A stretch of 64,000 bases of DNA from Neisseria yangbaofengii (GTDB lineage: Bacteria > Pseudomonadota > Gammaproteobacteria > Burkholderiales > Neisseriaceae): contig NZ_CP062976.1 in assembly GCF_014898075.1 (NCBI RefSeq), forward strand, positions 620,001 through 684,000, in the 5' to 3' direction. Below the pieces are notes generated by a model that saw only the letters and a list, made by a program, of their open reading frames with translations, searched no databases and was not told where the DNA came from. Positions 1 to 64,000 of the stretch are shown piece by piece; within the stretch, counting starts at the first letter, position 1; each line of letters opens with the position of its first letter. Position numbers and translations under genes: made by a program.

Positions 1-647
1 ACATTACCAATTCGCAAAGTATTGCTTTGGTGGAATCACTGATGACGGAAGTGATGGCTAAATTCCCGCACAGCAAACGCTTTCATATCGGTGCAGATGA
101 GTTTGGCTACAGTGTGGAAAGTCATCCTGAATTTGTCGCTTATGTAAACCGATTGGCTGATTTTCTCGCCCGCAAAGGCTGGAAGACCCAAATGTGGAAT
201 GATGGCTTAATCAAGCAAAGCTTGGCTGATTTAAATAGGCAAATTGAAGTGGCCTATTGGAGTTACGACGGCAATGCGCAAGATAAAGCCGAGCGTAAGA
301 AACGCCGTCATCTGCGTGCCAGTATGCCGGAATTGATTGAAGCCGGTTTCAAAGTGTGGAACTACAATTCCTATTATCTTTATTTTATCCCCGGCTCAGA
401 TGTCGGGTCTTCGCATGATACCAATTACGCGATTCGTGATGTCGAGCAGAATTGGCATTTAGGCGTGTGGGATGATGCCAACAGCAAAAACGCTTTACCG
501 CAATCGCAACAAGCAGCGGTAGGCGGGGCGGCTTTGGCGGTGTGGGGTGAGCATTCCGATTCGTTAAGTGACCAAACCATGTTTGCCTATACGCACAAAT
601 TATTGGAAGCTGTGTTGGCTAAGGCGAATCGTCGTAATCACGACTAA
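1..647 (+). CDS. dspB: Dispersin B-like beta-N-acetylhexosaminidase (GH20), 5'-truncated by window edge
   Basis: The reading frame is open to base 3, so this is the C-terminal part (about 215 residues) of a longer protein that starts outside the window. It matches GH20 hexosaminidases and most closely resembles, from memory, dispersin B of Aggregatibacter, which hydrolyses poly-N-acetylglucosamine (PNAG). Visible hallmarks are the catalytic Asp-Glu pair in HIGADEFGYS, followed by QMWNDG, AYWSYDG, YNSYYLYF, LGVWDD and AVWGEH, which supply the aromatic substrate pocket. The dispersin motif HIGGDE here reads HIGADE. The product is probably secreted, but the signal peptide region is missing. A pgaABCD locus for PNAG synthesis lies about 14 kb downstream, which supports a biofilm-dispersal role. 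Family is certain; PNAG specificity is inferred from similarity and context. Confidence 0.9.
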   Translation, partial: ITNSQSIALVESLMTEVMAKFPHSKRFHIGADEFGYSVESHPEFVAYVNRLADFLARKGWKTQMWNDGLIKQSLADLNRQIEVAYWSYDGNAQDKAERKKRRHLRASMPELIEAGFKVWNYNSYYLYFIPGSDVGSSHDTNYAIRDVEQNWHLGVWDDANSKNALPQSQQAAVGGAALAVWGEHSDSLSDQTMFAYTHKLLEAVLAKANRRNHD

Positions 648-657
648 GTGAATCAAA

Positions 658-695
658 CAGGCCGTCTGAAAGATTTAAAAATTTCAGACGGCCTG
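658..695. terminator. DUS-pair terminator after dspB-like gene
   Basis: Two DNA uptake sequences face each other (CAGGCCGTCTGAAA and TTTCAGACGGCCTG) around a 10-base AT-rich loop, making a stable hairpin 10 bases after the stop codon. Confidence 0.8.
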
Positions 696-1047
696 TTTAT
701 TAACTTCGAGTGCTTATTCAAACTGTAGACAATTGTGGCATACCAATCAAAAAGGCATAGCAAGTTGGCAGATATTTATTTTATAAAAATCAAACAGTAA
801 TTAAATTTAATAAAAATAATGTTAAAAGATGAAAGTTTTTGTCTTGCCTGAAAACACAGATTAGGTTATCGTTGGACTTCCTTATTTTCATAAACTCTGA
901 GCCTTAATCCAATTGTCCGAACGGATTGGCTGTCGTCGTGTCCTAGCAATGTGCGTACCCTAAATCGCTACTTGATAGGCTTGCATTACAGGTGCTGTGA
1001 CGAAGCTGCCGTTGCTGTTGGTTTAACGCCCTATAAAAGAGGTTGTT
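696..1047. other. Intergenic region upstream of ilvB
   Basis: About 350 bases without a convincing gene. The first 170 bases are AT-rich. The last 170 bases are more balanced and would be the ilvB leader. I looked for a leader peptide rich in Ile, Val or Leu and for an attenuator hairpin and did not find a convincing pair. A ribosome-binding AGAGG precedes the ilvB ATG. Confidence 0.5.
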
Positions 1048-2832
1048 ATGCAATTATCAGGCGCACAAATCATTGTGCAAAGTCTCAAGGCCGAAGGCGT
1101 TGAATACGTTTTCGGTTATCCGGGCGGCGCAGTTCTCGAAATCTACGACGCCATCTACCAGCTCAATAAATTCAAGCACATCCTGACCCGACACGAGCAG
1201 GCAGCCGTTCATGCGGCCGATGCTTATGCACGCACCAGCGGTAAAGTCGGTGTGGCTTTGGTGACTTCCGGCCCCGGCGCGACCAATGCGGTGACCGGTA
1301 TTGCCACGGCTTATTCGGATTCGATTCCGATGGTTGTCATCACAGGTCAGGTCGGTACGCCGGCCATCGGCAGCGATGCGTTCCAAGAAGTCGACACCGT
1401 CGGCATTACCCGACCGTGCGTGAAACACAATTTCTTGGTGACCGACATCAACGATTTGGCCAATACCATCAAAAAAGCGTTCCAAATTGCCGCCGGCGGC
1501 CGTCCGGGGCCCGTGGTAATTGATGTGCCGAAAGACGTGACGCAGGCGATGGCGAAATTCAGCTACCCGCAAGAAGACATTTTTATCCGCTCCTATCAGC
1601 CCGTGGTGCAAGGCCATGCCGGTCAGATTAAAAAAGCGGTGCAGATGTTTGCTTCTGCTAAACGTCCGATTATCTATTTTGGCGGCGGTATTGTATTGGG
1701 CAATGCCAGCCAAGAATTGGTTGGATTGGTACACGCCACCGGCGCACCATGCGTCGGCACTTTGATGGGTTTGGGCGCAGTGCCTTCCGGCGACCGTCAA
1801 TATCTCGGCATGCTGGGCATGCACGGCACGTACGAAGCCAACTTGGCCATGCAGGATGCCGATGTAGTGTTGGCAGTAGGCGCGCGATTTGACGACCGCG
1901 TTGTGTCCGTGCCATCCAAATTCTTGGAAAAACCGAAAAAAATCATTCATGTCGATGTTGACCCGTCGAGCATTGCCAAACGCGTTAAAGCCGACATTCC
2001 GATTGTGGGCGATGTGAAAAATGTATTGGCCGAAATGATTTGTTTGGTGAACAAACAGCAATCCGTACCGAGCCGCGAGCATTTGGATAAATGGTGGAAA
2101 AATATCGAATCATGGCGAAGCCGCGATTGCTTGTGGTTTGATCAAGACGAAGAAACCATCAAGCCACAGTTCGTGGTGAAAAAATTGGCAGAAATCACCA
2201 ATAATTCGGCCATCATCACATCAGATGTCGGTCAGCACCAAATGTTTGCCGCACAATATTACCCGTTTGAGCGTCCGCGCCAATGGTTGAATTCAGGCGG
2301 TTTGGGCACCATGGGTGTCGGTTTGCCTTATGCGATGGGTGCCAAACTGGCGGCGCCGGAGCAGGATGTCTTCTGTATCACCGGCGAAGGCTCGATTCAG
2401 ATGAACATCCAAGAATTGTCGACCTGCTTCCAGTATAAAATTCCGCTGACTGTTGTCACCTTGAATAACGGTTATCTCGGGATGGTGCGCCAATGGCAAG
2501 AGCTTTACTATAGCAACCGCGAATCGGAAACCTATTTCGATTCATTGCCGGATTTTGTGAAGCTGGCTGAGGCTTATGGCCATGTGGGTATCCGCGTGAC
2601 CAAGCCGTCTGAAGTGGAGGGTGCGATTCGTCAGGCGCTGCAACACAACCGCGAAGGCCGCTTGGTGTTTATGGATTTCATCACTGATAAGAAACAAAAC
2701 GTGTTCCCGATGGTGGGCAACGGCAAAGGCCTCGACGAAATGGTGCTGCCGGTACACATGCGTGAAACCAAAGCCGACAGCGACGTGAACGATGTCAACG
2801 ACCGTGATTACGATACAAGGAGCGTGCCATGA
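1048..2832 (+). CDS. ilvB: Acetolactate synthase large subunit
   Basis: Catalytic subunit of acetohydroxyacid synthase, which condenses pyruvate with pyruvate or 2-oxobutyrate in the first common step of Val, Leu and Ile synthesis. It has 594 residues, the usual length. The N-terminal ThDP domain carries the catalytic Glu50 in the RHEQAAVHAADAY context, the central part is the FAD-binding domain, and the C-terminal ThDP motif runs from GEGS (residues 446-449) to LNN (472-474). GEG in place of the textbook GDG is common in proteobacterial IlvI-type enzymes. AGAGG lies just upstream of the ATG. The gene overlaps ilvH by four bases (ATGA), so the two subunits are translationally coupled. Confidence 0.97.
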   Translation: MQLSGAQIIVQSLKAEGVEYVFGYPGGAVLEIYDAIYQLNKFKHILTRHEQAAVHAADAYARTSGKVGVALVTSGPGATNAVTGIATAYSDSIPMVVITGQVGTPAIGSDAFQEVDTVGITRPCVKHNFLVTDINDLANTIKKAFQIAAGGRPGPVVIDVPKDVTQAMAKFSYPQEDIFIRSYQPVVQGHAGQIKKAVQMFASAKRPIIYFGGGIVLGNASQELVGLVHATGAPCVGTLMGLGAVPSGDRQYLGMLGMHGTYEANLAMQDADVVLAVGARFDDRVVSVPSKFLEKPKKIIHVDVDPSSIAKRVKADIPIVGDVKNVLAEMICLVNKQQSVPSREHLDKWWKNIESWRSRDCLWFDQDEETIKPQFVVKKLAEITNNSAIITSDVGQHQMFAAQYYPFERPRQWLNSGGLGTMGVGLPYAMGAKLAAPEQDVFCITGEGSIQMNIQELSTCFQYKIPLTVVTLNNGYLGMVRQWQELYYSNRESETYFDSLPDFVKLAEAYGHVGIRVTKPSEVEGAIRQALQHNREGRLVFMDFITDKKQNVFPMVGNGKGLDEMVLPVHMRETKADSDVNDVNDRDYDTRSVP

Positions 2833-3320
2833 GACACATTTTGTCCATTCTGATGGAAAACGAATCCGGTGCAATGAGCCGTGTGGTGGGTTTGTTTTCA
2901 GCGCGCGACTACAACATCGATTCATTGTCGGTGGCCGCTACGGAAGACCAAACCTTGTCACGCATGACCATTGTTACCCACGGTGACGACAGCGTACTGG
3001 AGCAGATTACCAAGCAGCTTAATAAGCTGGTTGAAGTGATTAAAGTGGTCGATTTGAACGAAAGCCGCTTTGTCGAACGCGAATTGATGTTGGTGAAAGT
3101 GCGTGCAGCCGGTAAAGACCGTGACGAATTTTTGCGCTTGACCGAGATTTACCGCGGTCATGTGATTGATGTTACCGACCGCAGTTACACCATAGAAGTA
3201 ACCGGCTCCAGCGACAAATTGGATTCTTTCTTAGAAACCGTAGGGCGTGCGCAAATTTTGGAAACTGTCCGCACGGGCGCAGCCGGTATCGGCCGCGGCG
3301 AGCGTATTTTGAAAATTTAA
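2829..3320 (+). CDS. ilvH: Acetolactate synthase small (regulatory) subunit
   Basis: 163-residue regulatory subunit that activates the large subunit and confers valine feedback inhibition. It starts with the typical N-terminal ACT domain (RHILSILMENESGAMSRVVG, where the glycine/serine loop binds valine), followed by the conserved small-subunit C-terminal domain. The start overlaps the ilvB stop by four bases. The upstream sequence AAGGAGCGTGCC gives a good ribosome-binding site inside ilvB. A DUS-pair hairpin follows the stop. Confidence 0.97.
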   Translation: MRHILSILMENESGAMSRVVGLFSARDYNIDSLSVAATEDQTLSRMTIVTHGDDSVLEQITKQLNKLVEVIKVVDLNESRFVERELMLVKVRAAGKDRDEFLRLTEIYRGHVIDVTDRSYTIEVTGSSDKLDSFLETVGRAQILETVRTGAAGIGRGERILKI

Positions 3321-3331
3321 TGCCGCCCTTT

Positions 3332-3370
3332 TTTCAGACGGCCTTTTAAAATATCAGAGGCCGTCTGAAA
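3332..3370. terminator. DUS-pair hairpin between ilvH and the ABM gene
   Basis: TTTCAGACGGCC at 3332-3343 pairs with GGCCGTCTGAAA at 3359-3370 across a 15-base loop. It lies inside the ilv gene group, so it may attenuate rather than stop transcription. Confidence 0.65.
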
Positions 3371-3392
3371 CCAAATACAGGAGAAGTTTGAG

Positions 3393-3686
3393 ATGTCGAT
3401 GATTAAGATTGTTGCGTTGATTACTGTAAAACCTGAGCACCGCGAAACATTGTCTGCCCGATTCACGCAGTTGGTTCAAGCCAGCCGTGCCGAAGCGGGG
3501 AACAACAGCTATGATTTGCATCAGGACATCCAAAATCCCAACCGTTTTGTGTTTGTCGAGAGTTGGCAATCTCAGGCGGCGGTGGACGAACATAATGCCA
3601 GCGAGCATTTTCAGGCATTTGTCAAAGCCATCGAAGGTAAGACCGACCATCTTGAAATCGTGTTGCTCAACAAACTCTCCGTCTGA
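3393..3686 (+). CDS. Antibiotic biosynthesis monooxygenase (ABM) domain protein
   Basis: 97-residue protein with the dimeric alpha/beta barrel ABM fold, resembling YgiN-type quinol monooxygenases and LsrG-like proteins. Supporting segments are IVALITVKPEHRE at the start, the conserved N-SYDLHQD strand, and FVFVESWQSQAAVDEH, followed by SEHFQAF. The substrate cannot be told from sequence. It sits between ilvH and ilvC; as I recall, meningococci have a similar small gene there. It starts at an ATG with AGGAGAAG upstream. Confidence 0.85.
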   Translation: MSMIKIVALITVKPEHRETLSARFTQLVQASRAEAGNNSYDLHQDIQNPNRFVFVESWQSQAAVDEHNASEHFQAFVKAIEGKTDHLEIVLLNKLSV

Positions 3687-3700
3687 TTTTTTAAAGCTGA

Positions 3701-4747
<1,047 letters not shown>

Positions 4748-4764
4748 TTGTTACCCACAATCAC

Positions 4765-4802
4765 AAAAAATGCCGTATGAAATATTTCAGACGGCATTTT
4801 TT
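4765..4802. terminator. Terminator after ilvC
   Basis: AAAAAATGCCGTATGAAAT pairs with ATTTCAGACGGCATTTTTT. One arm is a DUS with a single mismatch. The run of T residues makes it a standard Rho-independent terminator. Confidence 0.85.
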
Positions 4803-4863
4803 ATGTCTAACCATTCAAATACATTTAACTTATATCAAGGCTGCCTGAGAAAACCATTGGTAG

Positions 4864-4967
4864 TATAGTGAATCCACTTTAAAAGTACGGCGTTGGTCAG
4901 CCTGGCCGTATTATCTATACTGTCTTCGGCTCACCGCCTTGCCCTATTTAAAAGTGAATCCACTATA
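4864..4967. repeat. Correia-type miniature element, copy 1
   Basis: 104-bp element bounded by inverted repeats TATAGTGAATCCACTT and AAGTGAATCCACTATA, with TA at both ends. The interior (GTACGGCG, CTGTCTTCGGC, CCGCCTTG) matches the layout of neisserial Correia elements but with TATAGTGAATC instead of the canonical TATAGTGGATT ends. Two full relatives lie at 26513 and 63226. Confidence 0.85.
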
Positions 4968-5146
4968 TTTTCAGACGGCCTATTGATCATTCCATCAAAC
5001 TAAATGAAACTTGATTGAAATAAAATGAATCTTATATCGAGATATGATAAATCAATCAGTTATTTCTAATTCATAGCATTATTTGTATCTGCTTTAACCA
5101 TAAAGAATTATTGCACTAATATAAATACACTTTAAGATTTGTAAAC

Positions 5147-5160
5147 TTGATATACATCAA
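5147..5160 (+). promoter_or_regulatory. FNR box of the nosR promoter
   Basis: TTGAT-ATAC-ATCAA, a full match to the FNR consensus TTGATNNNNATCAA. A TATAAT -10 element lies at 5183-5188. With a start near 5195 the box is centred at about -41.5, the class II activator position. This predicts oxygen-sensitive activation of nosRZ. Confidence 0.85.
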
Positions 5161-5182
5161 ATTATCAATATTAGATGATTCA

Positions 5183-5188
5183 TATAAT
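5183..5188 (+). promoter_or_regulatory. -10 element of the nosR promoter
   Basis: TATAAT, correctly spaced from the FNR box at 5147-5160. No separate -35 is visible, as expected when FNR overlaps that position. Confidence 0.7.
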
Positions 5189-5226
5189 ATTATTGTTTTG
5201 AGTAATCGAGTCATCGGGGATAGATT

Positions 5227-7569
5227 ATGTCCGGTTTTGATAGGGATAGGGCAGAGGATAGCAGTCTGCTCAAGTGGGTGGTTGCTGTAGCGCTGGCATT
5301 GGTTTTGATGGTCATCAGCTTGCCGGTTCATGCAGAGCGCCTGCCGGAATTTTTGAGCAAAGTGCAGCCGTCTGAAATTTTTCCGACTGCCGACCGCTAC
5401 GGTGAGCCTGAAGGTAAGCCGATGGTGGCGCGCGTATACAAAGGTGACGAGCAGCTGGGCTTGGTCTTCATCACCACCGATGTCGTAAATACCCGTGGTT
5501 ATTCGAGCAAACCCATCGATACCATGGTGGCCTTAGCCAATGACGGCACAATTACCGGTGCCAAATTGGTGGCACACAACGAACCGATTATGCTCATCGG
5601 TATCCCTCAATCGCGTGTCGATAAATTTATTAACAACTATATTGGTTTGAATTTCATTACCACGCCACCGAAACCGGGTGTGGCGCCTTCCGACATCATT
5701 AGCGGTGCTACCGTGACGTTGATGGTGATCAACGACAGTATGCAGCGCTCGATTAAAGCCATTACCCAGCAATACCAAGTGGGCACAGCAGGCGCAACGG
5801 CGGCTGTGGCTGTCGATGGTGCTTCTGTGGCACAAACAGCAGTGCAAACCCGTCCGCGCCGTGCGGTTGGCATGGATAAACAAGACATCCAATCGTGGAA
5901 TGCGCTGCTGGAACAAAAAGCCGTCACCAAGCTGCACATGACGGTGGATGAAGCCAATAAATTATTTGAACAAAGCGGCAAAGAAGGTGTTGTTGAACAC
6001 GCTGAAGAAGGGCCGGGTGATGATACTTTTGTCGATATGTATGTTGCGGTGGTGAGCCAACCTTCCATCGGGAAAAGCTTATTGGGAGAAGCCGGTTGGA
6101 ACAACTTGCAACGCCGTCTGAAACCCGGTCAGCAAGCCATTATGGTTGCCGGTGAGGGCCGTTATTCTTGGAAAGGCTCGGGTTATGTGCGCGGCGGTAT
6201 TTTCGACCGAATCGAGATGATTCAAGGCGATAACAGTTTCCGCTTCACCGATGCGCAACATGAACGTATAGTGGCTTTGGCGGCAGAAGGTGCGCCGGCA
6301 TTTAAAGAAGTGTCTTGGTTCGCCATTCCGGAAGATGTTGAATTTGATGCTGCCGAGCCATGGCGTCTGCAATTGATGATTCAGCGCGTATTAAGCGTGA
6401 ACGACAAAGCGTTTGTCACTGCCGATTTAGCTTATGAGTTGCCGCAAGGCTATTACGTTGACGACTCTGACGCCGATCCGGTGACCATCACCGCGCCGAT
6501 TGAAATACCTGCCGCCGAAGATAGAAAACTGGCCAATCAAACCGCCGGCATTTTGGATGCCGCAACCGATGACGGCGTATCCAACCAACTGTGGAAACAG
6601 ATTTGGCAGGCGAAAAAAGCGCAGATTATTGTGGTTGGTATTGCCTTAGCCATTTTGCTGCTGGTGTTCTTGTTCCAAGACTGGATTGTGCGTTACGAAA
6701 AATGGTATGACCGTTTCCGCATTGCCTTTTTGACCTTTACCTTGGTTTATATCGGCTGGTATGCACAGGCGCAATTGTCGGTGGTGAATACCTTGACGCT
6801 GTTTTCTGCCATTTTGACCGATTTCCACTGGGAATTTTTCCTGATGGATCCGCTGGTGTTCATTTTGTGGCTGTTTACGGCGGCGACTATGCTGCTGTGG
6901 AACCGCGGTACCTTCTGCGGCTGGTTGTGTCCGTTTGGTTCTTTGCAGGAATTGAGCAACCGTTTAGCAAAAAAATTGGGTGTAAAGCAAATCACCGTAC
7001 CGCATTTGCTTCACACACGCTTGAGTGCGATTAAGTATGTGATTTTCTTCGGGTTGCTGGCAATCTCGCTCTACGACTTGGGTATGGCCGAGCATTTTGC
7101 CGAAATCGAGCCGTTTAAGACCGCGATTATTTTGAAATTCATGCGCGAATGGTGGTTTGTGCTGTTCGCCGTGGCATTGTTGGCAGCCGGTTTGTTTATC
7201 GAACGCTTCTTCTGCCGCTACTTATGCCCGTTGGGCGCGGCGATTGCGATTCCCGCACGCTTCCGCATTTTCGACTGGTTGCGCCGCTACAAAATGTGTG
7301 GTAATCCGTGTCAGATTTGTACACACGAATGTCCGGTTCAAGCGATTGCACCCGAAGGTGATATTCATCCGAACGAGTGTATCCAATGTCTGCACTGCCA
7401 AGTGATGTATCACCATGAAACACGTTGTCCGCAAGTGGTTGCGGCCAACAAGAAAAAACAGCGCCAAGCCGCGGCTAAATCGGAACACGAAGCCGAGCAA
7501 ACCGCCAAAGCCAATGAATATGTGGTGCACTTTGTAAAACCGGCTGCAAAAATCACTGTCGAAAAGTAA
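5227..7569 (+). CDS. nosR: NosR, membrane flavo-iron-sulfur protein of N2O reduction
   Basis: 780-residue polytopic membrane protein needed for nos expression and for electron delivery to NosZ. After an N-terminal signal/membrane segment (residues about 16-36) comes a periplasmic FMN-binding domain with the flavinylation motif SGATVT at residues 159-164, where FMN is attached to Thr by an ApbE-type enzyme (encoded at 13666). Several membrane helices follow from about residue 460. The C-terminal half has two CxxxCP motifs (CGWLCP at 564-569, CRYLCP at 663-668) and two polyferredoxin-like cysteine clusters ([13 protein letters not shown], then CIQCLHC). The start is placed at an ATG 32 bases downstream of the predicted transcription start. 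First gene of the nos cluster. Confidence 0.97.
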
Positions 7570-7642
7570 CGAGTCAGTTTCCCTTATCCACGGTAGGCCG
7601 TCTGAAAAGACAAATACCGAATTTCATCCCAAGGAGAGTTTT

Positions 7643-9619
7643 ATGTCAGACGAAAAATTAGAACAAAACGGCTTGAGCCGACGTTCATTCTTAGGTACTG
7701 CCGCGGCTTCCGGTGCCGGTATTGCCGGTGCGGGCTTGTTGGGTTTGGCCGGTTGTTCCAATGCCGGGAGCGATAAAGGTGCTGCTTCCGGTGCGGCAGG
7801 TTCTGCACCGGAAGCCAAAGCCGATGCACACGGCAGCGAAGGTGGTCAGTCTGTCCATATTGGTCCGGGCGAGCTGGATCAATACTACGGCTTCTTATCG
7901 GGCGGCCAGTCCGGCGAAATGCGCTTGGTCGCCCTGCCTTCTATGCGCGAACTGATGCGTATTCCTGTCTTCAATATGGACAGCGCCACCGGTTGGGGCC
8001 GTACCAACGAGAGCCTGCGTATTTTGAACGAAAAAAATACCGCTGAAACCAATGCATTTTTGAAAGCCAGCGGTTTGCGCTGCCTCCCGAACGGCGACTT
8101 GCACCACCCGCACTTGTCGTTTACCGATCAAACTTACGACGGCCGTTACGCTTACGCCAACGACAAAGCCAACAACCGTGTGTGCCGCGTGGATTTGGAA
8201 ATCATGAAAACCGACAAAATCATTGAGATTCCGAATGCTTCCGGTATCCATGGTTTGCGTCCGCAACGTTATCCGAAAACCGGCTATGTCTTTGCCAACG
8301 GCGAACACATCGTACCGGTAGACGGTGTAGGCAATCTGAACGATCCGAAAACCTGGAATGCGGTGTATACCGCCATCGACGGCGAAACCATGGAAATTGC
8401 ATGGCAGGTATTGGTGGACGGTAACTTGGACAATGGTGATGCCGACTATCAAGGCAAATACTCATTCGCTACCTGCTATAACTCTGAGCGTGGTTTGACC
8501 GTGCAAGCCGCTTCGGCCAACGAGCAAGACTGGGTAGTCGTGTTCAACTTGGCTGCAATTGAAGAAGGTATTAAAAACGGTGACTTTAAAGAAGTCAACG
8601 GTGTGAAAATGGTAGACGGCCGCGCTGAAGCCAATTCTAAATACACCCGCTACATTCCGGTGCCAAACTCACCGCACGGCTGTAACGCATCACCTGACGG
8701 CAAATACATCATGCTCAACGGTAAGCTGTCCCCAACCGTGACCGTATTGGATGTGAGCAAATTGGACGATTTGTTTGCCGGTAAAATCCAGCCGCGTGAT
8801 GTTGTGGTCGCCGAGCCTGAATTGGGTTTAGGCCCGTTGCATACCGCATTTGACGGCCGCGGCAACGCCTATACCACGCTGTTTATCGACAGCCAAATGG
8901 CGAAATGGAACATCGAAGATGCGATTAAAGCTTATGCCGGCGAGAAAATCGATCCAATCAAGCAAAAAATCGATGTTCACTATCAACCTGGCCACAACCA
9001 TACCACCATGGGCGAAACCAAAGAAGCCGATGGTAAATGGCTGGTGTCTTTGAACAAATTCTCGAAAGACCGTTTCTTGAATGCCGGCCCATTGAAACCC
9101 GAATGTGACCAATTGATCGACATTTCAGGCGATGAGATGAAGCTGGTGCACGATAATCCGACCTTTGCCGAACCACACGACTTCTGCTTGGTAGCAGCGT
9201 CTAAAGTGAATCCGGCTAAAACTTGGGATCGCACCAAACACGCTTGGTGGTGGAAAGATGCCGCCGACATGGCTGCCAAAGACGGCGTTGAGTTGGAAAA
9301 AGCCGCCAAAGTGGTGCGCGAAGGCAATAAAGTACGCGTGTACATGACTGCTGTCGCACCGGCGTTCAGCGTGCCGCAATTCGAAGTAAACCAAGGCGAC
9401 GAAGTGACTGTGGTGGTGACCAACGTCGAAACCATCGAAGACTTGACCCACGGCTTTACTTTGGAAGGCTACGGCATTGCGATGGAAATCGGCCCGCAAC
9501 AAACCAGCTCGATTACCTTTACCGCCCACCGTCCGGGCGTGCATTGGTACTACTGCCAATGGTTCTGCCACGCATTGCACATGGAAATGTCAGGCCAAAT
9601 GATTGTAAAACCTAAATAA
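7643..9619 (+). CDS. nosZ: Nitrous oxide reductase (clade I, Tat-exported)
   Basis: Reduces N2O to N2, the last step of denitrification, in the periplasm. It has 658 residues. The N-terminus has a Tat motif (SRRSFLG) and a hydrophobic stretch ending in GLAGC, which fits a lipobox, then a Gly/Ala/Ser-rich linker. The beta-propeller holding the CuZ cluster has His-rich motifs such as HHPHLS and [10 protein letters not shown]. The C-terminal cupredoxin domain has the CuA site [12 protein letters not shown] with Cys638, Cys642, His646 and Met649. It appears full length with intact copper ligands, unlike the broken nosZ reported for meningococci. AAGGAGAG precedes the ATG. A lone DUS lies between nosR and nosZ, and a DUS-pair terminator follows. 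Confidence 0.98.
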
Positions 9620-9641
9620 TCTTACCCTGATGTAAACAAGC

Positions 9642-9680
9642 AGGCCGTCTGAAACGGTAATTCCTTTTCAGACGGCCTTT
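9642..9680. terminator. DUS-pair terminator after nosZ
   Basis: AGGCCGTCTGAAA and TTTTCAGACGGCCT face each other and are followed by TT. It separates nosRZ from nosDFYL, suggesting two transcription units. Confidence 0.75.
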
Positions 9681-9718
9681 ATAACAAAGCCATTTGGAAA
9701 TCAGGCAGATGGTTTTGT

Positions 9719-9736
9719 TATAGTGGATTCACTATA
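9719..9736. repeat. Fused Correia-type terminal repeats (solo remnant)
   Basis: TATAGTGGATTCACTATA is a perfect 18-base palindrome made of the two ends of a Correia-type element joined with no interior. It overlaps a TATAAT at 9735-9740 upstream of nosD, so it may supply part of a promoter. Confidence 0.7.
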
Positions 9737-9740
9737 TAAT
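9735..9740 (+). promoter_or_regulatory. Possible -10 element for nosDFYL
   Basis: TATAAT directly overlapping the palindromic Correia remnant and 50 bases before the nosD ATG. No clear -35 is seen at the ideal spacing, so this is tentative. The terminator after nosZ argues that some promoter is needed here. Confidence 0.4.
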
Positions 9741-9789
9741 GTCGAACTTGTCGCGCCGACGCAGGCCGTCTGAAAACAAGAGAAACCAC

Positions 9790-11139
9790 ATGCACACTCT
9801 ATTTCATGTCAAAACGCTGCAATACGCTGTTTGTGCGCTGCTCACCGCAGCAGGGTTTCAGACGGCCTTTGCTGCCGTGATTGCCGTTTCCCCCGCGGAT
9901 AATCTCAATGAAATCATCACCCAAGCCCAAGCCGGAGATACGCTCAAATTTGCTTCGGGCGTGTATCAAACCAAAATCATCATCGACAAACCTTTAACCT
10001 TAGAAGGGCCGGCAGACCGTTCCGCCATCATCAAAGGCGACCGACGGGGGCGGACGGTCAGCGTGCACGCGCCTGACGTGGTGATTCGCCATCTTACGGT
10101 CAGCGGCTCGGGCCTGAGCCTGCCGGATATGGATGCCGGGATTTATCTGGAGGAAACCGCCGCCAACACGGTGGTGGAAAAAAACGATATTCTGGATAAT
10201 TCCGTCGGTGTATATTTGCACGGCCCCAAAGACGCGGTGGTGCGTGACAACAAAATCGTCGGCAATGCCGAATTGCGCGTGAATGAGCGCGGCAACGGCG
10301 TGACCGTGTGGAACGCACCCGGTTCGCAAGTGGTCAGCAACGACATTTCCAAAGGCCGCGACGGCATTTTTTCCAATGCCAGCGCCTTCAATATCTACAA
10401 AGGCAACCGCTTTCACGATGTGCGCTTTGCCGTGCATTATATGTACACCAACGACAGCGAAGTCATCGACAACATTTCCATCGGCAACAACATCGCCTAC
10501 GCCATGATGTTTTCCGACCGCATTAAAGTGCGCGGCAATATCGCCGTGATGAGCCGCGACCAAGGTATCATGCTCAATTACGTTAACCAATCGGAAGTAC
10601 AGGACAACGTGATTTACCAAGCCGATAAATGCCTGTTTGCCTACAATGCCAATAACAATAAAATCTTCGGCAACCATTTCGAGCAATGCAAAATCGGTAT
10701 CCACTTCACCGCCGCCATTGAAGGCACGGAATTGACCGACAATTCATTTATCAATAACGAAAGCCAAGTCAAATACGTCAGCACACGCTTCTTGGATTGG
10801 TCGGAAGACGGGCGCGGTAATTATTGGAGTGACAACAGCGCGTTTGACCTCGACGGCGACGGCATCGGCGACAACGCCTACCGCCCCAACGGCATCACCG
10901 ACCAAATCATCTGGCGCGCACCGGTGGCAAGGTTGTTGATGAACAGTCCGGCCGTAAGCATTGTGAAGTGGGCGCAAAGCCAGTTCCCCGCGATTATGCC
11001 CGGTGGCGTGATTGACGGCAAACCGCTGATGAATCCATACCAAAACCCGACCATGCCGTATTATCTGCAACACAAAGCGGAAATGTTGCAAACCGCGAAG
11101 CAAACCAAATCGGCATGGGTGGCGCAGGCAAACGAATAA
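9790..11139 (+). CDS. nosD: NosD, periplasmic beta-helix protein for NosZ copper-site assembly
   Basis: Periplasmic maturation factor that works with the NosFY ABC transporter to build the CuZ cluster of NosZ. The ATG at 9790 is chosen because it begins a clean signal peptide (MHTLFHVKTLQYAV to TAFA). A longer frame from 9739 would encode a DUS inside a basic, unlikely N-terminus. The 449-residue product consists of repeated beta-helix turns with NN/GN/DN asparagine ladders (for example NDILDNSVGVYLHG, NNNKIFGNHFEQC), the CASH/NosD repeat pattern. The C-terminal WSEDGRGNYWSDN segment is typical of NosD. Confidence 0.95.
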   Translation: MHTLFHVKTLQYAVCALLTAAGFQTAFAAVIAVSPADNLNEIITQAQAGDTLKFASGVYQTKIIIDKPLTLEGPADRSAIIKGDRRGRTVSVHAPDVVIRHLTVSGSGLSLPDMDAGIYLEETAANTVVEKNDILDNSVGVYLHGPKDAVVRDNKIVGNAELRVNERGNGVTVWNAPGSQVVSNDISKGRDGIFSNASAFNIYKGNRFHDVRFAVHYMYTNDSEVIDNISIGNNIAYAMMFSDRIKVRGNIAVMSRDQGIMLNYVNQSEVQDNVIYQADKCLFAYNANNNKIFGNHFEQCKIGIHFTAAIEGTELTDNSFINNESQVKYVSTRFLDWSEDGRGNYWSDNSAFDLDGDGIGDNAYRPNGITDQIIWRAPVARLLMNSPAVSIVKWAQSQFPAIMPGGVIDGKPLMNPYQNPTMPYYLQHKAEMLQTAKQTKSAWVAQANE

Positions 11140-11143
11140 AAGG

Positions 11144-11179
11144 CTTTCAGACGGCCTGTGTCGGAAAATGCCGTCTGAA
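11144..11179. terminator. DUS-derived hairpin between nosD and nosF
   Basis: TTCAGACGGC faces GCCGTCTGAA around a 12-14 base loop. The second arm is preceded by AT rather than AG. It lies inside the nosDFYL unit and has no T-run, so at most it tunes expression. Confidence 0.4.
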
Positions 11180-11199
11180 CAAACACACAAGGAAACACC

Positions 11200-12090
11200 A
11201 TGAGCAATCATGTTGAATTGAGAAGCGTGACCAAACAATTCGGCGAACAGCGTGCGGTCGATAACGTTGATTTGGTGCTGAAAGCCGGCGAAAGCGTGGG
11301 CTTGGCCGGACACAACGGCGCAGGCAAATCCACGCTGATGAAGCTGATTCTCGGCTTGATTACGCCGACGCAGGGCGAAGTGATGCTGCTGGGCGAGAAA
11401 ACCGGCAGCAAAGCCGGTGCGGCGGTACGCAGCCAAATCGGGTATTTGCCGGAAACGGTGGCGCTGCACCCATCCATGACCGGCTTGGAAACCTTGGCTT
11501 TTTACGCCAAACTGAAAAAGCAGCCGCTCAATAAAAACCAAGATTTGCTCGAGCGTGTGGGCATTTCCCAAGCGGCCAAGCGTCGCGTCGGCACTTATTC
11601 TAAGGGTATGCGCCAGCGTTTGGCTTTGGCACAGGCTTTGTTGGGCGAGCCGAAAGTGTTGCTGTTTGACGAACCAACCACGGGTCTTGATCCGGCTTCG
11701 CGACAAATGTTTTACGAAGTGGTGCGAGAATTGAACGGCAGGGGCGCGACCGTGTTGCTCAGCACACATGCCTTGGCCGAACTCGACGGTCATGCCGACC
11801 GCGTGGTGGTAATGAAAAACGGTGCCAAAGTTGCCGATGGCAGCATAGATGAATTGCATGTGCAAAGCGGTTTGCCGCTTACGGTGAATGTTCGCCTGAA
11901 ACACAGCAAACCCTTGTCGGTACGCTGGCAGCCTTCGGACGGCCTCAATTTTCGCGCGCAATGCGCAGCCGGCGAACGCATGGCTTTATTGGCCGAATTG
12001 GGCGATTTAAACGATTTGGCCTATCTCGACATCCATACCCCGACGCTTGATGAAATGTATGCACAATTCTTGAAAAGGGAAGACGTATGA
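11200..12090 (+). CDS. nosF: NosF, ABC transporter ATPase
   Basis: 296-residue cytoplasmic ATPase of the NosFY transporter that supports CuZ assembly in NosZ, probably by moving a sulfur species or driving NosD. Walker A is GHNGAGKST (residues 37-45), the signature is YSKGMRQRL, Walker B is VLLFDEPT followed by TGLDP, and the switch His is in LLSTHALAEL. The C-terminal 80 residues are the variable domain typical of this subfamily. AAGGAAAC precedes the ATG. It overlaps nosY by four bases. Confidence 0.96.
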   Translation: MSNHVELRSVTKQFGEQRAVDNVDLVLKAGESVGLAGHNGAGKSTLMKLILGLITPTQGEVMLLGEKTGSKAGAAVRSQIGYLPETVALHPSMTGLETLAFYAKLKKQPLNKNQDLLERVGISQAAKRRVGTYSKGMRQRLALAQALLGEPKVLLFDEPTTGLDPASRQMFYEVVRELNGRGATVLLSTHALAELDGHADRVVVMKNGAKVADGSIDELHVQSGLPLTVNVRLKHSKPLSVRWQPSDGLNFRAQCAAGERMALLAELGDLNDLAYLDIHTPTLDEMYAQFLKREDV

Positions 12091-12917
12091 CCCCGATTTT
12101 GATTATCACCGGCAAAGAAGTGCGCGACAGCCTGCGCAACCGCTGGGTGCTGGCAGCGGCATTGTTGCTGGCGGCATTGGCTTTGTCGCTGGGCTTTTTG
12201 GGCAGTGCGCCGACCGGTTCGGTGAAGGTCGACCCGCTTACAGTCACGGTGGTGAGCCTGTCGAGCCTGTCGATTTTCTTGATTCCGCTGATTGCCATGC
12301 TCTTGGCCTACGATGCCTTGATTGGCGAAATCGAGCGCGGTACGATGGGCTTATTGTTGAGCTATCCGATTTCCCGCAACCAGATTTTGGCAGGTAAGTT
12401 CTTGGGGCACTTGATTATTTTGACCTTGGCGACGACAGCAGGTTACGGTTTGGCCGGTATCGCATTGCAGCTGGCCAACGGCGGCATCAATATCGCCGCA
12501 TGGAAACCGTTTGCCGGCCTGATTGGCGCCAGCGTGATTTTGGGTGCGGCGTTTTTGGCTTTGGGTTATTTAATCAGCGCAAAGGTGAAAGAGCGCGGCA
12601 CCGCGGCAGGCATCGCCATCGGTGTATGGCTGTTTTTCGTGGTGATTTTCGACATGGCTTTACTCGGCGTGTTGGTGGCCGATACGCAGCAAACGCTGAC
12701 CGCACCGATGGTGGAAAGCATTTTATTGTTCAACCCGACCGACATTTACCGCCTGCTCAATCTGACCGGCTATGAAAACACCGCCATGTATTCCGGCATG
12801 GCCGGTTTGACCGAGCAAATCAGCCTGACGCTGCCGGTGTTGCTTACCGCGCAGGTGTTGTGGGCCATCATTCCGCTGCTGTTGGCGGCTTGGATTTTTG
12901 GAAAGCGACAAATATGA
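12087..12917 (+). CDS. nosY: NosY, ABC transporter permease
   Basis: 276-residue ABC-2 type permease partner of NosF. It begins with the conserved amphipathic element LIITGKEVRDSLRNRW, and about six hydrophobic helices follow (for example residues 19-36, 54-74, 100-125, 140-160, 170-195 and the last 25). The start overlaps nosF in ATGA and the end overlaps nosL in ATGA, so nosFYL are coupled. Confidence 0.95.
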   Translation: MTPILIITGKEVRDSLRNRWVLAAALLLAALALSLGFLGSAPTGSVKVDPLTVTVVSLSSLSIFLIPLIAMLLAYDALIGEIERGTMGLLLSYPISRNQILAGKFLGHLIILTLATTAGYGLAGIALQLANGGINIAAWKPFAGLIGASVILGAAFLALGYLISAKVKERGTAAGIAIGVWLFFVVIFDMALLGVLVADTQQTLTAPMVESILLFNPTDIYRLLNLTGYENTAMYSGMAGLTEQISLTLPVLLTAQVLWAIIPLLLAAWIFGKRQI

Positions 12918-13411
12918 AAACATTTGCCTTAACAATCTGTACCGCCTTGCTGCTCACGGCTTGCGGCGCCAAAGAAAACACCGCGCCGCCGCCGGCTCCG
13001 GCGCCGATTACCGCGCAGTCGACCGGTCATTACTGCACCATGAACCTGATGGAACATGACGGCCCTAAGGCGCAGCTTTATCTCAACGGCAAGCCTGACA
13101 AGCCGGTGTGGTTCTCGACTATCCGCCAAATGTTCGGCTACACCAAGCTGCCGGAAGAGCCGAAAGGCATTCATGTAATGTATGTCACCGATATGGGTGA
13201 AGTGACCGATTGGGCAAAACCGAATGCCAACGAAGCATGGATTGATGCCAAAAAAGCATGGTATGTTATCGACAGCGGCTTTATCGGCGGCATGGGTTCG
13301 GAAGATGCGCTGCCGTTTGCGGATAAAGCCAAGGCCGAGCAATTTGCGCAAGAGAAGGGCGGCAAAGTCGTGAGCTTTGATGAGATGCCCGAAGAGTATA
13401 TTTTTAAATAA
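12914..13411 (+). CDS. nosL: NosL, copper chaperone lipoprotein
   Basis: Outer-membrane or periplasmic lipoprotein that delivers Cu(I) to NosZ. The ATG at 12914 overlaps the nosY stop and begins a lipoprotein signal peptide with lipobox LTAC (Cys17). An upstream frame extension would destroy this. The 165-residue protein carries the NosL copper motif in HYCTMNLMEHDGPKAQ (Cys and Met ligands) and the expected conserved C-terminal fold. Last gene of nosDFYL; a repeat element and a terminator follow. Confidence 0.94.
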   Translation: MKTFALTICTALLLTACGAKENTAPPPAPAPITAQSTGHYCTMNLMEHDGPKAQLYLNGKPDKPVWFSTIRQMFGYTKLPEEPKGIHVMYVTDMGEVTDWAKPNANEAWIDAKKAWYVIDSGFIGGMGSEDALPFADKAKAEQFAQEKGGKVVSFDEMPEEYIFK

Positions 13412-13425
13412 TGTGAACAGGCCGA

Positions 13426-13562
13426 GACTTTTGCAAAACCCGATTTGAACCGAGAAAACCATGTTCGTCATTCCCGCGCAGGCGGGAATCCGGAATTTCA
13501 AATTACCGGAACAGTTCAATACTTGCGAAACCGATAGATCCGGATTCCCGCCTGCGCGGGAA
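13426..13562. repeat. NIME: paired dRS3 repeats, with an adjacent MITE end
   Basis: ATTCCCGCGCAGGCGGGAAT at about 13470-13490 and ATTCCCGCCTGCGCGGGAAT at about 13543-13562 are dRS3-type repeats (ATTCCC-N8-GGGAAT). They flank about 52 bases, the layout of a neisserial intergenic mosaic element. The left side starts with AGACTTTTGCAAAACCC, a single end of the 140-bp miniature element found at 14682. Confidence 0.8.
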
Positions 13563-13606
13563 TGACGGTTTAAAGATTTCCGGAAATTTATAAGTTTTGG
13601 AGCCTT

Positions 13607-13644
13607 AGGCCGTCTGAAAAGATTCTCCGGCTTTCAGACGGCCT
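13607..13644. terminator. DUS-pair terminator between nosL and nosX
   Basis: AGGCCGTCTGAAA (13607-13619) pairs with TTTCAGACGGCCT (13632-13644). Confidence 0.7.
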
Positions 13645-13665
13645 GAATTTTATTTCAGAAAAACC

Positions 13666-14673
13666 ATGAATATTCCCTTAAGCCGCCGCCGTTTTTTGGC
13701 CATCAGTGCCGTTGTGGCCGGCGGTGTGATTTTACCGTTTGCGTTAAACCGCCGAACTGAAAATCCTAAAACCGATGAAGCCGATCCGTTTGTTTGGAAA
13801 GGTATTGCTTTAGGTTCGGGCGCGCAATTGCGCCTGTATCATGTCAACCGCCGTCAAGCCGATGATTTGGTAAATAAGGCATTGGCGGAAGTGGCGCGTT
13901 TGGAAAAGATTTTCAGCTTATACCGTGACGACAGTCTGATTGTGCAGCTTAACCGGGAAGGCCGTCTGAACAATCCGCCACAGGATTTGTTGGCTTTATT
14001 GAGCATCAGCCAAGAAGTTTACCGGCTCACCCAAGGTGCGTTTGACCCGAGTATCCAGCCTTTGTGGAACTTTTACGCCGATTATTTCAGACGGCATCCC
14101 AATACCGATAAGCCGCCGGCACAGGCTGAAATGAATCAGGTATTGCAGCGGGTCGGTTTTGACAAAGTGGAATTTGACGATACGTTTGTCCGCTTTCACG
14201 GGCAGGGCATGGGCTTGTCGTTCAACGGCATTGCCCAAGGTTACATCACCGATAAAGTGGTGGAATTGCTGCAAAAAAACGGCGTGGAACAAGCCTTGGT
14301 CGATATGGGCGAAATCCGCGGCTTGGATACGCGCGGTGAACGTGCTTGGCAGGTCGGTATCCGCGATCCGCAAAATGAACAAGGCGTGTTGTTGAATGTG
14401 CCGCTGCAAAACGAAGGCTTCGCCACTTCCGGCGGTTACGGCACGGTGATGGACGAGGCGGGCAAGTTTACCCATTTGTTTGATCCGCGTTCAGGTGTGA
14501 GTACACCGCGTTACCGCAGCATGAGTGTGATGGCGCCGACCGCCGTGCTGGCTGATGCGTTTGCCACGGCGTTTTCGGTGATGCCGCAAGATGAAATCCG
14601 GCAAGCGGCACAGGCCAAGCGGGCGAAAGTGTGGCTGGTGATGCCGGATAATGAAATTAAAATCATTGAGTAA
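13666..14673 (+). CDS. nosX: ApbE/NosX family FAD:protein FMN transferase, Tat-exported
   Basis: 335-residue periplasmic flavin transferase expected to attach FMN covalently to Thr in the SGATVT motif of NosR. The N-terminus is a Tat signal (SRRRFLAIS, then a hydrophobic stretch to ALN). ApbE hallmarks include FSLYRDDSLIVQLNREG, SFNGIAQGYITDKVVE, the VDMGEIRG segment (most ApbE proteins have DLGGDIR here, the altered form fits NosX), and the C-terminal HLFDPRSGVSTPRYRSM loop. It follows nosL in the same direction but behind a terminator and a repeat, so it may have its own promoter. Assignment as NosX rather than general ApbE rests on the Tat signal and context. Confidence 0.92.
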   Translation: MNIPLSRRRFLAISAVVAGGVILPFALNRRTENPKTDEADPFVWKGIALGSGAQLRLYHVNRRQADDLVNKALAEVARLEKIFSLYRDDSLIVQLNREGRLNNPPQDLLALLSISQEVYRLTQGAFDPSIQPLWNFYADYFRRHPNTDKPPAQAEMNQVLQRVGFDKVEFDDTFVRFHGQGMGLSFNGIAQGYITDKVVELLQKNGVEQALVDMGEIRGLDTRGERAWQVGIRDPQNEQGVLLNVPLQNEGFATSGGYGTVMDEAGKFTHLFDPRSGVSTPRYRSMSVMAPTAVLADAFATAFSVMPQDEIRQAAQAKRAKVWLVMPDNEIKIIE

Positions 14674-14681
14674 AAAAACAG

Positions 14682-14824
14682 AGACTTTTGTAAAATCCCC
14701 GGATTTGAGTGCAGTCCAAGGTTATAGCAGCGCAGAAAGCGCAGGCATATCCATGAAGACAGGCAAGCTTTCGGGCAGCGCATAACGAAGAAACGTGCCA
14801 AAGATGGGGATTTTGCAAAGGTCT
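14682..14824. repeat. 143-bp miniature element, copy 1
   Basis: Bounded by near-perfect inverted repeats AGACTTTTGTAAAATCCCC and GGGGATTTTGCAAAGGTCT (17 of 19 positions agree). The interior begins GGATTTGAGTGCAGT and ends CGCATAACGAAGAAA. The same layout occurs at 60602 and, inverted, at 63378. The ends resemble those of neisserial IS5-family elements such as IS1106, as I recall them, so this is probably a non-autonomous derivative. Confidence 0.75.
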
Positions 14825-14827
14825 TGT

Positions 14828-14860
14828 GCCGTCTGAAAAGTAGATATGTTCAGACGGTCT
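14828..14860. terminator. DUS-pair hairpin between nosX and pgaD (convergent)
   Basis: GCCGTCTGAA faces TTCAGACGGTC around a short loop between two convergent genes. Confidence 0.55.
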
Positions 14861-14871
14861 TTCTCTATGGT

Positions 14872-15210
14872 TTACACCCGATGATTTTCAGACGGCCCGA
14901 AAACGTCTTCCAAATTGTCTTCGCGGCGTCTGCGGTCCATGCGGTATTTCACCAAAATGCTCCACGCCTGCAAAATCACCAGTTGCGACAACACAATCAC
15001 CAAGGCGGCCCGGAAGATATCCCATAAGGTCCAGCTGCCGACCAGCGGCTGCATAAATAGCGCGTGATAGTCGTCAATCACCAAATAAGCGGTCAATGCC
15101 CATAAGCCCCAAATCACCAAAAAAGCCGATATGCTTTTGGTGGTGATGCTCAGTGAGCGGCGCTTGGCTTTTCGGATAATCATCTGTTCGCGTAAGTTTG
15201 CCTTATACAT
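14872..15210 (-). CDS. pgaD: PgaD, accessory membrane subunit of PNAG synthase
   Basis: 112-residue inner-membrane protein that works with PgaC to polymerise and export PNAG, and in E. coli forms part of the c-di-GMP-sensing unit. The start at 15210 is preferred to one at 15258: it begins MYKANLREQM, has AAGGAAAAG upstream, and avoids overlap with pgaC, leaving a 17-base gap. Two membrane helices are visible (ISAFLVIWGLWALTAYLVI and IFRAALVIVLSQLVILQAW), the usual PgaD topology, with a charged C-terminus. Sequence conservation is low in this family, so the call also rests on position in the pgaABCD order. A DUS forms part of its 3' end. Confidence 0.85.
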   Translation of the reverse strand: MYKANLREQMIIRKAKRRSLSITTKSISAFLVIWGLWALTAYLVIDDYHALFMQPLVGSWTLWDIFRAALVIVLSQLVILQAWSILVKYRMDRRRREDNLEDVFGPSENHRV

Positions 15211-15227
15211 TTGCTTTTCCTTTAAGT

Positions 15228-16445
15228 TTATTGAACGCCGCGGTCGGGGCTGACCCAAGTCGCTTGGCGGGTTTTATCGCGGAACACGGCTTTCGGGAAG
15301 CCGTGAACCAAGGTAATGCTGTTGAGCAACCAAAAAGCGTAGGGATACCAGATACAGCTGATGAAGTAGCGGAACAAATTGCCTTCGTAGCGGCTGTCGA
15401 TATACAGGCTAATCGACAATTGCAGCAAAAAGGCCATAAAGGTGGCCAAACTGCCGACTTTGAACAAGGTTAAATCCGCCGTACCCATCACTATTTCAGC
15501 AATGCCGAAAATGGAAAAGACCAGCAGCGAATAGGCCCAAATCAAGGTCACAAAATATTCAAAATAAAGCGGCCACAGGCGGATGTTTTTCGTTTTCCAG
15601 ATTTCGCCGCTGTATTTCAAAATCACTTCCGCGCCGCCTTGCGCCCAGCGCAAACGCTGTTTGTAGAGGCCGCGCAGGGTTTCTGGCATTAAGACCCAAC
15701 ACAAGGCGCGAGGTTCATAAATAATTTCATGGCCTGAAGTTTGTGTTTTCCAACTGATATCGATGTCGTCGGTAATCATGTTTTCGCTCCAGCCGCCGAT
15801 TTGCCGCCAGATGTCTTTGCGAATGCACATAATCACGCCGGACACGGTAAACAGCGTGCCTGCCATACTTTGAGAGCGTTTGATTAAGCCGATAATCGAA
15901 CTGAACTCCGCTACTTGCAGTTTGCCCAATACGGTGCTGCGGTTGCGCACGCGCGGATTGCCGGTAACGGCACCGGCTTCAGGATTGTTTTCCAGCGTAT
16001 CGACAATGTATTCCAGCGCGTTGTAATCCAAAATCGCATCGCCGTCGATGCCGACGATGTATTTGCCGCGGGCGTGTTTGGCGCCGTTGTTCATCGCAGA
16101 TGCTTTGCCGCCGTTTTTCTGGTCAACCACTTTGACGCGTTCGGAAACATTGCCCCAGCGTTGCAGGATTTTCAGCGTGTCGTCTTTGCTGCCGTCGTTG
16201 ATGAACACCAATTCATAATTGGGATAGGTAAGTCGCAGCAGGTGGGGAATCGACTCGTCCAAATTATCGGCTTCGTTGTAGCAGGGAATCAACACGCTGA
16301 CCATCGGCGCGTCTTCACCAAAAACCGGCTTGTCGCCGTTGCGTTCCCACAGTAGGAAGTACAGCATGCCGGAGGTGGTCCAGTAAACGGCCATGATGCC
16401 CGGGTAGAGCATGACAAAAATGGCGAGATATTCGTACCAATTCAT
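15228..16445 (-). CDS. pgaC: PgaC, poly-N-acetylglucosamine synthase (GT2)
   Basis: 405-residue inner-membrane glycosyltransferase that polymerises UDP-GlcNAc into beta-1,6-PNAG. Family 2 motifs are intact: nucleotide loop FINDGSKDDT, the DxD site in VGIDGDAIL, the acceptor motif TDDIDISW and the QRLRW polymer-channel motif. There is an N-terminal membrane segment (YEYLAIFVMLYPGIMAVYW) and a C-terminal group of helices from about residue 295. It lies between pgaB and pgaD in the standard order. A DUS-pair hairpin separates it from pgaB. Confidence 0.96.
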   Translation of the reverse strand: MNWYEYLAIFVMLYPGIMAVYWTTSGMLYFLLWERNGDKPVFGEDAPMVSVLIPCYNEADNLDESIPHLLRLTYPNYELVFINDGSKDDTLKILQRWGNVSERVKVVDQKNGGKASAMNNGAKHARGKYIVGIDGDAILDYNALEYIVDTLENNPEAGAVTGNPRVRNRSTVLGKLQVAEFSSIIGLIKRSQSMAGTLFTVSGVIMCIRKDIWRQIGGWSENMITDDIDISWKTQTSGHEIIYEPRALCWVLMPETLRGLYKQRLRWAQGGAEVILKYSGEIWKTKNIRLWPLYFEYFVTLIWAYSLLVFSIFGIAEIVMGTADLTLFKVGSLATFMAFLLQLSISLYIDSRYEGNLFRYFISCIWYPYAFWLLNSITLVHGFPKAVFRDKTRQATWVSPDRGVQ

Positions 16446-16472
16446 GATAGTTTCTTTTGTGAGCCTAACAGG

Positions 16473-16498
16473 TTCAGACGGCGTTGAGGCCGTCTGAA
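16473..16498. terminator. DUS-pair hairpin between pgaB and pgaC
   Basis: TTCAGACGGC faces GCCGTCTGAA across a 6-base loop within the pga operon; possible partial terminator. Confidence 0.5.
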
Positions 16499-16501
16499 AG
16501 A

Positions 16502-18382
16502 TTATTTGATACCGAATACCGGTTTCACTATTTTCAAATCAGGCCGGTTTTGCACGAAATCATCGCTGAAGGCAGCGCCTTTGAAGCGTGCTTTACGCAC
16601 CTGCATGATGCGTGCCGCCAAGTCTTGCGAACTCATTAACTGCCGGCCGTCGTAAGCGCGGTTGGGAATGTGGAACACGATTTTGTCTTGCGGCAAATCG
16701 GTGGCGCGCAAACCGGCCAACAAATTGCCCAGCCATGCTTCCGAAACTTCGCCGTGCCATTCGGTGTCCAATGAATACGGCGCTGCATGAATCACGGTGT
16801 GGTTGTAGTGCCGGGTAAATTTCGCCAGATTTTGGCCGAGCCTCACCGGTTGTTCGGACGGCAGGGCGGCTTCTGCCCAAATGCCGCGGGCGGTTTTCAT
16901 GTCGTTAATCCCATTGAAGCTGTATTGCAGGGCGGCGTTTTTCAGCATGTCGGAATAGGCGATCAGCGCATCGGTTTTGGCGGCATCGTTACCTTGGTTG
17001 GCGGCTTCAAATTCGGTAATGAAACCATCACCGCCAAAGGCCAAACCTTTGAAGCGGCTGCTGAAGGCCAAATCTTCGTAAATTTCTTTGACCGCTTGGC
17101 GGTTTTTCGCGTTGTAAGGCGACAAACGCTTCACCGCGTTCGCGTTCAGACGGCCTGTGCGCGAATCGGTCAGGTATTCGTAATCGTCACCCAAATCAAA
17201 CGCCAGCATAGGCATCCACGCTTTTACTTCCACGCCGGAGCGGCCGTTGAGCTGCCATGATACTTGGCTGAACAAATCGGCCTTCATTTTCAGGTGGCGG
17301 TTGGGGAAATACGCGCTATCGGCCACGCCGTCGCCGTTTTCATCGGAAACGGCTTGCAGATATACGGTTTTAGTACCTAAAGCACGCATACGTTCGATTA
17401 ATTTGTCGTAGTTTTGGTTTTGTTTAATCGGGTCGGGATTGTATAAATCGTCTAATTTCACATACACCGCGCGCTCGTTTGGCAACACGAAATATTTGTC
17501 TTCCAAATATGATTTCAGATGGCCTAAAGAAGATTCCTGATCCACCAATGAGCGGCCGATACTTTGCTCGCCGATGGTGCTGAGTTTTTCATCTTTCAAG
17601 GTCAAGTCGCCGCGGAAACCCAATTCACGGGCGATTTCTACGGCGGTTTGGGTGAATTGGCCGTATGGCCACACCAACACATCAGGTGCGACACCGGTGC
17701 GTTGTTTGATGATGTCGCGCGATTTTTTCAAATCGTTGCGGATGCGGGCGCGGTATTCAGACGGCGTTTCATAGCTTTTGTTGCGGTAGTTGCCGGGAAA
17801 AACGGCGGCAAATTGCGAGCCGCCCGGATTGCCGGTTTGGCCGTGGTGCATGTCGTGGGTGTGCGAGGCTATTTCAATCAGGCCGCTTTGCTGCATTTCG
17901 CGCACTTGTTCCCAAGTGATGAAGGCCGAACGCGGCAGCTTGATGCCGCCGTAATCGATGTGGCCGTCGGCAGGGATTTCCAGCCATGAGGTCACCAAAC
18001 CATAAACGGCGGGATAATTATAGGCCTGCAAAATCGGATAAATGGTGGTGTAGAAGCTGGCATAGCCGTCGTCAAAAGTAAGTAATACCGGTTTGGCCGG
18101 CAATGAGCCTTTGCCTGCACGCGCTGCTTTAATCTGCCGCCAGCTGACCGGGGTGTAGCCGTTGTCGCGCAGCCAGTTGAAATGGGTAATCAAACGCTCA
18201 ACGGTGATGGTTTGCGGGAAATAAGTGCGGCGAATGTTTTGCGGCATATTGGCAGAAAAAGACGGTTTGCTTTGGTCAATGACGTCGTGATAACAAATCA
18301 CGCCGTACTTTACATCGACTGCCGCCCATGCGGCGGGCAGGGCAAGGGCGCATAAAAGCGGGAATAAAAGGCGTTGTTTCAT
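16502..18382 (-). CDS. pgaB: PgaB, PNAG N-deacetylase and glycoside hydrolase
   Basis: Periplasmic enzyme that partly deacetylates PNAG before export and, through its C-terminal GH153 domain, cuts deacetylated PNAG. The ATG at 18382 gives 626 residues; an upstream ATT-initiated extension is unlikely. The signal peptide ends near LPAAWA and lacks a lipobox, unlike E. coli PgaB, which is a lipoprotein. The N-terminal CE4 deacetylase domain has LLTFDDGY (Asp104-Asp105) and the metal-binding SHTHDMHHG. The C-terminal domain (about residue 300 on) includes VEVKAWMPMLAFDLGDDYEY and GLAFGGDGFITEFE, which fit the PgaB hydrolase active site. Confidence 0.95.
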   Translation of the reverse strand: MKQRLLFPLLCALALPAAWAAVDVKYGVICYHDVIDQSKPSFSANMPQNIRRTYFPQTITVERLITHFNWLRDNGYTPVSWRQIKAARAGKGSLPAKPVLLTFDDGYASFYTTIYPILQAYNYPAVYGLVTSWLEIPADGHIDYGGIKLPRSAFITWEQVREMQQSGLIEIASHTHDMHHGQTGNPGGSQFAAVFPGNYRNKSYETPSEYRARIRNDLKKSRDIIKQRTGVAPDVLVWPYGQFTQTAVEIARELGFRGDLTLKDEKLSTIGEQSIGRSLVDQESSLGHLKSYLEDKYFVLPNERAVYVKLDDLYNPDPIKQNQNYDKLIERMRALGTKTVYLQAVSDENGDGVADSAYFPNRHLKMKADLFSQVSWQLNGRSGVEVKAWMPMLAFDLGDDYEYLTDSRTGRLNANAVKRLSPYNAKNRQAVKEIYEDLAFSSRFKGLAFGGDGFITEFEAANQGNDAAKTDALIAYSDMLKNAALQYSFNGINDMKTARGIWAEAALPSEQPVRLGQNLAKFTRHYNHTVIHAAPYSLDTEWHGEVSEAWLGNLLAGLRATDLPQDKIVFHIPNRAYDGRQLMSSQDLAARIMQVRKARFKGAAFSDDFVQNRPDLKIVKPVFGIK

Positions 18383-18414
18383 GTTGGAATTCTTTATCAA
18401 TTTGGGAATGTTGT

Positions 18415-18449
18415 TTCAGACGGCCTGTTGAATAAACAGGCCGTCTGAA
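18415..18449. terminator. DUS-pair hairpin between pgaA and pgaB
   Basis: TTCAGACGGCCTGTT (18415-18429) and AACAGGCCGTCTGAA (18435-18449) form a perfect 15-bp stem with a 5-base loop, in the 73-base gap inside the pga operon. It could lower pgaBCD expression relative to pgaA. Confidence 0.65.
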
Positions 18450-18455
18450 CATTGT

Positions 18456-20861
18456 TTATTTAAATTTCACATTCAGACCGATGCTGCCGAAGTTTTGGTA
18501 TTCGGGCTCGCCATCGTATATGGCTTGGCGTCGGCCGACTTCGTAATTGAGGCTGAGTTTTCTGCCCAACTGCCAATCGTGGCCGTATTTCAGCAGCCAA
18601 GTGTTTTCAGCGTTTTCGCCTGCCTGCCAGTAGCGGCCGATGCCTGCGCTGACCGTTTGTTGCAATTTAATGCGGTTGTCAAACGGTCGGCTGTGTGCCA
18701 AAGCCAGCGTGCCGCTTAGGCTTTTGCTGTTTTTCGGGTTGTAGTAGTGCGCTTCGGGAATGTCTTTGTTGTTGCTGTAATCCGCCCACAGCGAGCTGGA
18801 AAGTTTCCAGCGGTTGTATTGGTAGAGGTTGTTGGAAAGCCATGCGTAAGCGGCTTTGCGCACGTTGCCGTCTTCAAAATCCATCACGCTTGCGCCAATA
18901 CCTATGCGCAGGTTGTCGGAATACACATAATTTGCGCCGATGTTGTATTCATTGGCATACACGTCTTGATTCAAGGCTTTGGTCGGTGTGTTGGCGCTGT
19001 TGTAGGCGGCATTGGCATTCAGACTCAGGCGGCTGTTTAAGCGGTAATTGACACCGGCTTTGGCATAGGCTTTTTTATCCAAATTTATACCATGACCGGC
19101 TTCGATGTTGAACGTGGCCGGATAGGCGCTGATTTCCGCACCGGCACCCACACGCCCGGCGCGCAACGGTTCACCGTGGTTGGGTACATAAGTGGTTTGC
19201 TCGGTGACATAAGCGCGGTGGCCTTTGGTGCTGCGTTGGCTATATAGCGTGGCGCTTTGCTCCCATTCGGTTTTTTCAGACGGCGAGGTAGCTTTCATGG
19301 AGTTGGCGTTGACACTCAAAGCCGGTGCGCGCGCTTGGTCGTAATCCCGGAAAAAGCCTTCATAGCTTAAATTTTCACGGCTGACGCTTTGTACGGTTTG
19401 ATCGACTTTGCGCCAATTGCCGCTGGCCATCTGCATGGAAGCGATTTTGCTTTTTACCCAGTCTTGCGATTCGGGCGACAAAAATTCCTGCGCGCGGGTA
19501 AACCACATTTCAGCTTCTTCTTCGTGGCCGTTCCAGTAGGCCAGTTCGCCGCGCAAAACTTGCGCCCACGGGTCGGCCGGGTATTCGGCAATCCAGGCAT
19601 CCATTTCTTTGATGGCTTTATTGATGTCGCCACCCCATGCATCCAAACGTGCATTCCAGAAATACTGTTTGTTGTAATATGGGTTGTCGATGTGGACGGT
19701 GCGGGTGAAATCGAGCTTGGTGCGGTCGGTGTGCCAATTCGGGATTTGCGCACGCGCTTTGTCGTAATAGCCTAAATCGGCATACGCGCCGATTAAGGAT
19801 TCATTTAACTGATTGCTCACATGATTTTTCTCTGCCATTTCGCGGTCAGCCGCGGCTTGGTATATTTTGCTGGCTTTATGCGGACTGGCGGTTTCGGTTA
19901 ATGCCTGGGCGTAGTAGGCTTCAACATAGGCCGGTTGCTTGCCTAGTTTGGCCAACCGGCGGTAATCTCTGACGGCTTCTTCCGGTTTGCCGATAGCGGT
20001 GGACGCAGCCAAGCGGTCACGCAGTGCGCCGGTGTGTAAGTCGCTGCCGAATTCGGTGGTGTTCATGATGTCGGTCAGCTCGCGATAGGCTTGTTTGAGC
20101 TGATCCTGATCGTAGGTTTGCAATGCGCCGCGCAGACGTGAAGCAGCTTTATTTTTCCGTATCCATAATTGGTCGGCCCGGGTGAAATATTGCGGGAATT
20201 CTTTGAGTAAACGCTCCTGCACCGGATATGCCTGCATTTGGGCGGCCAAGCGGTAAGTCTGCAAAACCGTCTCTTTATCGGCTTGCGCGCTCATGCGTTT
20301 GCCCAAAATACTTAATTGCTCGGTTTGGGATTGAGCCTTGCTGTTGAGGTATTCTGCGGCTGCCCGAATATCGCCGTCATCACCGAAGCGGCGGCGGTAT
20401 TCTTCAATACCGGCTGCGGCTTGTGGCCGCTGACCTTGGTCAACTGCCACTAAGGCGCTGCCGAGAAAGCCGATTTTTTTCTGCGGGAAACGGGTTTGCA
20501 GCGTGCGGTAAAACTTGGCAGCTTGGTCGAATTTTTTACTGTCACGGGCGGCTTTGGCTAAGTTTTCCAATTCATCGGCCGCCAGTTCAGACGGCATACA
20601 ATCGGCGCATACGGCCAAAGCTTCTTCGCGTTGGCCGCCGCGCATTAGCAAGGCAATCAAATCGGCGCGCACGGCCGGGTGGTTGGTTTTACGATAAAGC
20701 TGCTGCAAAGCATCAACGGCTTCAATGCGTTGCGCTTCGCCGGCGCGTGAGTGGACAACCCAATGCTCGCGTTCGGCATCAATGTTTTGGGCGTAGGAAA
20801 CGACAGGTACAGAAAAACCGGCCGTCGCAACCAATAAAGAGAGTGGGCGGTTGATGTTCAT
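18456..20861 (-). CDS. pgaA: PgaA, outer-membrane PNAG export porin with TPR domain
   Basis: 801-residue outer-membrane protein that exports PNAG. The signal peptide (MNINRPLSLLVATAGF to SYAQN) is followed by a long alpha-helical tetratricopeptide region (about residues 30-500, with repeats such as AAKFYRTLQTRFP and EEAEMWFTRAQEF) and a C-terminal 16-stranded barrel (about 510-801) with alternating strands such as NLRIGIGASVMDF. It ends in Phe-Lys rather than a bare terminal Phe. First gene of pgaABCD. A DUS lies in the coding sequence near 20588. Confidence 0.95.
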   Translation of the reverse strand: MNINRPLSLLVATAGFSVPVVSYAQNIDAEREHWVVHSRAGEAQRIEAVDALQQLYRKTNHPAVRADLIALLMRGGQREEALAVCADCMPSELAADELENLAKAARDSKKFDQAAKFYRTLQTRFPQKKIGFLGSALVAVDQGQRPQAAAGIEEYRRRFGDDGDIRAAAEYLNSKAQSQTEQLSILGKRMSAQADKETVLQTYRLAAQMQAYPVQERLLKEFPQYFTRADQLWIRKNKAASRLRGALQTYDQDQLKQAYRELTDIMNTTEFGSDLHTGALRDRLAASTAIGKPEEAVRDYRRLAKLGKQPAYVEAYYAQALTETASPHKASKIYQAAADREMAEKNHVSNQLNESLIGAYADLGYYDKARAQIPNWHTDRTKLDFTRTVHIDNPYYNKQYFWNARLDAWGGDINKAIKEMDAWIAEYPADPWAQVLRGELAYWNGHEEEAEMWFTRAQEFLSPESQDWVKSKIASMQMASGNWRKVDQTVQSVSRENLSYEGFFRDYDQARAPALSVNANSMKATSPSEKTEWEQSATLYSQRSTKGHRAYVTEQTTYVPNHGEPLRAGRVGAGAEISAYPATFNIEAGHGINLDKKAYAKAGVNYRLNSRLSLNANAAYNSANTPTKALNQDVYANEYNIGANYVYSDNLRIGIGASVMDFEDGNVRKAAYAWLSNNLYQYNRWKLSSSLWADYSNNKDIPEAHYYNPKNSKSLSGTLALAHSRPFDNRIKLQQTVSAGIGRYWQAGENAENTWLLKYGHDWQLGRKLSLNYEVGRRQAIYDGEPEYQNFGSIGLNVKFK

Positions 20862-21096
20862 TGTTAAATTATCAAGCTGATGGCTGCCATGATGACAGAA
20901 GGATGAAAGGATGAGTACGTTTCGAAGAATGTGTTTGAATGTATATGGAATATACAGAATTTTTATGATATTTGTTTATCATGATTCTAATGCATCAGAT
21001 TAATGTTTCAGTTTATAAAACCTTAGCGGTTAATATTTTAACTAAATGGATAAATCATCTAGGCGGAAATAGTTTCAAGAGATAATGGAAAAAAAG

Positions 21097-21119
21097 AGGC
21101 CGTCTGAAACAGACGGCCT
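21097..21119. terminator. DUS-derived terminator of the isochorismatase-fold gene
   Basis: AGGCCGTCT and AGACGGCCT form a tight hairpin with a 5-base loop, flanked by A-runs and T-rich sequence, about 36 bases after the 21155 stop (minus strand). Confidence 0.7.
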
Positions 21120-21154
21120 GAAAAACTCTTGCAGTTGGGAGTGATAGCAAGAGA

Positions 21155-21799
21155 TTACGACACTTTTAATAAGGTGTGTAAGGAAAGGGATTCGGTTAAG
21201 CAAGGGATTTCAGCAGAATGTGTGGCTACGGTAATGCCCGTTGCACGCAGGTTGCTGATGGCTTTGAGCGTGGTCTCCGACGTGTAGCCGCAGCAGGCGC
21301 TTAAATTCAGGATAATGTGTAAGCGATGGTTGTAATATCTTAATTGTTGCGCGGTATGGGCCGCTGCCTCTTCGGTGGCCAATCCGCCGATAATTACGGT
21401 ATCCGCGCCGTTGTCATGCAGCCATTCCAATAAGCCTGTGCTGACAAGCTCGCTGGTATCGTGAAAACACACACCATGACGGTAATCACCGTTGGTTTCA
21501 ATCACATGGTCGTAATCGGCAGGGCTGGGCAGGCCGGTAAAAAGATGATTGCGGCGGCAGTTGTCTCGTTTTGGGCCGAATACCAAGCCGCTGCGATTCA
21601 GCGGGGCTTCTATGCATTCTTGACAAAACACACCGGCAGCCGAACCGTTATTTTCAATCAAAACACGTTTATCGGCGAAACGCGCTTGGCGGTTTAATTC
21701 GTCCACGATGTCTTCCGGATGGTGCAGGAAACGGTTTTCATTTGCCGCCATGCAGGAAAAACGATATTGCGGCTGAATGTCGATAGCAATAGTCGTCAT
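21155..21799 (-). CDS. Isochorismatase/nicotinamidase-fold protein lacking the catalytic Cys
   Basis: 214-residue protein of the cysteine hydrolase superfamily that includes nicotinamidase PncA. The ATG at 21799 is chosen because AGGAGA lies just upstream; a frame opening at 21922 has none. The first strand MTTIAIDIQPQ keeps the usual catalytic Asp. However, the segment that normally reads GLATDYCV reads GLATEEAA, so the nucleophilic Cys is Ala. The usual KG motif reads ETNGDY, so the Lys also appears lost, and no DWH metal motif is visible. The fold is recognisable but the protein may not be a hydrolase; it may bind a ligand or act as a subunit. Substrate unknown. Confidence 0.75.
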   Translation of the reverse strand: MTTIAIDIQPQYRFSCMAANENRFLHHPEDIVDELNRQARFADKRVLIENNGSAAGVFCQECIEAPLNRSGLVFGPKRDNCRRNHLFTGLPSPADYDHVIETNGDYRHGVCFHDTSELVSTGLLEWLHDNGADTVIIGGLATEEAAAHTAQQLRYYNHRLHIILNLSACCGYTSETTLKAISNLRATGITVATHSAEIPCLTESLSLHTLLKVS

Positions 21800-22179
21800 G
21801 ATATTTCTCCTAGTGTTGTCATCGGGTTGTCCGTCATCAATAATCAAGTTTGGATAAATGGTTTTAAAATAAGATAATCGGCTAATTCTCGATAATCGGT
21901 ATGATATCAGGATAAACGTCATATTGCCAGAAAAATTTAGTAGATTGAAATAATATATTTGGTGAATATTGAACGATAGATTGAATTGAATTTTGAAAAT
22001 GGAATTTATGATAAATAAATCAAATGATTATGGTGCAAATGGCTGTGTTTTGTTCCGATGAATACAAAATATTTTCATTCTAAGAGAATAGAGGAATGAG
22101 ACAAAAAGGCCGTCTGAAAGCATAATGTTTTCAGACGGCCTTTACCGTTAAACACTAAATAAGCGGTATTTGCGGCTGC
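21800..22179. other. Intergenic region with terminator and AT-rich stretch
   Basis: About 380 bases upstream of the isochorismatase-fold gene and downstream of the NSS transporter (both minus strand). The transporter's terminator lies at 22105-22143. The rest is AT-rich and should contain the promoter of the downstream gene. No gene seen. Confidence 0.6.
22105..22143. terminator. DUS-pair terminator after NSS transporter gene
   Basis: AAAGGCCGTCTGAAA (22105-22119) and TTTCAGACGGCCTTT (22129-22143) form a long stem 37 bases downstream of the stop on the minus strand. Confidence 0.8.
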
Positions 22180-23520
22180 TTAAATCCAGCCTAATGTATT
22201 GATGAAGACAATCAGAATGGCAATCGGAGCCAAGAAACGCAGCGTATTGAGCCATAAATGAATCACGGTTTTCGGCACGGTGCTGCCTTCGCTCATGTTT
22301 TCCAAAACCGATTGTTTATTGCGCACCCAGCCGGTAAAAATCGCTATGCTTAATGCACCAATCGGCATGATGATGGCGGAAATCATGTAATCCCACAAAT
22401 CGAAAACGGTTTTGCCGAATACTTTAAATTCGCCCGATACGCCAAATGATAAGGCTGATGGAATACCAACGATGAAAATGGCCAAGCCGATCAGCCAAGT
22501 GCGGCTTTTGCGTTTGCTTTCGTCTTGGCGGATGGTGGCGGCAATCACGGTTTCCAACATGGAGAATGCCGAAGTGAGCGTGGCAAATACCACCAGCAGC
22601 ATAAAGACGGCAAAAAGTATGGTGCCGAACGGAATTTTCATAAACACCGCAGGCAAGACGATGAAGATTAAGCCCGGGCCTTGCGATGGTTCAAAGCCGA
22701 ACGCAAAGACTGCAGGGAAAATCACCAAACCGGCCAGCAGCGACACCAATAAGTTCATCCACATAATGCTGTTGCCCGAGCGGAACAAATCCTGCTTTTT
22801 GCTCAGGTAAGACGCATAAGTAATCATGGTCGATACGCCGATGCTTAATGCAAAAAACGCCTGACCCAAAGCCATCAGCATGGTTTGCGGGGTGAAGTAG
22901 GACCAATCAGGTTTCAGCAAAAACGACACACCCTGCATGGCATTGGGCAGCGTCATCGAGCGGATGGCCAAGATGATAAACAACACAAACAAAGCCGGCA
23001 TCAGATAACGGTTGGCTTTTTCAATGCCGTCTGAAATGCCGCCTTTCACTACCCAAATCGTCATCAGCATAAATAAGCCTTGATAAAACAATACGCTCCA
23101 AGGATTGGCGATGGTGGCGCCGAACAAGGCTTCGAAGTCGGCGTCAGGGTGGATTTCGCCGGTAAACGCGTGCACCACATAATTCAGCACCCAGCCGCCG
23201 ACCACGCTGTAAAACGACAGCAACACAAAACACGCTGCCACGCCCATGCGGCCGACCCAAGGCCATTGTGAGCCGGGTGCCAGCGTTTTGAACGCATCGA
23301 CTGCATTTTTACCGCTGGTGCGGCCGATATAAAACTCCGCCAATTGCACCGGCAGCGCAACCAAGATGGTAAACAGCAAAAATAATAAAAAGAACACGGC
23401 ACCGCCATTCGTGCCGGCGGTGTAGGGGAATTTCCAAATGGCACCCAAACCAATCGCCGATCCGGCAGCGGAAAGGATAAAACCCAGTTTGGATGACCAA
23501 GAAGCAGAAGCATTCATCAT
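22180..23520 (-). CDS. Sodium-dependent transporter of the NSS/SNF family
   Basis: 446-residue inner-membrane symporter of the neurotransmitter:sodium symporter family, which usually carries amino acids with Na+. The first helix has the signature SKLGFILSAAGSAIGLGAIWKFPY (Na+ and substrate site in the unwound segment GSAIGLGAIWKFPY), followed by TNGGAVFFLLF. About 11 membrane helices are predicted, the common bacterial number. A second ATG one codon downstream is equally possible. The substrate cannot be told from sequence. Single-gene unit. Confidence 0.92.
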   Translation of the reverse strand: MMNASASWSSKLGFILSAAGSAIGLGAIWKFPYTAGTNGGAVFFLLFLLFTILVALPVQLAEFYIGRTSGKNAVDAFKTLAPGSQWPWVGRMGVAACFVLLSFYSVVGGWVLNYVVHAFTGEIHPDADFEALFGATIANPWSVLFYQGLFMLMTIWVVKGGISDGIEKANRYLMPALFVLFIILAIRSMTLPNAMQGVSFLLKPDWSYFTPQTMLMALGQAFFALSIGVSTMITYASYLSKKQDLFRSGNSIMWMNLLVSLLAGLVIFPAVFAFGFEPSQGPGLIFIVLPAVFMKIPFGTILFAVFMLLVVFATLTSAFSMLETVIAATIRQDESKRKSRTWLIGLAIFIVGIPSALSFGVSGEFKVFGKTVFDLWDYMISAIIMPIGALSIAIFTGWVRNKQSVLENMSEGSTVPKTVIHLWLNTLRFLAPIAILIVFINTLGWI

Positions 23521-23834
23521 GTATCGAAATGTAAAAAATAATGGCTGATTGTAGCAAAGCTGTTATGCAGATTGCAGCATTTGATGCTGTGGATTAGCGA
23601 TTAAGCACGGAAGGTGCCGAGAATAGATGGCATAGAGTGAAAACCATCAAAAATTTTGGAATATAAAGAATTAATACAAAGAAAATGGTTGGAAATAGAA
23701 ATATTATGCTGTCTGAAACCGGAATATCATCTTGGCGTATCAATTTTTCAAACAGGTCTCAGCATCGTCTTGGAAAGCTAGGGAAAGCTGCTACAATAGC
23801 CTCCTTTCAAAACACGTCAAACACAAGGAAAATA
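23521..23834. other. Divergent intergenic region
   Basis: 314 bases between the divergent NSS transporter and the exchanger gene. It is AT-rich and must hold both promoters. An isolated degenerate uptake-like GCTGTCTGAAA occurs near 23707. No gene or repeat recognised. Confidence 0.5.
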
Positions 23835-24797
23835 ATGCTTTACGCTATCATAGCCATTATTGCCGGTCTCGTTTTGCTGGTCTGGAGTGCCGACCGCTTT
23901 ATTGACGGCGCGGCTGCCACTGCCCGCCATTTCGGCATGTCGCCGTTGTTAATCGGTATGGTCATTGTCGGCTTCGGTACGTCTGCGCCGGAAATGGTCG
24001 TATCCGTGATGTCTGCCTTAGACGGCAGCCCCGGTATCGCTTTGGGCAACGCCTATGGTTCCAACATCACCAACATTGCCCTGATTCTGGGTATTACCGC
24101 CTTAATCAGCCCGATTATGGTGCAAAGGCAAATCGTCAAAACCGAAATGCCAATATTGCTGGTGATTACCGCCTTGGCTGCATTCCAATTGTTTGACGGC
24201 TATTTGAGCCTGATGGACGGTGCAGTATTGTTGCTGGTTCTGCTCGGTTATATGGTATGGACGGTGAAAACCAACCTGAAAGGTGTCGACAATATCGTCG
24301 AAGACCTTTCTGATGAATTGGAAAGCAGTGAAATGCCGTTGAAAAAAGGTCTGTTTTGGTTGGTTGCCGGCTTGGTGATACTGGTTTTGAGTTCGCGTCT
24401 GCTGGTGTGGGGGGCTGTTACCGTGGCGCAAAGCATGGGCGTCAGCGATTTGATTATCGGCTTGACCGTGGTGGCGGTCGGTACATCCTTGCCGGAGTTG
24501 GCGTCTTCTGTTGCTGCCGCGCGTAAAGGTGAACACGACATTGCCATCGGCAACGTGGTTGGTTCCAACTTATTCAACACTTTATCCGTGGTCGGCTTGG
24601 CTTCTGTGATTCGCCCGATGGAGGTGGCACCGGAAATCCTTACCCGCGATGTCGCCATCATGTCGAGCTTGACCGTGTTGCTGTTTATCTTCTGCTTGGG
24701 CAAAGGCGGTGCAGGTCAGATAGGCCGTCTGAAAGGCTTGGTTTTGCTGGGCTCATATGTAGCCTACACAGGTTATTTAATCAGCACCGGTTTTTAG
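23835..24797 (+). CDS. Calcium/sodium antiporter of the CaCA family (YrbG-like)
   Basis: 320-residue inner-membrane cation exchanger. The ATG at 23835 (AAGGAAAATA upstream) begins the first helix directly; an upstream extension adds 50 unlikely residues. The two inverted alpha repeats are clear: GFGTSAPEMVVSVMSA near the start and AVGTSLPELASSVAAARKG in the second half, each followed by the GNxxGSNxxN element (GNAYGSNITN, GNVVGSNLFN). About ten helices, the family norm. The ion is inferred from family only. Confidence 0.92.
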   Translation: MLYAIIAIIAGLVLLVWSADRFIDGAAATARHFGMSPLLIGMVIVGFGTSAPEMVVSVMSALDGSPGIALGNAYGSNITNIALILGITALISPIMVQRQIVKTEMPILLVITALAAFQLFDGYLSLMDGAVLLLVLLGYMVWTVKTNLKGVDNIVEDLSDELESSEMPLKKGLFWLVAGLVILVLSSRLLVWGAVTVAQSMGVSDLIIGLTVVAVGTSLPELASSVAAARKGEHDIAIGNVVGSNLFNTLSVVGLASVIRPMEVAPEILTRDVAIMSSLTVLLFIFCLGKGGAGQIGRLKGLVLLGSYVAYTGYLISTGF

Positions 24798-24907
24798 TAT
24801 ATATAGAATAAATGGTGGCTACCAACCTGATTTGTCGGGCGTGGTATTGTATCATTCACAGTATCACTTGTAGCTGCCCCGGTCTGGAATATCGAATCCG
24901 GGAAGAG

Positions 24908-26336
24908 TCAGGTGGGCCTTACCATCAAGCGTCTTCGTGGATTTGGATAACCTTGATCTTTTAGTCGAATATCGGGTCTAAGTTTAAAATCTTGTGTAAC
25001 TTTTCCTGCCGGGATAGCATTCCCATCACGAATTTGTGGGTATATTTCACTCTACCTGATACTCAATTAGGCATTTCCTGTTTTAATCTCATAAATAACC
25101 GGCTTGTTATCTGGAGATCTGGCAATAATATCAGGTCTTGTCCTCCCGCTTGCGAAACCATTTTTGAACGTTACTTCACGACTACTAACACTATACCCCC
25201 TGCGGTGGCTGCAACCAGATTTTTAACCGTGCGGCTTCTGCCCAAATCTTTCAGGGTTTTGCCGACGTTGCCTTTGTTGTTAACCAGTGAAACGGAAGCT
25301 TGGGTAGCCAGCGAGGTAAATGTTGCGTTGGCGGCGGCGGATGTGGTTCCCTGTGCTGCGCCAATCAAACCGGCACCGGTTCCTCCTGTTGCTGCGGCTA
25401 CTGCCAGGGCGATAATGGCGGCTCCGGTCAGGCCTTCGGCTTTATAGTCCCACTTGTCGTAGACAAGCTGCACCTGTTTCCAATCGACGGTTTTGGCCGT
25501 CTGAAGCTGTTTCAGGTAGGCGTATTCGGGCTGTTTGGCCAGTTTTTCGATTTCGGTTTTCAGATTGCCTTTGGGAATGTCGGCGATGTAGCCGCCGGGG
25601 GCGGTCAGTACGGGGGCGACGGGGCCTTTGAAACTCGGCAGTTTGAGGGTTTCTATGTTACTGCCGCGCCCGGCCTGTTTTTGCCAGAGAGCGGATTTTC
25701 CGGTACTTACGGTTTCGGTATATACGCTGTTTTTGATGCCTTCGAGGATAACCTTGGCATCGGCTCGCGCCTGTGCGCCTGCGCCTGCACGGATCACTGC
25801 GCCGCCGAGGGTGGTTTCAAACTGTGTCCCTTGAAGCTTGGTATCCCAGCCTGATTGTAGGTTTGCCGATTCTGCCGCTACGCGGCTGGGAAGCGCGGTT
25901 TGCATCACTTGGGTCGAGGTGTCGTGAACCCTATTGTAGGTAATGCCGATGAATTTGCGTTTTTTACGGCTGTCGAGTTTGTCGTAATTGATTTCGTCGA
26001 CGGCGCGCAGGGTCAGTTTGCGCCCGGCTTCGATATGGACGCTTCCTTTGGGTGCATCAAATACGGTGGCGTAAGCATCAATGCTGCCGCCGGATTTGAT
26101 TTCGATGCCTTGCGATGCACTGAGATTGACCGGATCAGCCTTGGCATTTTTATGCTCTTTAACTTCGGTAACGTGTTTGCGGTTGTACCATTTGCCGGTT
26201 TTATAACTGCGCTTGTTGAAAGTAAACAGCTCTCCCTGTCCGGCATAATAATATTGGTCGCCGTAGGATTGCAGCCGGATTTTACCGTTGTCGGCGCTGA
26301 TATCGGTTGCACTCAGCAGAATGCGGCAGCTTCTTG
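24908..26336 (-). pseudogene. C-terminal remnant of a two-partner-secreted adhesin/CdiA-like toxin
   Basis: The minus-strand frame from about 26336 to 25171 encodes haemagglutinin-type sequence typical of TpsA/CdiA proteins (IRLQSYGDQYYYAGQG, SQGIEIKSGGSIDAYATVF, GSVHIEAGRKLTLRAVDEI), then a Gly/Ala-rich pretoxin segment ending VVVK and a stop at 25171. It has no start or N-terminus; the 5' side is cut by integrase sequence near 26330. Past the stop, another frame encodes a toxin-like C-terminus (SGRTRPDIIARSP, then VIYEIKTGNA) interrupted by two stops and ending at 24908. The PD...ExK spacing suggests a nuclease of the restriction-endonuclease fold. No immunity gene was recognised after it. 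Confidence 0.8.
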
Positions 26337-27160
26337 AGTTGCGCGGATATTATCTGCATCACCTGAGCCGTGAATTCATCATGGCGGTCGTAGCGGCCAA
26401 GCCTTGTTCAAATAGTACTAAAAACCGTTATCTGGCTTTGATTCGGGCAATACTCAATAAAGCCGTCAAAGAGTGGGAGTGGTTGGATAAAGCCCCATAT
26501 TTGAAACTTTCATATAGTGAATCCACTTTAAAATAGTACGGCGTTGGCTCGCCCAGCCGTATTATCTATACTGTCTTCGGCTTGCCGCCTTGTCCTATTT
26601 TTAAAGTGAATCCACTATAGTGAACCGAAGCGGCGTATTCGCTGGTTGGCCAAACAAGAGACCGCACAAAGCTGAGTGCCGCTCTGCCGACTTATATGGC
26701 TGATATGGTTGTTTTCAGCCTGGCAACAGGATTGAGACAGCGTAATGTTTTGGATATGGAGTGGTCGCAAATAGACTTAACCGCGCGAAGGGCATGGATA
26801 CACGCTTCAGACAGTAAATCTGGTAGAGCAATAGGTGTTGCTTTGAATGATACGGCGGTTACCGTTCTGCTAAAACAGAGGGGAAAGCATTTCCGATTTG
26901 TTTTTACACAACAGAATGGCCGTAAAGTTCTAAGCATTAGCTCACGGATTTGGGAAAACGCTTTGGTCAAAGCAGAAATTACGGATTTCCGCCGGCATGA
27001 TTTGCGCCATACATGGGCTGGTTGGCTGATTCAGGCAGATGTTCCGCTGGCCGCCCTGTAAGAGACGGGCGGCCGGGAAAGTGTTGAGATGGTGCGCCGT
27101 TACGTGCACTTAATTCAGTACAGCATTTACAAAATCACGCGGCTTTATTGGATAAGATGA
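26327..27160 (+). pseudogene. Tyrosine recombinase (phage/island integrase), interrupted
   Basis: Remnant of a site-specific integrase that lacks its N-terminal arm-binding domain. The core-binding domain is visible (STKNRYLALIRAILNKA, then EWEWLDKAPYLKL). A Correia-type element at 26513-26619 interrupts it. The catalytic domain resumes at about 26660, with box I Arg in ATGLRQRNVLDMEW, the HDLRHTWAGWL box and the Tyr segment MVRRYVHL. An in-frame TAA at 27059-27061 precedes ETGGRESVEM, where relatives have LQELGG, so a CAA codon has probably become TAA. It ends 75 bases from a tRNA 3' end, the usual place for an integrated island. Confidence 0.85.
26513..26619. repeat. Correia-type miniature element, copy 2 (inside integrase)
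   Basis: 107 bp, ends TATAGTGAATCCACTTTAAA and TTTAAAGTGAATCCACTATA, interior closely similar to the copy at 4864. It splits the integrase gene. Confidence 0.88.
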
Positions 27161-27235
27161 ATCTTGCCGATGGCACAAATTTGACACACTTGGACAAAGG
27201 AAAGGAGAAAGAAGTATCCAAGCTGTTGATTTATT

Positions 27236-27311
<76 letters not shown>

Positions 27312-27524
27312 GTCAGAAGCAGGGGCGTATTGTATCATAATTTAACCGATCCGCAAGATTGTGCCATAGGGGGAAATTGGCAAATCGGGCGGTATGGGGT
27401 GTATCGGTTGGATATGGTTTTAACGCCGCTCAATCCGGCAAAACGCGTTATAATCAGCCCGACTGCTTTGGCAAAGCTTAATGAAAAGGCCGTCTGAAAA
27501 ACATGCGGCTGAAAGAGAGTCAAA

Positions 27525-29003
27525 ATGAAATACAAAGACTTACGGGATTTTATCGCGCAGCTTGAGGCGCAAGGCAAGCTCAAGCGCATTTCCACGCCGG
27601 TATCGCCGGAATTGGAAATGACCGAGATTGCCGACCGCGTGTTGCGCGCAGAAGGGCCGGCGCTCTTGTTTGAAAATCCGGTTCGCGCCGATGGCACGCG
27701 CTACGGCTATCCGGTGTTGGCGAACCTATTCGGTACGCCCGAGCGTGTGGCGATGGGTATGGGTGAAGACAGTGTATCGAAATTGCGCGAAATCGGCCAA
27801 ACGCTGGCTTATTTAAAAGAACCGGAGCCGCCTAAAGGCATTAAAGATGCCTTTTCCAAATTGCCTTTGTTGAAAGATATTTGGAGCATGGCTCCGAACG
27901 TGGTGAAAAACGCGCCTTGCCAAGAAACCGTGTTGGAAGGCGAGGCGGTCGATTTGTATCAATTGCCGATTCAGTATTGCTGGCCGGAAGACATCGCGCC
28001 TTTGGTGACGTGGGGCTTGACCGTGACCCGCGGGCCGAATAAGAAACGCCAAAATCTCGGCATTTACCGCCAACAATTAATCGGCAAAAACAAGCTGATT
28101 ATGCGTTGGTTGTCGCACCGTGGCGGCGCGTTGGATTATCAGGAATTCCGTAAACAGAATCCCGATGCACCGTATCCGGTTTCCGTGGTGCTGGGCTGCG
28201 ATCCGGCCACCATTTTGGGCGCGGTGACGCCGGTGCCCGATACCTTGAGCGAATACCAGTTCGCCGGTTTGCTGCGCGGCTCGCGTACCGAATTGGTGAA
28301 ATGTATCGGCAACGATTTGCAGGTGCCGGCGCGTGCTGAAATCGTGTTGGAAGGCGTGATTCATCCGAATGAAACCGCACTGGAAGGTCCTTACGGCGAC
28401 CACACCGGCTATTACAACGAGCAGGATTGGTTCCCGGTGTTTACCGTTGAGCGCATCACCATGCGCAAAGACCCGATTTACCATTCCACCTACACCGGCA
28501 AACCGCCTGATGAGCCGGCTGTGCTCGGTGTGGCACTGAACGAAGTGTTTGTGCCGCTTTTGCAGAAGCAATTCCCCGAAATCGTCGATTTCTACCTGCC
28601 GCCGGAAGGTTGTTCTTACCGCATGGCGGTGGTGTCGATGAAGAAGCAATATGCCGGACACGCCAAGCGCGTGATGATGGGCTGCTGGTCGTTCCTGCGT
28701 CAATTTATGTACACCAAATTCATCATTGTGGTCGATGAAGATGTGAACGTGCGCGACTGGAAAGAAGTCATCTGGGCGGTCACTACGCGAATGGATCCGG
28801 TGCGCGATACCGTTTTGGTGGAAAACACGCCGATTGATTACCTTGATTTTGCCAGCCCGGTCAGTGGGTTGGGCGGTAAAATGGGCTTGGATGCCACCAA
28901 TAAACGGCCGGGCGAAACCGAGCGTGAATGGGGCAGGGTGATTGAAAAAAATCCTGCCACCGTGGCCAAAGTCGATACTATGTGGAAGGATTTGGGCTTG
29001 TAA
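27525..29003 (+). CDS. ubiD: UbiD, 4-hydroxy-3-polyprenylbenzoate decarboxylase
   Basis: 492-residue prenylated-FMN-dependent decarboxylase of ubiquinone biosynthesis. The N-terminus [19 protein letters not shown] is diagnostic for bacterial UbiD. The catalytic region contains [32 protein letters not shown] (with the conserved Glu and the substrate loop) and [15 protein letters not shown]. The C-terminal segment [17 protein letters not shown] is conserved. Length is typical. GAGAGTC precedes the ATG. Quinone supply matches the respiratory genes in the window. Single-gene unit followed by a terminator. Confidence 0.97.
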
Positions 29004-29014
29004 AAATGATGTGT

Positions 29015-29051
29015 AAAGGCCGTCTGAAAAATATTTTTTCAGACGGCCTTT
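29015..29051. terminator. DUS-pair terminator after ubiD
   Basis: AAAGGCCGTCTGAAAA and TTTTCAGACGGCCTT pair across a short AT loop and are followed by T residues. Confidence 0.85.
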
Positions 29052-29220
29052 ATGTTTTTGTTCACTCTTTTTTCCCAAAATCAAGTGCTTTTAAAATCAG
29101 AATATTTATATCAAAATAATATGGTATTTATTGTGCTACATCAAAGTTAGAGAGTAGGGGGTTGGGATTATACTGTTGCTGACAAATATTAAATCCCGAT
29201 TTCATGCATACAGGAACTTA

Positions 29221-30693
29221 ATGATGGACAAGAAAATGGGTTTTAAGCCGATTCCGACTGCAATTGCGGCGGCGTTGGCTTTATTGATTTGGTTTGTGAT
29301 TCCCGTGCCTGAAGGGGTAACGCCCGATGGCTGGCATTTGTTGGCGATGTTTGTTGGCGTGGTAGCGGCGATTATTGGCAAAGCTATGCCGATTGGTGCG
29401 ATTGCGATGATTGCCATTACCTTGATTGCGCTCACCGGTGTTACCAACGACACGCCTTCGGGTGCGGTGAAAGATGCGCTGTCGAGCTTTTCCAGCTCGC
29501 TGATTTGGCTGATTGGTGTGGCGGTTATGATTTCGCGAGGCATTTTGAAAACCGGCTTGGGCGCGCGCATAGGTTATTTGTTTATCGCCGTGTGGGGTAA
29601 AAAAACCTTAGGCATAGGCTACAGCTTGGCTTTATCCGAGTTGCTGTTGGCGCCGGTAACGCCGAGCAATACCGCGCGTGGCGGCGGCATTATCCATCCG
29701 GTGATGAAGGCGATTGCGTCAAGCTACGACTCCGATCCGGAAAAAGGCACGCAAAACCGCATGGGTAAATACCTGGCACTGGTTAATTACCACAGCAATC
29801 CGATTACGTCGGCCATGTTTGTCACCGCCACCGCGCCCAATCCGCTGGTGGTGGAGTTGGTGGCCAAAGCGACTGACAGCGATATCGAGCTTAGCTGGGG
29901 TACATGGGCGCTGGCAATGTTTGTGCCGGGCTTGATTGCCATGATTTTGATGCCGGCCGTACTGTATTTCATTGCACCGCCGGAAGTGAAAGAAACGCCC
30001 AATGCCATGCAGTTTGCCAAAGACCGCCTGCAAGAGCAGGGGCCTATGGGTCGCGGCGAATGGATTATGCTGGGCATTTTCGGCATTTTACTGTTTTTGT
30101 GGGCAGGTATTCCGGCATTACTGTTGGGCAAAGCGTATGCGGTTGATGCCACCACTACCGCGTTTATCGGCTTATCGCTGCTGCTGCTCTCTGGCGTATT
30201 AACTTGGGACGACATCCTGAAAGAAAAAAGCGCGTGGGACACCATCACTTGGTTTGCCGCGTTGGTGATGATGGCTACTTTTTTGAACAAGCTCGGCGTG
30301 GTGACATGGTTTTCAGGTTGGTTGGAAAGCAGCATCGCCAGCACCGGTATGGGCTGGATGGGCGCATGTGCCTTGCTTTTATTGGCTTATTTATATGCGC
30401 ACTATATGTTTGCCAGCACCACGGCCCACATCACCGCCATGTTTGGAGCATTTTACGCCGCCGGTATCGCCTTGGGTGCGCCGCCGATGCTGTTTGCTTT
30501 ATTGATGGCTGCTGCCTCCAACATTATGATGACTTTAACTCACTACGCTACGGGTACTGCGCCGATTATTTTCGGTTCGGGCTATTCGACGCTGGGTGAG
30601 TGGTGGAAAGTCGGCTTTATCATGAGCGTGGTCAATCTGTTGGTGTTTGTGGTGATTGGCGGCATTTGGTGGAAAGTGTTAGGCTATTGGTAA
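29221..30693 (+). CDS. DASS-family dicarboxylate/anion transporter
   Basis: Inner-membrane carrier of the divalent anion:sodium symporter family (2-oxoglutarate/malate translocator type, like YbhI or CitT). The ATG at 29221 (CAGGA upstream) gives 490 residues; an earlier TTG at 29176 lacks a ribosome-binding site. About 12-14 helices. Family motifs are the SNT-containing hairpins APVTPSNTARGGGIIHP, which corresponds to the first substrate-binding loop, and a second near ASNIMMTLTHYATGTAPI. The likely substrates are dicarboxylates such as malate or 2-oxoglutarate, inferred from the family. Confidence 0.9.
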   Translation: MMDKKMGFKPIPTAIAAALALLIWFVIPVPEGVTPDGWHLLAMFVGVVAAIIGKAMPIGAIAMIAITLIALTGVTNDTPSGAVKDALSSFSSSLIWLIGVAVMISRGILKTGLGARIGYLFIAVWGKKTLGIGYSLALSELLLAPVTPSNTARGGGIIHPVMKAIASSYDSDPEKGTQNRMGKYLALVNYHSNPITSAMFVTATAPNPLVVELVAKATDSDIELSWGTWALAMFVPGLIAMILMPAVLYFIAPPEVKETPNAMQFAKDRLQEQGPMGRGEWIMLGIFGILLFLWAGIPALLLGKAYAVDATTTAFIGLSLLLLSGVLTWDDILKEKSAWDTITWFAALVMMATFLNKLGVVTWFSGWLESSIASTGMGWMGACALLLLAYLYAHYMFASTTAHITAMFGAFYAAGIALGAPPMLFALLMAAASNIMMTLTHYATGTAPIIFGSGYSTLGEWWKVGFIMSVVNLLVFVVIGGIWWKVLGYW

Positions 30694-30708
30694 GGTAATT
30701 GGCTATTT

Positions 30709-30740
30709 AGGCCGTCCGAACATGATTGTTCAGACGGCCT
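30709..30740. terminator. DUS-pair terminator after transporter gene
   Basis: AGGCCGTCCGAAC, a one-mismatch DUS, pairs with GTTCAGACGGCCT over a 6-base loop and is followed by T residues. Confidence 0.8.
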
Positions 30741-30821
30741 TTTATAATGTTTCGCTGCTATCAGCTTGTTTTTGCTATATAATGCCGAACTTGATAAAGT
30801 TTTTATTCCATACCCGATTTC

Positions 30822-32114
30822 ATGAAACTGTTTCCGACCTACCGACGCTGGTGGCGTTTTAAATCGTTCCGTAACGATGCCACCTTACCGGCGCATACGG
30901 CGGATTGTCCTGATTGCGGCTGCCGCACCGACATTCCGCGTTTGCAGCAGGGGCAGGAAGCGCATTGTCCGACGTGTAATCACGAATTGGTGCAAGTCGG
31001 AAAAAATCCCTACATCGCGCCGTTGGCTTATGCCGCCACATCACTGATTTTGATGGCTTTTGTTTACACCATGCTGTTTATGAAAATCGAGATGATCGGG
31101 GTCGTGTCGATTTTGACCTTGCCGGAAATGATGCGGCTGCTGGTGTTGCAGGAATTCGGTTTTTTGGCCGAAGTGATGTTTATTCTGACTTTCGGTACGC
31201 CTTTACTGTTTTTGCTGATGTGCGTGTATGTGTATTCGGCATTGGCAATGGAAAAAATGCTGCCGGCGCTGTTTTATTGCACGCGGGTGCTGGTGCGTTT
31301 GCGCCATTGGATTATGGTCGATGTGTTTTTTATTTCGACGCTGGTGGCGTATATTAAATTGTCGTCGGTGTCGGAAGTCACGTTTGGGCCGGCTTTTTAT
31401 CTGATGTTGATTTTGGCGGTTATGCTGATTCGCACATCGGTATCGATTCCGCAGCACTGGGTGTATTATAAAATCCACCGCATTTTGGGCTTTAACGCAG
31501 TTCAGACGGCCTCGGATGATAAAATCTGCTGCAGCCGCTGTCTGTATTTCCGTGATGCCAATGAGCAGACGTGCGGCGTTTGCGGTGCGGATTTATATCG
31601 CCGGCGGCCGTATAGTTTGCGCATTTCGTTGTGTTTTTTAATTGCAGCGGCAATTTTGTATGTGCCGGCCAATGTGTTGCCGATTATGATTTCGTCTAAC
31701 CCGACCGCGTTGGAAATCAACACCATCATGAGCGGCATTATTTATATGTGGCACGATGGCGATAAGCTGATTGCGGCGATTATTTTCAGCGCCAGTATTT
31801 TGGTGCCGGTGTTGAAGATTGCGGCAATGGCGGTGTTGATTGCATCTGCCTATTTCAAACCGCCGCTTGCTGCGCCTCGGATGTCGGTGATGTATCGGAT
31901 TACCGAAGCCGTCGGCCGCTGGTCGATGATTGATATTTTTGTGATTATTATTTTGATGAGCGCGTTTCACACCAATATGGCACGGGTGGTGCCGGGAGAA
32001 GCCGCTGTGTATTTCTGCTTGGTGGTGTTGCTCACCATGCTTTCTGCTTATTTTTTCGATCCGCGCCTGATTTGGGACAAAGTTTCAGACGGCCATAGTG
32101 AATATGAACGATAA
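30822..32114 (+). CDS. pqiA: PqiA-like inner-membrane protein
   Basis: 430-residue membrane protein of the PqiA/LetA family, partner of an MCE-domain protein in lipid transport between the membranes. It shows the duplicated layout of the family: each half has a zinc-ribbon-like CxxC pair (CPDCGCRTDIP with CPTCN near residues 30-60, then CSRCLYFRDAN with CGVCG near 225-250) followed by a group of four helices. Overlaps pqiB by 11-17 bases, and pqiB overlaps pqiC, so the three form an operon. A TATAAT lies at 30778-30783, about 40 bases before the ATG. Confidence 0.93.
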   Translation: MKLFPTYRRWWRFKSFRNDATLPAHTADCPDCGCRTDIPRLQQGQEAHCPTCNHELVQVGKNPYIAPLAYAATSLILMAFVYTMLFMKIEMIGVVSILTLPEMMRLLVLQEFGFLAEVMFILTFGTPLLFLLMCVYVYSALAMEKMLPALFYCTRVLVRLRHWIMVDVFFISTLVAYIKLSSVSEVTFGPAFYLMLILAVMLIRTSVSIPQHWVYYKIHRILGFNAVQTASDDKICCSRCLYFRDANEQTCGVCGADLYRRRPYSLRISLCFLIAAAILYVPANVLPIMISSNPTALEINTIMSGIIYMWHDGDKLIAAIIFSASILVPVLKIAAMAVLIASAYFKPPLAAPRMSVMYRITEAVGRWSMIDIFVIIILMSAFHTNMARVVPGEAAVYFCLVVLLTMLSAYFFDPRLIWDKVSDGHSEYER

Positions 32115-33777
32115 TTTAAACCAACCTGACAACCATTTGCCGCCGCCCCCGCCGGCACGCATTAAGAAAACCAACGTGTTCACTTCGGTGGTGTGGCTGA
32201 TTCCGCTGATTGCCCTGATTGCGGGCGGCTGGCTGCTGATGAAGCAAATCCGCAATACCGGTCCGACCATCACCCTGCTGCTTGACAGCGCCGACGGCAT
32301 TGAAGTCAACAATACCGTGATTAAAGTGTTGAACGTGGATGTCGGCCGCATCACCAAAATCAAATTGCGCGAAGACCGCAAAGGCGTTGAGGCCACTGCG
32401 CAACTGAGTGCCGATGCACAAGATTTAATCCGTAAAGACACCCAGTTTTGGGTGGTGAAACCGCGTATCGATCAGAGCGGTGTCACAGGCTTGGGCACGC
32501 TGCTTTCCGGCTCATACATTGCCTTTACCCCAGGCACCAGCGCGAAAGAAGAATCGGTGTTTAAAGTATTGGATATTCCGCCGATTGCGGCCATCGGCCA
32601 ACGCGGCCTGCGTCTGAAATTGGTCGGCGCTAACGACAAAATTTTGAGCGTGAGCAGCCCTGTTTTGTATGAAAACTTTATGGTGGGGCAGGTGGAAAGC
32701 GCGCGTTTCGATCCTAATGACCAAACCGTGCATTACACCATCTTCATCCAAAGCCCGAATGACAAGCTGATTCATGCCGAAAGCCGTTTCTGGTTGGAAA
32801 GCGGCCTCAACATCCAAACATCGGGCAGCGGCATCCAAGTGAATTCAGCACCTTTACCGGCTTTGTTGTCGGGTGCGATTGCGTTCAGTTCGCCGAAAAC
32901 CGATAATGCACAAGCGGTTAAAAACGAAGACACTTTCACGCTTTACGACAGCCGCAGCGAAGTAGAAAACCTGCCGGACGGCCGCTCGCTTTACTACACC
33001 GCCTTTTTCAAACAATCCGTGCGCGGTTTGAGTGTGGGCGCGCCGGTGGAATACAAAGGCATCAATATAGGCGTGGTGTCGGATTTGCCGTATTTCGCCC
33101 GCAACGACAGCCTGAACTTGTTTGCCAACGGCTGGATTCCCGTGCGTATCCGCCTGGAGCCGTCGCGTTTGGAAATGAATGCCGATATGCAGACCAAAGC
33201 ACATTGGCAGCGGCAGTTTCAGACGGCCTTAAACCGCGGCCTCACCGCCACCATTGCCAGCAACAACCTGATTACCGGCAGCAAATTGGTCGAGCTCACC
33301 GACGAACCGTCTTCATTGCCGAAGCTGAAACCGCATACAGTGTACGGCGGTGATACCGTGATTGCCACGCGCGGCGGCGGTTTTGACGATTTGCAGGCGC
33401 AATTGGCGAATCTGTTGGAAAAATTCAACAAGCTGCCGCTGGAGCAAACTGTCGGTAACCTGAATACATCGTTGGCCGAACTGAAAACCACTTTGAGATC
33501 CGCCACTACGGCTTTGAATTCGGTGGATAAATTGGTCGGTAAACCGCAAACACAGAATATTCCGAACGAAATCAACCAAACCTTGAAAGAATTGCGCCAA
33601 ACCCTGCAAGGCGTGTCGCCGCAATCGCCGATTTACGGTGATGTTCAAAACACCTTACAGAGCATCGATAAAACACTGAAAGATGCGCAGCCGGTGATTA
33701 CCACCTTAAAAGAAAAGCCGAATGCGTTGATTTTCAACAGTAATACCGAAGATCCTATCCCGAAAGGAAGCCGATAA
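32104..33777 (+). CDS. pqiB: PqiB-like MCE protein, intermembrane lipid transport
   Basis: 557-residue single-span membrane protein with a periplasmic tube of MCE domains. After a proline-rich cytoplasmic tail comes one helix (SVVWLIPLIALIAGGWLLM, about residues 23-41) and three MCE repeats. Key segments are GPTITLLLDSADGIEVNNT, RGLRLKLVGANDKIL and LYYTAFFKQSVRGLSVGAPV, each ending in a VGxI/VGRI-type strand. The C-terminal 130 residues are a helical coil (residues about 430-545), which forms the extended channel in PqiB. The ATG at 32104 or a GTG at 32098 could both start it; each overlaps pqiA. Confidence 0.94.
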   Translation: MNDNLNQPDNHLPPPPPARIKKTNVFTSVVWLIPLIALIAGGWLLMKQIRNTGPTITLLLDSADGIEVNNTVIKVLNVDVGRITKIKLREDRKGVEATAQLSADAQDLIRKDTQFWVVKPRIDQSGVTGLGTLLSGSYIAFTPGTSAKEESVFKVLDIPPIAAIGQRGLRLKLVGANDKILSVSSPVLYENFMVGQVESARFDPNDQTVHYTIFIQSPNDKLIHAESRFWLESGLNIQTSGSGIQVNSAPLPALLSGAIAFSSPKTDNAQAVKNEDTFTLYDSRSEVENLPDGRSLYYTAFFKQSVRGLSVGAPVEYKGINIGVVSDLPYFARNDSLNLFANGWIPVRIRLEPSRLEMNADMQTKAHWQRQFQTALNRGLTATIASNNLITGSKLVELTDEPSSLPKLKPHTVYGGDTVIATRGGGFDDLQAQLANLLEKFNKLPLEQTVGNLNTSLAELKTTLRSATTALNSVDKLVGKPQTQNIPNEINQTLKELRQTLQGVSPQSPIYGDVQNTLQSIDKTLKDAQPVITTLKEKPNALIFNSNTEDPIPKGSR

Positions 33778-34292
33778 TGCGCCTTTTAGCCTTAAGTTGC
33801 ACCGTGTTGCTCGCCGCTTGCAGCACACCGCAAAACACCCGATATTTTGTGCTGCCCGACAGCCAATACACCCAGCCGCGCCAAGGCAGCGAAATGGCGG
33901 TGAGGGTATATCCGGCCGAGCCGCTGAACCAAGGTGGACTGGTGTATCAAACCGACGCGCATCATTTGAATTTTGCTAAAAACCATTTGTGGGCAAGCCC
34001 GCTTGATAGTGCTTTGGCCAATAGTTTGAGCAACAAACTCAACCGCTTAAACGGCCAATATACCTTTATCCCTTCCGGCCGCAGCCAAAGCAGCCAGGTG
34101 CTGAAAGTGTATATCGAGGCGTTCAACGGCAGCTACCAAGGCCAAACCGTGGTCAGCGGCTACGCGCTGTGGCCGAACGGGCAAAGCAAGCCTTTCCACG
34201 TCGAAACGCCGCAGCAGGGCGACGGCTATGCGGCTATGGTCGATTCTTTGGAAACCGGTTTGAACCGAGCCGCCGAACTAATGGCTTATTAG
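33777..34292 (+). CDS. pqiC: PqiC-like lipoprotein (MCE transport auxiliary)
   Basis: 171-residue outer-membrane lipoprotein that in E. coli docks PqiB to the outer membrane. It has a lipoprotein signal with lipobox LAAC (MRLLALSCTVLLAAC), then the PqiC/YmbA (ABC transport auxiliary) domain: NTRYFVLPDSQ, WASPLDSALANSLSNKLN and VLKVYIEAFNGSYQGQ. The start overlaps the pqiB stop by one base (TAATG). Last gene of the operon. Confidence 0.92.
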   Translation: MRLLALSCTVLLAACSTPQNTRYFVLPDSQYTQPRQGSEMAVRVYPAEPLNQGGLVYQTDAHHLNFAKNHLWASPLDSALANSLSNKLNRLNGQYTFIPSGRSQSSQVLKVYIEAFNGSYQGQTVVSGYALWPNGQSKPFHVETPQQGDGYAAMVDSLETGLNRAAELMAY

Positions 34293-34352
34293 TCATAAAG
34301 GCCGTCTGAAATTGAACTGCCCCCCAATACTTGGACAAGTTAAGAATCTTTC

Positions 34353-35153
34353 TCAAACAGCCTTTTCAAGCTGGGTTCTGTAGCCGACAGGACTCAGCTT
34401 TTTTAAGTTTAAACTAATCCGCTCATGATTGTAGTAACGTATGTAATCATCTATTACCTCTGTCAGCTCTGCCACCGACAACGCACCTTCCTGATAGAAG
34501 CTCTCTTCTTTTAATGTACCGAAGAAACGCTCCATCGGCGCATTGTCCCAGCAATTTCCTTTACGCGACATGCTTTGCACCATTCCTTTCTCAGCCAGTT
34601 TCGCCCGATAAGCCCCGGTGCGGTAAAGCACACCCCGGTCGGAATGCAGCAGCGGCGTTTGGCCTTTCAGACGGCCAAATGCTTTATCCAACATTTGCGC
34701 CACCAGTTTACTGTTTGCTCTGCGGCTTAAAGAATAGGCCACAATCTCCCGATTAAACACATCCGATATCGGCGATAAGTACAGCTTCCCGTCTGTGCAT
34801 TTGAACTCCGTCACATCGGTCAGCCATTTGTCTGCCGGTTTGCCGGCAGTAAATTCACGATTAAGAATATTATCCGAAGCCTCTCCTATTACCTGCGGAC
34901 GGTAGGCTTTTTTGCTGCGGACTTTGGCTTTCAGTCCCAACAAACCCATAATGCGCTGCACTTTCTTTTTGTTCCACGACAATACGGCGGCAATCCGCCG
35001 ATGACCGTAGCGGCCTTTGTGTCGGCGATAGACTTCACTTACTGCGGTTTTGGCCGCCGCATCGGGATCGGCTTTGCCGATATGGTAATGAAAGCTGCTT
35101 TTGGGAATGCCGGCACTGTGCAGCAGATATTTCAGCGGGTGCTTCGCTCTCAA
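34353..35153 (-). CDS. IS3-family transposase OrfB (DDE integrase core)
   Basis: Catalytic part of the transposase, 266 residues. It has the HTH_21 region (YRRHKGRYGHRRIAAVL) and the DDE motifs WLTDVTEFKC, LLHSDRGVLY and NAPMERFFGTLKEE. The C-terminus YIRYYNHERISLNLKKLSP is typical of the IS3 family. The only local start is a TTG overlapping the OrfA stop, so OrfB is probably made as an OrfAB fusion by -1 frameshifting, the rule in this family; no classic A6G slippery run is seen in the overlap. Confidence 0.93.
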   Translation of the reverse strand: MRAKHPLKYLLHSAGIPKSSFHYHIGKADPDAAAKTAVSEVYRRHKGRYGHRRIAAVLSWNKKKVQRIMGLLGLKAKVRSKKAYRPQVIGEASDNILNREFTAGKPADKWLTDVTEFKCTDGKLYLSPISDVFNREIVAYSLSRRANSKLVAQMLDKAFGRLKGQTPLLHSDRGVLYRTGAYRAKLAEKGMVQSMSRKGNCWDNAPMERFFGTLKEESFYQEGALSVAELTEVIDDYIRYYNHERISLNLKKLSPVGYRTQLEKAV

Positions 35154-35497
35154 CGTTTGAACGGTTTCGCAGCTTTGGCGGCGTTCTTTTCGTTGAGGGC
35201 TTTCATGTGCTTTAGGTAGTCGTTCTCCGCCCTCATGTAACGTAACTCTTCAATCAGTTCCGCCCGGGTTTTTTCGTGGTCGGGTTTGTCGGCGATAAAC
35301 GGGTTTTTGCGTTTGGTCTTCATAAACGTAGCCTGCGGGTGTTGAAGTGCGGCGATACCGCCTTGCCGATAGGCGGCTATCCAACGGCGCAGGTGGGTGC
35401 GCGAGACGTTGAAGTGCTCTGCGGTGCGCTGTTGGCTGTGCACTTGGTGATAATGGAGTACGGCTCGGTATTTGAAGTGTAGGTTATATTTGGACAT
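35150..35497 (-). CDS. IS3-family transposase OrfA (helix-turn-helix)
   Basis: 115-residue DNA-binding part of the transposase. It begins MSKYNLHFKYRAVLHY at the ATG at 35497 and carries a helix-turn-helix (RTAEHFNVSRTHLRRWIAAY), then a leucine-zipper-like helix at the C-terminus (EKTRAELIEELRYMRAENDYL). A longer frame would run into the right terminal repeat. It overlaps OrfB by four bases. Confidence 0.92.
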   Translation of the reverse strand: MSKYNLHFKYRAVLHYHQVHSQQRTAEHFNVSRTHLRRWIAAYRQGGIAALQHPQATFMKTKRKNPFIADKPDHEKTRAELIEELRYMRAENDYLKHMKALNEKNAAKAAKPFKR

Positions 35498-35586
35498 AAG
35501 AAAACTGCACCTTTTAAAGTTGGAGGGGTGTCCAACTTTTGGGGTGCAGTTCAAAGATTTCAGACGGCCTGTTCTATTTATACAGA

Positions 35587-36453
35587 TTATTTAGCGTATT
35601 GTTTCAACAATTCGGCAAAGTCCTTTGCGGTTTCAGGGTGTTTCAAACCATAAGCCAAAGTGGCTTCCAGATAACCTAATTTGCTGCCGCAGTCGTAGCG
35701 TTTGCCTTCGAAAGTGTGTGCCAACACAAATTCGTGATCGAGCAGGCGGGCGATGGCATCGGTAAGTTGGATTTCGTTGCCTGCGCCACGCGGCAGGTTG
35801 GTCAGCAAATCAAAAATGCGCGGGGTCAGGATATATCGGCCGACCACGGCTAAGTTAGAAGGTGCTTCTTCTGGCTTTGGTTTTTCCACGATATTGGTGA
35901 TGCGCTGGAAATTTTTGAGTTTTTCCACTTCGACAATGCCGTATGAACCGGTTTGTGATGGGTCTACAGTTTCCACGCCCAATACACTGTTGCCGCTTTG
36001 GTTGTAGATATCGGCCATTTGTTTCAATGCACCTTGCGGGGCATCAATTAAGTCGTCGGCCAAAATCACGGCAAACGGTTCGTCACCCACAGCGGCACGG
36101 GCACACAACACGGCATGACCCAAGCCCAATGCTTCGGCTTGGCGGATATAGAGACAAGTGATTTCAGGCGGCAGAATGTCTTTAACGTGCGCTAGCAGTT
36201 TTTCTTTGTTGCGCTGTTCCAATTCGGTTTCCAGCTCGTAGGCTTTGTCGAAATGGTCTTCGATGCTGCGTTTGTTACGGCCGGTCACAAACACCATTTC
36301 GGTGCAGCCTGCGGCAACGGCTTCTTCAACCGCATATTGAATTAAAGGCTTATCCACAATCGGCAGCATTTCTTTCGGGCTGGCTTTGGTTGCAGGCAGA
36401 AAACGCGTGCCCATACCGGCAACGGGGAAAACGGCTTTTCGAATTGGTTTCAT
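35587..36453 (-). CDS. galU: UTP-glucose-1-phosphate uridylyltransferase
   Basis: 288-residue enzyme that makes UDP-glucose for surface polysaccharide and LOS synthesis. The nucleotide-binding signature [19 protein letters not shown] is near the N-terminus, followed by [13 protein letters not shown]. Further conserved parts are [24 protein letters not shown] and YGIVEVEK. Length is typical. The preceding IS may limit downstream transcription but does not touch the gene. Confidence 0.97.
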
Positions 36454-36521
36454 AATATTTCCTTGAGGTGGTTGAATAAGGTTAAATATTTGACCTTAAA
36501 ATTTGAAAAAATTTATTTTCT

Positions 36522-38981
<2,460 letters not shown>

Positions 38982-38989
38982 TTAAAATG

Positions 38990-39026
38990 TTCAGACGGCC
39001 TTTGCATAATAAACAGGCCGTCTGAA
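38990..39026. terminator. DUS-pair hairpin between zipA and ligA
   Basis: TTCAGACGGCCT (38990-39001) and AGGCCGTCTGAA (39015-39026) flank an AT-rich loop just upstream of ligA. Confidence 0.65.
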
Positions 39027-39066
39027 AAAGCATAAAAAAGATAGAAAGATAAGTGGATTTTACCTG

Positions 39067-39106
39067 AAAAAAAGCGGATACACTGTTGTGCGTATCCGCT
39101 TTTTTT
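39067..39106. terminator. Rho-independent terminator after zipA
   Basis: AAAAGCGGATAC and GTATCCGCTTTT form a 12-bp stem with a 10-base loop and flanking A and T runs, just after the zipA stop. It does not use a DUS. Confidence 0.85.
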
Positions 39107-39120
39107 AGAGAAAAATGGCT

Positions 39121-40356
39121 TTATGAGAACAAACGCAGCGATTGTTTGCTGCCCGGTTTGATGCCCACTTTCAGCATTTCTTCCTGACGCGCCAACACAT
39201 AATTGCGCACGTCTTTCAGCCAAGGGGTAGACACTTCTTCCATTTTGTCGTTGACCAAATCCAAGCTCAATTGGCCGGACAATTTAACCGCCAAGTCCAT
39301 AAACAGGTCGAAGGTTTTTTCACCGGCCGGAATGTGCGGAATGTCGAACAGCATGCTGAAGCCGCGGTAGGCCTGGTTATTCAGCAATGCGCCGGTAAAC
39401 GGTGAATTGTCGAGCGACGCCAAGATAAACATCGGATTGCCTTTTTCATCAGGGTAGTGGAACGTGCCGTCTTCAGCCAGATTGAAGCCGGTGCCTTCAA
39501 CGGCTGAACGCAATTCCAAGCCGCTGATGCTTGAGCGCGACACCAAGTGGATGGCGATGGTTTGGTCAACACGCTCGCAGAAATTGTCGAGTGCTTGGGC
39601 AACTTCGACAAAAGCCGGCAAATCGGTGTAGCGCACTTGGCCGCCGACCAATTGGGCGAAGGCAGAAACTTGTTGGTTGAATTGATCCAATTCTTCCGGC
39701 GAAGCCAAACCATTGCGGCTGACGGCTTGCAGACCCATCACGAAACCTTGGTAATACACGCCCGGAATCGGCTCGGCCACTTGGAAACGGTCATCCATGG
39801 TGCAGCCGACTATTTGGAAGCGGTGACGGTTAGACAAGCGAGGCAGGGCATGCAGTTCTTGTGCTTCATTCAAAGCGATGTAGGCCAGATAGTCAAAACG
39901 CGGGTCGAACCAAGGCAATTCAATTTGCACCAGCTCATCCAAACTCACTAAATTGCCGTGTTGCGGGGACGGCGTGGTCTGGGTGTTGATTTCATTGTTT
40001 AAACCAATCACGGTGTGATGAACCGGCTCATCGGTGAAATCGTCTTCCATCGCTAATTCGATGTCGGTTTTGATGGCGGGCGGTTTGGCCAATTTCGCTT
40101 TGGCAGCATAAATTTCATCTTGTTCTTGCAAATTGCGCAAAGCGGCTTCTTCGGCTTTGTTTGGTTTTTTCAACAAGAAACCGCGGCTGCCGGATTCTTT
40201 GCCGTCGCGCACATGGCTGGTTTTGCTGGCCAACAGCGCATCTTTGTCGGAATGGCCGAATTGCTCGCGCACTTGTTTGCGGTATTGGTTTTCTTGATAC
40301 ATATTGTAGGCAATCACGGCCAAAATAATGGCCAAGCCTAAAACGATAATAATCAT
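39121..40356 (-). CDS. zipA: ZipA-like cell division protein
   Basis: 411-residue inner-membrane protein that tethers FtsZ. The ATG at 40356 begins directly with the membrane anchor (MIIIVLGLAIILAVIAYNMY); an upstream opening at 40479 has no membrane logic. After the anchor is a charged, variable linker (about residues 25-240), then the C-terminal ZipA/FtsZ-binding domain (TIAIHLVSRSSISGLEL, FHYPDEKGNPMFILAS, GFSMLFDIPHIPAGEK, FDLFMDLAVKLSGQL). It lies next to ligA, an arrangement expected in Neisseria. Confidence 0.9.
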   Translation of the reverse strand: MIIIVLGLAIILAVIAYNMYQENQYRKQVREQFGHSDKDALLASKTSHVRDGKESGSRGFLLKKPNKAEEAALRNLQEQDEIYAAKAKLAKPPAIKTDIELAMEDDFTDEPVHHTVIGLNNEINTQTTPSPQHGNLVSLDELVQIELPWFDPRFDYLAYIALNEAQELHALPRLSNRHRFQIVGCTMDDRFQVAEPIPGVYYQGFVMGLQAVSRNGLASPEELDQFNQQVSAFAQLVGGQVRYTDLPAFVEVAQALDNFCERVDQTIAIHLVSRSSISGLELRSAVEGTGFNLAEDGTFHYPDEKGNPMFILASLDNSPFTGALLNNQAYRGFSMLFDIPHIPAGEKTFDLFMDLAVKLSGQLSLDLVNDKMEEVSTPWLKDVRNYVLARQEEMLKVGIKPGSKQSLRLFS

Positions 40357-40518
40357 GGTGGGCACTCTTGGGGAAAGAAATTTCTGGAGTGGCGCAATGC
40401 CGGATTCGAACCGCAATCGGGACATCACGGTAATGTTCGGATTATAACGAAATTTACCTGTTCTGGCAGCATTAAGCATAAAACCGGCGGCAACTTTGCT
40501 TCAGGCCGTCTGAAAAAG

Positions 40519-41076
40519 TCAACGTTCTACCGGAAAACCTGCTTTGATTAAACGCGGCCAATCGAAAAAACGGCCGGGATCGGTTTTGCGGTCGGGTGCG
40601 ATATCCTGATGGCCGGTGATGGCTTCGATGGGGTATTGCGCCTGTAATGCGCTTAATAAATGGTGCAGGGTTTGATATTGTGCTTCGGTAAACGGCTCGA
40701 AATCGCAGCCTTCCATTTCTATGCCGATGGAAAACAGATTGCACTTTTCCCGCCCTCGGAATGACGACACACCGGCGTGGTAGGCCATGTCGTCGCACGA
40801 AACGAACTGCACCGCTTCGCCTTCGCGCGTGATGAAAAAATGGCTGGATACCCGCAAAGTATGAATCACGCTGAAGAACGGATGTTCTTCCGGTCGGATT
40901 TGGTTGGTAAACAGCTTTTCTACCGCGCCGTTGCCGTATTCAAACGGCGGCAGGGAAATATTGTGCAACACCACCAGCGAGATTTTTTCACCGGCAGGAC
41001 GCGCTTCAAAATTGGGCGATTGGACTTGGCGGGCAGCCGACCAGCGGCCTTGTTGCCAAGAAGATGTGAAATTCAT
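40519..41076 (-). CDS. ampD: AmpD, 1,6-anhydro-N-acetylmuramyl-L-alanine amidase
   Basis: 185-residue zinc amidase that cleaves the peptide from anhydromuropeptides during cell-wall recycling in the cytoplasm. There is no signal peptide, as expected for AmpD. The first zinc His is in LVVLHNISLPP, and the second His and the Asp are in GHQDIAPDRKTDPG. SVIHTLRVSSHFFITREG and AYHAGVSSFRG, IGIEMEG match the amidase_2 fold. It is divergent from mltG, another cell-wall gene. A lone DUS lies upstream. Confidence 0.95.
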   Translation of the reverse strand: MNFTSSWQQGRWSAARQVQSPNFEARPAGEKISLVVLHNISLPPFEYGNGAVEKLFTNQIRPEEHPFFSVIHTLRVSSHFFITREGEAVQFVSCDDMAYHAGVSSFRGREKCNLFSIGIEMEGCDFEPFTEAQYQTLHHLLSALQAQYPIEAITGHQDIAPDRKTDPGRFFDWPRLIKAGFPVER

Positions 41077-41201
41077 GTTTCAGACGGCCTTTAATCTTTG
41101 ATACTTTTATTTTGATAAATGCTGCGTTAAGAGTAAATTTTCGGCAAAGACAGCGCATTCGGTTATACTGTCGCCGATTAAATTTGATGGCACATCCTAC
41201 C

Positions 41202-42197
41202 ATGTTGAATAAATTGTTGAAATGGCTGCTGGTGTTTTTGCTGGCCGTGATTGCGGCGGTGGCGGCATTGCTGTTTGTGCCGAAAGACAACGGCAAAATC
41301 TATCGCGTGAAAGTAACTAAAAATCAAGGTATTTCGTCGGTGAGCCGAAAATTGGCTGATGACGGCCTGATTTACAACCGTCACGTATTGATGCTGGCCG
41401 CATATGCAACTGGCACGCACAATCAATTAAAAGCGGGCACCTACCGCATGCCGGCCAAAGCATCGGCGTGGGATGTGTTGCAAAAATTACGCAGCGGCCG
41501 CCCGGACACCGTAAGCGTGAAAATTGTCGAAGGCATGCGTTTTGCCACCATGCGCAAAATCATCAACGAAACCGAAAGCATCCGGCACGACACCGCCCAA
41601 TGGAGTGATGGGAGGCTGATGGCCGAAATCGCACCGGATGCCTTGAATCCGAATCCGGAAGGCCTGTTTTTTCCCGACAGCTATGAAATCGAGGCCGACA
41701 GCAGCGACATTCAGATTTACCGTTTGGCCTATAAAACCATGCGGCGGGAGCTCGGCGCCGCATGGGACGAACGCCAAAGCGGCCTGCCGTATAAAAATCC
41801 GTATGAATTGCTGATTATGGCGAGCCTTATCGAAAAAGAAACCGGCCATCCGGCCGACCGCGCACATGTGTCGTCGGTATTTAAAAACCGCTTGGCCACC
41901 GGTATGCGCCTGCAAACCGACCCGACCGTGATTTACGGCATGGGAGCAGCTTATCAGGGTAAAATCCGCAAAGCCGATTTGCGCCGCGATACACCTTACA
42001 ATACTTACACCCGCGCCGGCCTTACCCCGACACCGATTGCCTTGCCGGGCAAAGCCTCGCTGGAAGCCGCCGCGCATCCTTCTGCCGAAAAATACCTGTA
42101 TTTCGTGTCCCGAATGGACGGCACCGGCTTGAGCCAATTCAGCCATACTCTGGATGAACACAACGCCGCCGTACGCAAATATATTTTGAAAAAATAG
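41202..42197 (+). CDS. mltG: MltG, endolytic peptidoglycan transglycosylase
   Basis: 331-residue membrane-anchored enzyme that cuts nascent glycan strands and sets their length. The ATG at 41202 is chosen because it begins the anchor (MLNKLLKWLLVFLLAV) in register with relatives; an ATG five codons earlier is possible. A LysM-like segment is followed by the YceG/MltG catalytic domain, with FFPDSYEI, LIMASLIEKETG (catalytic Glu), RLQTDPTVIYGMG and SPYNTY-type DTPYNTYTRAGLTPTPI. It is followed by tmk, the usual mltG-tmk(-holB) order, though holB is elsewhere here. Confidence 0.95.
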   Translation: MLNKLLKWLLVFLLAVIAAVAALLFVPKDNGKIYRVKVTKNQGISSVSRKLADDGLIYNRHVLMLAAYATGTHNQLKAGTYRMPAKASAWDVLQKLRSGRPDTVSVKIVEGMRFATMRKIINETESIRHDTAQWSDGRLMAEIAPDALNPNPEGLFFPDSYEIEADSSDIQIYRLAYKTMRRELGAAWDERQSGLPYKNPYELLIMASLIEKETGHPADRAHVSSVFKNRLATGMRLQTDPTVIYGMGAAYQGKIRKADLRRDTPYNTYTRAGLTPTPIALPGKASLEAAAHPSAEKYLYFVSRMDGTGLSQFSHTLDEHNAAVRKYILKK

Positions 42198-42222
42198 CCT
42201 GCACATACAAATACAGATACGG

Positions 42223-42269
42223 GGCCGTCTGAAAAAATACTGCATTATCGTGTAGAATTTCAGACGGCC
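42223..42269. terminator. DUS-pair hairpin between mltG and tmk
   Basis: GGCCGTCTGAAA (42223-42234) and TTTCAGACGGCC (42258-42269) with a 23-base loop. Confidence 0.6.
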
Positions 42270-42290
42270 TAATATTATTTAAGGAACCCC

Positions 42291-42911
42291 ATGAAAGCGC
42301 AATTCATTACGCTCGACGGCATAGACGGTGCCGGAAAATCGACCAACTTGGCTGTGATGCAGGCATGGTTTGACGAACGCCGATTGCCGGTGGTGTTTAC
42401 ACGCGAGCCGGGCGGGACAGCGATGGGCGAAGCCTTGCGCGAATTGCTGCTCAATCCGCAAACCCAAGTCGGCCTGCGGGCGGAAACTTTATTGATGTTT
42501 GCCGCACGGCAACAGCATTTGGAAAACGTGATTTTGCCGGCGTTGGAAAAAGGCATTCATGTGGTGTCCGACCGTTTTACCGATGCCACGTTTGCCTATC
42601 AGGGCGGCGGACGCGGTGTGCCTTTACAGGATATTGAAGTATTGGAAAACTGGGTACAGGGCGGTTTGCGGCCGGATTTGGCGGTGTTGCTGGATGTGCC
42701 GCTTGAGGTGTCGATGGCCCGCATCAGCCAAACGCGCGAGAAAGACCGCTTCGAGCAAGAGCAGGCCGATTTTTTTGTGCGCGTGCGTAACGTATATCTC
42801 GACCGCGCCGCAGCCGCGCCGAACCGCTATGCCGTGATTGACGGCAACCGCGGGCGCGAACGGGTGAAGCAGGATATTGAAGCCGTATTAAGCCGCCATT
42901 TCGGGCTTTAA
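42291..42911 (+). CDS. tmk: Thymidylate kinase
   Basis: 206-residue kinase converting dTMP to dTDP. The P-loop GIDGAGKST (residues 10-18), the TREPGGT substrate motif, the DRF motif in VVSDRFTDATFAYQGGGRG and the LID region (RISQTREKDRFEQE) are all present. Length is typical. AAGGAACCCC precedes the ATG. Confidence 0.97.
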   Translation: MKAQFITLDGIDGAGKSTNLAVMQAWFDERRLPVVFTREPGGTAMGEALRELLLNPQTQVGLRAETLLMFAARQQHLENVILPALEKGIHVVSDRFTDATFAYQGGGRGVPLQDIEVLENWVQGGLRPDLAVLLDVPLEVSMARISQTREKDRFEQEQADFFVRVRNVYLDRAAAAPNRYAVIDGNRGRERVKQDIEAVLSRHFGL

Positions 42912-42925
42912 TTTAAAAATAAACA

Positions 42926-42970
42926 AAAGGCCGTCTGAAAAGCACAATGACCGCTTTTCAGACGGCTTTT
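42926..42970. terminator. DUS-pair terminator after tmk
   Basis: AAAGGCCGTCTGAAAAGC and GCTTTTCAGACGGCTTTT form a long stem with T residues after it. Confidence 0.85.
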
Positions 42971-43172
42971 CTTGCGTTTTATCAAATACTTTCCTACTGT
43001 TGGTAAAAATAATTAAATTAACGGTATGCCCAAGCAGGGTTGCATGTTAAAATTACGCCCGATTACATCGGCTTGAAATTATCGGGTTATCGCTTTTGTA
43101 TCGCACCGCCCGACCGATTTTCAGACGGCATTCACTCTTCACAGCGTAAATTATTGCAACAGGATTAGCACA

Positions 43173-44453
43173 ATGGAAAATACATTGAAAGATGCAGCAC
43201 TGAAATTCCACGAATTCCCCGTTCCGGGTAAAGTATCCGTTACCCCGACGAAATCTCTGAGCACTTCGGAAGATTTGGCATTGGCCTACTCTCCGGGTGT
43301 TGCATTCCCTTGCTTGGAAATCGAAGCCGACCCGCAAGCCGCCTACAAATACACCTCTAAAGGTAATTTGGTTGGAGTCATTTCCAACGGTACCGCCGTT
43401 TTGGGCTTGGGCAACATCGGCGCATTGGCCGGCAAGCCTGTAATGGAAGGCAAAGGCGTATTGTTCAAAAAATTTGCCGGCGTGGATGTATTCGACATTG
43501 AAATCGACGAAAAAGACCCGCAAAAACTAGTCGATATCATCGCCGCATTAGAGCCGACTTTCGGCGGCATCAATTTGGAAGACATCAAAGCCCCCGAGTG
43601 CTTCTACATCGAACGCGAATTGCGCAAACGCTGCAAAATTCCGGTATTCCACGATGACCAACACGGCACCGCCATCATCACTGCCGCCGCCGTATTGAAT
43701 GCCCTGCGTTATACCGGCCGCAACATCGGCGAAGCCACTTTGGTGTGTTCCGGCGCAGGTGCTGCCGCGATTGCATGTTTGAACCAATTGCTGGCGCTCG
43801 GCCTGAAACGCGAAAACGTGACCGTATGCGACTCTAAAGGCGTGATTTACCAAACCCGCGAAGACAAAGACCGCATGGACGAGTCGAAAAAATTCTACGC
43901 GGTAGAGGACACCGGTGCGCGCAACTTGGCTGATGCCGTGAAAGGCAAAGATATCTTCTTGGGCTTGTCAGGTGCGAATGTATTGACCCCTGAAATGCTG
44001 TTGGCCATGAACGACAAACCAATCGTGTTTGCCATGGCCAATCCAAATCCTGAAATCATGCCGCCATTGGCGAAAGAAACCCGCGCCGACGTGGTAATCG
44101 GAACCGGCCGTTCCGACTTCCCTAACCAAGTGAACAACGTATTGTGCTTCCCATTCATCTTCCGCGGTGCATTGGATTGCGGCGCAACCACCATCAACGA
44201 AGAAATGAAACTGGCTTGCGTGTACGCATTGGCGGATTTGGCGATGGAAGAAGTGACCGAAGAAGTGACTGCCGCTTACGGAAAAAAATTCGAATTCGGC
44301 GCGGATTACCTGATCCCAACCCCGTTTGATTCACGCCTGCTGCCACGCGTTGCCGCAGCTACGGCTAAAGCTGCGATGGATAGCGGTGTAGCGGCCCGTC
44401 CGATTGCCGATTTGGATGCTTACCAAGCCAAATTGAGCGAATGGAAGCTGTAA
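43173..44453 (+). CDS. maeB: Malic enzyme (short form, NAD(P)-dependent)
   Basis: 426-residue decarboxylating malate dehydrogenase giving pyruvate and CO2. It contains only the catalytic and nucleotide-binding parts and lacks the C-terminal phosphotransacetylase-like domain of long MaeB. Visible are [40 protein letters not shown], the metal site [10 protein letters not shown] and the Rossmann motif [14 protein letters not shown]. Cofactor preference cannot be read with confidence. It could link dicarboxylate uptake (gene at 29221) to pyruvate. Monocistronic, with a terminator 50 bases after the stop. Confidence 0.93.
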
Positions 44454-44504
44454 GGTTTGAATCCGCCGGGCATTTGCCTGATTGAATCCAAACCCTAAAA
44501 CACA

Positions 44505-44534
44505 GGCCGTCTGAAACATTTGTTTCAGACGGCC
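44505..44534. terminator. DUS-pair terminator after malic enzyme gene
   Basis: GGCCGTCTGAAACA and TGTTTCAGACGGCC form a 14-bp stem with a 2-base centre. Confidence 0.8.
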
Positions 44535-44956
44535 GAATGTCTTTCCGGCATTTGCGCCACCATCTTACCGTTCGCTCTTCGGCCTAAAGAATAAGCTGCA
44601 ATCTCACGGTTAAACATATCCGGTATCGGTGAACAGTACAGTTTGCCGTCTGTGCATTCAAACTCAGTTACGTCACTGCTTGAGTTTTTTCATGGTCGGG
44701 TTTGTCGACGGTAAACGGCTTCTTACGTTTGGTCTTCATACGGGTAGCCTGCGGGTATTGAATCGCCTTACCGGTTAGGCAGCTATCCGACGGCGCAGGT
44801 GTGTGCGTGAGACGTTGAAATGGTTTGCAGTGCGCTGTCGGTGTGCACTTGGCGGTAGTGGAGTACGGCTCGGTATTTGAAATCTGGTGTATATTTGGAC
44901 ATAAGAAAACTGCACCCTTCTAAGTTGGAAGGGCCAACTTTGGGGGTGCAGTTTTA
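44535..44956 (-). mobile_element. Degenerate, internally deleted IS3-family element
   Basis: Related to the intact element at 34313-35553, on the same strand. The left part matches its orfB region near 34681-34820 and the right part matches orfA and the right end from about 35265. About 450 bases between them are missing (junction near 44685), as is the left end. The right end ...GGGGGTGCAGTT is kept. Many substitutions and indels show it is old and inactive. Confidence 0.85.
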
Positions 44957-44990
44957 TTCAGACGGCTTTGATTATGTCGAAAACTTCAAT

Positions 44991-45443
44991 TTATTTCGGT
45001 TTGCGGTACACATCGTGACATGATTTGCAGCTTGCGCCCACTTCGCCGTAAGCGGCTTTAATGGTTTCCAAATTACCGCCTTGTGCCGCTTCGTTGAGCT
45101 TGGCCACGGCAGTGTGGAATTTTTCTTCTTCGGCTTTGAATTTTGCTTCGTCTTCCCAAATGGCCGGCAGCGCATCGCCGTTGCCCTGCGGGTCGGATTG
45201 GAAATGCTCAAATGGCTTTTTGCTGCTTTCGGCAAATTTGGCGGCGTTGGCTTTAAAGGTCTCGACAACGTATGTTTCTTCGCCTTTCACCATTTTGCCC
45301 ATGCTCATGAATTCCGGCATCATCGATTTGAACGCGGCGGTGCGCTCTTCGGAAATCGCGCCTTTCGGCTCGGCAGGTGCGCCGCCGCAGGCGGAAAGGG
45401 CGAAAGCGGCGGCCGCTGAAATCAGGGAAGTTTTGATTTTCAT
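44991..45443 (-). CDS. cycP: Cytochrome c' family lipoprotein
   Basis: 150-residue c-type cytochrome of the four-helix-bundle class with a single haem motif at the very C-terminus (CKSCHDVYRK). The ATG at 45443 has AAGGAC upstream and starts a lipoprotein signal with lipobox LSAC; an extension to 45629 would remove it. The His of CxxCH and the absence of a clear second axial ligand fit a five-coordinate haem that binds nitric oxide. In related Neisseria, cytochrome c' protects against NO, which suits an organism with denitrification genes. Periplasmic, membrane-anchored by inference. Confidence 0.9.
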   Translation of the reverse strand: MKIKTSLISAAAAFALSACGGAPAEPKGAISEERTAAFKSMMPEFMSMGKMVKGEETYVVETFKANAAKFAESSKKPFEHFQSDPQGNGDALPAIWEDEAKFKAEEEKFHTAVAKLNEAAQGGNLETIKAAYGEVGASCKSCHDVYRKPK

Positions 45444-45551
45444 GGTGTGTCCTTGTGGTATGATTGTTTTGATGAAAGACGGGTGAGGCCGTCTGAAAAA
45501 TAAGATGATGCAATCATACCTGAAACCGTGTGAAAAACGAAAGGAAACAGT

Positions 45552-46382
45552 ATGGCGATTTTGATTACCGGTGCTTCGGCCGGATTCGGCGAGGCGATGT
45601 GCCGCAGCTTTGTGGCGGCGGGTTACCATGTCATCGGCGCGGCGCGGCGTTTGGATAAATTACAGGCATTGGCCGATGAATTGGGCGGCCGATTCTATGC
45701 GCTGGAAATGGACGTATCGAAAACCGAATCCATCCGCAACGCGCTCGACAGCTTGCCGGAAAATTTCAGCGAAATCGACTGCCTGATTAACAATGCCGGT
45801 TTGGCCTTGGGTTTGGATAATGCCGACAAAGCCGATTTCGGCGATTGGGAAACCATGATTCAAACCAACATCATCGGCCTGACTTTTCTCACGCGACAAG
45901 TATTGCCGCAGATGGTGGAACGCAATCAGGGCTATATCATGAATTTGGGCTCGATTGCCGGCACATACCCTTATCCGGGCGGCAATGTGTATGGTGCGAC
46001 CAAAGCGTTTGTGCGCCAGTTCAGCCTGAATTTGCGCGCCGATTTGGCGGGTAGAAACATCCGTATCACCAACATCGAGCCGGGTTTGTGCGGCGATACT
46101 GAGTTTTCCAATGTGCGCTTTAAAGGAGACGATGAACGTGCGGCCGATTTGTATAAAAACGTGCAGTTTATCCGTCCGCAAGACATTGCCGACACCGCTT
46201 TGTGGCTGTATCAACGTCCGGCGCACATGAATGTCAACGCCATTGAAATCATGCCGGTGGCTCAAACGTTTAATCCGCTCAAAGTTACCAAAGACGAAAC
46301 TACTGCCGTCGCCGCGGCGGAAGAGGGCTTCGAGAAACAAAGCATCTCATTATTCGACAAAATCAAATCGTGGTTTAAATAA
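45552..46382 (+). CDS. Short-chain dehydrogenase/reductase (YdfG-like)
   Basis: 276-residue NAD(P)-dependent oxidoreductase. It has the cofactor motif GASAGFGEA (residues 7-15), the NNAG motif (residues 80-83) and the catalytic YGATK (Tyr147, Lys151), with Ser in GSIAG. It resembles E. coli YdfG, a 3-hydroxy acid dehydrogenase acting on serine and 3-hydroxypropionate-type substrates. Relative to YdfG it has an extra C-terminal tail of about 30 residues rich in charged residues, ending FDKIKSWFK, an amphipathic helix that might touch a membrane. The substrate is not proven. Confidence 0.88.
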   Translation: MAILITGASAGFGEAMCRSFVAAGYHVIGAARRLDKLQALADELGGRFYALEMDVSKTESIRNALDSLPENFSEIDCLINNAGLALGLDNADKADFGDWETMIQTNIIGLTFLTRQVLPQMVERNQGYIMNLGSIAGTYPYPGGNVYGATKAFVRQFSLNLRADLAGRNIRITNIEPGLCGDTEFSNVRFKGDDERAADLYKNVQFIRPQDIADTALWLYQRPAHMNVNAIEIMPVAQTFNPLKVTKDETTAVAAAEEGFEKQSISLFDKIKSWFK

Positions 46383-46393
46383 GTTTACCCGAC

Positions 46394-46431
46394 AGGCCGT
46401 CTGAAAGCAGCATAAGGCTTTCAGACGGCCT
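46394..46431. terminator. DUS-pair terminator after SDR gene
   Basis: AGGCCGTCTGAAAGC (46394-46408) and GCTTTCAGACGGCCT (46417-46431) form a 15-bp stem with an 8-base loop. Confidence 0.85.
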
Positions 46432-46499
46432 TGATGTATCTGAATACATACAAACACGCTATAATAAGGCCATCTGAAAAGGCCGTCTGAAAGCCCGTT

Positions 46500-46970
46500 A
46501 TGAATCCTTTGAAACAGAAAATTTTAGAACAAGCCCGGATCGATGGCGCGCAGGTGACTGCTTTGCGCGAGCAGGTGTTGGATATCGTGTTGCAGCAAAC
46601 CGGCGTCATCAAAGCCTACAATGTTTTGTCGCTGATGCAGCAGCAAAGTGAAGGCGTGGTCGCGCCGCCTACCGCCTACCGTGCCTTGGATTTTTGGGCG
46701 GAGCAGGGCGTGTTGCACAAAGTGGCCGCGGTCAACGGCTATGTATTGTGCAGCCACGCGCAGCATGAGTGCGGCGATCATTGCCATGACGACGAAGAAA
46801 TCGCCACCCACCACAGCGCGTTTATTTTGGTGTGCACCGAATGCGGCGCGGTCGATGAGCAAACCCTAAGCCGGGAATGGACGGCCTTACGCGCCGGTGT
46901 GGCCGAAAGCGGCTTTGCCTTGAAAGAAGAACACGTTGTTTTAACAGGAATCTGCAAGAAATGTCAGTAA
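46500..46970 (+). CDS. zur: Zur, zinc-responsive Fur-family repressor
   Basis: 156-residue Fur-family regulator. It has the N-terminal winged helix (VTALREQVLDIVLQQ, APPTAYRALDFWAEQG), a metal-sensing His/Asp/Glu segment (HECGDHCHDDEEIATHH) and two structural CxxC pairs (CTECG and CKKC). The DNA-contact helix APPTAYRALDFW is the Zur form rather than the Fur form SLATVYRVLTQF. It overlaps the next gene by ten bases, a COG0523 zinc-chaperone GTPase, which supports zinc as the ligand. Confidence 0.93.
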   Translation: MNPLKQKILEQARIDGAQVTALREQVLDIVLQQTGVIKAYNVLSLMQQQSEGVVAPPTAYRALDFWAEQGVLHKVAAVNGYVLCSHAQHECGDHCHDDEEIATHHSAFILVCTECGAVDEQTLSREWTALRAGVAESGFALKEEHVVLTGICKKCQ

Positions 46971-47884
46971 AGAAAACCAAAGTCCACCTGATTTCCGGCT
47001 TCTTGGGCACCGGCAAAACCACCGCGCTCAAGAGCCTGATGGCGCAAAAAGACCCGAATGAAAAATGGGTGATTATCGTCAATGAATTCGGCGAAATCGG
47101 CATTGACGGCGCGGTATTGAGCGATGAGGGCATTCCCGTGGCCGAAATTGCCGGCGGTTGCCTGTGTTGCACCGCCGGTGCGCAAATGGGCAGCACCGTG
47201 CAAAAAATGCTGCGCGATGCCGGGCCCGACCGCCTGATGATCGAAGCCAGCGGCTTGGCGCATGCCGCCAGCGTGATTGACGAACTCAAAGCACCGCCGT
47301 TGAAAGACTTGGTGGAAATCGGCGCAGTGTTTACCGTGGTCGATCCGCGCCAATTCATCGACCCGAATTATGCCAACCAAGCGCTGTATAAAGATCAAAT
47401 CGGCGTGTGCGATGTGTTGGTGGCAAGCAAAACCGATTTGTGCGCGCCCGAACAAATGGCTGAGTTTCACGAAAAAGCAGCCAAATTGTTTCCGCCCAAA
47501 GCCAAAGTGGTCGAAGTGGCAAATGCCCGGCTCGACATTCAATGGTTGGATATTCCGGTGGTGGAAAAATCACGCTACCGCCTCAAAGCCTTGCCCGACA
47601 ACACCATGGGTTTCCAATCCGAAGGCTTTACCTTTCCGGCCGGCAAAGAATTCGACGGCGAACGCCTGACCCGTTTTTTCAACGACCTGCCGAAAATGAC
47701 CGAAGGCTTGGTGCGTGCCAAAGGCGTGTTCCAAGTGCTCGGCACATGGGTGTGGCTCAACTGGGTGGACGGCCAATGGGGTGCCAACCAAGTTTCATGG
47801 CGGCGTGATTCGCGTTTCGAACTGATTGCTAAATCGTTTGACGCGGATTTGATTCAGCAGAAATTGAATGAAGCGATGGAGTAA
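46961..47884 (+). CDS. COG0523 (CobW/ZigA-type) zinc metallochaperone GTPase
   Basis: 307-residue G3E-family GTPase. The ATG at 46961 lies inside the end of zur; an opening at 46877 would only translate zur out of frame. Visible motifs are Walker A GFLGTGKTT (residues 13-21), the metal-binding GCLCC and the EASGLAHA switch region, then the C-terminal CobW domain. COG0523 proteins insert or hand over metals, and those coupled to zur usually serve zinc in zinc-poor conditions. Which client protein it serves cannot be told. Confidence 0.93.
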   Translation: MSVKKTKVHLISGFLGTGKTTALKSLMAQKDPNEKWVIIVNEFGEIGIDGAVLSDEGIPVAEIAGGCLCCTAGAQMGSTVQKMLRDAGPDRLMIEASGLAHAASVIDELKAPPLKDLVEIGAVFTVVDPRQFIDPNYANQALYKDQIGVCDVLVASKTDLCAPEQMAEFHEKAAKLFPPKAKVVEVANARLDIQWLDIPVVEKSRYRLKALPDNTMGFQSEGFTFPAGKEFDGERLTRFFNDLPKMTEGLVRAKGVFQVLGTWVWLNWVDGQWGANQVSWRRDSRFELIAKSFDADLIQQKLNEAME

Positions 47885-47932
47885 GGCCGTCTGGGTATTT
47901 AAGTTTAATGTTTGCCCTTGGGAGAAATATTT

Positions 47933-48469
47933 TTGAATTATAAGCAAATGAAAAATAAAATGTTTAGAAATTTCATATTGGGTACTTTATTTTGTATACC
48001 CAGTTTGGTATCTACATTTATTTCAATTTCAAAAATGTTTTATTTTAAATTAGATGATGGAAGCCAATTTGGACAGATTATTTCTAAGCCATTTAAAGAT
48101 ATTGTTTATTTTATTTATGAACGGAGTAGGTATTTGGATTTATTTTGGAATCATTCACCTGTACCAGATCCATCTAATATTCTAGACAGTCAGGGAATTA
48201 AATTTTTTGTGATTTATACAATATTTTTTATTGGATGGATATTTTTGAATTCCAGTATGGCTTTAAAGCGTAAATTAAAAGAAGTTGATGATAAGATTGA
48301 ACGTGAGATGTTAATGAATTCTGTCGGAAATAACCTTGTTTCCAGAAAAGAAAGAGAATCTCAAGTTAGGTTGCCGGAATCAAATAAAATTCATGATTTA
48401 TATATTGCGCCGTTAATTGTGGCAATAATTGGCGCGATAATTATTAAGTTCTTTGGTTTAAGTGGCTAA
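47933..48469 (+). CDS. AT-rich membrane protein of unknown function
   Basis: I do not recognise this gene. It is much more AT-rich than its neighbours. A TTG at 47933 with GGAGAA six bases upstream is the best-supported start (178 residues); an in-frame ATG at 47948 is an alternative. Three hydrophobic stretches are visible: FILGTLFCIPSLVSTFISI near the N-terminus, FFVIYTIFFIGWIFL in the middle and LIVAIIGAIIIKFFGLSG at the C-terminus. Between the last two is a long charged helix (KLKEVDDKIEREMLMNS). Its base composition and lack of a uptake sequence suggest recent transfer. No toxin, immunity or phage motif recognised. Confidence 0.65.
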   Translation: MNYKQMKNKMFRNFILGTLFCIPSLVSTFISISKMFYFKLDDGSQFGQIISKPFKDIVYFIYERSRYLDLFWNHSPVPDPSNILDSQGIKFFVIYTIFFIGWIFLNSSMALKRKLKEVDDKIEREMLMNSVGNNLVSRKERESQVRLPESNKIHDLYIAPLIVAIIGAIIIKFFGLSG

Positions 48470-48586
48470 TATTTTGAAATAAGGCAAGATAAAAGGCTGT
48501 ATAGAAAGTAAATATAAGGTGGCTAATAAGCGTATTTCTACATTATATTATTGAAATGGTGGATTACTCTGCCTAACATTTCTCAC

Positions 48587-48624
48587 AGGCCGTCTGAAAA
48601 CCTTAAACCTTTTTCAGACGGCCT
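48587..48624. terminator. DUS-pair terminator upstream of yejB
   Basis: AGGCCGTCTGAAAA (48587-48600) and TTTTCAGACGGCCT (48611-48624). It ends 23 bases before the yejB ATG, so a yejB promoter would have to lie beyond or within it. Confidence 0.7.
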
Positions 48625-48647
48625 CAAAACTCAAGAAAGCAAATCCC

Positions 48648-49694
48648 ATGTGGCGTTATATTTTCCAACGCTTGTTACTCTTAATTCCCACGTTGCTCGG
48701 TATTCTGGCGGTGACGTTTGCGATTATCCAATTCGTGCCCGGCGGGCCGGTGGAGCAGATGGTACAGCAGTTGACCCAAAGCGCGGCGGTGGGTGAGGCG
48801 GGCGGCGGTGCGGCGAATATGATGAAATCGGGCAACTTGAGTGCAGATGACATGGCGGTGTTGAATGCGCTTTACGGTTTCGACAAACCGCCGTTGACAC
48901 GCTTTGTCGAGATGGTCGGCCGTTTTTTACGCTTTGATTTGGGCGAGAGTTTTTTCCATCATCAAACTGTGTTTGAATTGGTGAAAGAAAAAATGCCCGT
49001 ATCGATGAGCTTAGGGTTGTGGACGTTTTTCCTGACCTACCTGATTTGTATTCCGCTCGGCATTGCCAAGTCGGTGCGCGACGGCAGCCGCTTTGATATG
49101 CTCACCGGCATGGTGGTGTTGGCCGGTTATACTATTCCGCCGTTTGTGTTGGGTTTGGTGCTGCTGGTGTTGTTCGGCGGCGGCAGTTTCTTTTCATGGT
49201 TTCCGCAGGGCGGTTTGGTGAGTGATGATTGGGAAAATCTGAGTACGTTTGCCAAAATCAAAGATTATCTGTGGCACATGGTTTTGCCGATTACCGCATC
49301 GGTGGCAGGCAATCTTGCCGTGATGACGGTGTTGACCAAAAACGTGTTTCTCGAAGAAATCCGCCGCCAATATGTCTATACCGCCCGTGCGAAGGGTTTG
49401 CCGGAAAAGCAGATTTTATGGAAACATGTGTTCCGCAACGCCATGATTCCGTTGGTTACCGGCTTTCCGGCCGCCTTTATCGGCGCGTTTTTCACCGGCA
49501 GCCTGCTGATTGAAACGCTGTTTTCGCTCGACGGGCTGGGCCTGTTGTCATACGAAGCGGTAATGAAACGCGATTATCCGGTGGTGATGGGCACGCTGTA
49601 TGTGTTTACACTGATGGGGCTGCTGGCGAAATTGTTGTCTGATATTTCTTATTCGTGGGTCGACCCGCGCATTCATTTTGGCGGGCAGAAGTAG
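48648..49694 (+). CDS. yejB: YejB-type ABC peptide transporter permease
   Basis: 348-residue inner-membrane permease of the dipeptide/microcin C importer class. It starts with the OppB-like sequence MWRYIFQRLLLLIPTLLGIL and FVPGGPVEQM, has about six helices, and carries the coupling-loop EAA motif (YVYTARAKGLPEKQILWKHV). The C-terminus is LLSDISYSWVDPRIHFG. The insertion after the first helix (residues 37-70) is characteristic of YejB. It is followed by yejE. No periplasmic binding protein (yejA) is seen in the window. Confidence 0.93.
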   Translation: MWRYIFQRLLLLIPTLLGILAVTFAIIQFVPGGPVEQMVQQLTQSAAVGEAGGGAANMMKSGNLSADDMAVLNALYGFDKPPLTRFVEMVGRFLRFDLGESFFHHQTVFELVKEKMPVSMSLGLWTFFLTYLICIPLGIAKSVRDGSRFDMLTGMVVLAGYTIPPFVLGLVLLVLFGGGSFFSWFPQGGLVSDDWENLSTFAKIKDYLWHMVLPITASVAGNLAVMTVLTKNVFLEEIRRQYVYTARAKGLPEKQILWKHVFRNAMIPLVTGFPAAFIGAFFTGSLLIETLFSLDGLGLLSYEAVMKRDYPVVMGTLYVFTLMGLLAKLLSDISYSWVDPRIHFGGQK

Positions 49695-49723
49695 GCCGTC
49701 TGAAAGATTTGAGGATAAATCAA

Positions 49724-49834
49724 TGAAAAGTTTGAAAGATATTAAAAAAATTATTGCGTAAAGTCAGGAAGCGCATGAAATCTTGGCGGAGTATTTAGCC
49801 GAATTTTATACCATCTCTATCAATTGGCACTAAA
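49724..49834 (+). pseudogene. Tiny interrupted reading frame between yejB and yejE
   Basis: ATG at 49724 opens MKSLKDIKKIIA, then TAA, then the same frame continues SQEAHEILAEYLAEFY to a final TAA at 49834. AGGATAAATCA precedes the ATG. It looks like a 35-residue gene broken by one nonsense change. Function unknown. Confidence 0.4.
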
Positions 49835-49867
49835 AAATTTTTCAGACGGCCTCAACAAAATACAACG

Positions 49868-50890
49868 ATGAAGACTCTCTCTCAAAATCCCACATGGCAG
49901 GCTTTTAAGCAGCACAAGCGCGGTTGGCTGGCGTTGCGCGTGCTGACGGTGCTGTTTGCCGTGGCGCTGGCCGCTCCGTTGTGGAGCAACGACAAGCCGC
50001 TGTGGATTCAGTATCAGGGCAAAACCTATTTTCCGCTCATCAGTACCTATTATGAAACCGAATTCGGCGGCGATTTCGAGACGCCTGCCGATTATCTCGA
50101 CCCCTTAATCCGCCAAAACATCACGTCCGACGGCAATTTTGCCCTGTATCTGCCTAATCCTTACGCCGCCGATACCTTAAACGATTTCGACACCCTGCCC
50201 GATCCGGCAAGACCGTCTGAGCAGCATTGGCTGGGCACGGACGACCGCGGCCGCGATGTGCTGGCGCGTTTGGTGTACGGTTTCCGCGATTCGCTGCTGT
50301 TCGCATTGGCCTTAACCGCCGTAACCACGTTTATCGGCGTGGTGATGGGTGCTGTGCAAGGCTATTTTGGCGGCAAAACTGATTTGCTGATTCAGCGCTT
50401 TTTAGAAATCTGGGGCGGCTTGCCCGAGCTTTATCTGCTGATTATTTTGTCGTCGTTTTTTAATCCGGGCTTGCTGATTTTATTGTTGTTGCTGTCGCTG
50501 TTCGGCTGGATGGGGCTGTCGGACTATGTGCGCGCCGAATTTTTAAAAAACCGCCAGGCCGATTATGTGCTGGCGGCAAAAAGCATGGGCGTGGGCAACG
50601 GCACGATTATGTGGCGGCACATTCTGCCCAACAGCCTCACGCCGGTGTTGGCGTTTTTACCGTTCCGCATTTCCGGTGCGGTGTTGGCCTTAACCAGTTT
50701 GGACTTTTTGGGGCTGGGTGTGCCCGCTTCGCAAGCCAGTTTGGGTGAACTGTTGGCGCAGGGCAAAGACAATTTAGATGCATGGTGGATCGGCCTGTCG
50801 GCAGTCGGCGCATTAACGGTGATGTTGCTGCTGTTGGTAATGGTGGGCGAAGGCTTGCGCCATGCGTTCGACGTGCGGGTACGCAATTGA
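49868..50890 (+). CDS. yejE: YejE-type ABC peptide transporter permease
   Basis: 340-residue permease of the OppC type, partner of YejB. The N-terminal helix (RGWLALRVLTVLFAVALAAPLW) is followed by the large periplasmic loop typical of YejE (residues 40-120, with HWLGTDDRGRDVLARLVYGF). The EAA loop is YVLAAKSMGVGNGTIMWRHILPN, and four or five more helices follow. The ATPase yejF lies downstream, separated by an acyl-CoA synthetase gene. Confidence 0.93.
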   Translation: MKTLSQNPTWQAFKQHKRGWLALRVLTVLFAVALAAPLWSNDKPLWIQYQGKTYFPLISTYYETEFGGDFETPADYLDPLIRQNITSDGNFALYLPNPYAADTLNDFDTLPDPARPSEQHWLGTDDRGRDVLARLVYGFRDSLLFALALTAVTTFIGVVMGAVQGYFGGKTDLLIQRFLEIWGGLPELYLLIILSSFFNPGLLILLLLLSLFGWMGLSDYVRAEFLKNRQADYVLAAKSMGVGNGTIMWRHILPNSLTPVLAFLPFRISGAVLALTSLDFLGLGVPASQASLGELLAQGKDNLDAWWIGLSAVGALTVMLLLLVMVGEGLRHAFDVRVRN

Positions 50891-51061
50891 TTTCAGACGG
50901 CGTTTGCCGAATAATCTTGCGTTTTTGCCGAAAATCTCATCGGAACTTGCTTGTTTTTACGCGAAACGGCTTACTTTCTTTATGCTGATTCTATAAAATA
51001 CAGACGGCCCGGCAACGGGCAGCCTGCGGGGTATATCAAACCATTCCAATAAGAAAGCTTT

Positions 51062-52612
51062 ATGAATTATCTTTATCGCAATTTTTACCAAATGCTGTCG
51101 GCGGCAAACCATAAGTCTGCCAAAAATACTGCTATTTTCAACGATCAGGAAAAAATCAGCTATCGCCGGCTCAAACAGCAGGTCGATGCGGTGGCCGCTT
51201 ATCTGCAAAGTATTGATGTGAAATTCGGCGACAAAGTAGCGCTGGCCGTGTCAAATTCGCCGGATTTTATTGTGGCTTATTTTGCCATCACGGCTCTGGG
51301 TGCGGTGGCCGTACCTATGAACACGTTTTTGAAAAACGACGAATTTGCCTATATTCTCAATGATTGCGCGGCCAAATTTCTGTTTGCTTCGGACGGTTTG
51401 AAAGAAGTCCGAGGCTTGGAAGACAAAACCAAGCTGGAAAAAATCATTTGGATCGGCGATAAACGGCCGGCCGATAAAAAACACGCCCATTTTACGGCGG
51501 CCTTGTCGTTTCCGGAGAAGCCGGATTTAAGCCATCAGCCTGCCATTGATGATTTGGCACACATCATTTATACATCGGGCACTACCGGCCATCCGAAAGG
51601 TGCGCTGATTACGTATAAAAACCTGTTTTCCAATCTGCAAGGGGTGGAGCAGGTATTTAAGATTTCGCGCAAAGACCGCTTTGTCGTGTTCCTGCCGATG
51701 TTCCACAGCTTCACGCTGACGGCGATGGTATTGCTGCCGATTTACATGGTGTGTTCGATTATTTTGGTAAAATCGGTGTTTCCGTTTTCCAATGTGCTGA
51801 AGCAGGTTCTGTTCAAGCGCGCGACCATTTTCTTGGGTGTGCCGGCGATTTACACCGCGATGGGCAAGGCAAAAATTCCGTGGTATTTCCGCTGGTTCAA
51901 CCGCGTGCGCCTGTTTGTCAGCGGCGGCGCGCCTTTGGCTGAGCAAACCATTTTAGATTTTAAAGCCAAGTTCCCCAGATCCAAGCTGATTGAAGGCTAT
52001 GGCCTAAGCGAGTGTTCGCCGGTGGTTTCCGTTAATACGCTGGAGCAGCAAAAAGTCGGCAGCGTGGGCAAACCGTTGCCGGGCTACCAAATCAAAGCAG
52101 TTAACGATGAATTGATGGAAGTGGAAAAAGGCGGCGTGGGCGAACTCATTGTCAAAAGCGATGCGGTGATGCAGGGCTATCTGAATATGCCGGGCGCGAC
52201 CGACGAAGCGGTTGTCAACGGCTGGCTGCGCACGGGCGATTTAGTGCAGATTGATGATGACGGCTTTATTTTCATTGTCGACCGCAAAAAAGATTTGATT
52301 ATCTCCAAAGGCCAAAACATTTATCCGCGCGAGATTGAAGAGGTGCTGTACAAAATGGATGCGGCGGAAGCGGCGGCGGTGATTGGCGTGAAAGACCAAT
52401 ATGCCGATGAGGAAATCGTTGCTTTTGTGCAGGTCAAAGACAAAATGACGCTCGATGAAAAAGAAGTACGCGCCTATTTGCGCAAAAATCTGGCGAATTT
52501 TAAAGTGCCCAAGCACATTTATTTTAAAGACGAGTTGCCGAAAAACGCTACCGGCAAGGTGTTGAAACGCGTATTGAAGCAGCAGTTGCAAGAAGAGAAA
52601 TCGGCCGGATAA
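51062..52612 (+). CDS. Acyl-CoA synthetase (FadD-like, AMP-forming)
   Basis: 516-residue adenylate-forming enzyme that probably activates fatty acids to acyl-CoA. Motifs are the P-loop YTSGTTGHPKGALITYKN, the A5 motif EGYGLSECSPV, the A7/A8 hinge GWLRTGDL and VDRKKDLII, and the C-terminal catalytic Lys in NATGKVLKR. It may serve fatty acid uptake or phospholipid recycling; the chain length is not readable. It sits between yejE and yejF in the same direction, which splits the transporter operon. Confidence 0.92.
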   Translation: MNYLYRNFYQMLSAANHKSAKNTAIFNDQEKISYRRLKQQVDAVAAYLQSIDVKFGDKVALAVSNSPDFIVAYFAITALGAVAVPMNTFLKNDEFAYILNDCAAKFLFASDGLKEVRGLEDKTKLEKIIWIGDKRPADKKHAHFTAALSFPEKPDLSHQPAIDDLAHIIYTSGTTGHPKGALITYKNLFSNLQGVEQVFKISRKDRFVVFLPMFHSFTLTAMVLLPIYMVCSIILVKSVFPFSNVLKQVLFKRATIFLGVPAIYTAMGKAKIPWYFRWFNRVRLFVSGGAPLAEQTILDFKAKFPRSKLIEGYGLSECSPVVSVNTLEQQKVGSVGKPLPGYQIKAVNDELMEVEKGGVGELIVKSDAVMQGYLNMPGATDEAVVNGWLRTGDLVQIDDDGFIFIVDRKKDLIISKGQNIYPREIEEVLYKMDAAEAAAVIGVKDQYADEEIVAFVQVKDKMTLDEKEVRAYLRKNLANFKVPKHIYFKDELPKNATGKVLKRVLKQQLQEEKSAG

Positions 52613-52666
52613 GGCCGTCTGAAAAGCGTGGTTGGCCAATCACGCTTTTATGCTATGGAACCCATC

Positions 52667-54211
52667 ATGACCCCGATTTTACAAATCGAGAACCTCAATG
52701 CTTCATTTCCGGGCAAACAGGTGTTGCACGGCATCAACCTCACCGTGCAAGCCGGACGCAAGCTGGCGGTTGTCGGCGAGAGCGGCAGCGGCAAAACCGT
52801 GTTGGCGCAGGGCATTATGCGGCTGAACCCGGCGGTGTCGTTAACAGGCCGTCTGAAATTTGAAGACGCGGATTTGTTGACGTTGCCTGAACGCAGTCTG
52901 CAAAAGCTGCGCGGCCGTGACATTGGCATGGTGTTCCAAGAGCCGATGACAGCCTTAAATCCGGTGATGCGCGTAGGTAAGCAGATTGCCGAAGTGTTGA
53001 CGCTGCATTTGGGTTTGACCGCCAAACAGGCATGGGCGCGCGCTGTCGGGCTTTTACATGAAACCGGCATTCAGCAGCCGGAAGAAAAAGCCTTTGCCTA
53101 TCCGTTTCAATTATCGGGCGGACAGCGGCAGCGGGTAATGATTGCGATGGCGGTGGCGGCAGAGCCGAAACTTTTGATTGCTGATGAGCCGACTACTGCG
53201 CTGGACGTGGCGGTGCAGGCGCAGATTCTCGATTTGCTGTCACGCTTGCAACAAGTGCACGGCATGACCTTGGTGTACATCAGCCACGATTTGAATTTGG
53301 TGCGCCGTTTTGCCGATGACGTGGCGGTGATGCAGCATGGCCGCATTATCGAGCAGGGCTGCGTGGAAGACGTATTCGGGCGGCCCCAACATGAATACAC
53401 CAAAATGCTGCTCAATGCCGGCGCAGTGCGGCAAGTGGTTGGTTTGCCCGAAAACCCTGCGACTGTGTTGGAAGGAGAAGCCATCAGCGTATCGGTAAAA
53501 GAGCGGGACGGTTGGTTTAAGAAAAGCCGCAAAATGCTGCTTCAGCCCGTGGATTTTCATTTGAAAGCAGGCGAAACCTTGGGCATTATCGGCGAGAGCG
53601 GCAGCGGCAAAACCACGCTGGCCAAAGCAGTGATGCGTTTGATAGATGCGGAAGGCCGTCTGAAAATCAACGGCCAAGCATGGCGGCCTGAACTGCGCAA
53701 AGAAATCCAAATGGTGTTTCAAGACCCGTTCGGCGCATTCAATCCGCGCATGAATGTATTCGATATTGTCGCCGAAGCTTTGCGTGTGCACGAGCCGGAG
53801 TTGGGCCGCGAAGCCATGCACGCGCGGGTGAAGGAAACCCTGCGCCAAGTCGGTTTGCCCGAAGACGTGACGACGCGTTATCCGCATGCGTTTTCCGGCG
53901 GCCAACGCCAACGGCTCGCCATTGCCCGTGCGATTATCGTGCGCCCGAAAATTTTGGTGTTGGACGAGCCGACCAGTGCGCTTGATGTGCAATGGCAGCA
54001 GCAGATTTTGGCTTTACTGGCTGATTTGCAGCGTCGGCATGGCTTAAGCCTGATTATTATCAGCCATGATTTGGCGGTGATTCGCGCGCTGTCTCACCGC
54101 GTGATGGTGTTGAAAGACGGGCAGATTGTCGAAGAAGGGGATTTAGAGGCGGTGTTTGCAAATCCTCATGCCGGTTATACGCAAAATCTATTGTTGCACG
54201 CGGGGGCTTGA
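52667..54211 (+). CDS. yejF: YejF-type ABC transporter ATPase (two fused domains)
   Basis: 514-residue ATPase with two complete nucleotide-binding domains for the YejBE permease. Walker A motifs are GESGSGKTV and GESGSGKTT. The signatures are LSGGQRQRV and FSGGQRQRL. Walker B motifs are LLIADEPT and ILVLDEPT. Each domain ends with ISHDL. The ATG at 52667 is preferred by alignment with relatives, but in-frame ATGs at 52655 and a GTG farther upstream leave the start uncertain. A DUS is within the coding sequence near 52846. Confidence 0.93.
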
Positions 54212-54273
54212 AATTTTCCGCCGTTAGCCCTATTCTGCCAATATACAAAAACCCTCATCTGAAAGGAAACACT

Positions 54274-54606
54274 ATGAGTAGCGAACTGATTGTACACACC
54301 ACTGATGCCAATTTCGAACAAGACGTTTTGAAATCAGACGTGCCGGTATTGCTGGATTTCTGGGCTCCATGGTGTGGCCCGTGCAAAATGATTGCCCCGA
54401 TTTTGGACGATGTTGCCGCCGAATACCAAGGTAAAGTGAAGGTTGTGAAAATCAACATCGACGACAACCAAAACACCCCCAACCAATTCGGCGTGCGCGG
54501 TATTCCGACTTTGATGGTGTTCAAAGACGGTCAAAACGTAGCCACTAAAGTGGGCGCGTTGGCAAAAGGCCAATTGACTGCATTCTTGGATGCGTCTATC
54601 GCTTAA
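54274..54606 (+). CDS. trxA: Thioredoxin
   Basis: 110-residue cytoplasmic thiol-disulfide reductant. The active site is WCGPC (Cys34, Cys37), preceded by [10 protein letters not shown], with the cis-Pro loop [11 protein letters not shown]. The ATG at 54274 has AAGGAAAC at ideal spacing; an upstream extension to 54208 is not needed. Monocistronic with a strong terminator. Confidence 0.98.
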
Positions 54607-54622
54607 TCATTGATGTGATGAT

Positions 54623-54660
54623 AAAGGCCGTCTGAAACCGTATGGTTTCAGACGGCCTTT
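54623..54660. terminator. DUS-pair terminator after trxA
   Basis: AAAGGCCGTCTGAAACC (54623-54639) and GGTTTCAGACGGCCTTT (54644-54660) form a 17-bp stem with a 4-base loop, then T residues. Confidence 0.9.
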
Positions 54661-54710
54661 TTGATGCGGATAAGATATAGGCAGAATGTTTAGACAAGCT
54701 GTCGGCAAAC

Positions 54711-54979
54711 TGTGGAAAAATAGGTTTATCTGTTGAAATATCAATAAAAAAATTAAATGCTCAAAATTTAAGCAGATTAATGGTTTTGAGAATATACTGG
54801 AAATAAGGCTGTCTGAAGCTGAAAACACACAGTTCCGACCATCAAAACTGTGTGCAGCCTGTGTATAAATCCGATTATCCATTGAAAGATAAACGAAAAA
54901 TAATACTGCTTAAAATTCAAACGAAAATTGCGATTACTCACAGCATAACAAGAAAGAATTGTGTGCAGCCTGTTGATAA
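54711..54979. other. AT-rich region with DnaA-box-like sites
   Basis: Within a 440-base gene-free stretch there are two exact matches to TTWTNCACA on the minus strand (TGTGGAAAA at 54711-54719 and TGTGTATAA at 54860-54868), one 8-of-9 match to TGTGGATAA (TGTTGATAA at 54971-54979) and one weaker site (TTATCCATT at 54875-54883). The repeat TGTGTGCAGCCTGT precedes two of them, and AT-rich repeats (for example CTTAAAAATTAAGCAGAT) fill the rest. No gene is seen. The function is unknown; a DnaA-bound site or origin-like element is possible. Confidence 0.4.
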
Positions 54980-55103
54980 CTTATCTATCTTAATGAAATT
55001 TAAACATAAAAGAATCATGCTTAAAAATTAAGCAGATGAAGACAGGCGGTTTCAGACGGCCTGCGCTATAATTCCATTATCGGTTGGCACATAAAGGAAC
55101 ATT

Positions 55104-56423
55104 ATGCACACATTGTCGGCAGAAGTGCGCTTGGCGCAGGCCAAAGCGCGGTTGCGTCACAGCCGCCGCCGGGCAACCGGCTTGCTGCTGGCCGCTTGCG
55201 TATTGTTTGTGTTGTCCTCGCTGTATCTCAAGCATTATGCATGGCTGGCGTATGTGAAGGCCTTTTCCGAAGCGGCAATGGTGGGCGCACTGGCCGATTG
55301 GTTTGCCGTGATTGCGCTGTTCAGACGGCCTTTGGGTTTGCCAATTCCGCATACCGCTATTTTGCCGCGTAATCAGGCGCGTATTGCTGATGAATTGGGC
55401 AGATTTATTGAGAATAACTTTTTGCAGGGCAAACCGATTGCCTTAAGGGTGTATCAGGCACAACCAAGCGACAAGCTGCTGGGCTGGCTGGCGGGCGAAT
55501 CGGTACGCAGCCAATGGTTGCCGCGGGTAGCCAAGCAGATTCCGCTGTTACTGAATATCGCCAAGCCCGGGCAAGTGGCGCGCTTTTCCGGCATGATGCT
55601 GGCGCAGCAATACAACGGCGAGAAAATAGCCAAAACACTTTCGGACGGCCTGATTCTGCTCAAAGCACACGGTATGCACGAAACTCTGTATTACGGTTTA
55701 TTGAAGCAATTACGTCGTTGGTTGAAAAATCCCGAAACGCGCGAAATGCTGGAGCAAAACCTACGGGAATGGGCAACCAAAATTGAAAGCGATGCACCGA
55801 GCACATGGGATAAATTCAAAGCTGCGCTGAAATCGACGGTGGTGGATAAAGTTGACGACTGGGCGGCCGCCAAAGCCTTGGATTGGGCAGACGGTTATTT
55901 GGCCGCCGCTATGCAGGGTGGCGATAATGCCATGCGTCGCCGTTTTGACGGGCAATACGATGCGGTTATCGAACGGCTGCAAACTTCACGCCTGTGGCAC
56001 CGCCGTTTGGAAGCGGCCAAAATGCAGATTGCCGAATCGCCGGCCTTGCAAAACAGCTTGGAAGATTTTTGGAAAGGGCTGCAAAACTGGGCAGAGAATG
56101 ATGTAGCCAAAACCGATTCGTTGTGCGCCGCGCAATTGCAAAAGCTGCTCGATCACATGCTGGCACAAGCCGAAACCTATCCGCAGTTTATGCGCAGAGT
56201 CGATGTGCGCCTGTCGCTGATGGTGCGTGATTTCGTCATGCGCTACAAAGAGCAGGCTGCGCAGTTTGTAGCGGATAAAGTGAAAAGTTGGGACAGCGCG
56301 CAAATGGTGGAAAAACTCGAACTCAGCGTCGGCAAGGATTTGCAGTATATCCGTATCAACGGCACACTGGTCGGCGGCTTGGTCGGGCTGGTGATTTATG
56401 TGGTGTCGCAATGGTTGGGGTAG
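55104..56423 (+). CDS. DUF445 family membrane protein (YjiN-like)
   Basis: 439-residue protein with a membrane segment near the N-terminus (TGLLLAACVLFVLSSLYL, residues 30-47), the conserved DUF445 motif AMVGALADWFAVIALFRRPLG, a long helical middle part and a C-terminal helix (NGTLVGGLVGLVIYVVSQWLG). This is the usual topology and length. Function unknown in the family. It stands alone between the AT-rich region and a terminator. A DUS is embedded in the coding sequence near 55321. Confidence 0.9.
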   Translation: MHTLSAEVRLAQAKARLRHSRRRATGLLLAACVLFVLSSLYLKHYAWLAYVKAFSEAAMVGALADWFAVIALFRRPLGLPIPHTAILPRNQARIADELGRFIENNFLQGKPIALRVYQAQPSDKLLGWLAGESVRSQWLPRVAKQIPLLLNIAKPGQVARFSGMMLAQQYNGEKIAKTLSDGLILLKAHGMHETLYYGLLKQLRRWLKNPETREMLEQNLREWATKIESDAPSTWDKFKAALKSTVVDKVDDWAAAKALDWADGYLAAAMQGGDNAMRRRFDGQYDAVIERLQTSRLWHRRLEAAKMQIAESPALQNSLEDFWKGLQNWAENDVAKTDSLCAAQLQKLLDHMLAQAETYPQFMRRVDVRLSLMVRDFVMRYKEQAAQFVADKVKSWDSAQMVEKLELSVGKDLQYIRINGTLVGGLVGLVIYVVSQWLG

Positions 56424-56436
56424 CAAAATAAGCTTG

Positions 56437-56472
56437 AGGCCGTCTGAAAAGCAAATGACTTTCAGACGGCCT
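56437..56472. terminator. DUS-pair terminator after DUF445 gene
   Basis: AGGCCGTCTGAAAA and CTTTCAGACGGCCT separated by a short loop, 14 bases after the stop. Confidence 0.8.
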
Positions 56473-56859
56473 TGTTTATATTATTGTGAATCAAACAAAG
56501 AAAAGGTATTCAAGGGAGAAGTTGCTTTTATTGAAACGGTTCTGAGCATTTATTGACTAAATTGCTTTGGTGAATCATTCGTTTAGAAATTTTCAGACGG
56601 CCCGGGATAAGATTTGATGGCGGTGTGCTGTTTATTTCCATCTTATTGGAAATGGTTATTAAAAGTGGCAAATTCCGTCATGTACCGAAAAAAAGTAACA
56701 TCATACTTGACGAGAATCACAAAAAGATGACAAAAAAAGGCATATTGCCGAGATTGTGTGCCATCAGGTGATGCGGATATTTAATGACATATGGGTATTT
56801 TTATATATTTTTATTTTTAAAACAATCTATTGTAAATTTATTTAAGGAATTCAAAGTTT

Positions 56860-56875
56860 TGGCACGATATTTGCT
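56860..56875 (+). promoter_or_regulatory. Sigma-54 (RpoN) promoter
   Basis: TGGCACG-N4-TTGCT, an exact match to the sigma-54 consensus, with the -24 GG (56861-56862) and -12 GC (56873-56874) separated by ten bases as required. Predicted transcription start is near 56886. The nearest gene downstream in this direction is beyond two terminators and the opposite-strand ackA, so the transcript appears to be non-coding. Confidence 0.85.
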
Positions 56876-57016
56876 TGATAGTCAGTAGAAACAAAACGGT
56901 GCGCAAGAAAATATCGGCAATCTGTTGGGTTTCTTCATGAAAAAAGCAAACATATTACGTGGAAATAATCAAACGGGAAACCGTTACAACACTCAGCAAT
57001 AAAATTGCGGGAAAAC

Positions 57017-57044
57017 GTCATCACCATCTTCGGATGGTGATGAC
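57017..57044 (+). other. Perfect 12-bp hairpin with TTCG tetraloop
   Basis: GTCATCACCATC-TTCG-GATGGTGATGAC. It lies in the stretch downstream of the sigma-54 promoter and lacks a T-run, so it looks like a structured RNA element rather than a classic terminator. Confidence 0.75.
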
Positions 57045-57139
57045 ATCTACAGAATAAAAAAAGTAACACGAATCTTACCAAATTAAAACAACAGGATTTA
57101 AAAATCCGATTATCTCCCTAAAACTATTATGAAAACGCA

Positions 57140-57197
57140 AGGCCGTCTGAAAAGCGAAGTCTGTATCATACCCGCTTGAAAGACGGCCGCTTTTTTT
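57140..57197 (+). terminator. Candidate terminator of the sigma-54 transcript
   Basis: GGCCGTCTGAAAAGCG and CGCTTGAAAGACGGCC pair except for a central internal loop, then GCTTTTTTTG supplies the T-run. Confidence 0.6.
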
Positions 57198-57221
57198 GCC
57201 TAATCTGATTTGCCTGAATAC

Positions 57222-57256
57222 AAAAAAGCCCTGTTGCCGGCAACAGGGCTTTTTTT
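57222..57256. terminator. Bidirectional terminator, 3' of ackA
   Basis: AAAAAAGCCCTGTTGCC and GGCAACAGGGCTTTTTT form a near-perfect stem nine bases from the ackA stop, with A and T runs on each side, so it can act from both strands. Confidence 0.92.
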
Positions 57257-57264
57257 CGGATGAA

Positions 57265-58461
57265 TTACAGGCCGCTTAAGCGTGCAGTGTCGTGTGCAAT
57301 CATCAATTCTTCATTGGTTGGAATCACCACGGCAACGGCTTTGCTGTCGGCAGTAGTAATTACACCGGCGTTGCCGAAACGGGCAGCCAAGTTGGCGTCT
57401 TGGTCGATGTTCAAGCCCAAGAAGCCCAAGTAGCCCAACACTTTGCTGCGGATTAAGTCAGAATTTTCACCGATACCGCCGGTGAAGGCCAATACGTCCA
57501 AACCGCCTGCAGCAACGGACATGCTGCCGATGTATTTCGCCAAACGATAGCAGAATACCTCCAGTGCCAATACCGCGCCGGAGTGGCCGTTGGCCGCTTC
57601 TTCTTCGATGGTGCGGCAGTCGCTCGACAATTCAGACAAGCCCAGCAAGCCTGATTTTTTGTTCAACATATCGGTTACTTGCGCGATGGTCATATTGGCG
57701 TTTTCAGCCAAGAAACCGAATACCGCAGGGTCAATGTCGCCCGAACGAGTACCCATTACCAAGCCTTCCAGCGGGGTTAAGCCCATGCTGGTGTCTTGGC
57801 ATACGCCGTTGGCAATGGCGGCAATCGAGGCACCGTTACCCAAGTGAGCAATCACCATGCGCAAATTGTTTTTGTCTTTACCCAAGAAGCGGGCGGCTTC
57901 GTCAGACACATAGCGGTAGCTGGTGCCGTGGAAACCGTATCGGCGCAAGCCGTATTTGCTGTACAACTCGCGTGGTACGGCATACATATAAGCGCGTTCC
58001 GGCATGGTTTGGTGGAACGCGGTGTCGAATACGGCCACGTTTGGCAGGCCTTTGAAAATGTTTTGTGCGGCGCGCACACCCAACAGGTTGGCAGGGTTAT
58101 GCAATGGCGCCAACGGGATGCATTTTTCGATGCCGGCAATCACGTCTTCGGTAATCAAAGTCGATTCGCTGTATTCTTCGCCGCCGCTGACAATGCGGTG
58201 GCCGATGGCGGCGATTTGGCTGTCGAAGCCGTGTGATTTCAATTCTTCCATCAAGGCTTCAACTGCGCCGGTGTGATTCGGGTTGGCAGCCAATTCAACT
58301 TTGTGTTTTTCACCGTTGAATTTAAAGGTGATGTAGGCATCAGGCAAGCCCAGCTTTTCAGCCAAGCAGCTCAGCAGCACGCCGCCGCTGTCGTTATCCA
58401 AAACAGCACCTTTTAACGATGAACTGCCGCAGTTTAAAACCAAAATCAATTTTTGAGACAT
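57265..58461 (-). CDS. ackA: Acetate kinase
   Basis: 398-residue ASKHA-family kinase that makes ATP from acetyl phosphate. It begins SQKLILVLNCGSSSLKGAVLD (phosphate-binding loop), and has HRIVSGGEEY, VFDTAFHQTMPERAYMYAVP, RRYGFHGTSYRYVS, IAHLGNGASIAAI and FTGGIGENSDLIR, all intact. No phosphotransacetylase gene is adjacent. It is the first and only gene of its unit here, with a perfect terminator. Confidence 0.97.
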   Translation of the reverse strand: MSQKLILVLNCGSSSLKGAVLDNDSGGVLLSCLAEKLGLPDAYITFKFNGEKHKVELAANPNHTGAVEALMEELKSHGFDSQIAAIGHRIVSGGEEYSESTLITEDVIAGIEKCIPLAPLHNPANLLGVRAAQNIFKGLPNVAVFDTAFHQTMPERAYMYAVPRELYSKYGLRRYGFHGTSYRYVSDEAARFLGKDKNNLRMVIAHLGNGASIAAIANGVCQDTSMGLTPLEGLVMGTRSGDIDPAVFGFLAENANMTIAQVTDMLNKKSGLLGLSELSSDCRTIEEEAANGHSGAVLALEVFCYRLAKYIGSMSVAAGGLDVLAFTGGIGENSDLIRSKVLGYLGFLGLNIDQDANLAARFGNAGVITTADSKAVAVVIPTNEELMIAHDTARLSGL

Positions 58462-58667
58462 CTGTAGGCTCCTAAAGGTTTTCAGACGGCCTGTGGCATG
58501 ATTGCCAAAACGTGGGGGAGTCGTCTGAAACAGGTTAATAAAAACATTCGAAGGCTAGTCTATTCGATATAAAAAGTCAATGCCGCGGGGCGACTATCTT
58601 GATATAGCTCTATTCATTTAAGCATTGGCGGCAGCAAACTGCTATCCGCAAAAAGATGCTAAGATAG

Positions 58668-58722
58668 AAGGCCGTCTGAAAGCGTAAAGCAGAGGGTATT
58701 GATTTGCCGTTCAGACGGCCTT
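58668..58722. terminator. DUS-pair inverted repeat upstream of 58746 gene
   Basis: AAGGCCGTCTGAA (58668-58680) and TTCAGACGGCCTT (58710-58722) with a 29-base loop, in the divergent region before the next gene. Confidence 0.5.
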
Positions 58723-58745
58723 TTATATGATTTAAAGACAAAACC

Positions 58746-59063
58746 ATGCATTATTTCAGTATCCACACCCAACAAGGCGAGCATTTGGGCTTTTTCATCA
58801 TGCTGGCCGATGACGAATCCGAAGCGCAGCCGCAAAGCGGGCGGTTTGCCGTTAAACTGCAAAGCGAAGATGTGCCCGAAGACCAAGCGGCTGTCGCTGC
58901 CTTGCAACCTTGGCAGGAGGCGGCCGAACCGCTGTTTTGGCGCGTGGAAAAAGACCGCGTCGAACTCTTTGCCGGTAACAGCAATATCGGCGGCATCCGC
59001 AACGAATACCTGACCTTATCCGGCCAAATGCTGGTTTTAAACGATTTAACAGGGATGATGTAA
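58746..59063 (+). CDS. Conserved hypothetical protein upstream of ccoS
   Basis: 105-residue soluble, acidic protein of no family that I can name. It begins MHYFSIHTQQGEHLGFFIM and contains repeated short strands (RFAVKLQSEDVPED, FWRVEKDRVELFAGN, EYLTLSGQMLVLND), suggesting a small beta-rich fold. Codon use matches the neighbours. It overlaps ccoS by one base (TAATG), so it may be connected to cbb3 oxidase assembly or merely share transcription. Confidence 0.75.
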   Translation: MHYFSIHTQQGEHLGFFIMLADDESEAQPQSGRFAVKLQSEDVPEDQAAVAALQPWQEAAEPLFWRVEKDRVELFAGNSNIGGIRNEYLTLSGQMLVLNDLTGMM

Positions 59064-59257
59064 TGGAAAGTATGTTTATTTTGGTGCCGATCAGCATCAT
59101 TTTAGCCTTTATCATCGGCTATTTTTTCTGGTGGTCGGGCAAACACGGACAATTTGACGATTTGGAAGGGCCGGCACACCGCATTTTGATGGATGACGAC
59201 TCCACCGACAAACTGCTGGAAAAAGAACAAGATTCCGCTAAAGGCGACACCAAATGA
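59063..59257 (+). CDS. ccoS: CcoS, cbb3-type cytochrome oxidase assembly protein
   Basis: 64-residue single-span membrane protein. The helix is MFILVPISIILAFIIGYFFWWSG (residues 4-26) and the CcoS signature GQFDDLEGPAHRILMDDD follows it. CcoS is required for cofactor insertion into the high-affinity cbb3 oxidase used at low oxygen. The oxidase genes are not in the window. It overlaps both neighbours. Confidence 0.95.
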   Translation: MESMFILVPISIILAFIIGYFFWWSGKHGQFDDLEGPAHRILMDDDSTDKLLEKEQDSAKGDTK

Positions 59258-60552
59258 GCGTAAAAAAAGATTATTTGAATTTCAAAACCAGCCGCCGTTT
59301 CGCACCTTTATTTGGCACGCAGTTTCTCGGCGCATTTAACGACAATGTGTTTAAAACCGCGCTGTTTGTGATGATCAGTTTTTACGGCTTGGGCGCCAAC
59401 GATTGGATTCCGGCCAGCCAAATGCTGAATTTGGGCGCGTTGCTGTTTATCCTGCCGTATTTTCTGTTTTCCGCCTTATCCGGCCAACTGAGCAACCGCT
59501 TCGATAAAGCTGTGTTGGCGCGCTGGATTAAGTTACTGGAAATTATCGTGATGAGTGTGGCATCGTATGGTTTTTATATTCAATCGGCGCCGCTGTTGCT
59601 GTTTTGTCTGTTTTGCATGGGCACGCAATCGACCTTGTTCGGTCCCTTGAAATACGCCATTTTGCCCGATTATCTGAATGATAAAGAATTAATGATGGGC
59701 AACAGCCTGATTGAATCGGGCACGTTTATCGCCATTTTGTTCGGACAGATTTTGGGCACCTCTTTGGCAGGCATTCCGCTGCACATTGCCGGAATGGTGG
59801 TGACTGGGGTGGCGGTTTGCGGCACCTTGACCAGCCTGTTTATGCCATCGGTGCCTGCCAAAGCGCCGGATACCGAAATCGAACTCAATATCGTCAAAGG
59901 CACGATGGACTTAATGCGCGAAACCGTGTCACAAAAACCCGTGTTTACCGCCATTATCGGCATTTCGTGGTTTTGGTTTGTCGGCTCGGTTTACACCACC
60001 CAATTGCCGACCTTTACCCAAATCCATCTGGGCGGCAACGATAATGTGTTTAACCTGATGTTGGCATTATTTTCCGTCGGCATCGCCATTGGCTCGGTGG
60101 TGTGTGCCAAACTCAGCCACCAACATTTGCGCTTGGGCTTGGTGACCGTAGGTGCCATCGGTTTGACAGCGAGTGGTTTGCTGCTGGTTTGGCTCACGCA
60201 CGGCCAACGCTTTGCCGAACTCAGCGGCATCATGTGGTTTTTATCGCAAGCCAATGCTTATCCGGTAATGCTGACCATGATGGCCATTGGCTTTTTTGGC
60301 GGCTTTTTCTCCGTGCCGCTCTACACATGGCTTCAGACTGCCTCCGGCGAAACCTTCCGCGCGCATGCGGTGGCGGCCAATAATATCGTTAACGGCATTT
60401 TCATGGTGACGGCAGCGATTCTCAGCGCAGTATTATTAATGCTGTTTGAGAGCATTACTTTGCTTTATCTGATTGTGGCGACGGGTAATGTGTTGCTGCT
60501 GGTTTATTTGATTAAACGCGAACCACGGTTTGTTTTGAAGAAAAAGCATTAA
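59254..60552 (+). CDS. MFS transporter (LplT-like)
   Basis: 432-residue major facilitator with 12 predicted helices. It begins RFAPLFGTQFLGAFNDNVFKTALFVM, the motif shared by LplT-type lysophospholipid transporters and by the transporter half of 2-acylglycerophosphoethanolamine acyltransferase fusions. Further conserved segments are LPYFLFSALSGQLSNRFDKA and MGTQSTLFGPLKYAILPDYL. No acyltransferase domain is attached. It overlaps ccoS by four bases. The lysophospholipid substrate is inferred from the family. Confidence 0.87.
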   Translation: MSVKKDYLNFKTSRRFAPLFGTQFLGAFNDNVFKTALFVMISFYGLGANDWIPASQMLNLGALLFILPYFLFSALSGQLSNRFDKAVLARWIKLLEIIVMSVASYGFYIQSAPLLLFCLFCMGTQSTLFGPLKYAILPDYLNDKELMMGNSLIESGTFIAILFGQILGTSLAGIPLHIAGMVVTGVAVCGTLTSLFMPSVPAKAPDTEIELNIVKGTMDLMRETVSQKPVFTAIIGISWFWFVGSVYTTQLPTFTQIHLGGNDNVFNLMLALFSVGIAIGSVVCAKLSHQHLRLGLVTVGAIGLTASGLLLVWLTHGQRFAELSGIMWFLSQANAYPVMLTMMAIGFFGGFFSVPLYTWLQTASGETFRAHAVAANNIVNGIFMVTAAILSAVLLMLFESITLLYLIVATGNVLLLVYLIKREPRFVLKKKH

Positions 60553-60563
60553 TCAATCACCTA

Positions 60564-60608
60564 AGAGGATGAGGCCTTAGAGGATGAGGCCTTAGAGGAT
60601 GAGGCCTT
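60564..60608. repeat. Three perfect 15-bp tandem repeats
   Basis: AGAGGATGAGGCCTT occurs three times without mismatch (60564-60578, 60579-60593, 60594-60608). The last copy runs into the left end of the miniature element at 60602, so the unit may derive from the element's tip. Confidence 0.85.
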
Positions 60609-60741
60609 TGTACCATTTTGGATTTGAGTGCAGTTCGAAGTCAAAGCAGCCCGGAAAGCACAGACATATCATTTAGATAGACAAGCTTTCGAGCAGCGCA
60701 TAACGAAGAAATGCGCCAAAGATAGGATTGTGCAGAAGTCT
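60602..60741. repeat. 140-bp miniature element, copy 2
   Basis: Ends AGGCCTTTGTACCATTTT and AGGATTGTGCAGAAGTCT are degenerate versions of the ends at 14682. The interior GGATTTGAGTGCAGTTCGAA and GCGCATAACGAAGAAA agrees closely with copy 1 in the same orientation. Confidence 0.7.
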
Positions 60742-60742
60742 C

Positions 60743-60769
60743 AGGCCGTCTGAATTTTCAGACGGCCTT
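60743..60769. terminator. DUS-pair terminator upstream of holB
   Basis: AGGCCGTCTGAA and TTCAGACGGCCT with a 3-base loop, then T residues. Confidence 0.75.
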
Positions 60770-60819
60770 TACTGTTTATCTGTATAATGAATGCTTATTT
60801 CAACCCGATTTTCAAGCGC

Positions 60820-61797
60820 ATGATTTATCCGTGGCACCAGCAAGAATGGCAGCAACTTGCCGCGCATTGGCAAAATCAGCCCAATGCGTGGCTGTTTACC
60901 GGCAGGGAAAACACCGGTAAAACGGCATTTGCGCGTTATGTGGCGCAGGCTTTGCTGTGTGAAAGGCCGTCTGAAAACCATCAGCCCTGTAGCCAATGCG
61001 CTTCGTGTCATTTGTTTTCGCAAAACAGCCATCCCGATTTTTACGAACTCACGCCCGAATTGCCGGAAGACGGCAGCGTAGGGCGCAAATTACTGCAGAT
61101 TAAAATCGATTCTGTGCGCGATATTGTTGAAAATATTTATCTTACTGCCGTACGCGGCGGGCGGCGGGTAGTGTTGGTTCATCCGGCTGAAAGCATGAAT
61201 GTGCAGGCGGCCAACGGTTTGCTCAAAGCCTTGGAAGAGCCGCCGCAGCATGTGATTTTTCTGCTGGTAACGCACGCGCGGGATAAGCTGTTGCCGACGA
61301 TTAAAAGCCGCTGCCGGCAAATGGTGCTGCCCGCGCCGAACCGTGATGAAGCCTTAGATTATTTGCAAGGGCAGGGGGTGGATAATGCGGCTTCGTTGCT
61401 GGCGTTTCACAGCGGTGCCCCTTTATTTGATGCCGCGCCCGAATTGGACGATTCGCGCCAAGACTTGCTGAACATACTCGCTACGCCGCGTTTGCTGGCG
61501 ATGCTGGATTACGCGGCGGCGTTCGACAAACAAAAGCAGCCGTTGGCCGTGGTCATCGATTGGCTGCAAAAATGGCTGGTTGATGTCGGCTTGGCGCAGC
61601 AAAACATGCCGCCGCTTTACTATCCTGATTTTGCGGCGCAATCGGCAGCCGTTGCCGCCAAAACCGAACCGCACCGCCTGTTTGCACTCACAGGCCGTCT
61701 GAATCAACTCAGCCCTTACGGACATCATACCTTGAGTGTTAAAATGCAGCTTGAATATATCCTGATTGAATATCTCAATTTTTGGCAAAATAAATAA
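60820..61797 (+). CDS. holB: DNA polymerase III delta prime subunit
   Basis: 325-residue clamp-loader subunit. I prefer the ATG at 60820 (MIYPWHQQEWQQLAAHWQN), which matches the usual HolB start; an ATG at 60787 lies almost on a TATAAT and would add 11 residues. It has a modified P-loop GRENTGKTAFA, the zinc finger CSQCASCHLF, and the SRC motif in IKSRCRQM. The C-terminal helical domain completes the usual length. It is followed by pilZ and tatD, the conserved arrangement. Confidence 0.95.
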   Translation: MIYPWHQQEWQQLAAHWQNQPNAWLFTGRENTGKTAFARYVAQALLCERPSENHQPCSQCASCHLFSQNSHPDFYELTPELPEDGSVGRKLLQIKIDSVRDIVENIYLTAVRGGRRVVLVHPAESMNVQAANGLLKALEEPPQHVIFLLVTHARDKLLPTIKSRCRQMVLPAPNRDEALDYLQGQGVDNAASLLAFHSGAPLFDAAPELDDSRQDLLNILATPRLLAMLDYAAAFDKQKQPLAVVIDWLQKWLVDVGLAQQNMPPLYYPDFAAQSAAVAAKTEPHRLFALTGRLNQLSPYGHHTLSVKMQLEYILIEYLNFWQNK

Positions 61798-61806
61798 GGT
61801 CGCCCA

Positions 61807-62157
61807 ATGAGTACTAAAGAAATCCCGGCCAAGATGATGGCTTTGAAATTAAAAGAAAAAAACACGCTTTACAATTGCTATATGCCGTTTTTCGAACACG
61901 GCGGCCTGTTTGTGCCGACCGATGATGTGTTTTCGCTGGGCGAAGACATTTTGCTGGCGGTGGAAATTGGCGAGCATCCCAAGCTTTATTTGCCGACCGA
62001 AGTGGCATGGATTAATCCGGCACGCACATCGGCAAATCGTCCGAAAGGTATTGGTTTGGCGTTTTCATCACACGAAAACTGCCTGCAAACCAAATCCATT
62101 ATCGAAGGCGAGCTGGGCAGCGCATTGCGCAGCGACCGCGCCACGTTTACCCTTTAA
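61807..62157 (+). CDS. pilZ: PilZ domain protein of type IV pilus assembly
   Basis: 116-residue protein related to the PilZ needed for type IV pilus biogenesis. It shows the short PilZ fold (YNCYMPFFEHGGLFVPT, EVAWINPARTSANRPKGIGLAF). The RxxxR and D/NxSxxG residues used for c-di-GMP binding are missing, as in the orthologous PilZ of Pseudomonas and Xanthomonas, so it probably acts through protein contacts. It starts nine bases after holB and is followed by tatD. Confidence 0.93.
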   Translation: MSTKEIPAKMMALKLKEKNTLYNCYMPFFEHGGLFVPTDDVFSLGEDILLAVEIGEHPKLYLPTEVAWINPARTSANRPKGIGLAFSSHENCLQTKSIIEGELGSALRSDRATFTL

Positions 62158-62173
62158 TTAAGCCGGCTTATTT

Positions 62174-62950
62174 ATGCAACTCATTGATTCACATTGCCAT
62201 CTGAATTTTGAAGGCTTGGGCGGCCGTTTGCCGGAAGTGTTAGCTAATATGGCTGAAAACGAGGTCAGGCAAGCACTCGCCATCAGTGTGAGCAAACAAA
62301 GCTTTGCCGAAGTGTTTGCCATCGCCCAAGCGCACGGGCAAATTTTCTGCACCATCGGCGTGCATCCCGACAGCGAAGAAGCGGAAGAATTTACCGTGGC
62401 CGAAATGGTAGCGCAGGCGCAGCATCCGAAAGTGGTCGGCATTGGTGAAACCGGTTTGGATTACCATTGGTGCAAGGGTGATTTGGCTTGGCAGCATCAA
62501 CGTTTTGCCGACCATATCCAAGCGGCGAATGAAAGCAGTTTGCCGGTAATCGTGCATACCCGCGATGCCGGCGAAGACACGCTGCACATATTAAAAGAAT
62601 GCCAAACCAATTCAGGCGTGATTCACTGCTTCACTGAAGACGTAGTCTTTGCCAAAGGCGCATTGGATTTGGGACTGTATATTTCATTTTCCGGCATTGT
62701 CACCTTCAAAAATGCGCCACAGATTCAGGAAGCGGCAAAATATGTGCCGAAAGACCGCATGTTGGTGGAAACCGATGCCCCTTTCCTCGCGCCTGTGCCG
62801 AAACGCGGCAAACGCAACGAGCCGGCTTATGTGCGTCATACTGCTGAGTTTATCGCCCAATTGCGTGGCGAAGCAGTGGAAGAAGTGGCTGCTTATACCA
62901 CGGAAAACTTTTATAGGTTGTTCCAAAAAGTGCCGCGTTGGATGGAATAA
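62174..62950 (+). CDS. tatD: TatD-family metal-dependent hydrolase/DNase
   Basis: 258-residue TIM-barrel hydrolase. The metal ligands are at IDSHCHLNF, GETGLDYHW, VIVHTRDA, GVIHCFTED and ETDAPFLAP. This is the YcfH branch usually found after holB. The family has been shown to have 3'-5' DNase or deacylase activity; the role in this organism is not known. Last gene of the holB-pilZ-tatD operon. Confidence 0.95.
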   Translation: MQLIDSHCHLNFEGLGGRLPEVLANMAENEVRQALAISVSKQSFAEVFAIAQAHGQIFCTIGVHPDSEEAEEFTVAEMVAQAQHPKVVGIGETGLDYHWCKGDLAWQHQRFADHIQAANESSLPVIVHTRDAGEDTLHILKECQTNSGVIHCFTEDVVFAKGALDLGLYISFSGIVTFKNAPQIQEAAKYVPKDRMLVETDAPFLAPVPKRGKRNEPAYVRHTAEFIAQLRGEAVEEVAAYTTENFYRLFQKVPRWME

Positions 62951-63042
62951 CGCTGTCTCAAAAATGGTTGGTCTCAATAATTTTATGCTTTTCAGACGGC
63001 CTGTTTGAATAAGCAAAAGGAAATCGGATGTTGAAAGTTTAA

Positions 63043-63231
63043 TAATGACTGTAATCACTGCTGCCGCATTGGCCGCTTGTGCGCAACAAAACGGGCCTGA
63101 ATCGCCGATAGCCGGTATGCCAATCCCACTGCCGAATGTTGTATGAAGCAGGGCGGCAAATCGGTGATGGAAAAAAGATGCGCAAGGCAATGAATACGGT
63201 GAATGCCATTTGTCCGATGGAACAGTATAGT
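63043..63231 (+). pseudogene. DUF333 lipoprotein, frameshifted and truncated
   Basis: Pieces of a small lipoprotein are spread over three frames: the signal end TAAALAACAQQNG, then ANPTAECCMKQGG (from 63117), then KDAQGNEYGECHLSDGTV (from 63176). This matches DUF333 haemolysin-like lipoproteins (NPAS-YC-x-Q-G-G, then G-x-Y-G-x-C-x-F/L-x-DG). There are at least two frameshifts, and its start region has adjacent stops. The 3' end is replaced by a Correia-type element at 63226. Confidence 0.8.
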
Positions 63232-63331
63232 GTATTCACTTTAAAATAGGACAAGGCGGTGAGCCGAAGACAGTATGGATAATAAGGCCAGGCGAACCAA
63301 CGCCGTACTATTTTAAAGTGGATTCACTATA
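63226..63331. repeat. Correia-type miniature element, copy 3
   Basis: 106 bp, ends TATAGTGTATTCACTTTAAA and TTTAAAGTGGATTCACTATA, in the opposite orientation to the copies at 4864 and 26513. It truncates the DUF333 pseudogene. Confidence 0.88.
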
Positions 63332-63377
63332 GTAGAAGCATGGGCTTAACTTCCGTCGGTATCATCAATAATGGTCG

Positions 63378-63519
63378 ATACCTTTGCAAAATCTCCATCT
63401 TTGGCACATTTCTTCATTATGCGCTACCCGAAAGCTTGTCCTATCTTTGTGATACGTCTTCGCTTTCTGTACTGTTCCAGCTTCGAATTTTACTCAAATC
63501 CGGGGTTTTGCAAAGGTCT
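63378..63519. repeat. 142-bp miniature element, copy 3 (inverted)
   Basis: Left end ATACCTTTGCAAAATCTCC, right end GGGGTTTTGCAAAGGTCT. The interior is the reverse complement of the copies at 14682 and 60602 (for example TTCTTCATTATGCGCT and GAATTTTACTCAAATCC). Confidence 0.75.
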
Positions 63520-63529
63520 CTGGCTATAT

Positions 63530-63566
63530 AAAAGGCCGTCTGAAAAAAATTTTCAGACGGCCTTTT
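63530..63566. terminator. DUS-pair terminator after the LysM gene
   Basis: AAAAGGCCGTCTGAAAA and TTTTCAGACGGCCTTTT form a 17-bp stem. It lies 18 bases past the stop of the minus-strand gene. Confidence 0.88.
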
Positions 63567-63583
63567 ATTATGAAATCAATTCA

Positions 63584-64000
63584 TTACGCAGGAATGCGCA
63601 ATTTTTGACCCACGTAGATTTTATCAGGGTGGCTTAACATTGGTTTGTTGGCTTCAAAGATTTTCATGTATTGATTGGCATCGCCGTAGTATTTTTTCGC
63701 GATGGCAGACAAAGTGTCGCCGCTCACTACGTCGTGATATTGTGCTGCTGCTTCGGCAGGGAATTGCAGGTTGTTGTCGACATCAGAAACGCCGGTCACG
63801 TTGCCCGCCGCCAAAACTGCTTTTTCAGCCGCTTCTTGCGAAGGGGCAGAGCCACTCAAGGTAACTTTGCCGCTGGCGCCGTCGAAAGCAACAGCCAAGC
63901 CGGTCAGGCCTAAGTTTTGTTTCTCGATGTAAGTTTGGATAGCGGCCGCTGCTTTGGTGTTCAAATCATCGACGTTGGCTGCTGTTTGTGCGGCCACTTC
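63584..64000 (-). CDS. BON and LysM domain protein (Kbp/YgaU-like), 5'-truncated by window edge
   Basis: C-terminal 139 residues of a protein whose frame is open to base 64000, so the true start lies outside. A BON domain (LGLTGLAVAFDGASGKVTLSG, then NVTGVSDVDNNL) is followed by a LysM domain (YHDVVSGDTLSAIAKKYYGD, ending IYVGQKLRIPA). This order matches E. coli Kbp (YgaU), a cytoplasmic potassium-binding protein. The lack of the N-terminus means that a signal peptide cannot be ruled out. Confidence 0.9.
   Translation of the reverse strand, partial: EVAAQTAANVDDLNTKAAAAIQTYIEKQNLGLTGLAVAFDGASGKVTLSGSAPSQEAAEKAVLAAGNVTGVSDVDNNLQFPAEAAAQYHDVVSGDTLSAIAKKYYGDANQYMKIFEANKPMLSHPDKIYVGQKLRIPA

Follow-up and report, generated by a model that had tools for sequence, protein, structure and literature searches.

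We asked what is made from a sigma-54 promoter that lies in an 841-bp gap of a Neisseria genome (the source genome, a single contig of 2.65 Mb). All positions refer to the window, the whole 64-kb stretch of DNA analyzed here. The gap (56424-57264) extends from the end of a DUF445 gene at 56423 to ackA, which is encoded on the minus strand with its 3' end at 57265, and the longest open reading frame listed within it comprises 52 amino acids. The earlier note on this sequence had described the stretch as free of genes, with ackA on the opposite strand, and both statements were confirmed. The -24/-12 element (TGGCACGATATTTGCT, 56860-56875, plus strand), which had been read there as TGGCACG-N4-TTGCT with exact GG-N10-GC spacing, is indeed a perfect match. 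Two relatives carry the element with one mismatch each, as TGGCATG/TTGCT in N. weixii and as TGGCACA/TTGCT in N. iguanae.

The element had also been considered rare by chance, and the genome-wide counts agree with this view. Allowing one mismatch to TGGCACG-N4-TTGCW, we found 47 sites (3 perfect ones and 44 others) compared to 23 for the reversed pattern. The three perfect sites are that of pilE, the locus at 56860, and one inside open reading frames. Inspection of all 47 sites placed 45 inside open reading frames of at least 70 codons, some of which may not be genes (the smallest comprise 90, 94, and 114 codons), and only the pilE site, upstream of the pilin gene, and the site at 56860 outside. 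A longer pattern, TTGGCACG-N4-TTGCTTGATAG, occurs with at most two mismatches twice in the source genome, again at pilE and at 56860, while its reversed control does not occur. Across 46 Neisseria genomes, the same search returned 14 places in 12 genomes (control, 0). Twelve of these are located 152-287 bases before a pilin motif, and the remaining two are the locus studied here in the source genome and in N. weixii. The promoter shares with the pilE promoter of its own genome an identical -24/-12 element and an identical CTTGATAG downstream of it. The two promoter regions align with a score of 37 compared to a best score among 300 shuffles of 34 in the source genome and 37 in N. weixii, the control being a weak one that consists of single-base shuffles of A+T-rich DNA. 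These sequence comparisons suggest that the promoter is likely, although unproven, a duplicate of the pilE promoter. A descent of the RNA body from pilE was rejected, as only the promoters align and the transcript parts align no better than single-base shuffles, again a weak control. Immediately 3' of pilE, the source genome carries a second pilin-like gene (locus L001, 2259-2756).

The resemblance to pilE extends to the region upstream of the promoter. Two activator-like sites of the type TGAC-N7-GTCA are located on the plus strand: site 1 (TGGCAAATTCCGTCA, 56666-56680), which reads TGACAAATTCTGTCA in both N. weixii and N. iguanae, lies at -194 from the -24 element, and site 2 (TGACAAAAAAAGGCA, 56728-56742) lies at -132, 62 bp past site 1. 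Paired sites of this type are 61-62 bp apart at both the RNA promoter and the pilE promoter of the source genome, a comparison that has to be read with the origin of the consensus in mind, since it was drawn from pilE promoters, including that of the source genome, and is not independent of them. The pilE sites are positioned at -204/-143 in the source genome and at -206/-144 in N. weixii; those of the RNA locus are found at -194/-133 in N. iguanae and at -196/-136 in N. weixii, where the second one matches 6 of 8 positions. First-order random sequence of 260 bp contains two sites matching 7 of 8 positions at a frequency of 0.0002-0.0012. Among the 47 promoter-like sites, only pilE and the RNA locus are accompanied by a pair of activator-like sites within 300 bp, while five others are accompanied by a single one.

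The source genome encodes one strong candidate for the protein that would bind these sites. A single sigma-54 activator gene scores 237.9 bits, with a runner-up at 25.8 bits. Its product consists of receiver, sigma-54 activator, and HTH_8 domains, and the gene is preceded by a histidine kinase gene and followed by a SAM_MT (RsmJ-type) gene. Because this gene order equals that of the nps-npa-rsmJ loci in the available parts of PMC6528607, we take the activator to be the PilR-like Npa. According to the same parts of that study, pilE of N. elongata requires Nps/Npa and RpoN and is the sole Nps/Npa-controlled pilus gene among those tested, and a requirement of pilE for IHF is cited there as well (PMC6528607). 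Since the sites are shared with pilE and no other strong activator gene is present, we infer that Npa acts on the predicted RNA promoter. The sigma factor itself is widespread: a match to the sigma-54 DNA-binding domain above the cut-off was obtained in 42 of the 46 Neisseria genomes, in the source genome within a frame of 461 amino acids, and no match to this domain in G017, G018, G031, and G034, the last two of which are incomplete genomes. In G015 and G020, just the last 40 positions of the domain are left, which fits reports that pathogenic Neisseria retain a remnant of rpoN.

Downstream of the promoter, we predict a non-coding transcript of about 310 nt (56886-57197, plus strand), whose start is inferred from the position of the -12 element. 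Its predicted fold is far more stable than that of shuffled sequences: 56886-57200 gives z -6.60, a value that not one among 100 shuffles attained, and 56886-57060 gives z -6.92. Fold prediction yields four stem-loops on the plus strand: SL1 (56887-56934), with 85-98% identity between species; SL2 (56972-56985), which reads AACGG-GAAA-CCGTT; SL3 (56992-57011); and SL4 (57017-57044), a 12-bp stem with a TTCG loop that the earlier note had already described and that we recovered at the same place. The later hairpin with a T-run was confirmed as well. This terminator-like hairpin (57141-57197, plus strand), recognized from sequence and fold, is formed by GGCCGTCT at 57141-57148 and its inverted counterpart AGACGGCC at 57181-57188, followed by GC and by seven T residues at 57191-57197; it was missed by a simple terminator scan. 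A search of the whole window against Rfam placed a tRNA alone above its gathering score, and the RNA locus matched no family. Just past the RNA terminator, a symmetrical hairpin (GCCCTGTTG..CAACAGGGC, 57229-57255) with T-runs on both strands is probably the terminator of ackA; both relatives, N. weixii and N. iguanae, have it, too.

How far does this RNA extend within the genus? Strong blastn relatives were found in 3 of the 46 Neisseria genomes, namely the source genome, N. weixii (85% identity), and N. iguanae (81%); blastn matches of any kind occur in 21 genomes, and outside the three species all are at most 61 nt long. A covariance model, R1, returned 30 places in 19 of the 46 genomes at E <=1, three of them real (E <1e-50) and 27 at E >=0.003. 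The 27 weak places were rejected as homologues, since none has a GG-N10-GC site (at most three mismatches, between -120 and +40), while all three real ones have one. An exact 21-base pattern retrieved two records from a species-genome collection, those of N. weixii and N. iguanae, with the query's own records possibly excluded. The promoter and the RNA are thus retained in the close relatives. The earlier note had expected such an RNA to be specific to the commensal branch. It is not general among commensals, since the RNA is found in 3 of the 46 genomes compared to an RpoN domain match in 42. The RNA rather appears to be made by a few animal-associated Neisseria from a near copy of the pilin switch.

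Between the three species, the predicted transcript is 82-86% identical over its whole length. Among its parts, the linker reaches a pairwise identity of 77-94%, the SL2-SL4 region one of 89-93%, the terminator one of 79-91%, and the tail one of 76-81%. Identity is 76-87% in the activator block, 31-83% in the stretch from the -12 element to the start, 54-73% in the upstream gap, and 44-71% in the flank past the terminator; for ackA, it is 60-69% at 4-fold sites and 76-80% at all third positions. Judged from these regional identities against the ackA sites and the gap flanks, constraint on SL1-SL4 and on the activator block is clear and that on the RNA tail is weak. Compensatory changes had been suggested as a check on the 57017-57044 stem, and the three sequences contain no two-sided change in this stem and three one-sided ones that preserve pairing. 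Across the whole structure, none of the changes in the three sequences is two-sided, four are one-sided, and 99.1% of the base-pair cells keep pairing. Overall, the promoter and the conservation are well supported at the sequence level. The pilE-like sites, the one strong activator gene, and the conservation in three species argue for a non-coding RNA that depends on sigma-54 and is linked to the pilus regulators, much as had been supposed.

A candidate partner of the RNA emerged from its linker. We searched three genomes for complements of the linker (18 nt, at most three mismatches) and obtained 12 places including the RNA itself in each, as well as 12 for the reversed control, so that the search by itself proves nothing. 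The one place common to all three genomes is the middle of an intergenic unit of 110 nt, here called X, in which an open stretch (GUUUUCCCCGUAAUGUGUUU) separates a 5' hairpin from a final hairpin with a T-run behind it. X has matches in 43 of the 46 Neisseria genomes, many of which carry one or two additional weaker copies. A TATAAT box, the core AGTGAGTAAGACGTTTTCCCCGTAATGTGTTT, and a run of eight T residues are invariant in all 10 aligned X copies (of 30 loci at hand). A sibling, Y, has the core GACGTTTTCCCGCAATGTATT, and the source genome, N. weixii, and N. iguanae each possess one X-type and one Y-type core. X is located after a pseudouridine synthase gene and Y between the genes for an inositol monophosphatase and an RNA methyltransferase. 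Neither matched a named sRNA in the available parts of PMC4423775, PMC4176332, and PMC4148029, and we found no function of the family in print. Two loci (L226 in G026 and L227 in G006) contain tandem sibling X-type cores about 260-300 bp apart in like orientation, with an LspA/IspH-like side one way and a pseudouridine-synthase-like side the other, these genes being named by eye. One of the weak places returned by the covariance model R1 (L088) is an X-family copy in antisense reading.

Two segments of the RNA are complementary to the cores of this family. Antisense segment 1 (AAACATATTACG, 56948-56959, plus strand) pairs with nt 59-70 of X through 12 pairs including one G-U in the source genome and through 13 in both relatives, at -22.2 kcal/mol including flanks. 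Antisense segment 2 (ATTGCGGGAAAACGTC, 57004-57019, plus strand), which lies partly within SL3 and SL4 and is identical in all three species, is perfectly complementary to the Y core over 16 nt, and the final 11 nt of the segment (GGGAAAACGTC) pair with nt 48-58 of X. The complementarity to these putative sRNA cores is thus conserved, over 16 nt to Y in three of three species and over 23 nt in two pieces to X. When the RNAs were co-folded, segments 1 and 2 paired simultaneously with 23 contiguous nt of X (48-70), with SL2 and SL3 looped out.

None of 20,000 dinucleotide shuffles reached 16 nt against the Y core (the longest reached 13), and among 42,650 sampled windows of 27 nt on both strands of the 64 kb, segment 2 was the unique best binder of Y, at -32.4 kcal/mol. 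The match to X alone is modest, since 62 of 20,000 shuffles reached 11 nt and 53 of the 42,650 windows bound X as well as segment 1 did. In a looser control with whole X and Y including tails, 86 of 5,000 shuffles reached 11 nt for X and none reached 16 nt for Y (longest 15). For the first 165 nt of the RNA, net binding energies with X and Y, respectively, were -18.5 and -17.5 kcal/mol in the source genome, -23.4 and -19.6 kcal/mol in N. weixii, and -21.6 and -15.5 kcal/mol in N. iguanae. Net of unfolding, 2 of 150 shuffles bound X and 1 of 150 bound Y as well as the RNA of the source genome. N. weixii and N. iguanae have one more antisense copy close to the 3' end, a degenerate one with -11 to -14 kcal/mol; it is eroded in the source genome and was left out of the count. 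Pairing with pilE mRNA was rejected, too: whole-RNA energies were ordinary, and neither the linker nor the A-rich part gave a signal in N. weixii. In the source genome, the linker reached -18.7 compared to a 5% line of -18.3, and the A-rich part, at -18.2, lay on the line. None of the three exact antisense motifs is present at the pilE locus.

The data lead us to lean towards the view that the locus gives rise to an RNA of about 310 nt that is non-coding, depends on RpoN and Npa, is made together with pilin, and acts as a sponge for X and Y. An RNA controlled in the same way might act directly on mRNAs, through its linker or through a UCUCCCU stretch near the 3' end, with a merely secondary match to X and Y. 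The stretch (UCUCCCUAAAA) is identical in the three species, and its complement TTTTAGGGAGA occurs in the leader of a cold-shock-protein-like gene in the source genome (L176, 1501-1511) and in N. weixii (L173). However, some 75 nt separate this place from the start codon, the leader is conserved anyway, no comparable cold-shock-leader place was recognized in N. iguanae, and a target search short of genome-wide found no mRNA with complementarity like that to Y. Complements of the stretch amount to 20 places in the three genomes, three of them the RNA itself, compared to 10 for the reversed pattern, and the cold-shock leader is the one other orthologous place recognized. UCUCCCU as a seed is therefore a weak lead, and we regard direct mRNA control as unlikely. 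Pairing could also work in reverse, with X and Y controlling the level of the RNA, which would then have another job; complementarity is directionless, and X is found in 43 of the 46 genomes compared to 3 for the RNA. Nevertheless, the RNA contains no conserved frame to be regulated, and it has a separate match for each of the two siblings, which makes this direction of control improbable.

A further question is which strand of X and Y is transcribed. Rfam family RF02861 (IR_84, Neisseria sRNA 84; gathering score 51) matches the strand opposite to the one adopted here, with 131.5 bits for Y, 216.1 bits for another copy in G020, and 37-45 bits, under the gathering score, for X copies. If X and Y were transcribed from this strand, the stretch in common with the RNA would be mere similarity and not antisense pairing. 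On the opposite strand, a T-run lies beyond the 5' hairpin in 2 of 7 members of the X/Y family; for X on the adopted strand, a simple scan found no terminator, and the sole promoter-like match is on the opposite strand. Against this, the adopted strand has a hairpin and a T-run at the end of all 7 members, a terminator of Y that the scan detected, and an invariant -10 box (TATAAT) and T8 in 10 of 10 copies of X. For these reasons, we prefer the strand opposite RF02861 and consider transcription from the IR_84 strand somewhat more improbable still than reversed control, although the RF02861 strand, the two T-runs, and the scan results for X lead us to hold the sponge function less firmly. RF02861 was apparently modelled on the strand opposite the terminators (Y-type L222 1466-1654 and L225 1520-1704; X L230 ~1540-1655). 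Alternatively, the RNA locus might be no more than a leftover duplicate of the pilE promoter whose transcript is idle or noise. The promoters align, the transcripts do not, and the tail and the start region are weakly conserved, as would be expected in that case, but the retention of the activator block (76-87%) and of SL1-SL4 (77-98%) compared to most flanks (44-73%) renders it very improbable. Least probable of all is a gene for a 21-aa peptide (MKKANILRGNNQTGNRYNTQQ, 56937-57002): its frame is intact in the source genome and in N. weixii, yet the ATG is lost in N. iguanae, and the frames of N. weixii and the source genome differ by four non-synonymous codon changes and one synonymous change.

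We therefore return to a sponge for X and Y and outline how it might operate. Nps and Npa, the PilS/PilR-like pair, would switch on transcription by the RpoN holoenzyme via the two upstream sites, and phosphorylated Npa and RpoN, aided by a bend of the A+T-rich spacer, would make the RNA while pilE is on. The RNA, probably together with Hfq, would then bind X and Y at their open cores: segment 2 would pair with 16 nt of Y, and both segments jointly would pair with 23 contiguous nt of X. X and Y might thereby be blocked, sequestered, destabilized, or degraded. The mRNAs under control of X and Y would be released once pilE is on. We infer that the RNA is transcribed, that Npa binds, that X and Y are expressed from the adopted strand, that the duplexes form in the cell, and that the targets of X and Y are affected, and both the sponge function and the X/Y strand are predictions. 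Among the roles proposed earlier, coupling to pilus regulation finds support in the pilE-like promoter and sites, whereas coupling to nitrogen or carbon status finds none here.

More tentatively, the RpoN/Npa regulon may have a second member, an RNA sponge made from a copy of the pilE promoter that captures X and Y and thereby ties pilus sensing to a global post-transcriptional network. If true, pilin sensing would also reset post-transcriptional control in commensals, whose RpoN has so far been studied through pilE, and a promoter duplication within one branch of the genus would apparently have given rise to a sponge. In addition, the complementarity suggests which segment does the work in an RNA family that has matches in 43 of the 46 Neisseria genomes. 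Both sRNAs that depend on sigma-54 and sponges for sRNAs have precedents, and GlmY of E. coli has a sigma-54 promoter. In the open-licence papers searched, we saw no report of a Neisseria sRNA under sigma-54, RpoN, or Npa control, nor of the X/Y family as sponge targets.

Several known systems resemble parts of this proposal, as far as the available parts of the respective papers go. Control of pilE in commensals (PMC6528607) is alike in its GG-N10-GC element, single PilR-like activator, nps-npa-rsmJ order, distal sites, and A+T-rich spacer; it differs in its output, which is pilin there and a predicted non-coding RNA here. Like X and Y, NmsRA/NmsRB, also known as NgncR_162/163 (PMC5362039, PMC9973317), are sibling RNAs with UC-rich open segments. 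However, they lie between dsbB and lrp and fold into three stem-loops, while X and Y have two main hairpins and other neighbours, and the gene neighbourhood and the stem-loops rule out that X and Y are these siblings. In Campylobacter jejuni, CjNC110 and CjNC140 (PMC10470494) likewise form a pair of sRNAs that is held together by GA-rich and CU-rich segments, but other genes are involved, and no pilin-linked promoter is reported in the parts of that paper available to us. GlmY (PMC7073468) is comparable as a decoy sRNA that relieves the fate of another sRNA, although it works via the protein RapZ and not by base pairing with a sibling. The nearest known system in action is QrrX of Vibrio cholerae (PMC9732341), a dedicated RNA that pairs with the sibling sRNAs Qrr1-4 and inactivates them. 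QrrX is activated by the LysR-type QrrT, whereas in our case it is the sponge that would depend on sigma-54 and be coupled to pilin; the two are likened by their action and not by their sequence.
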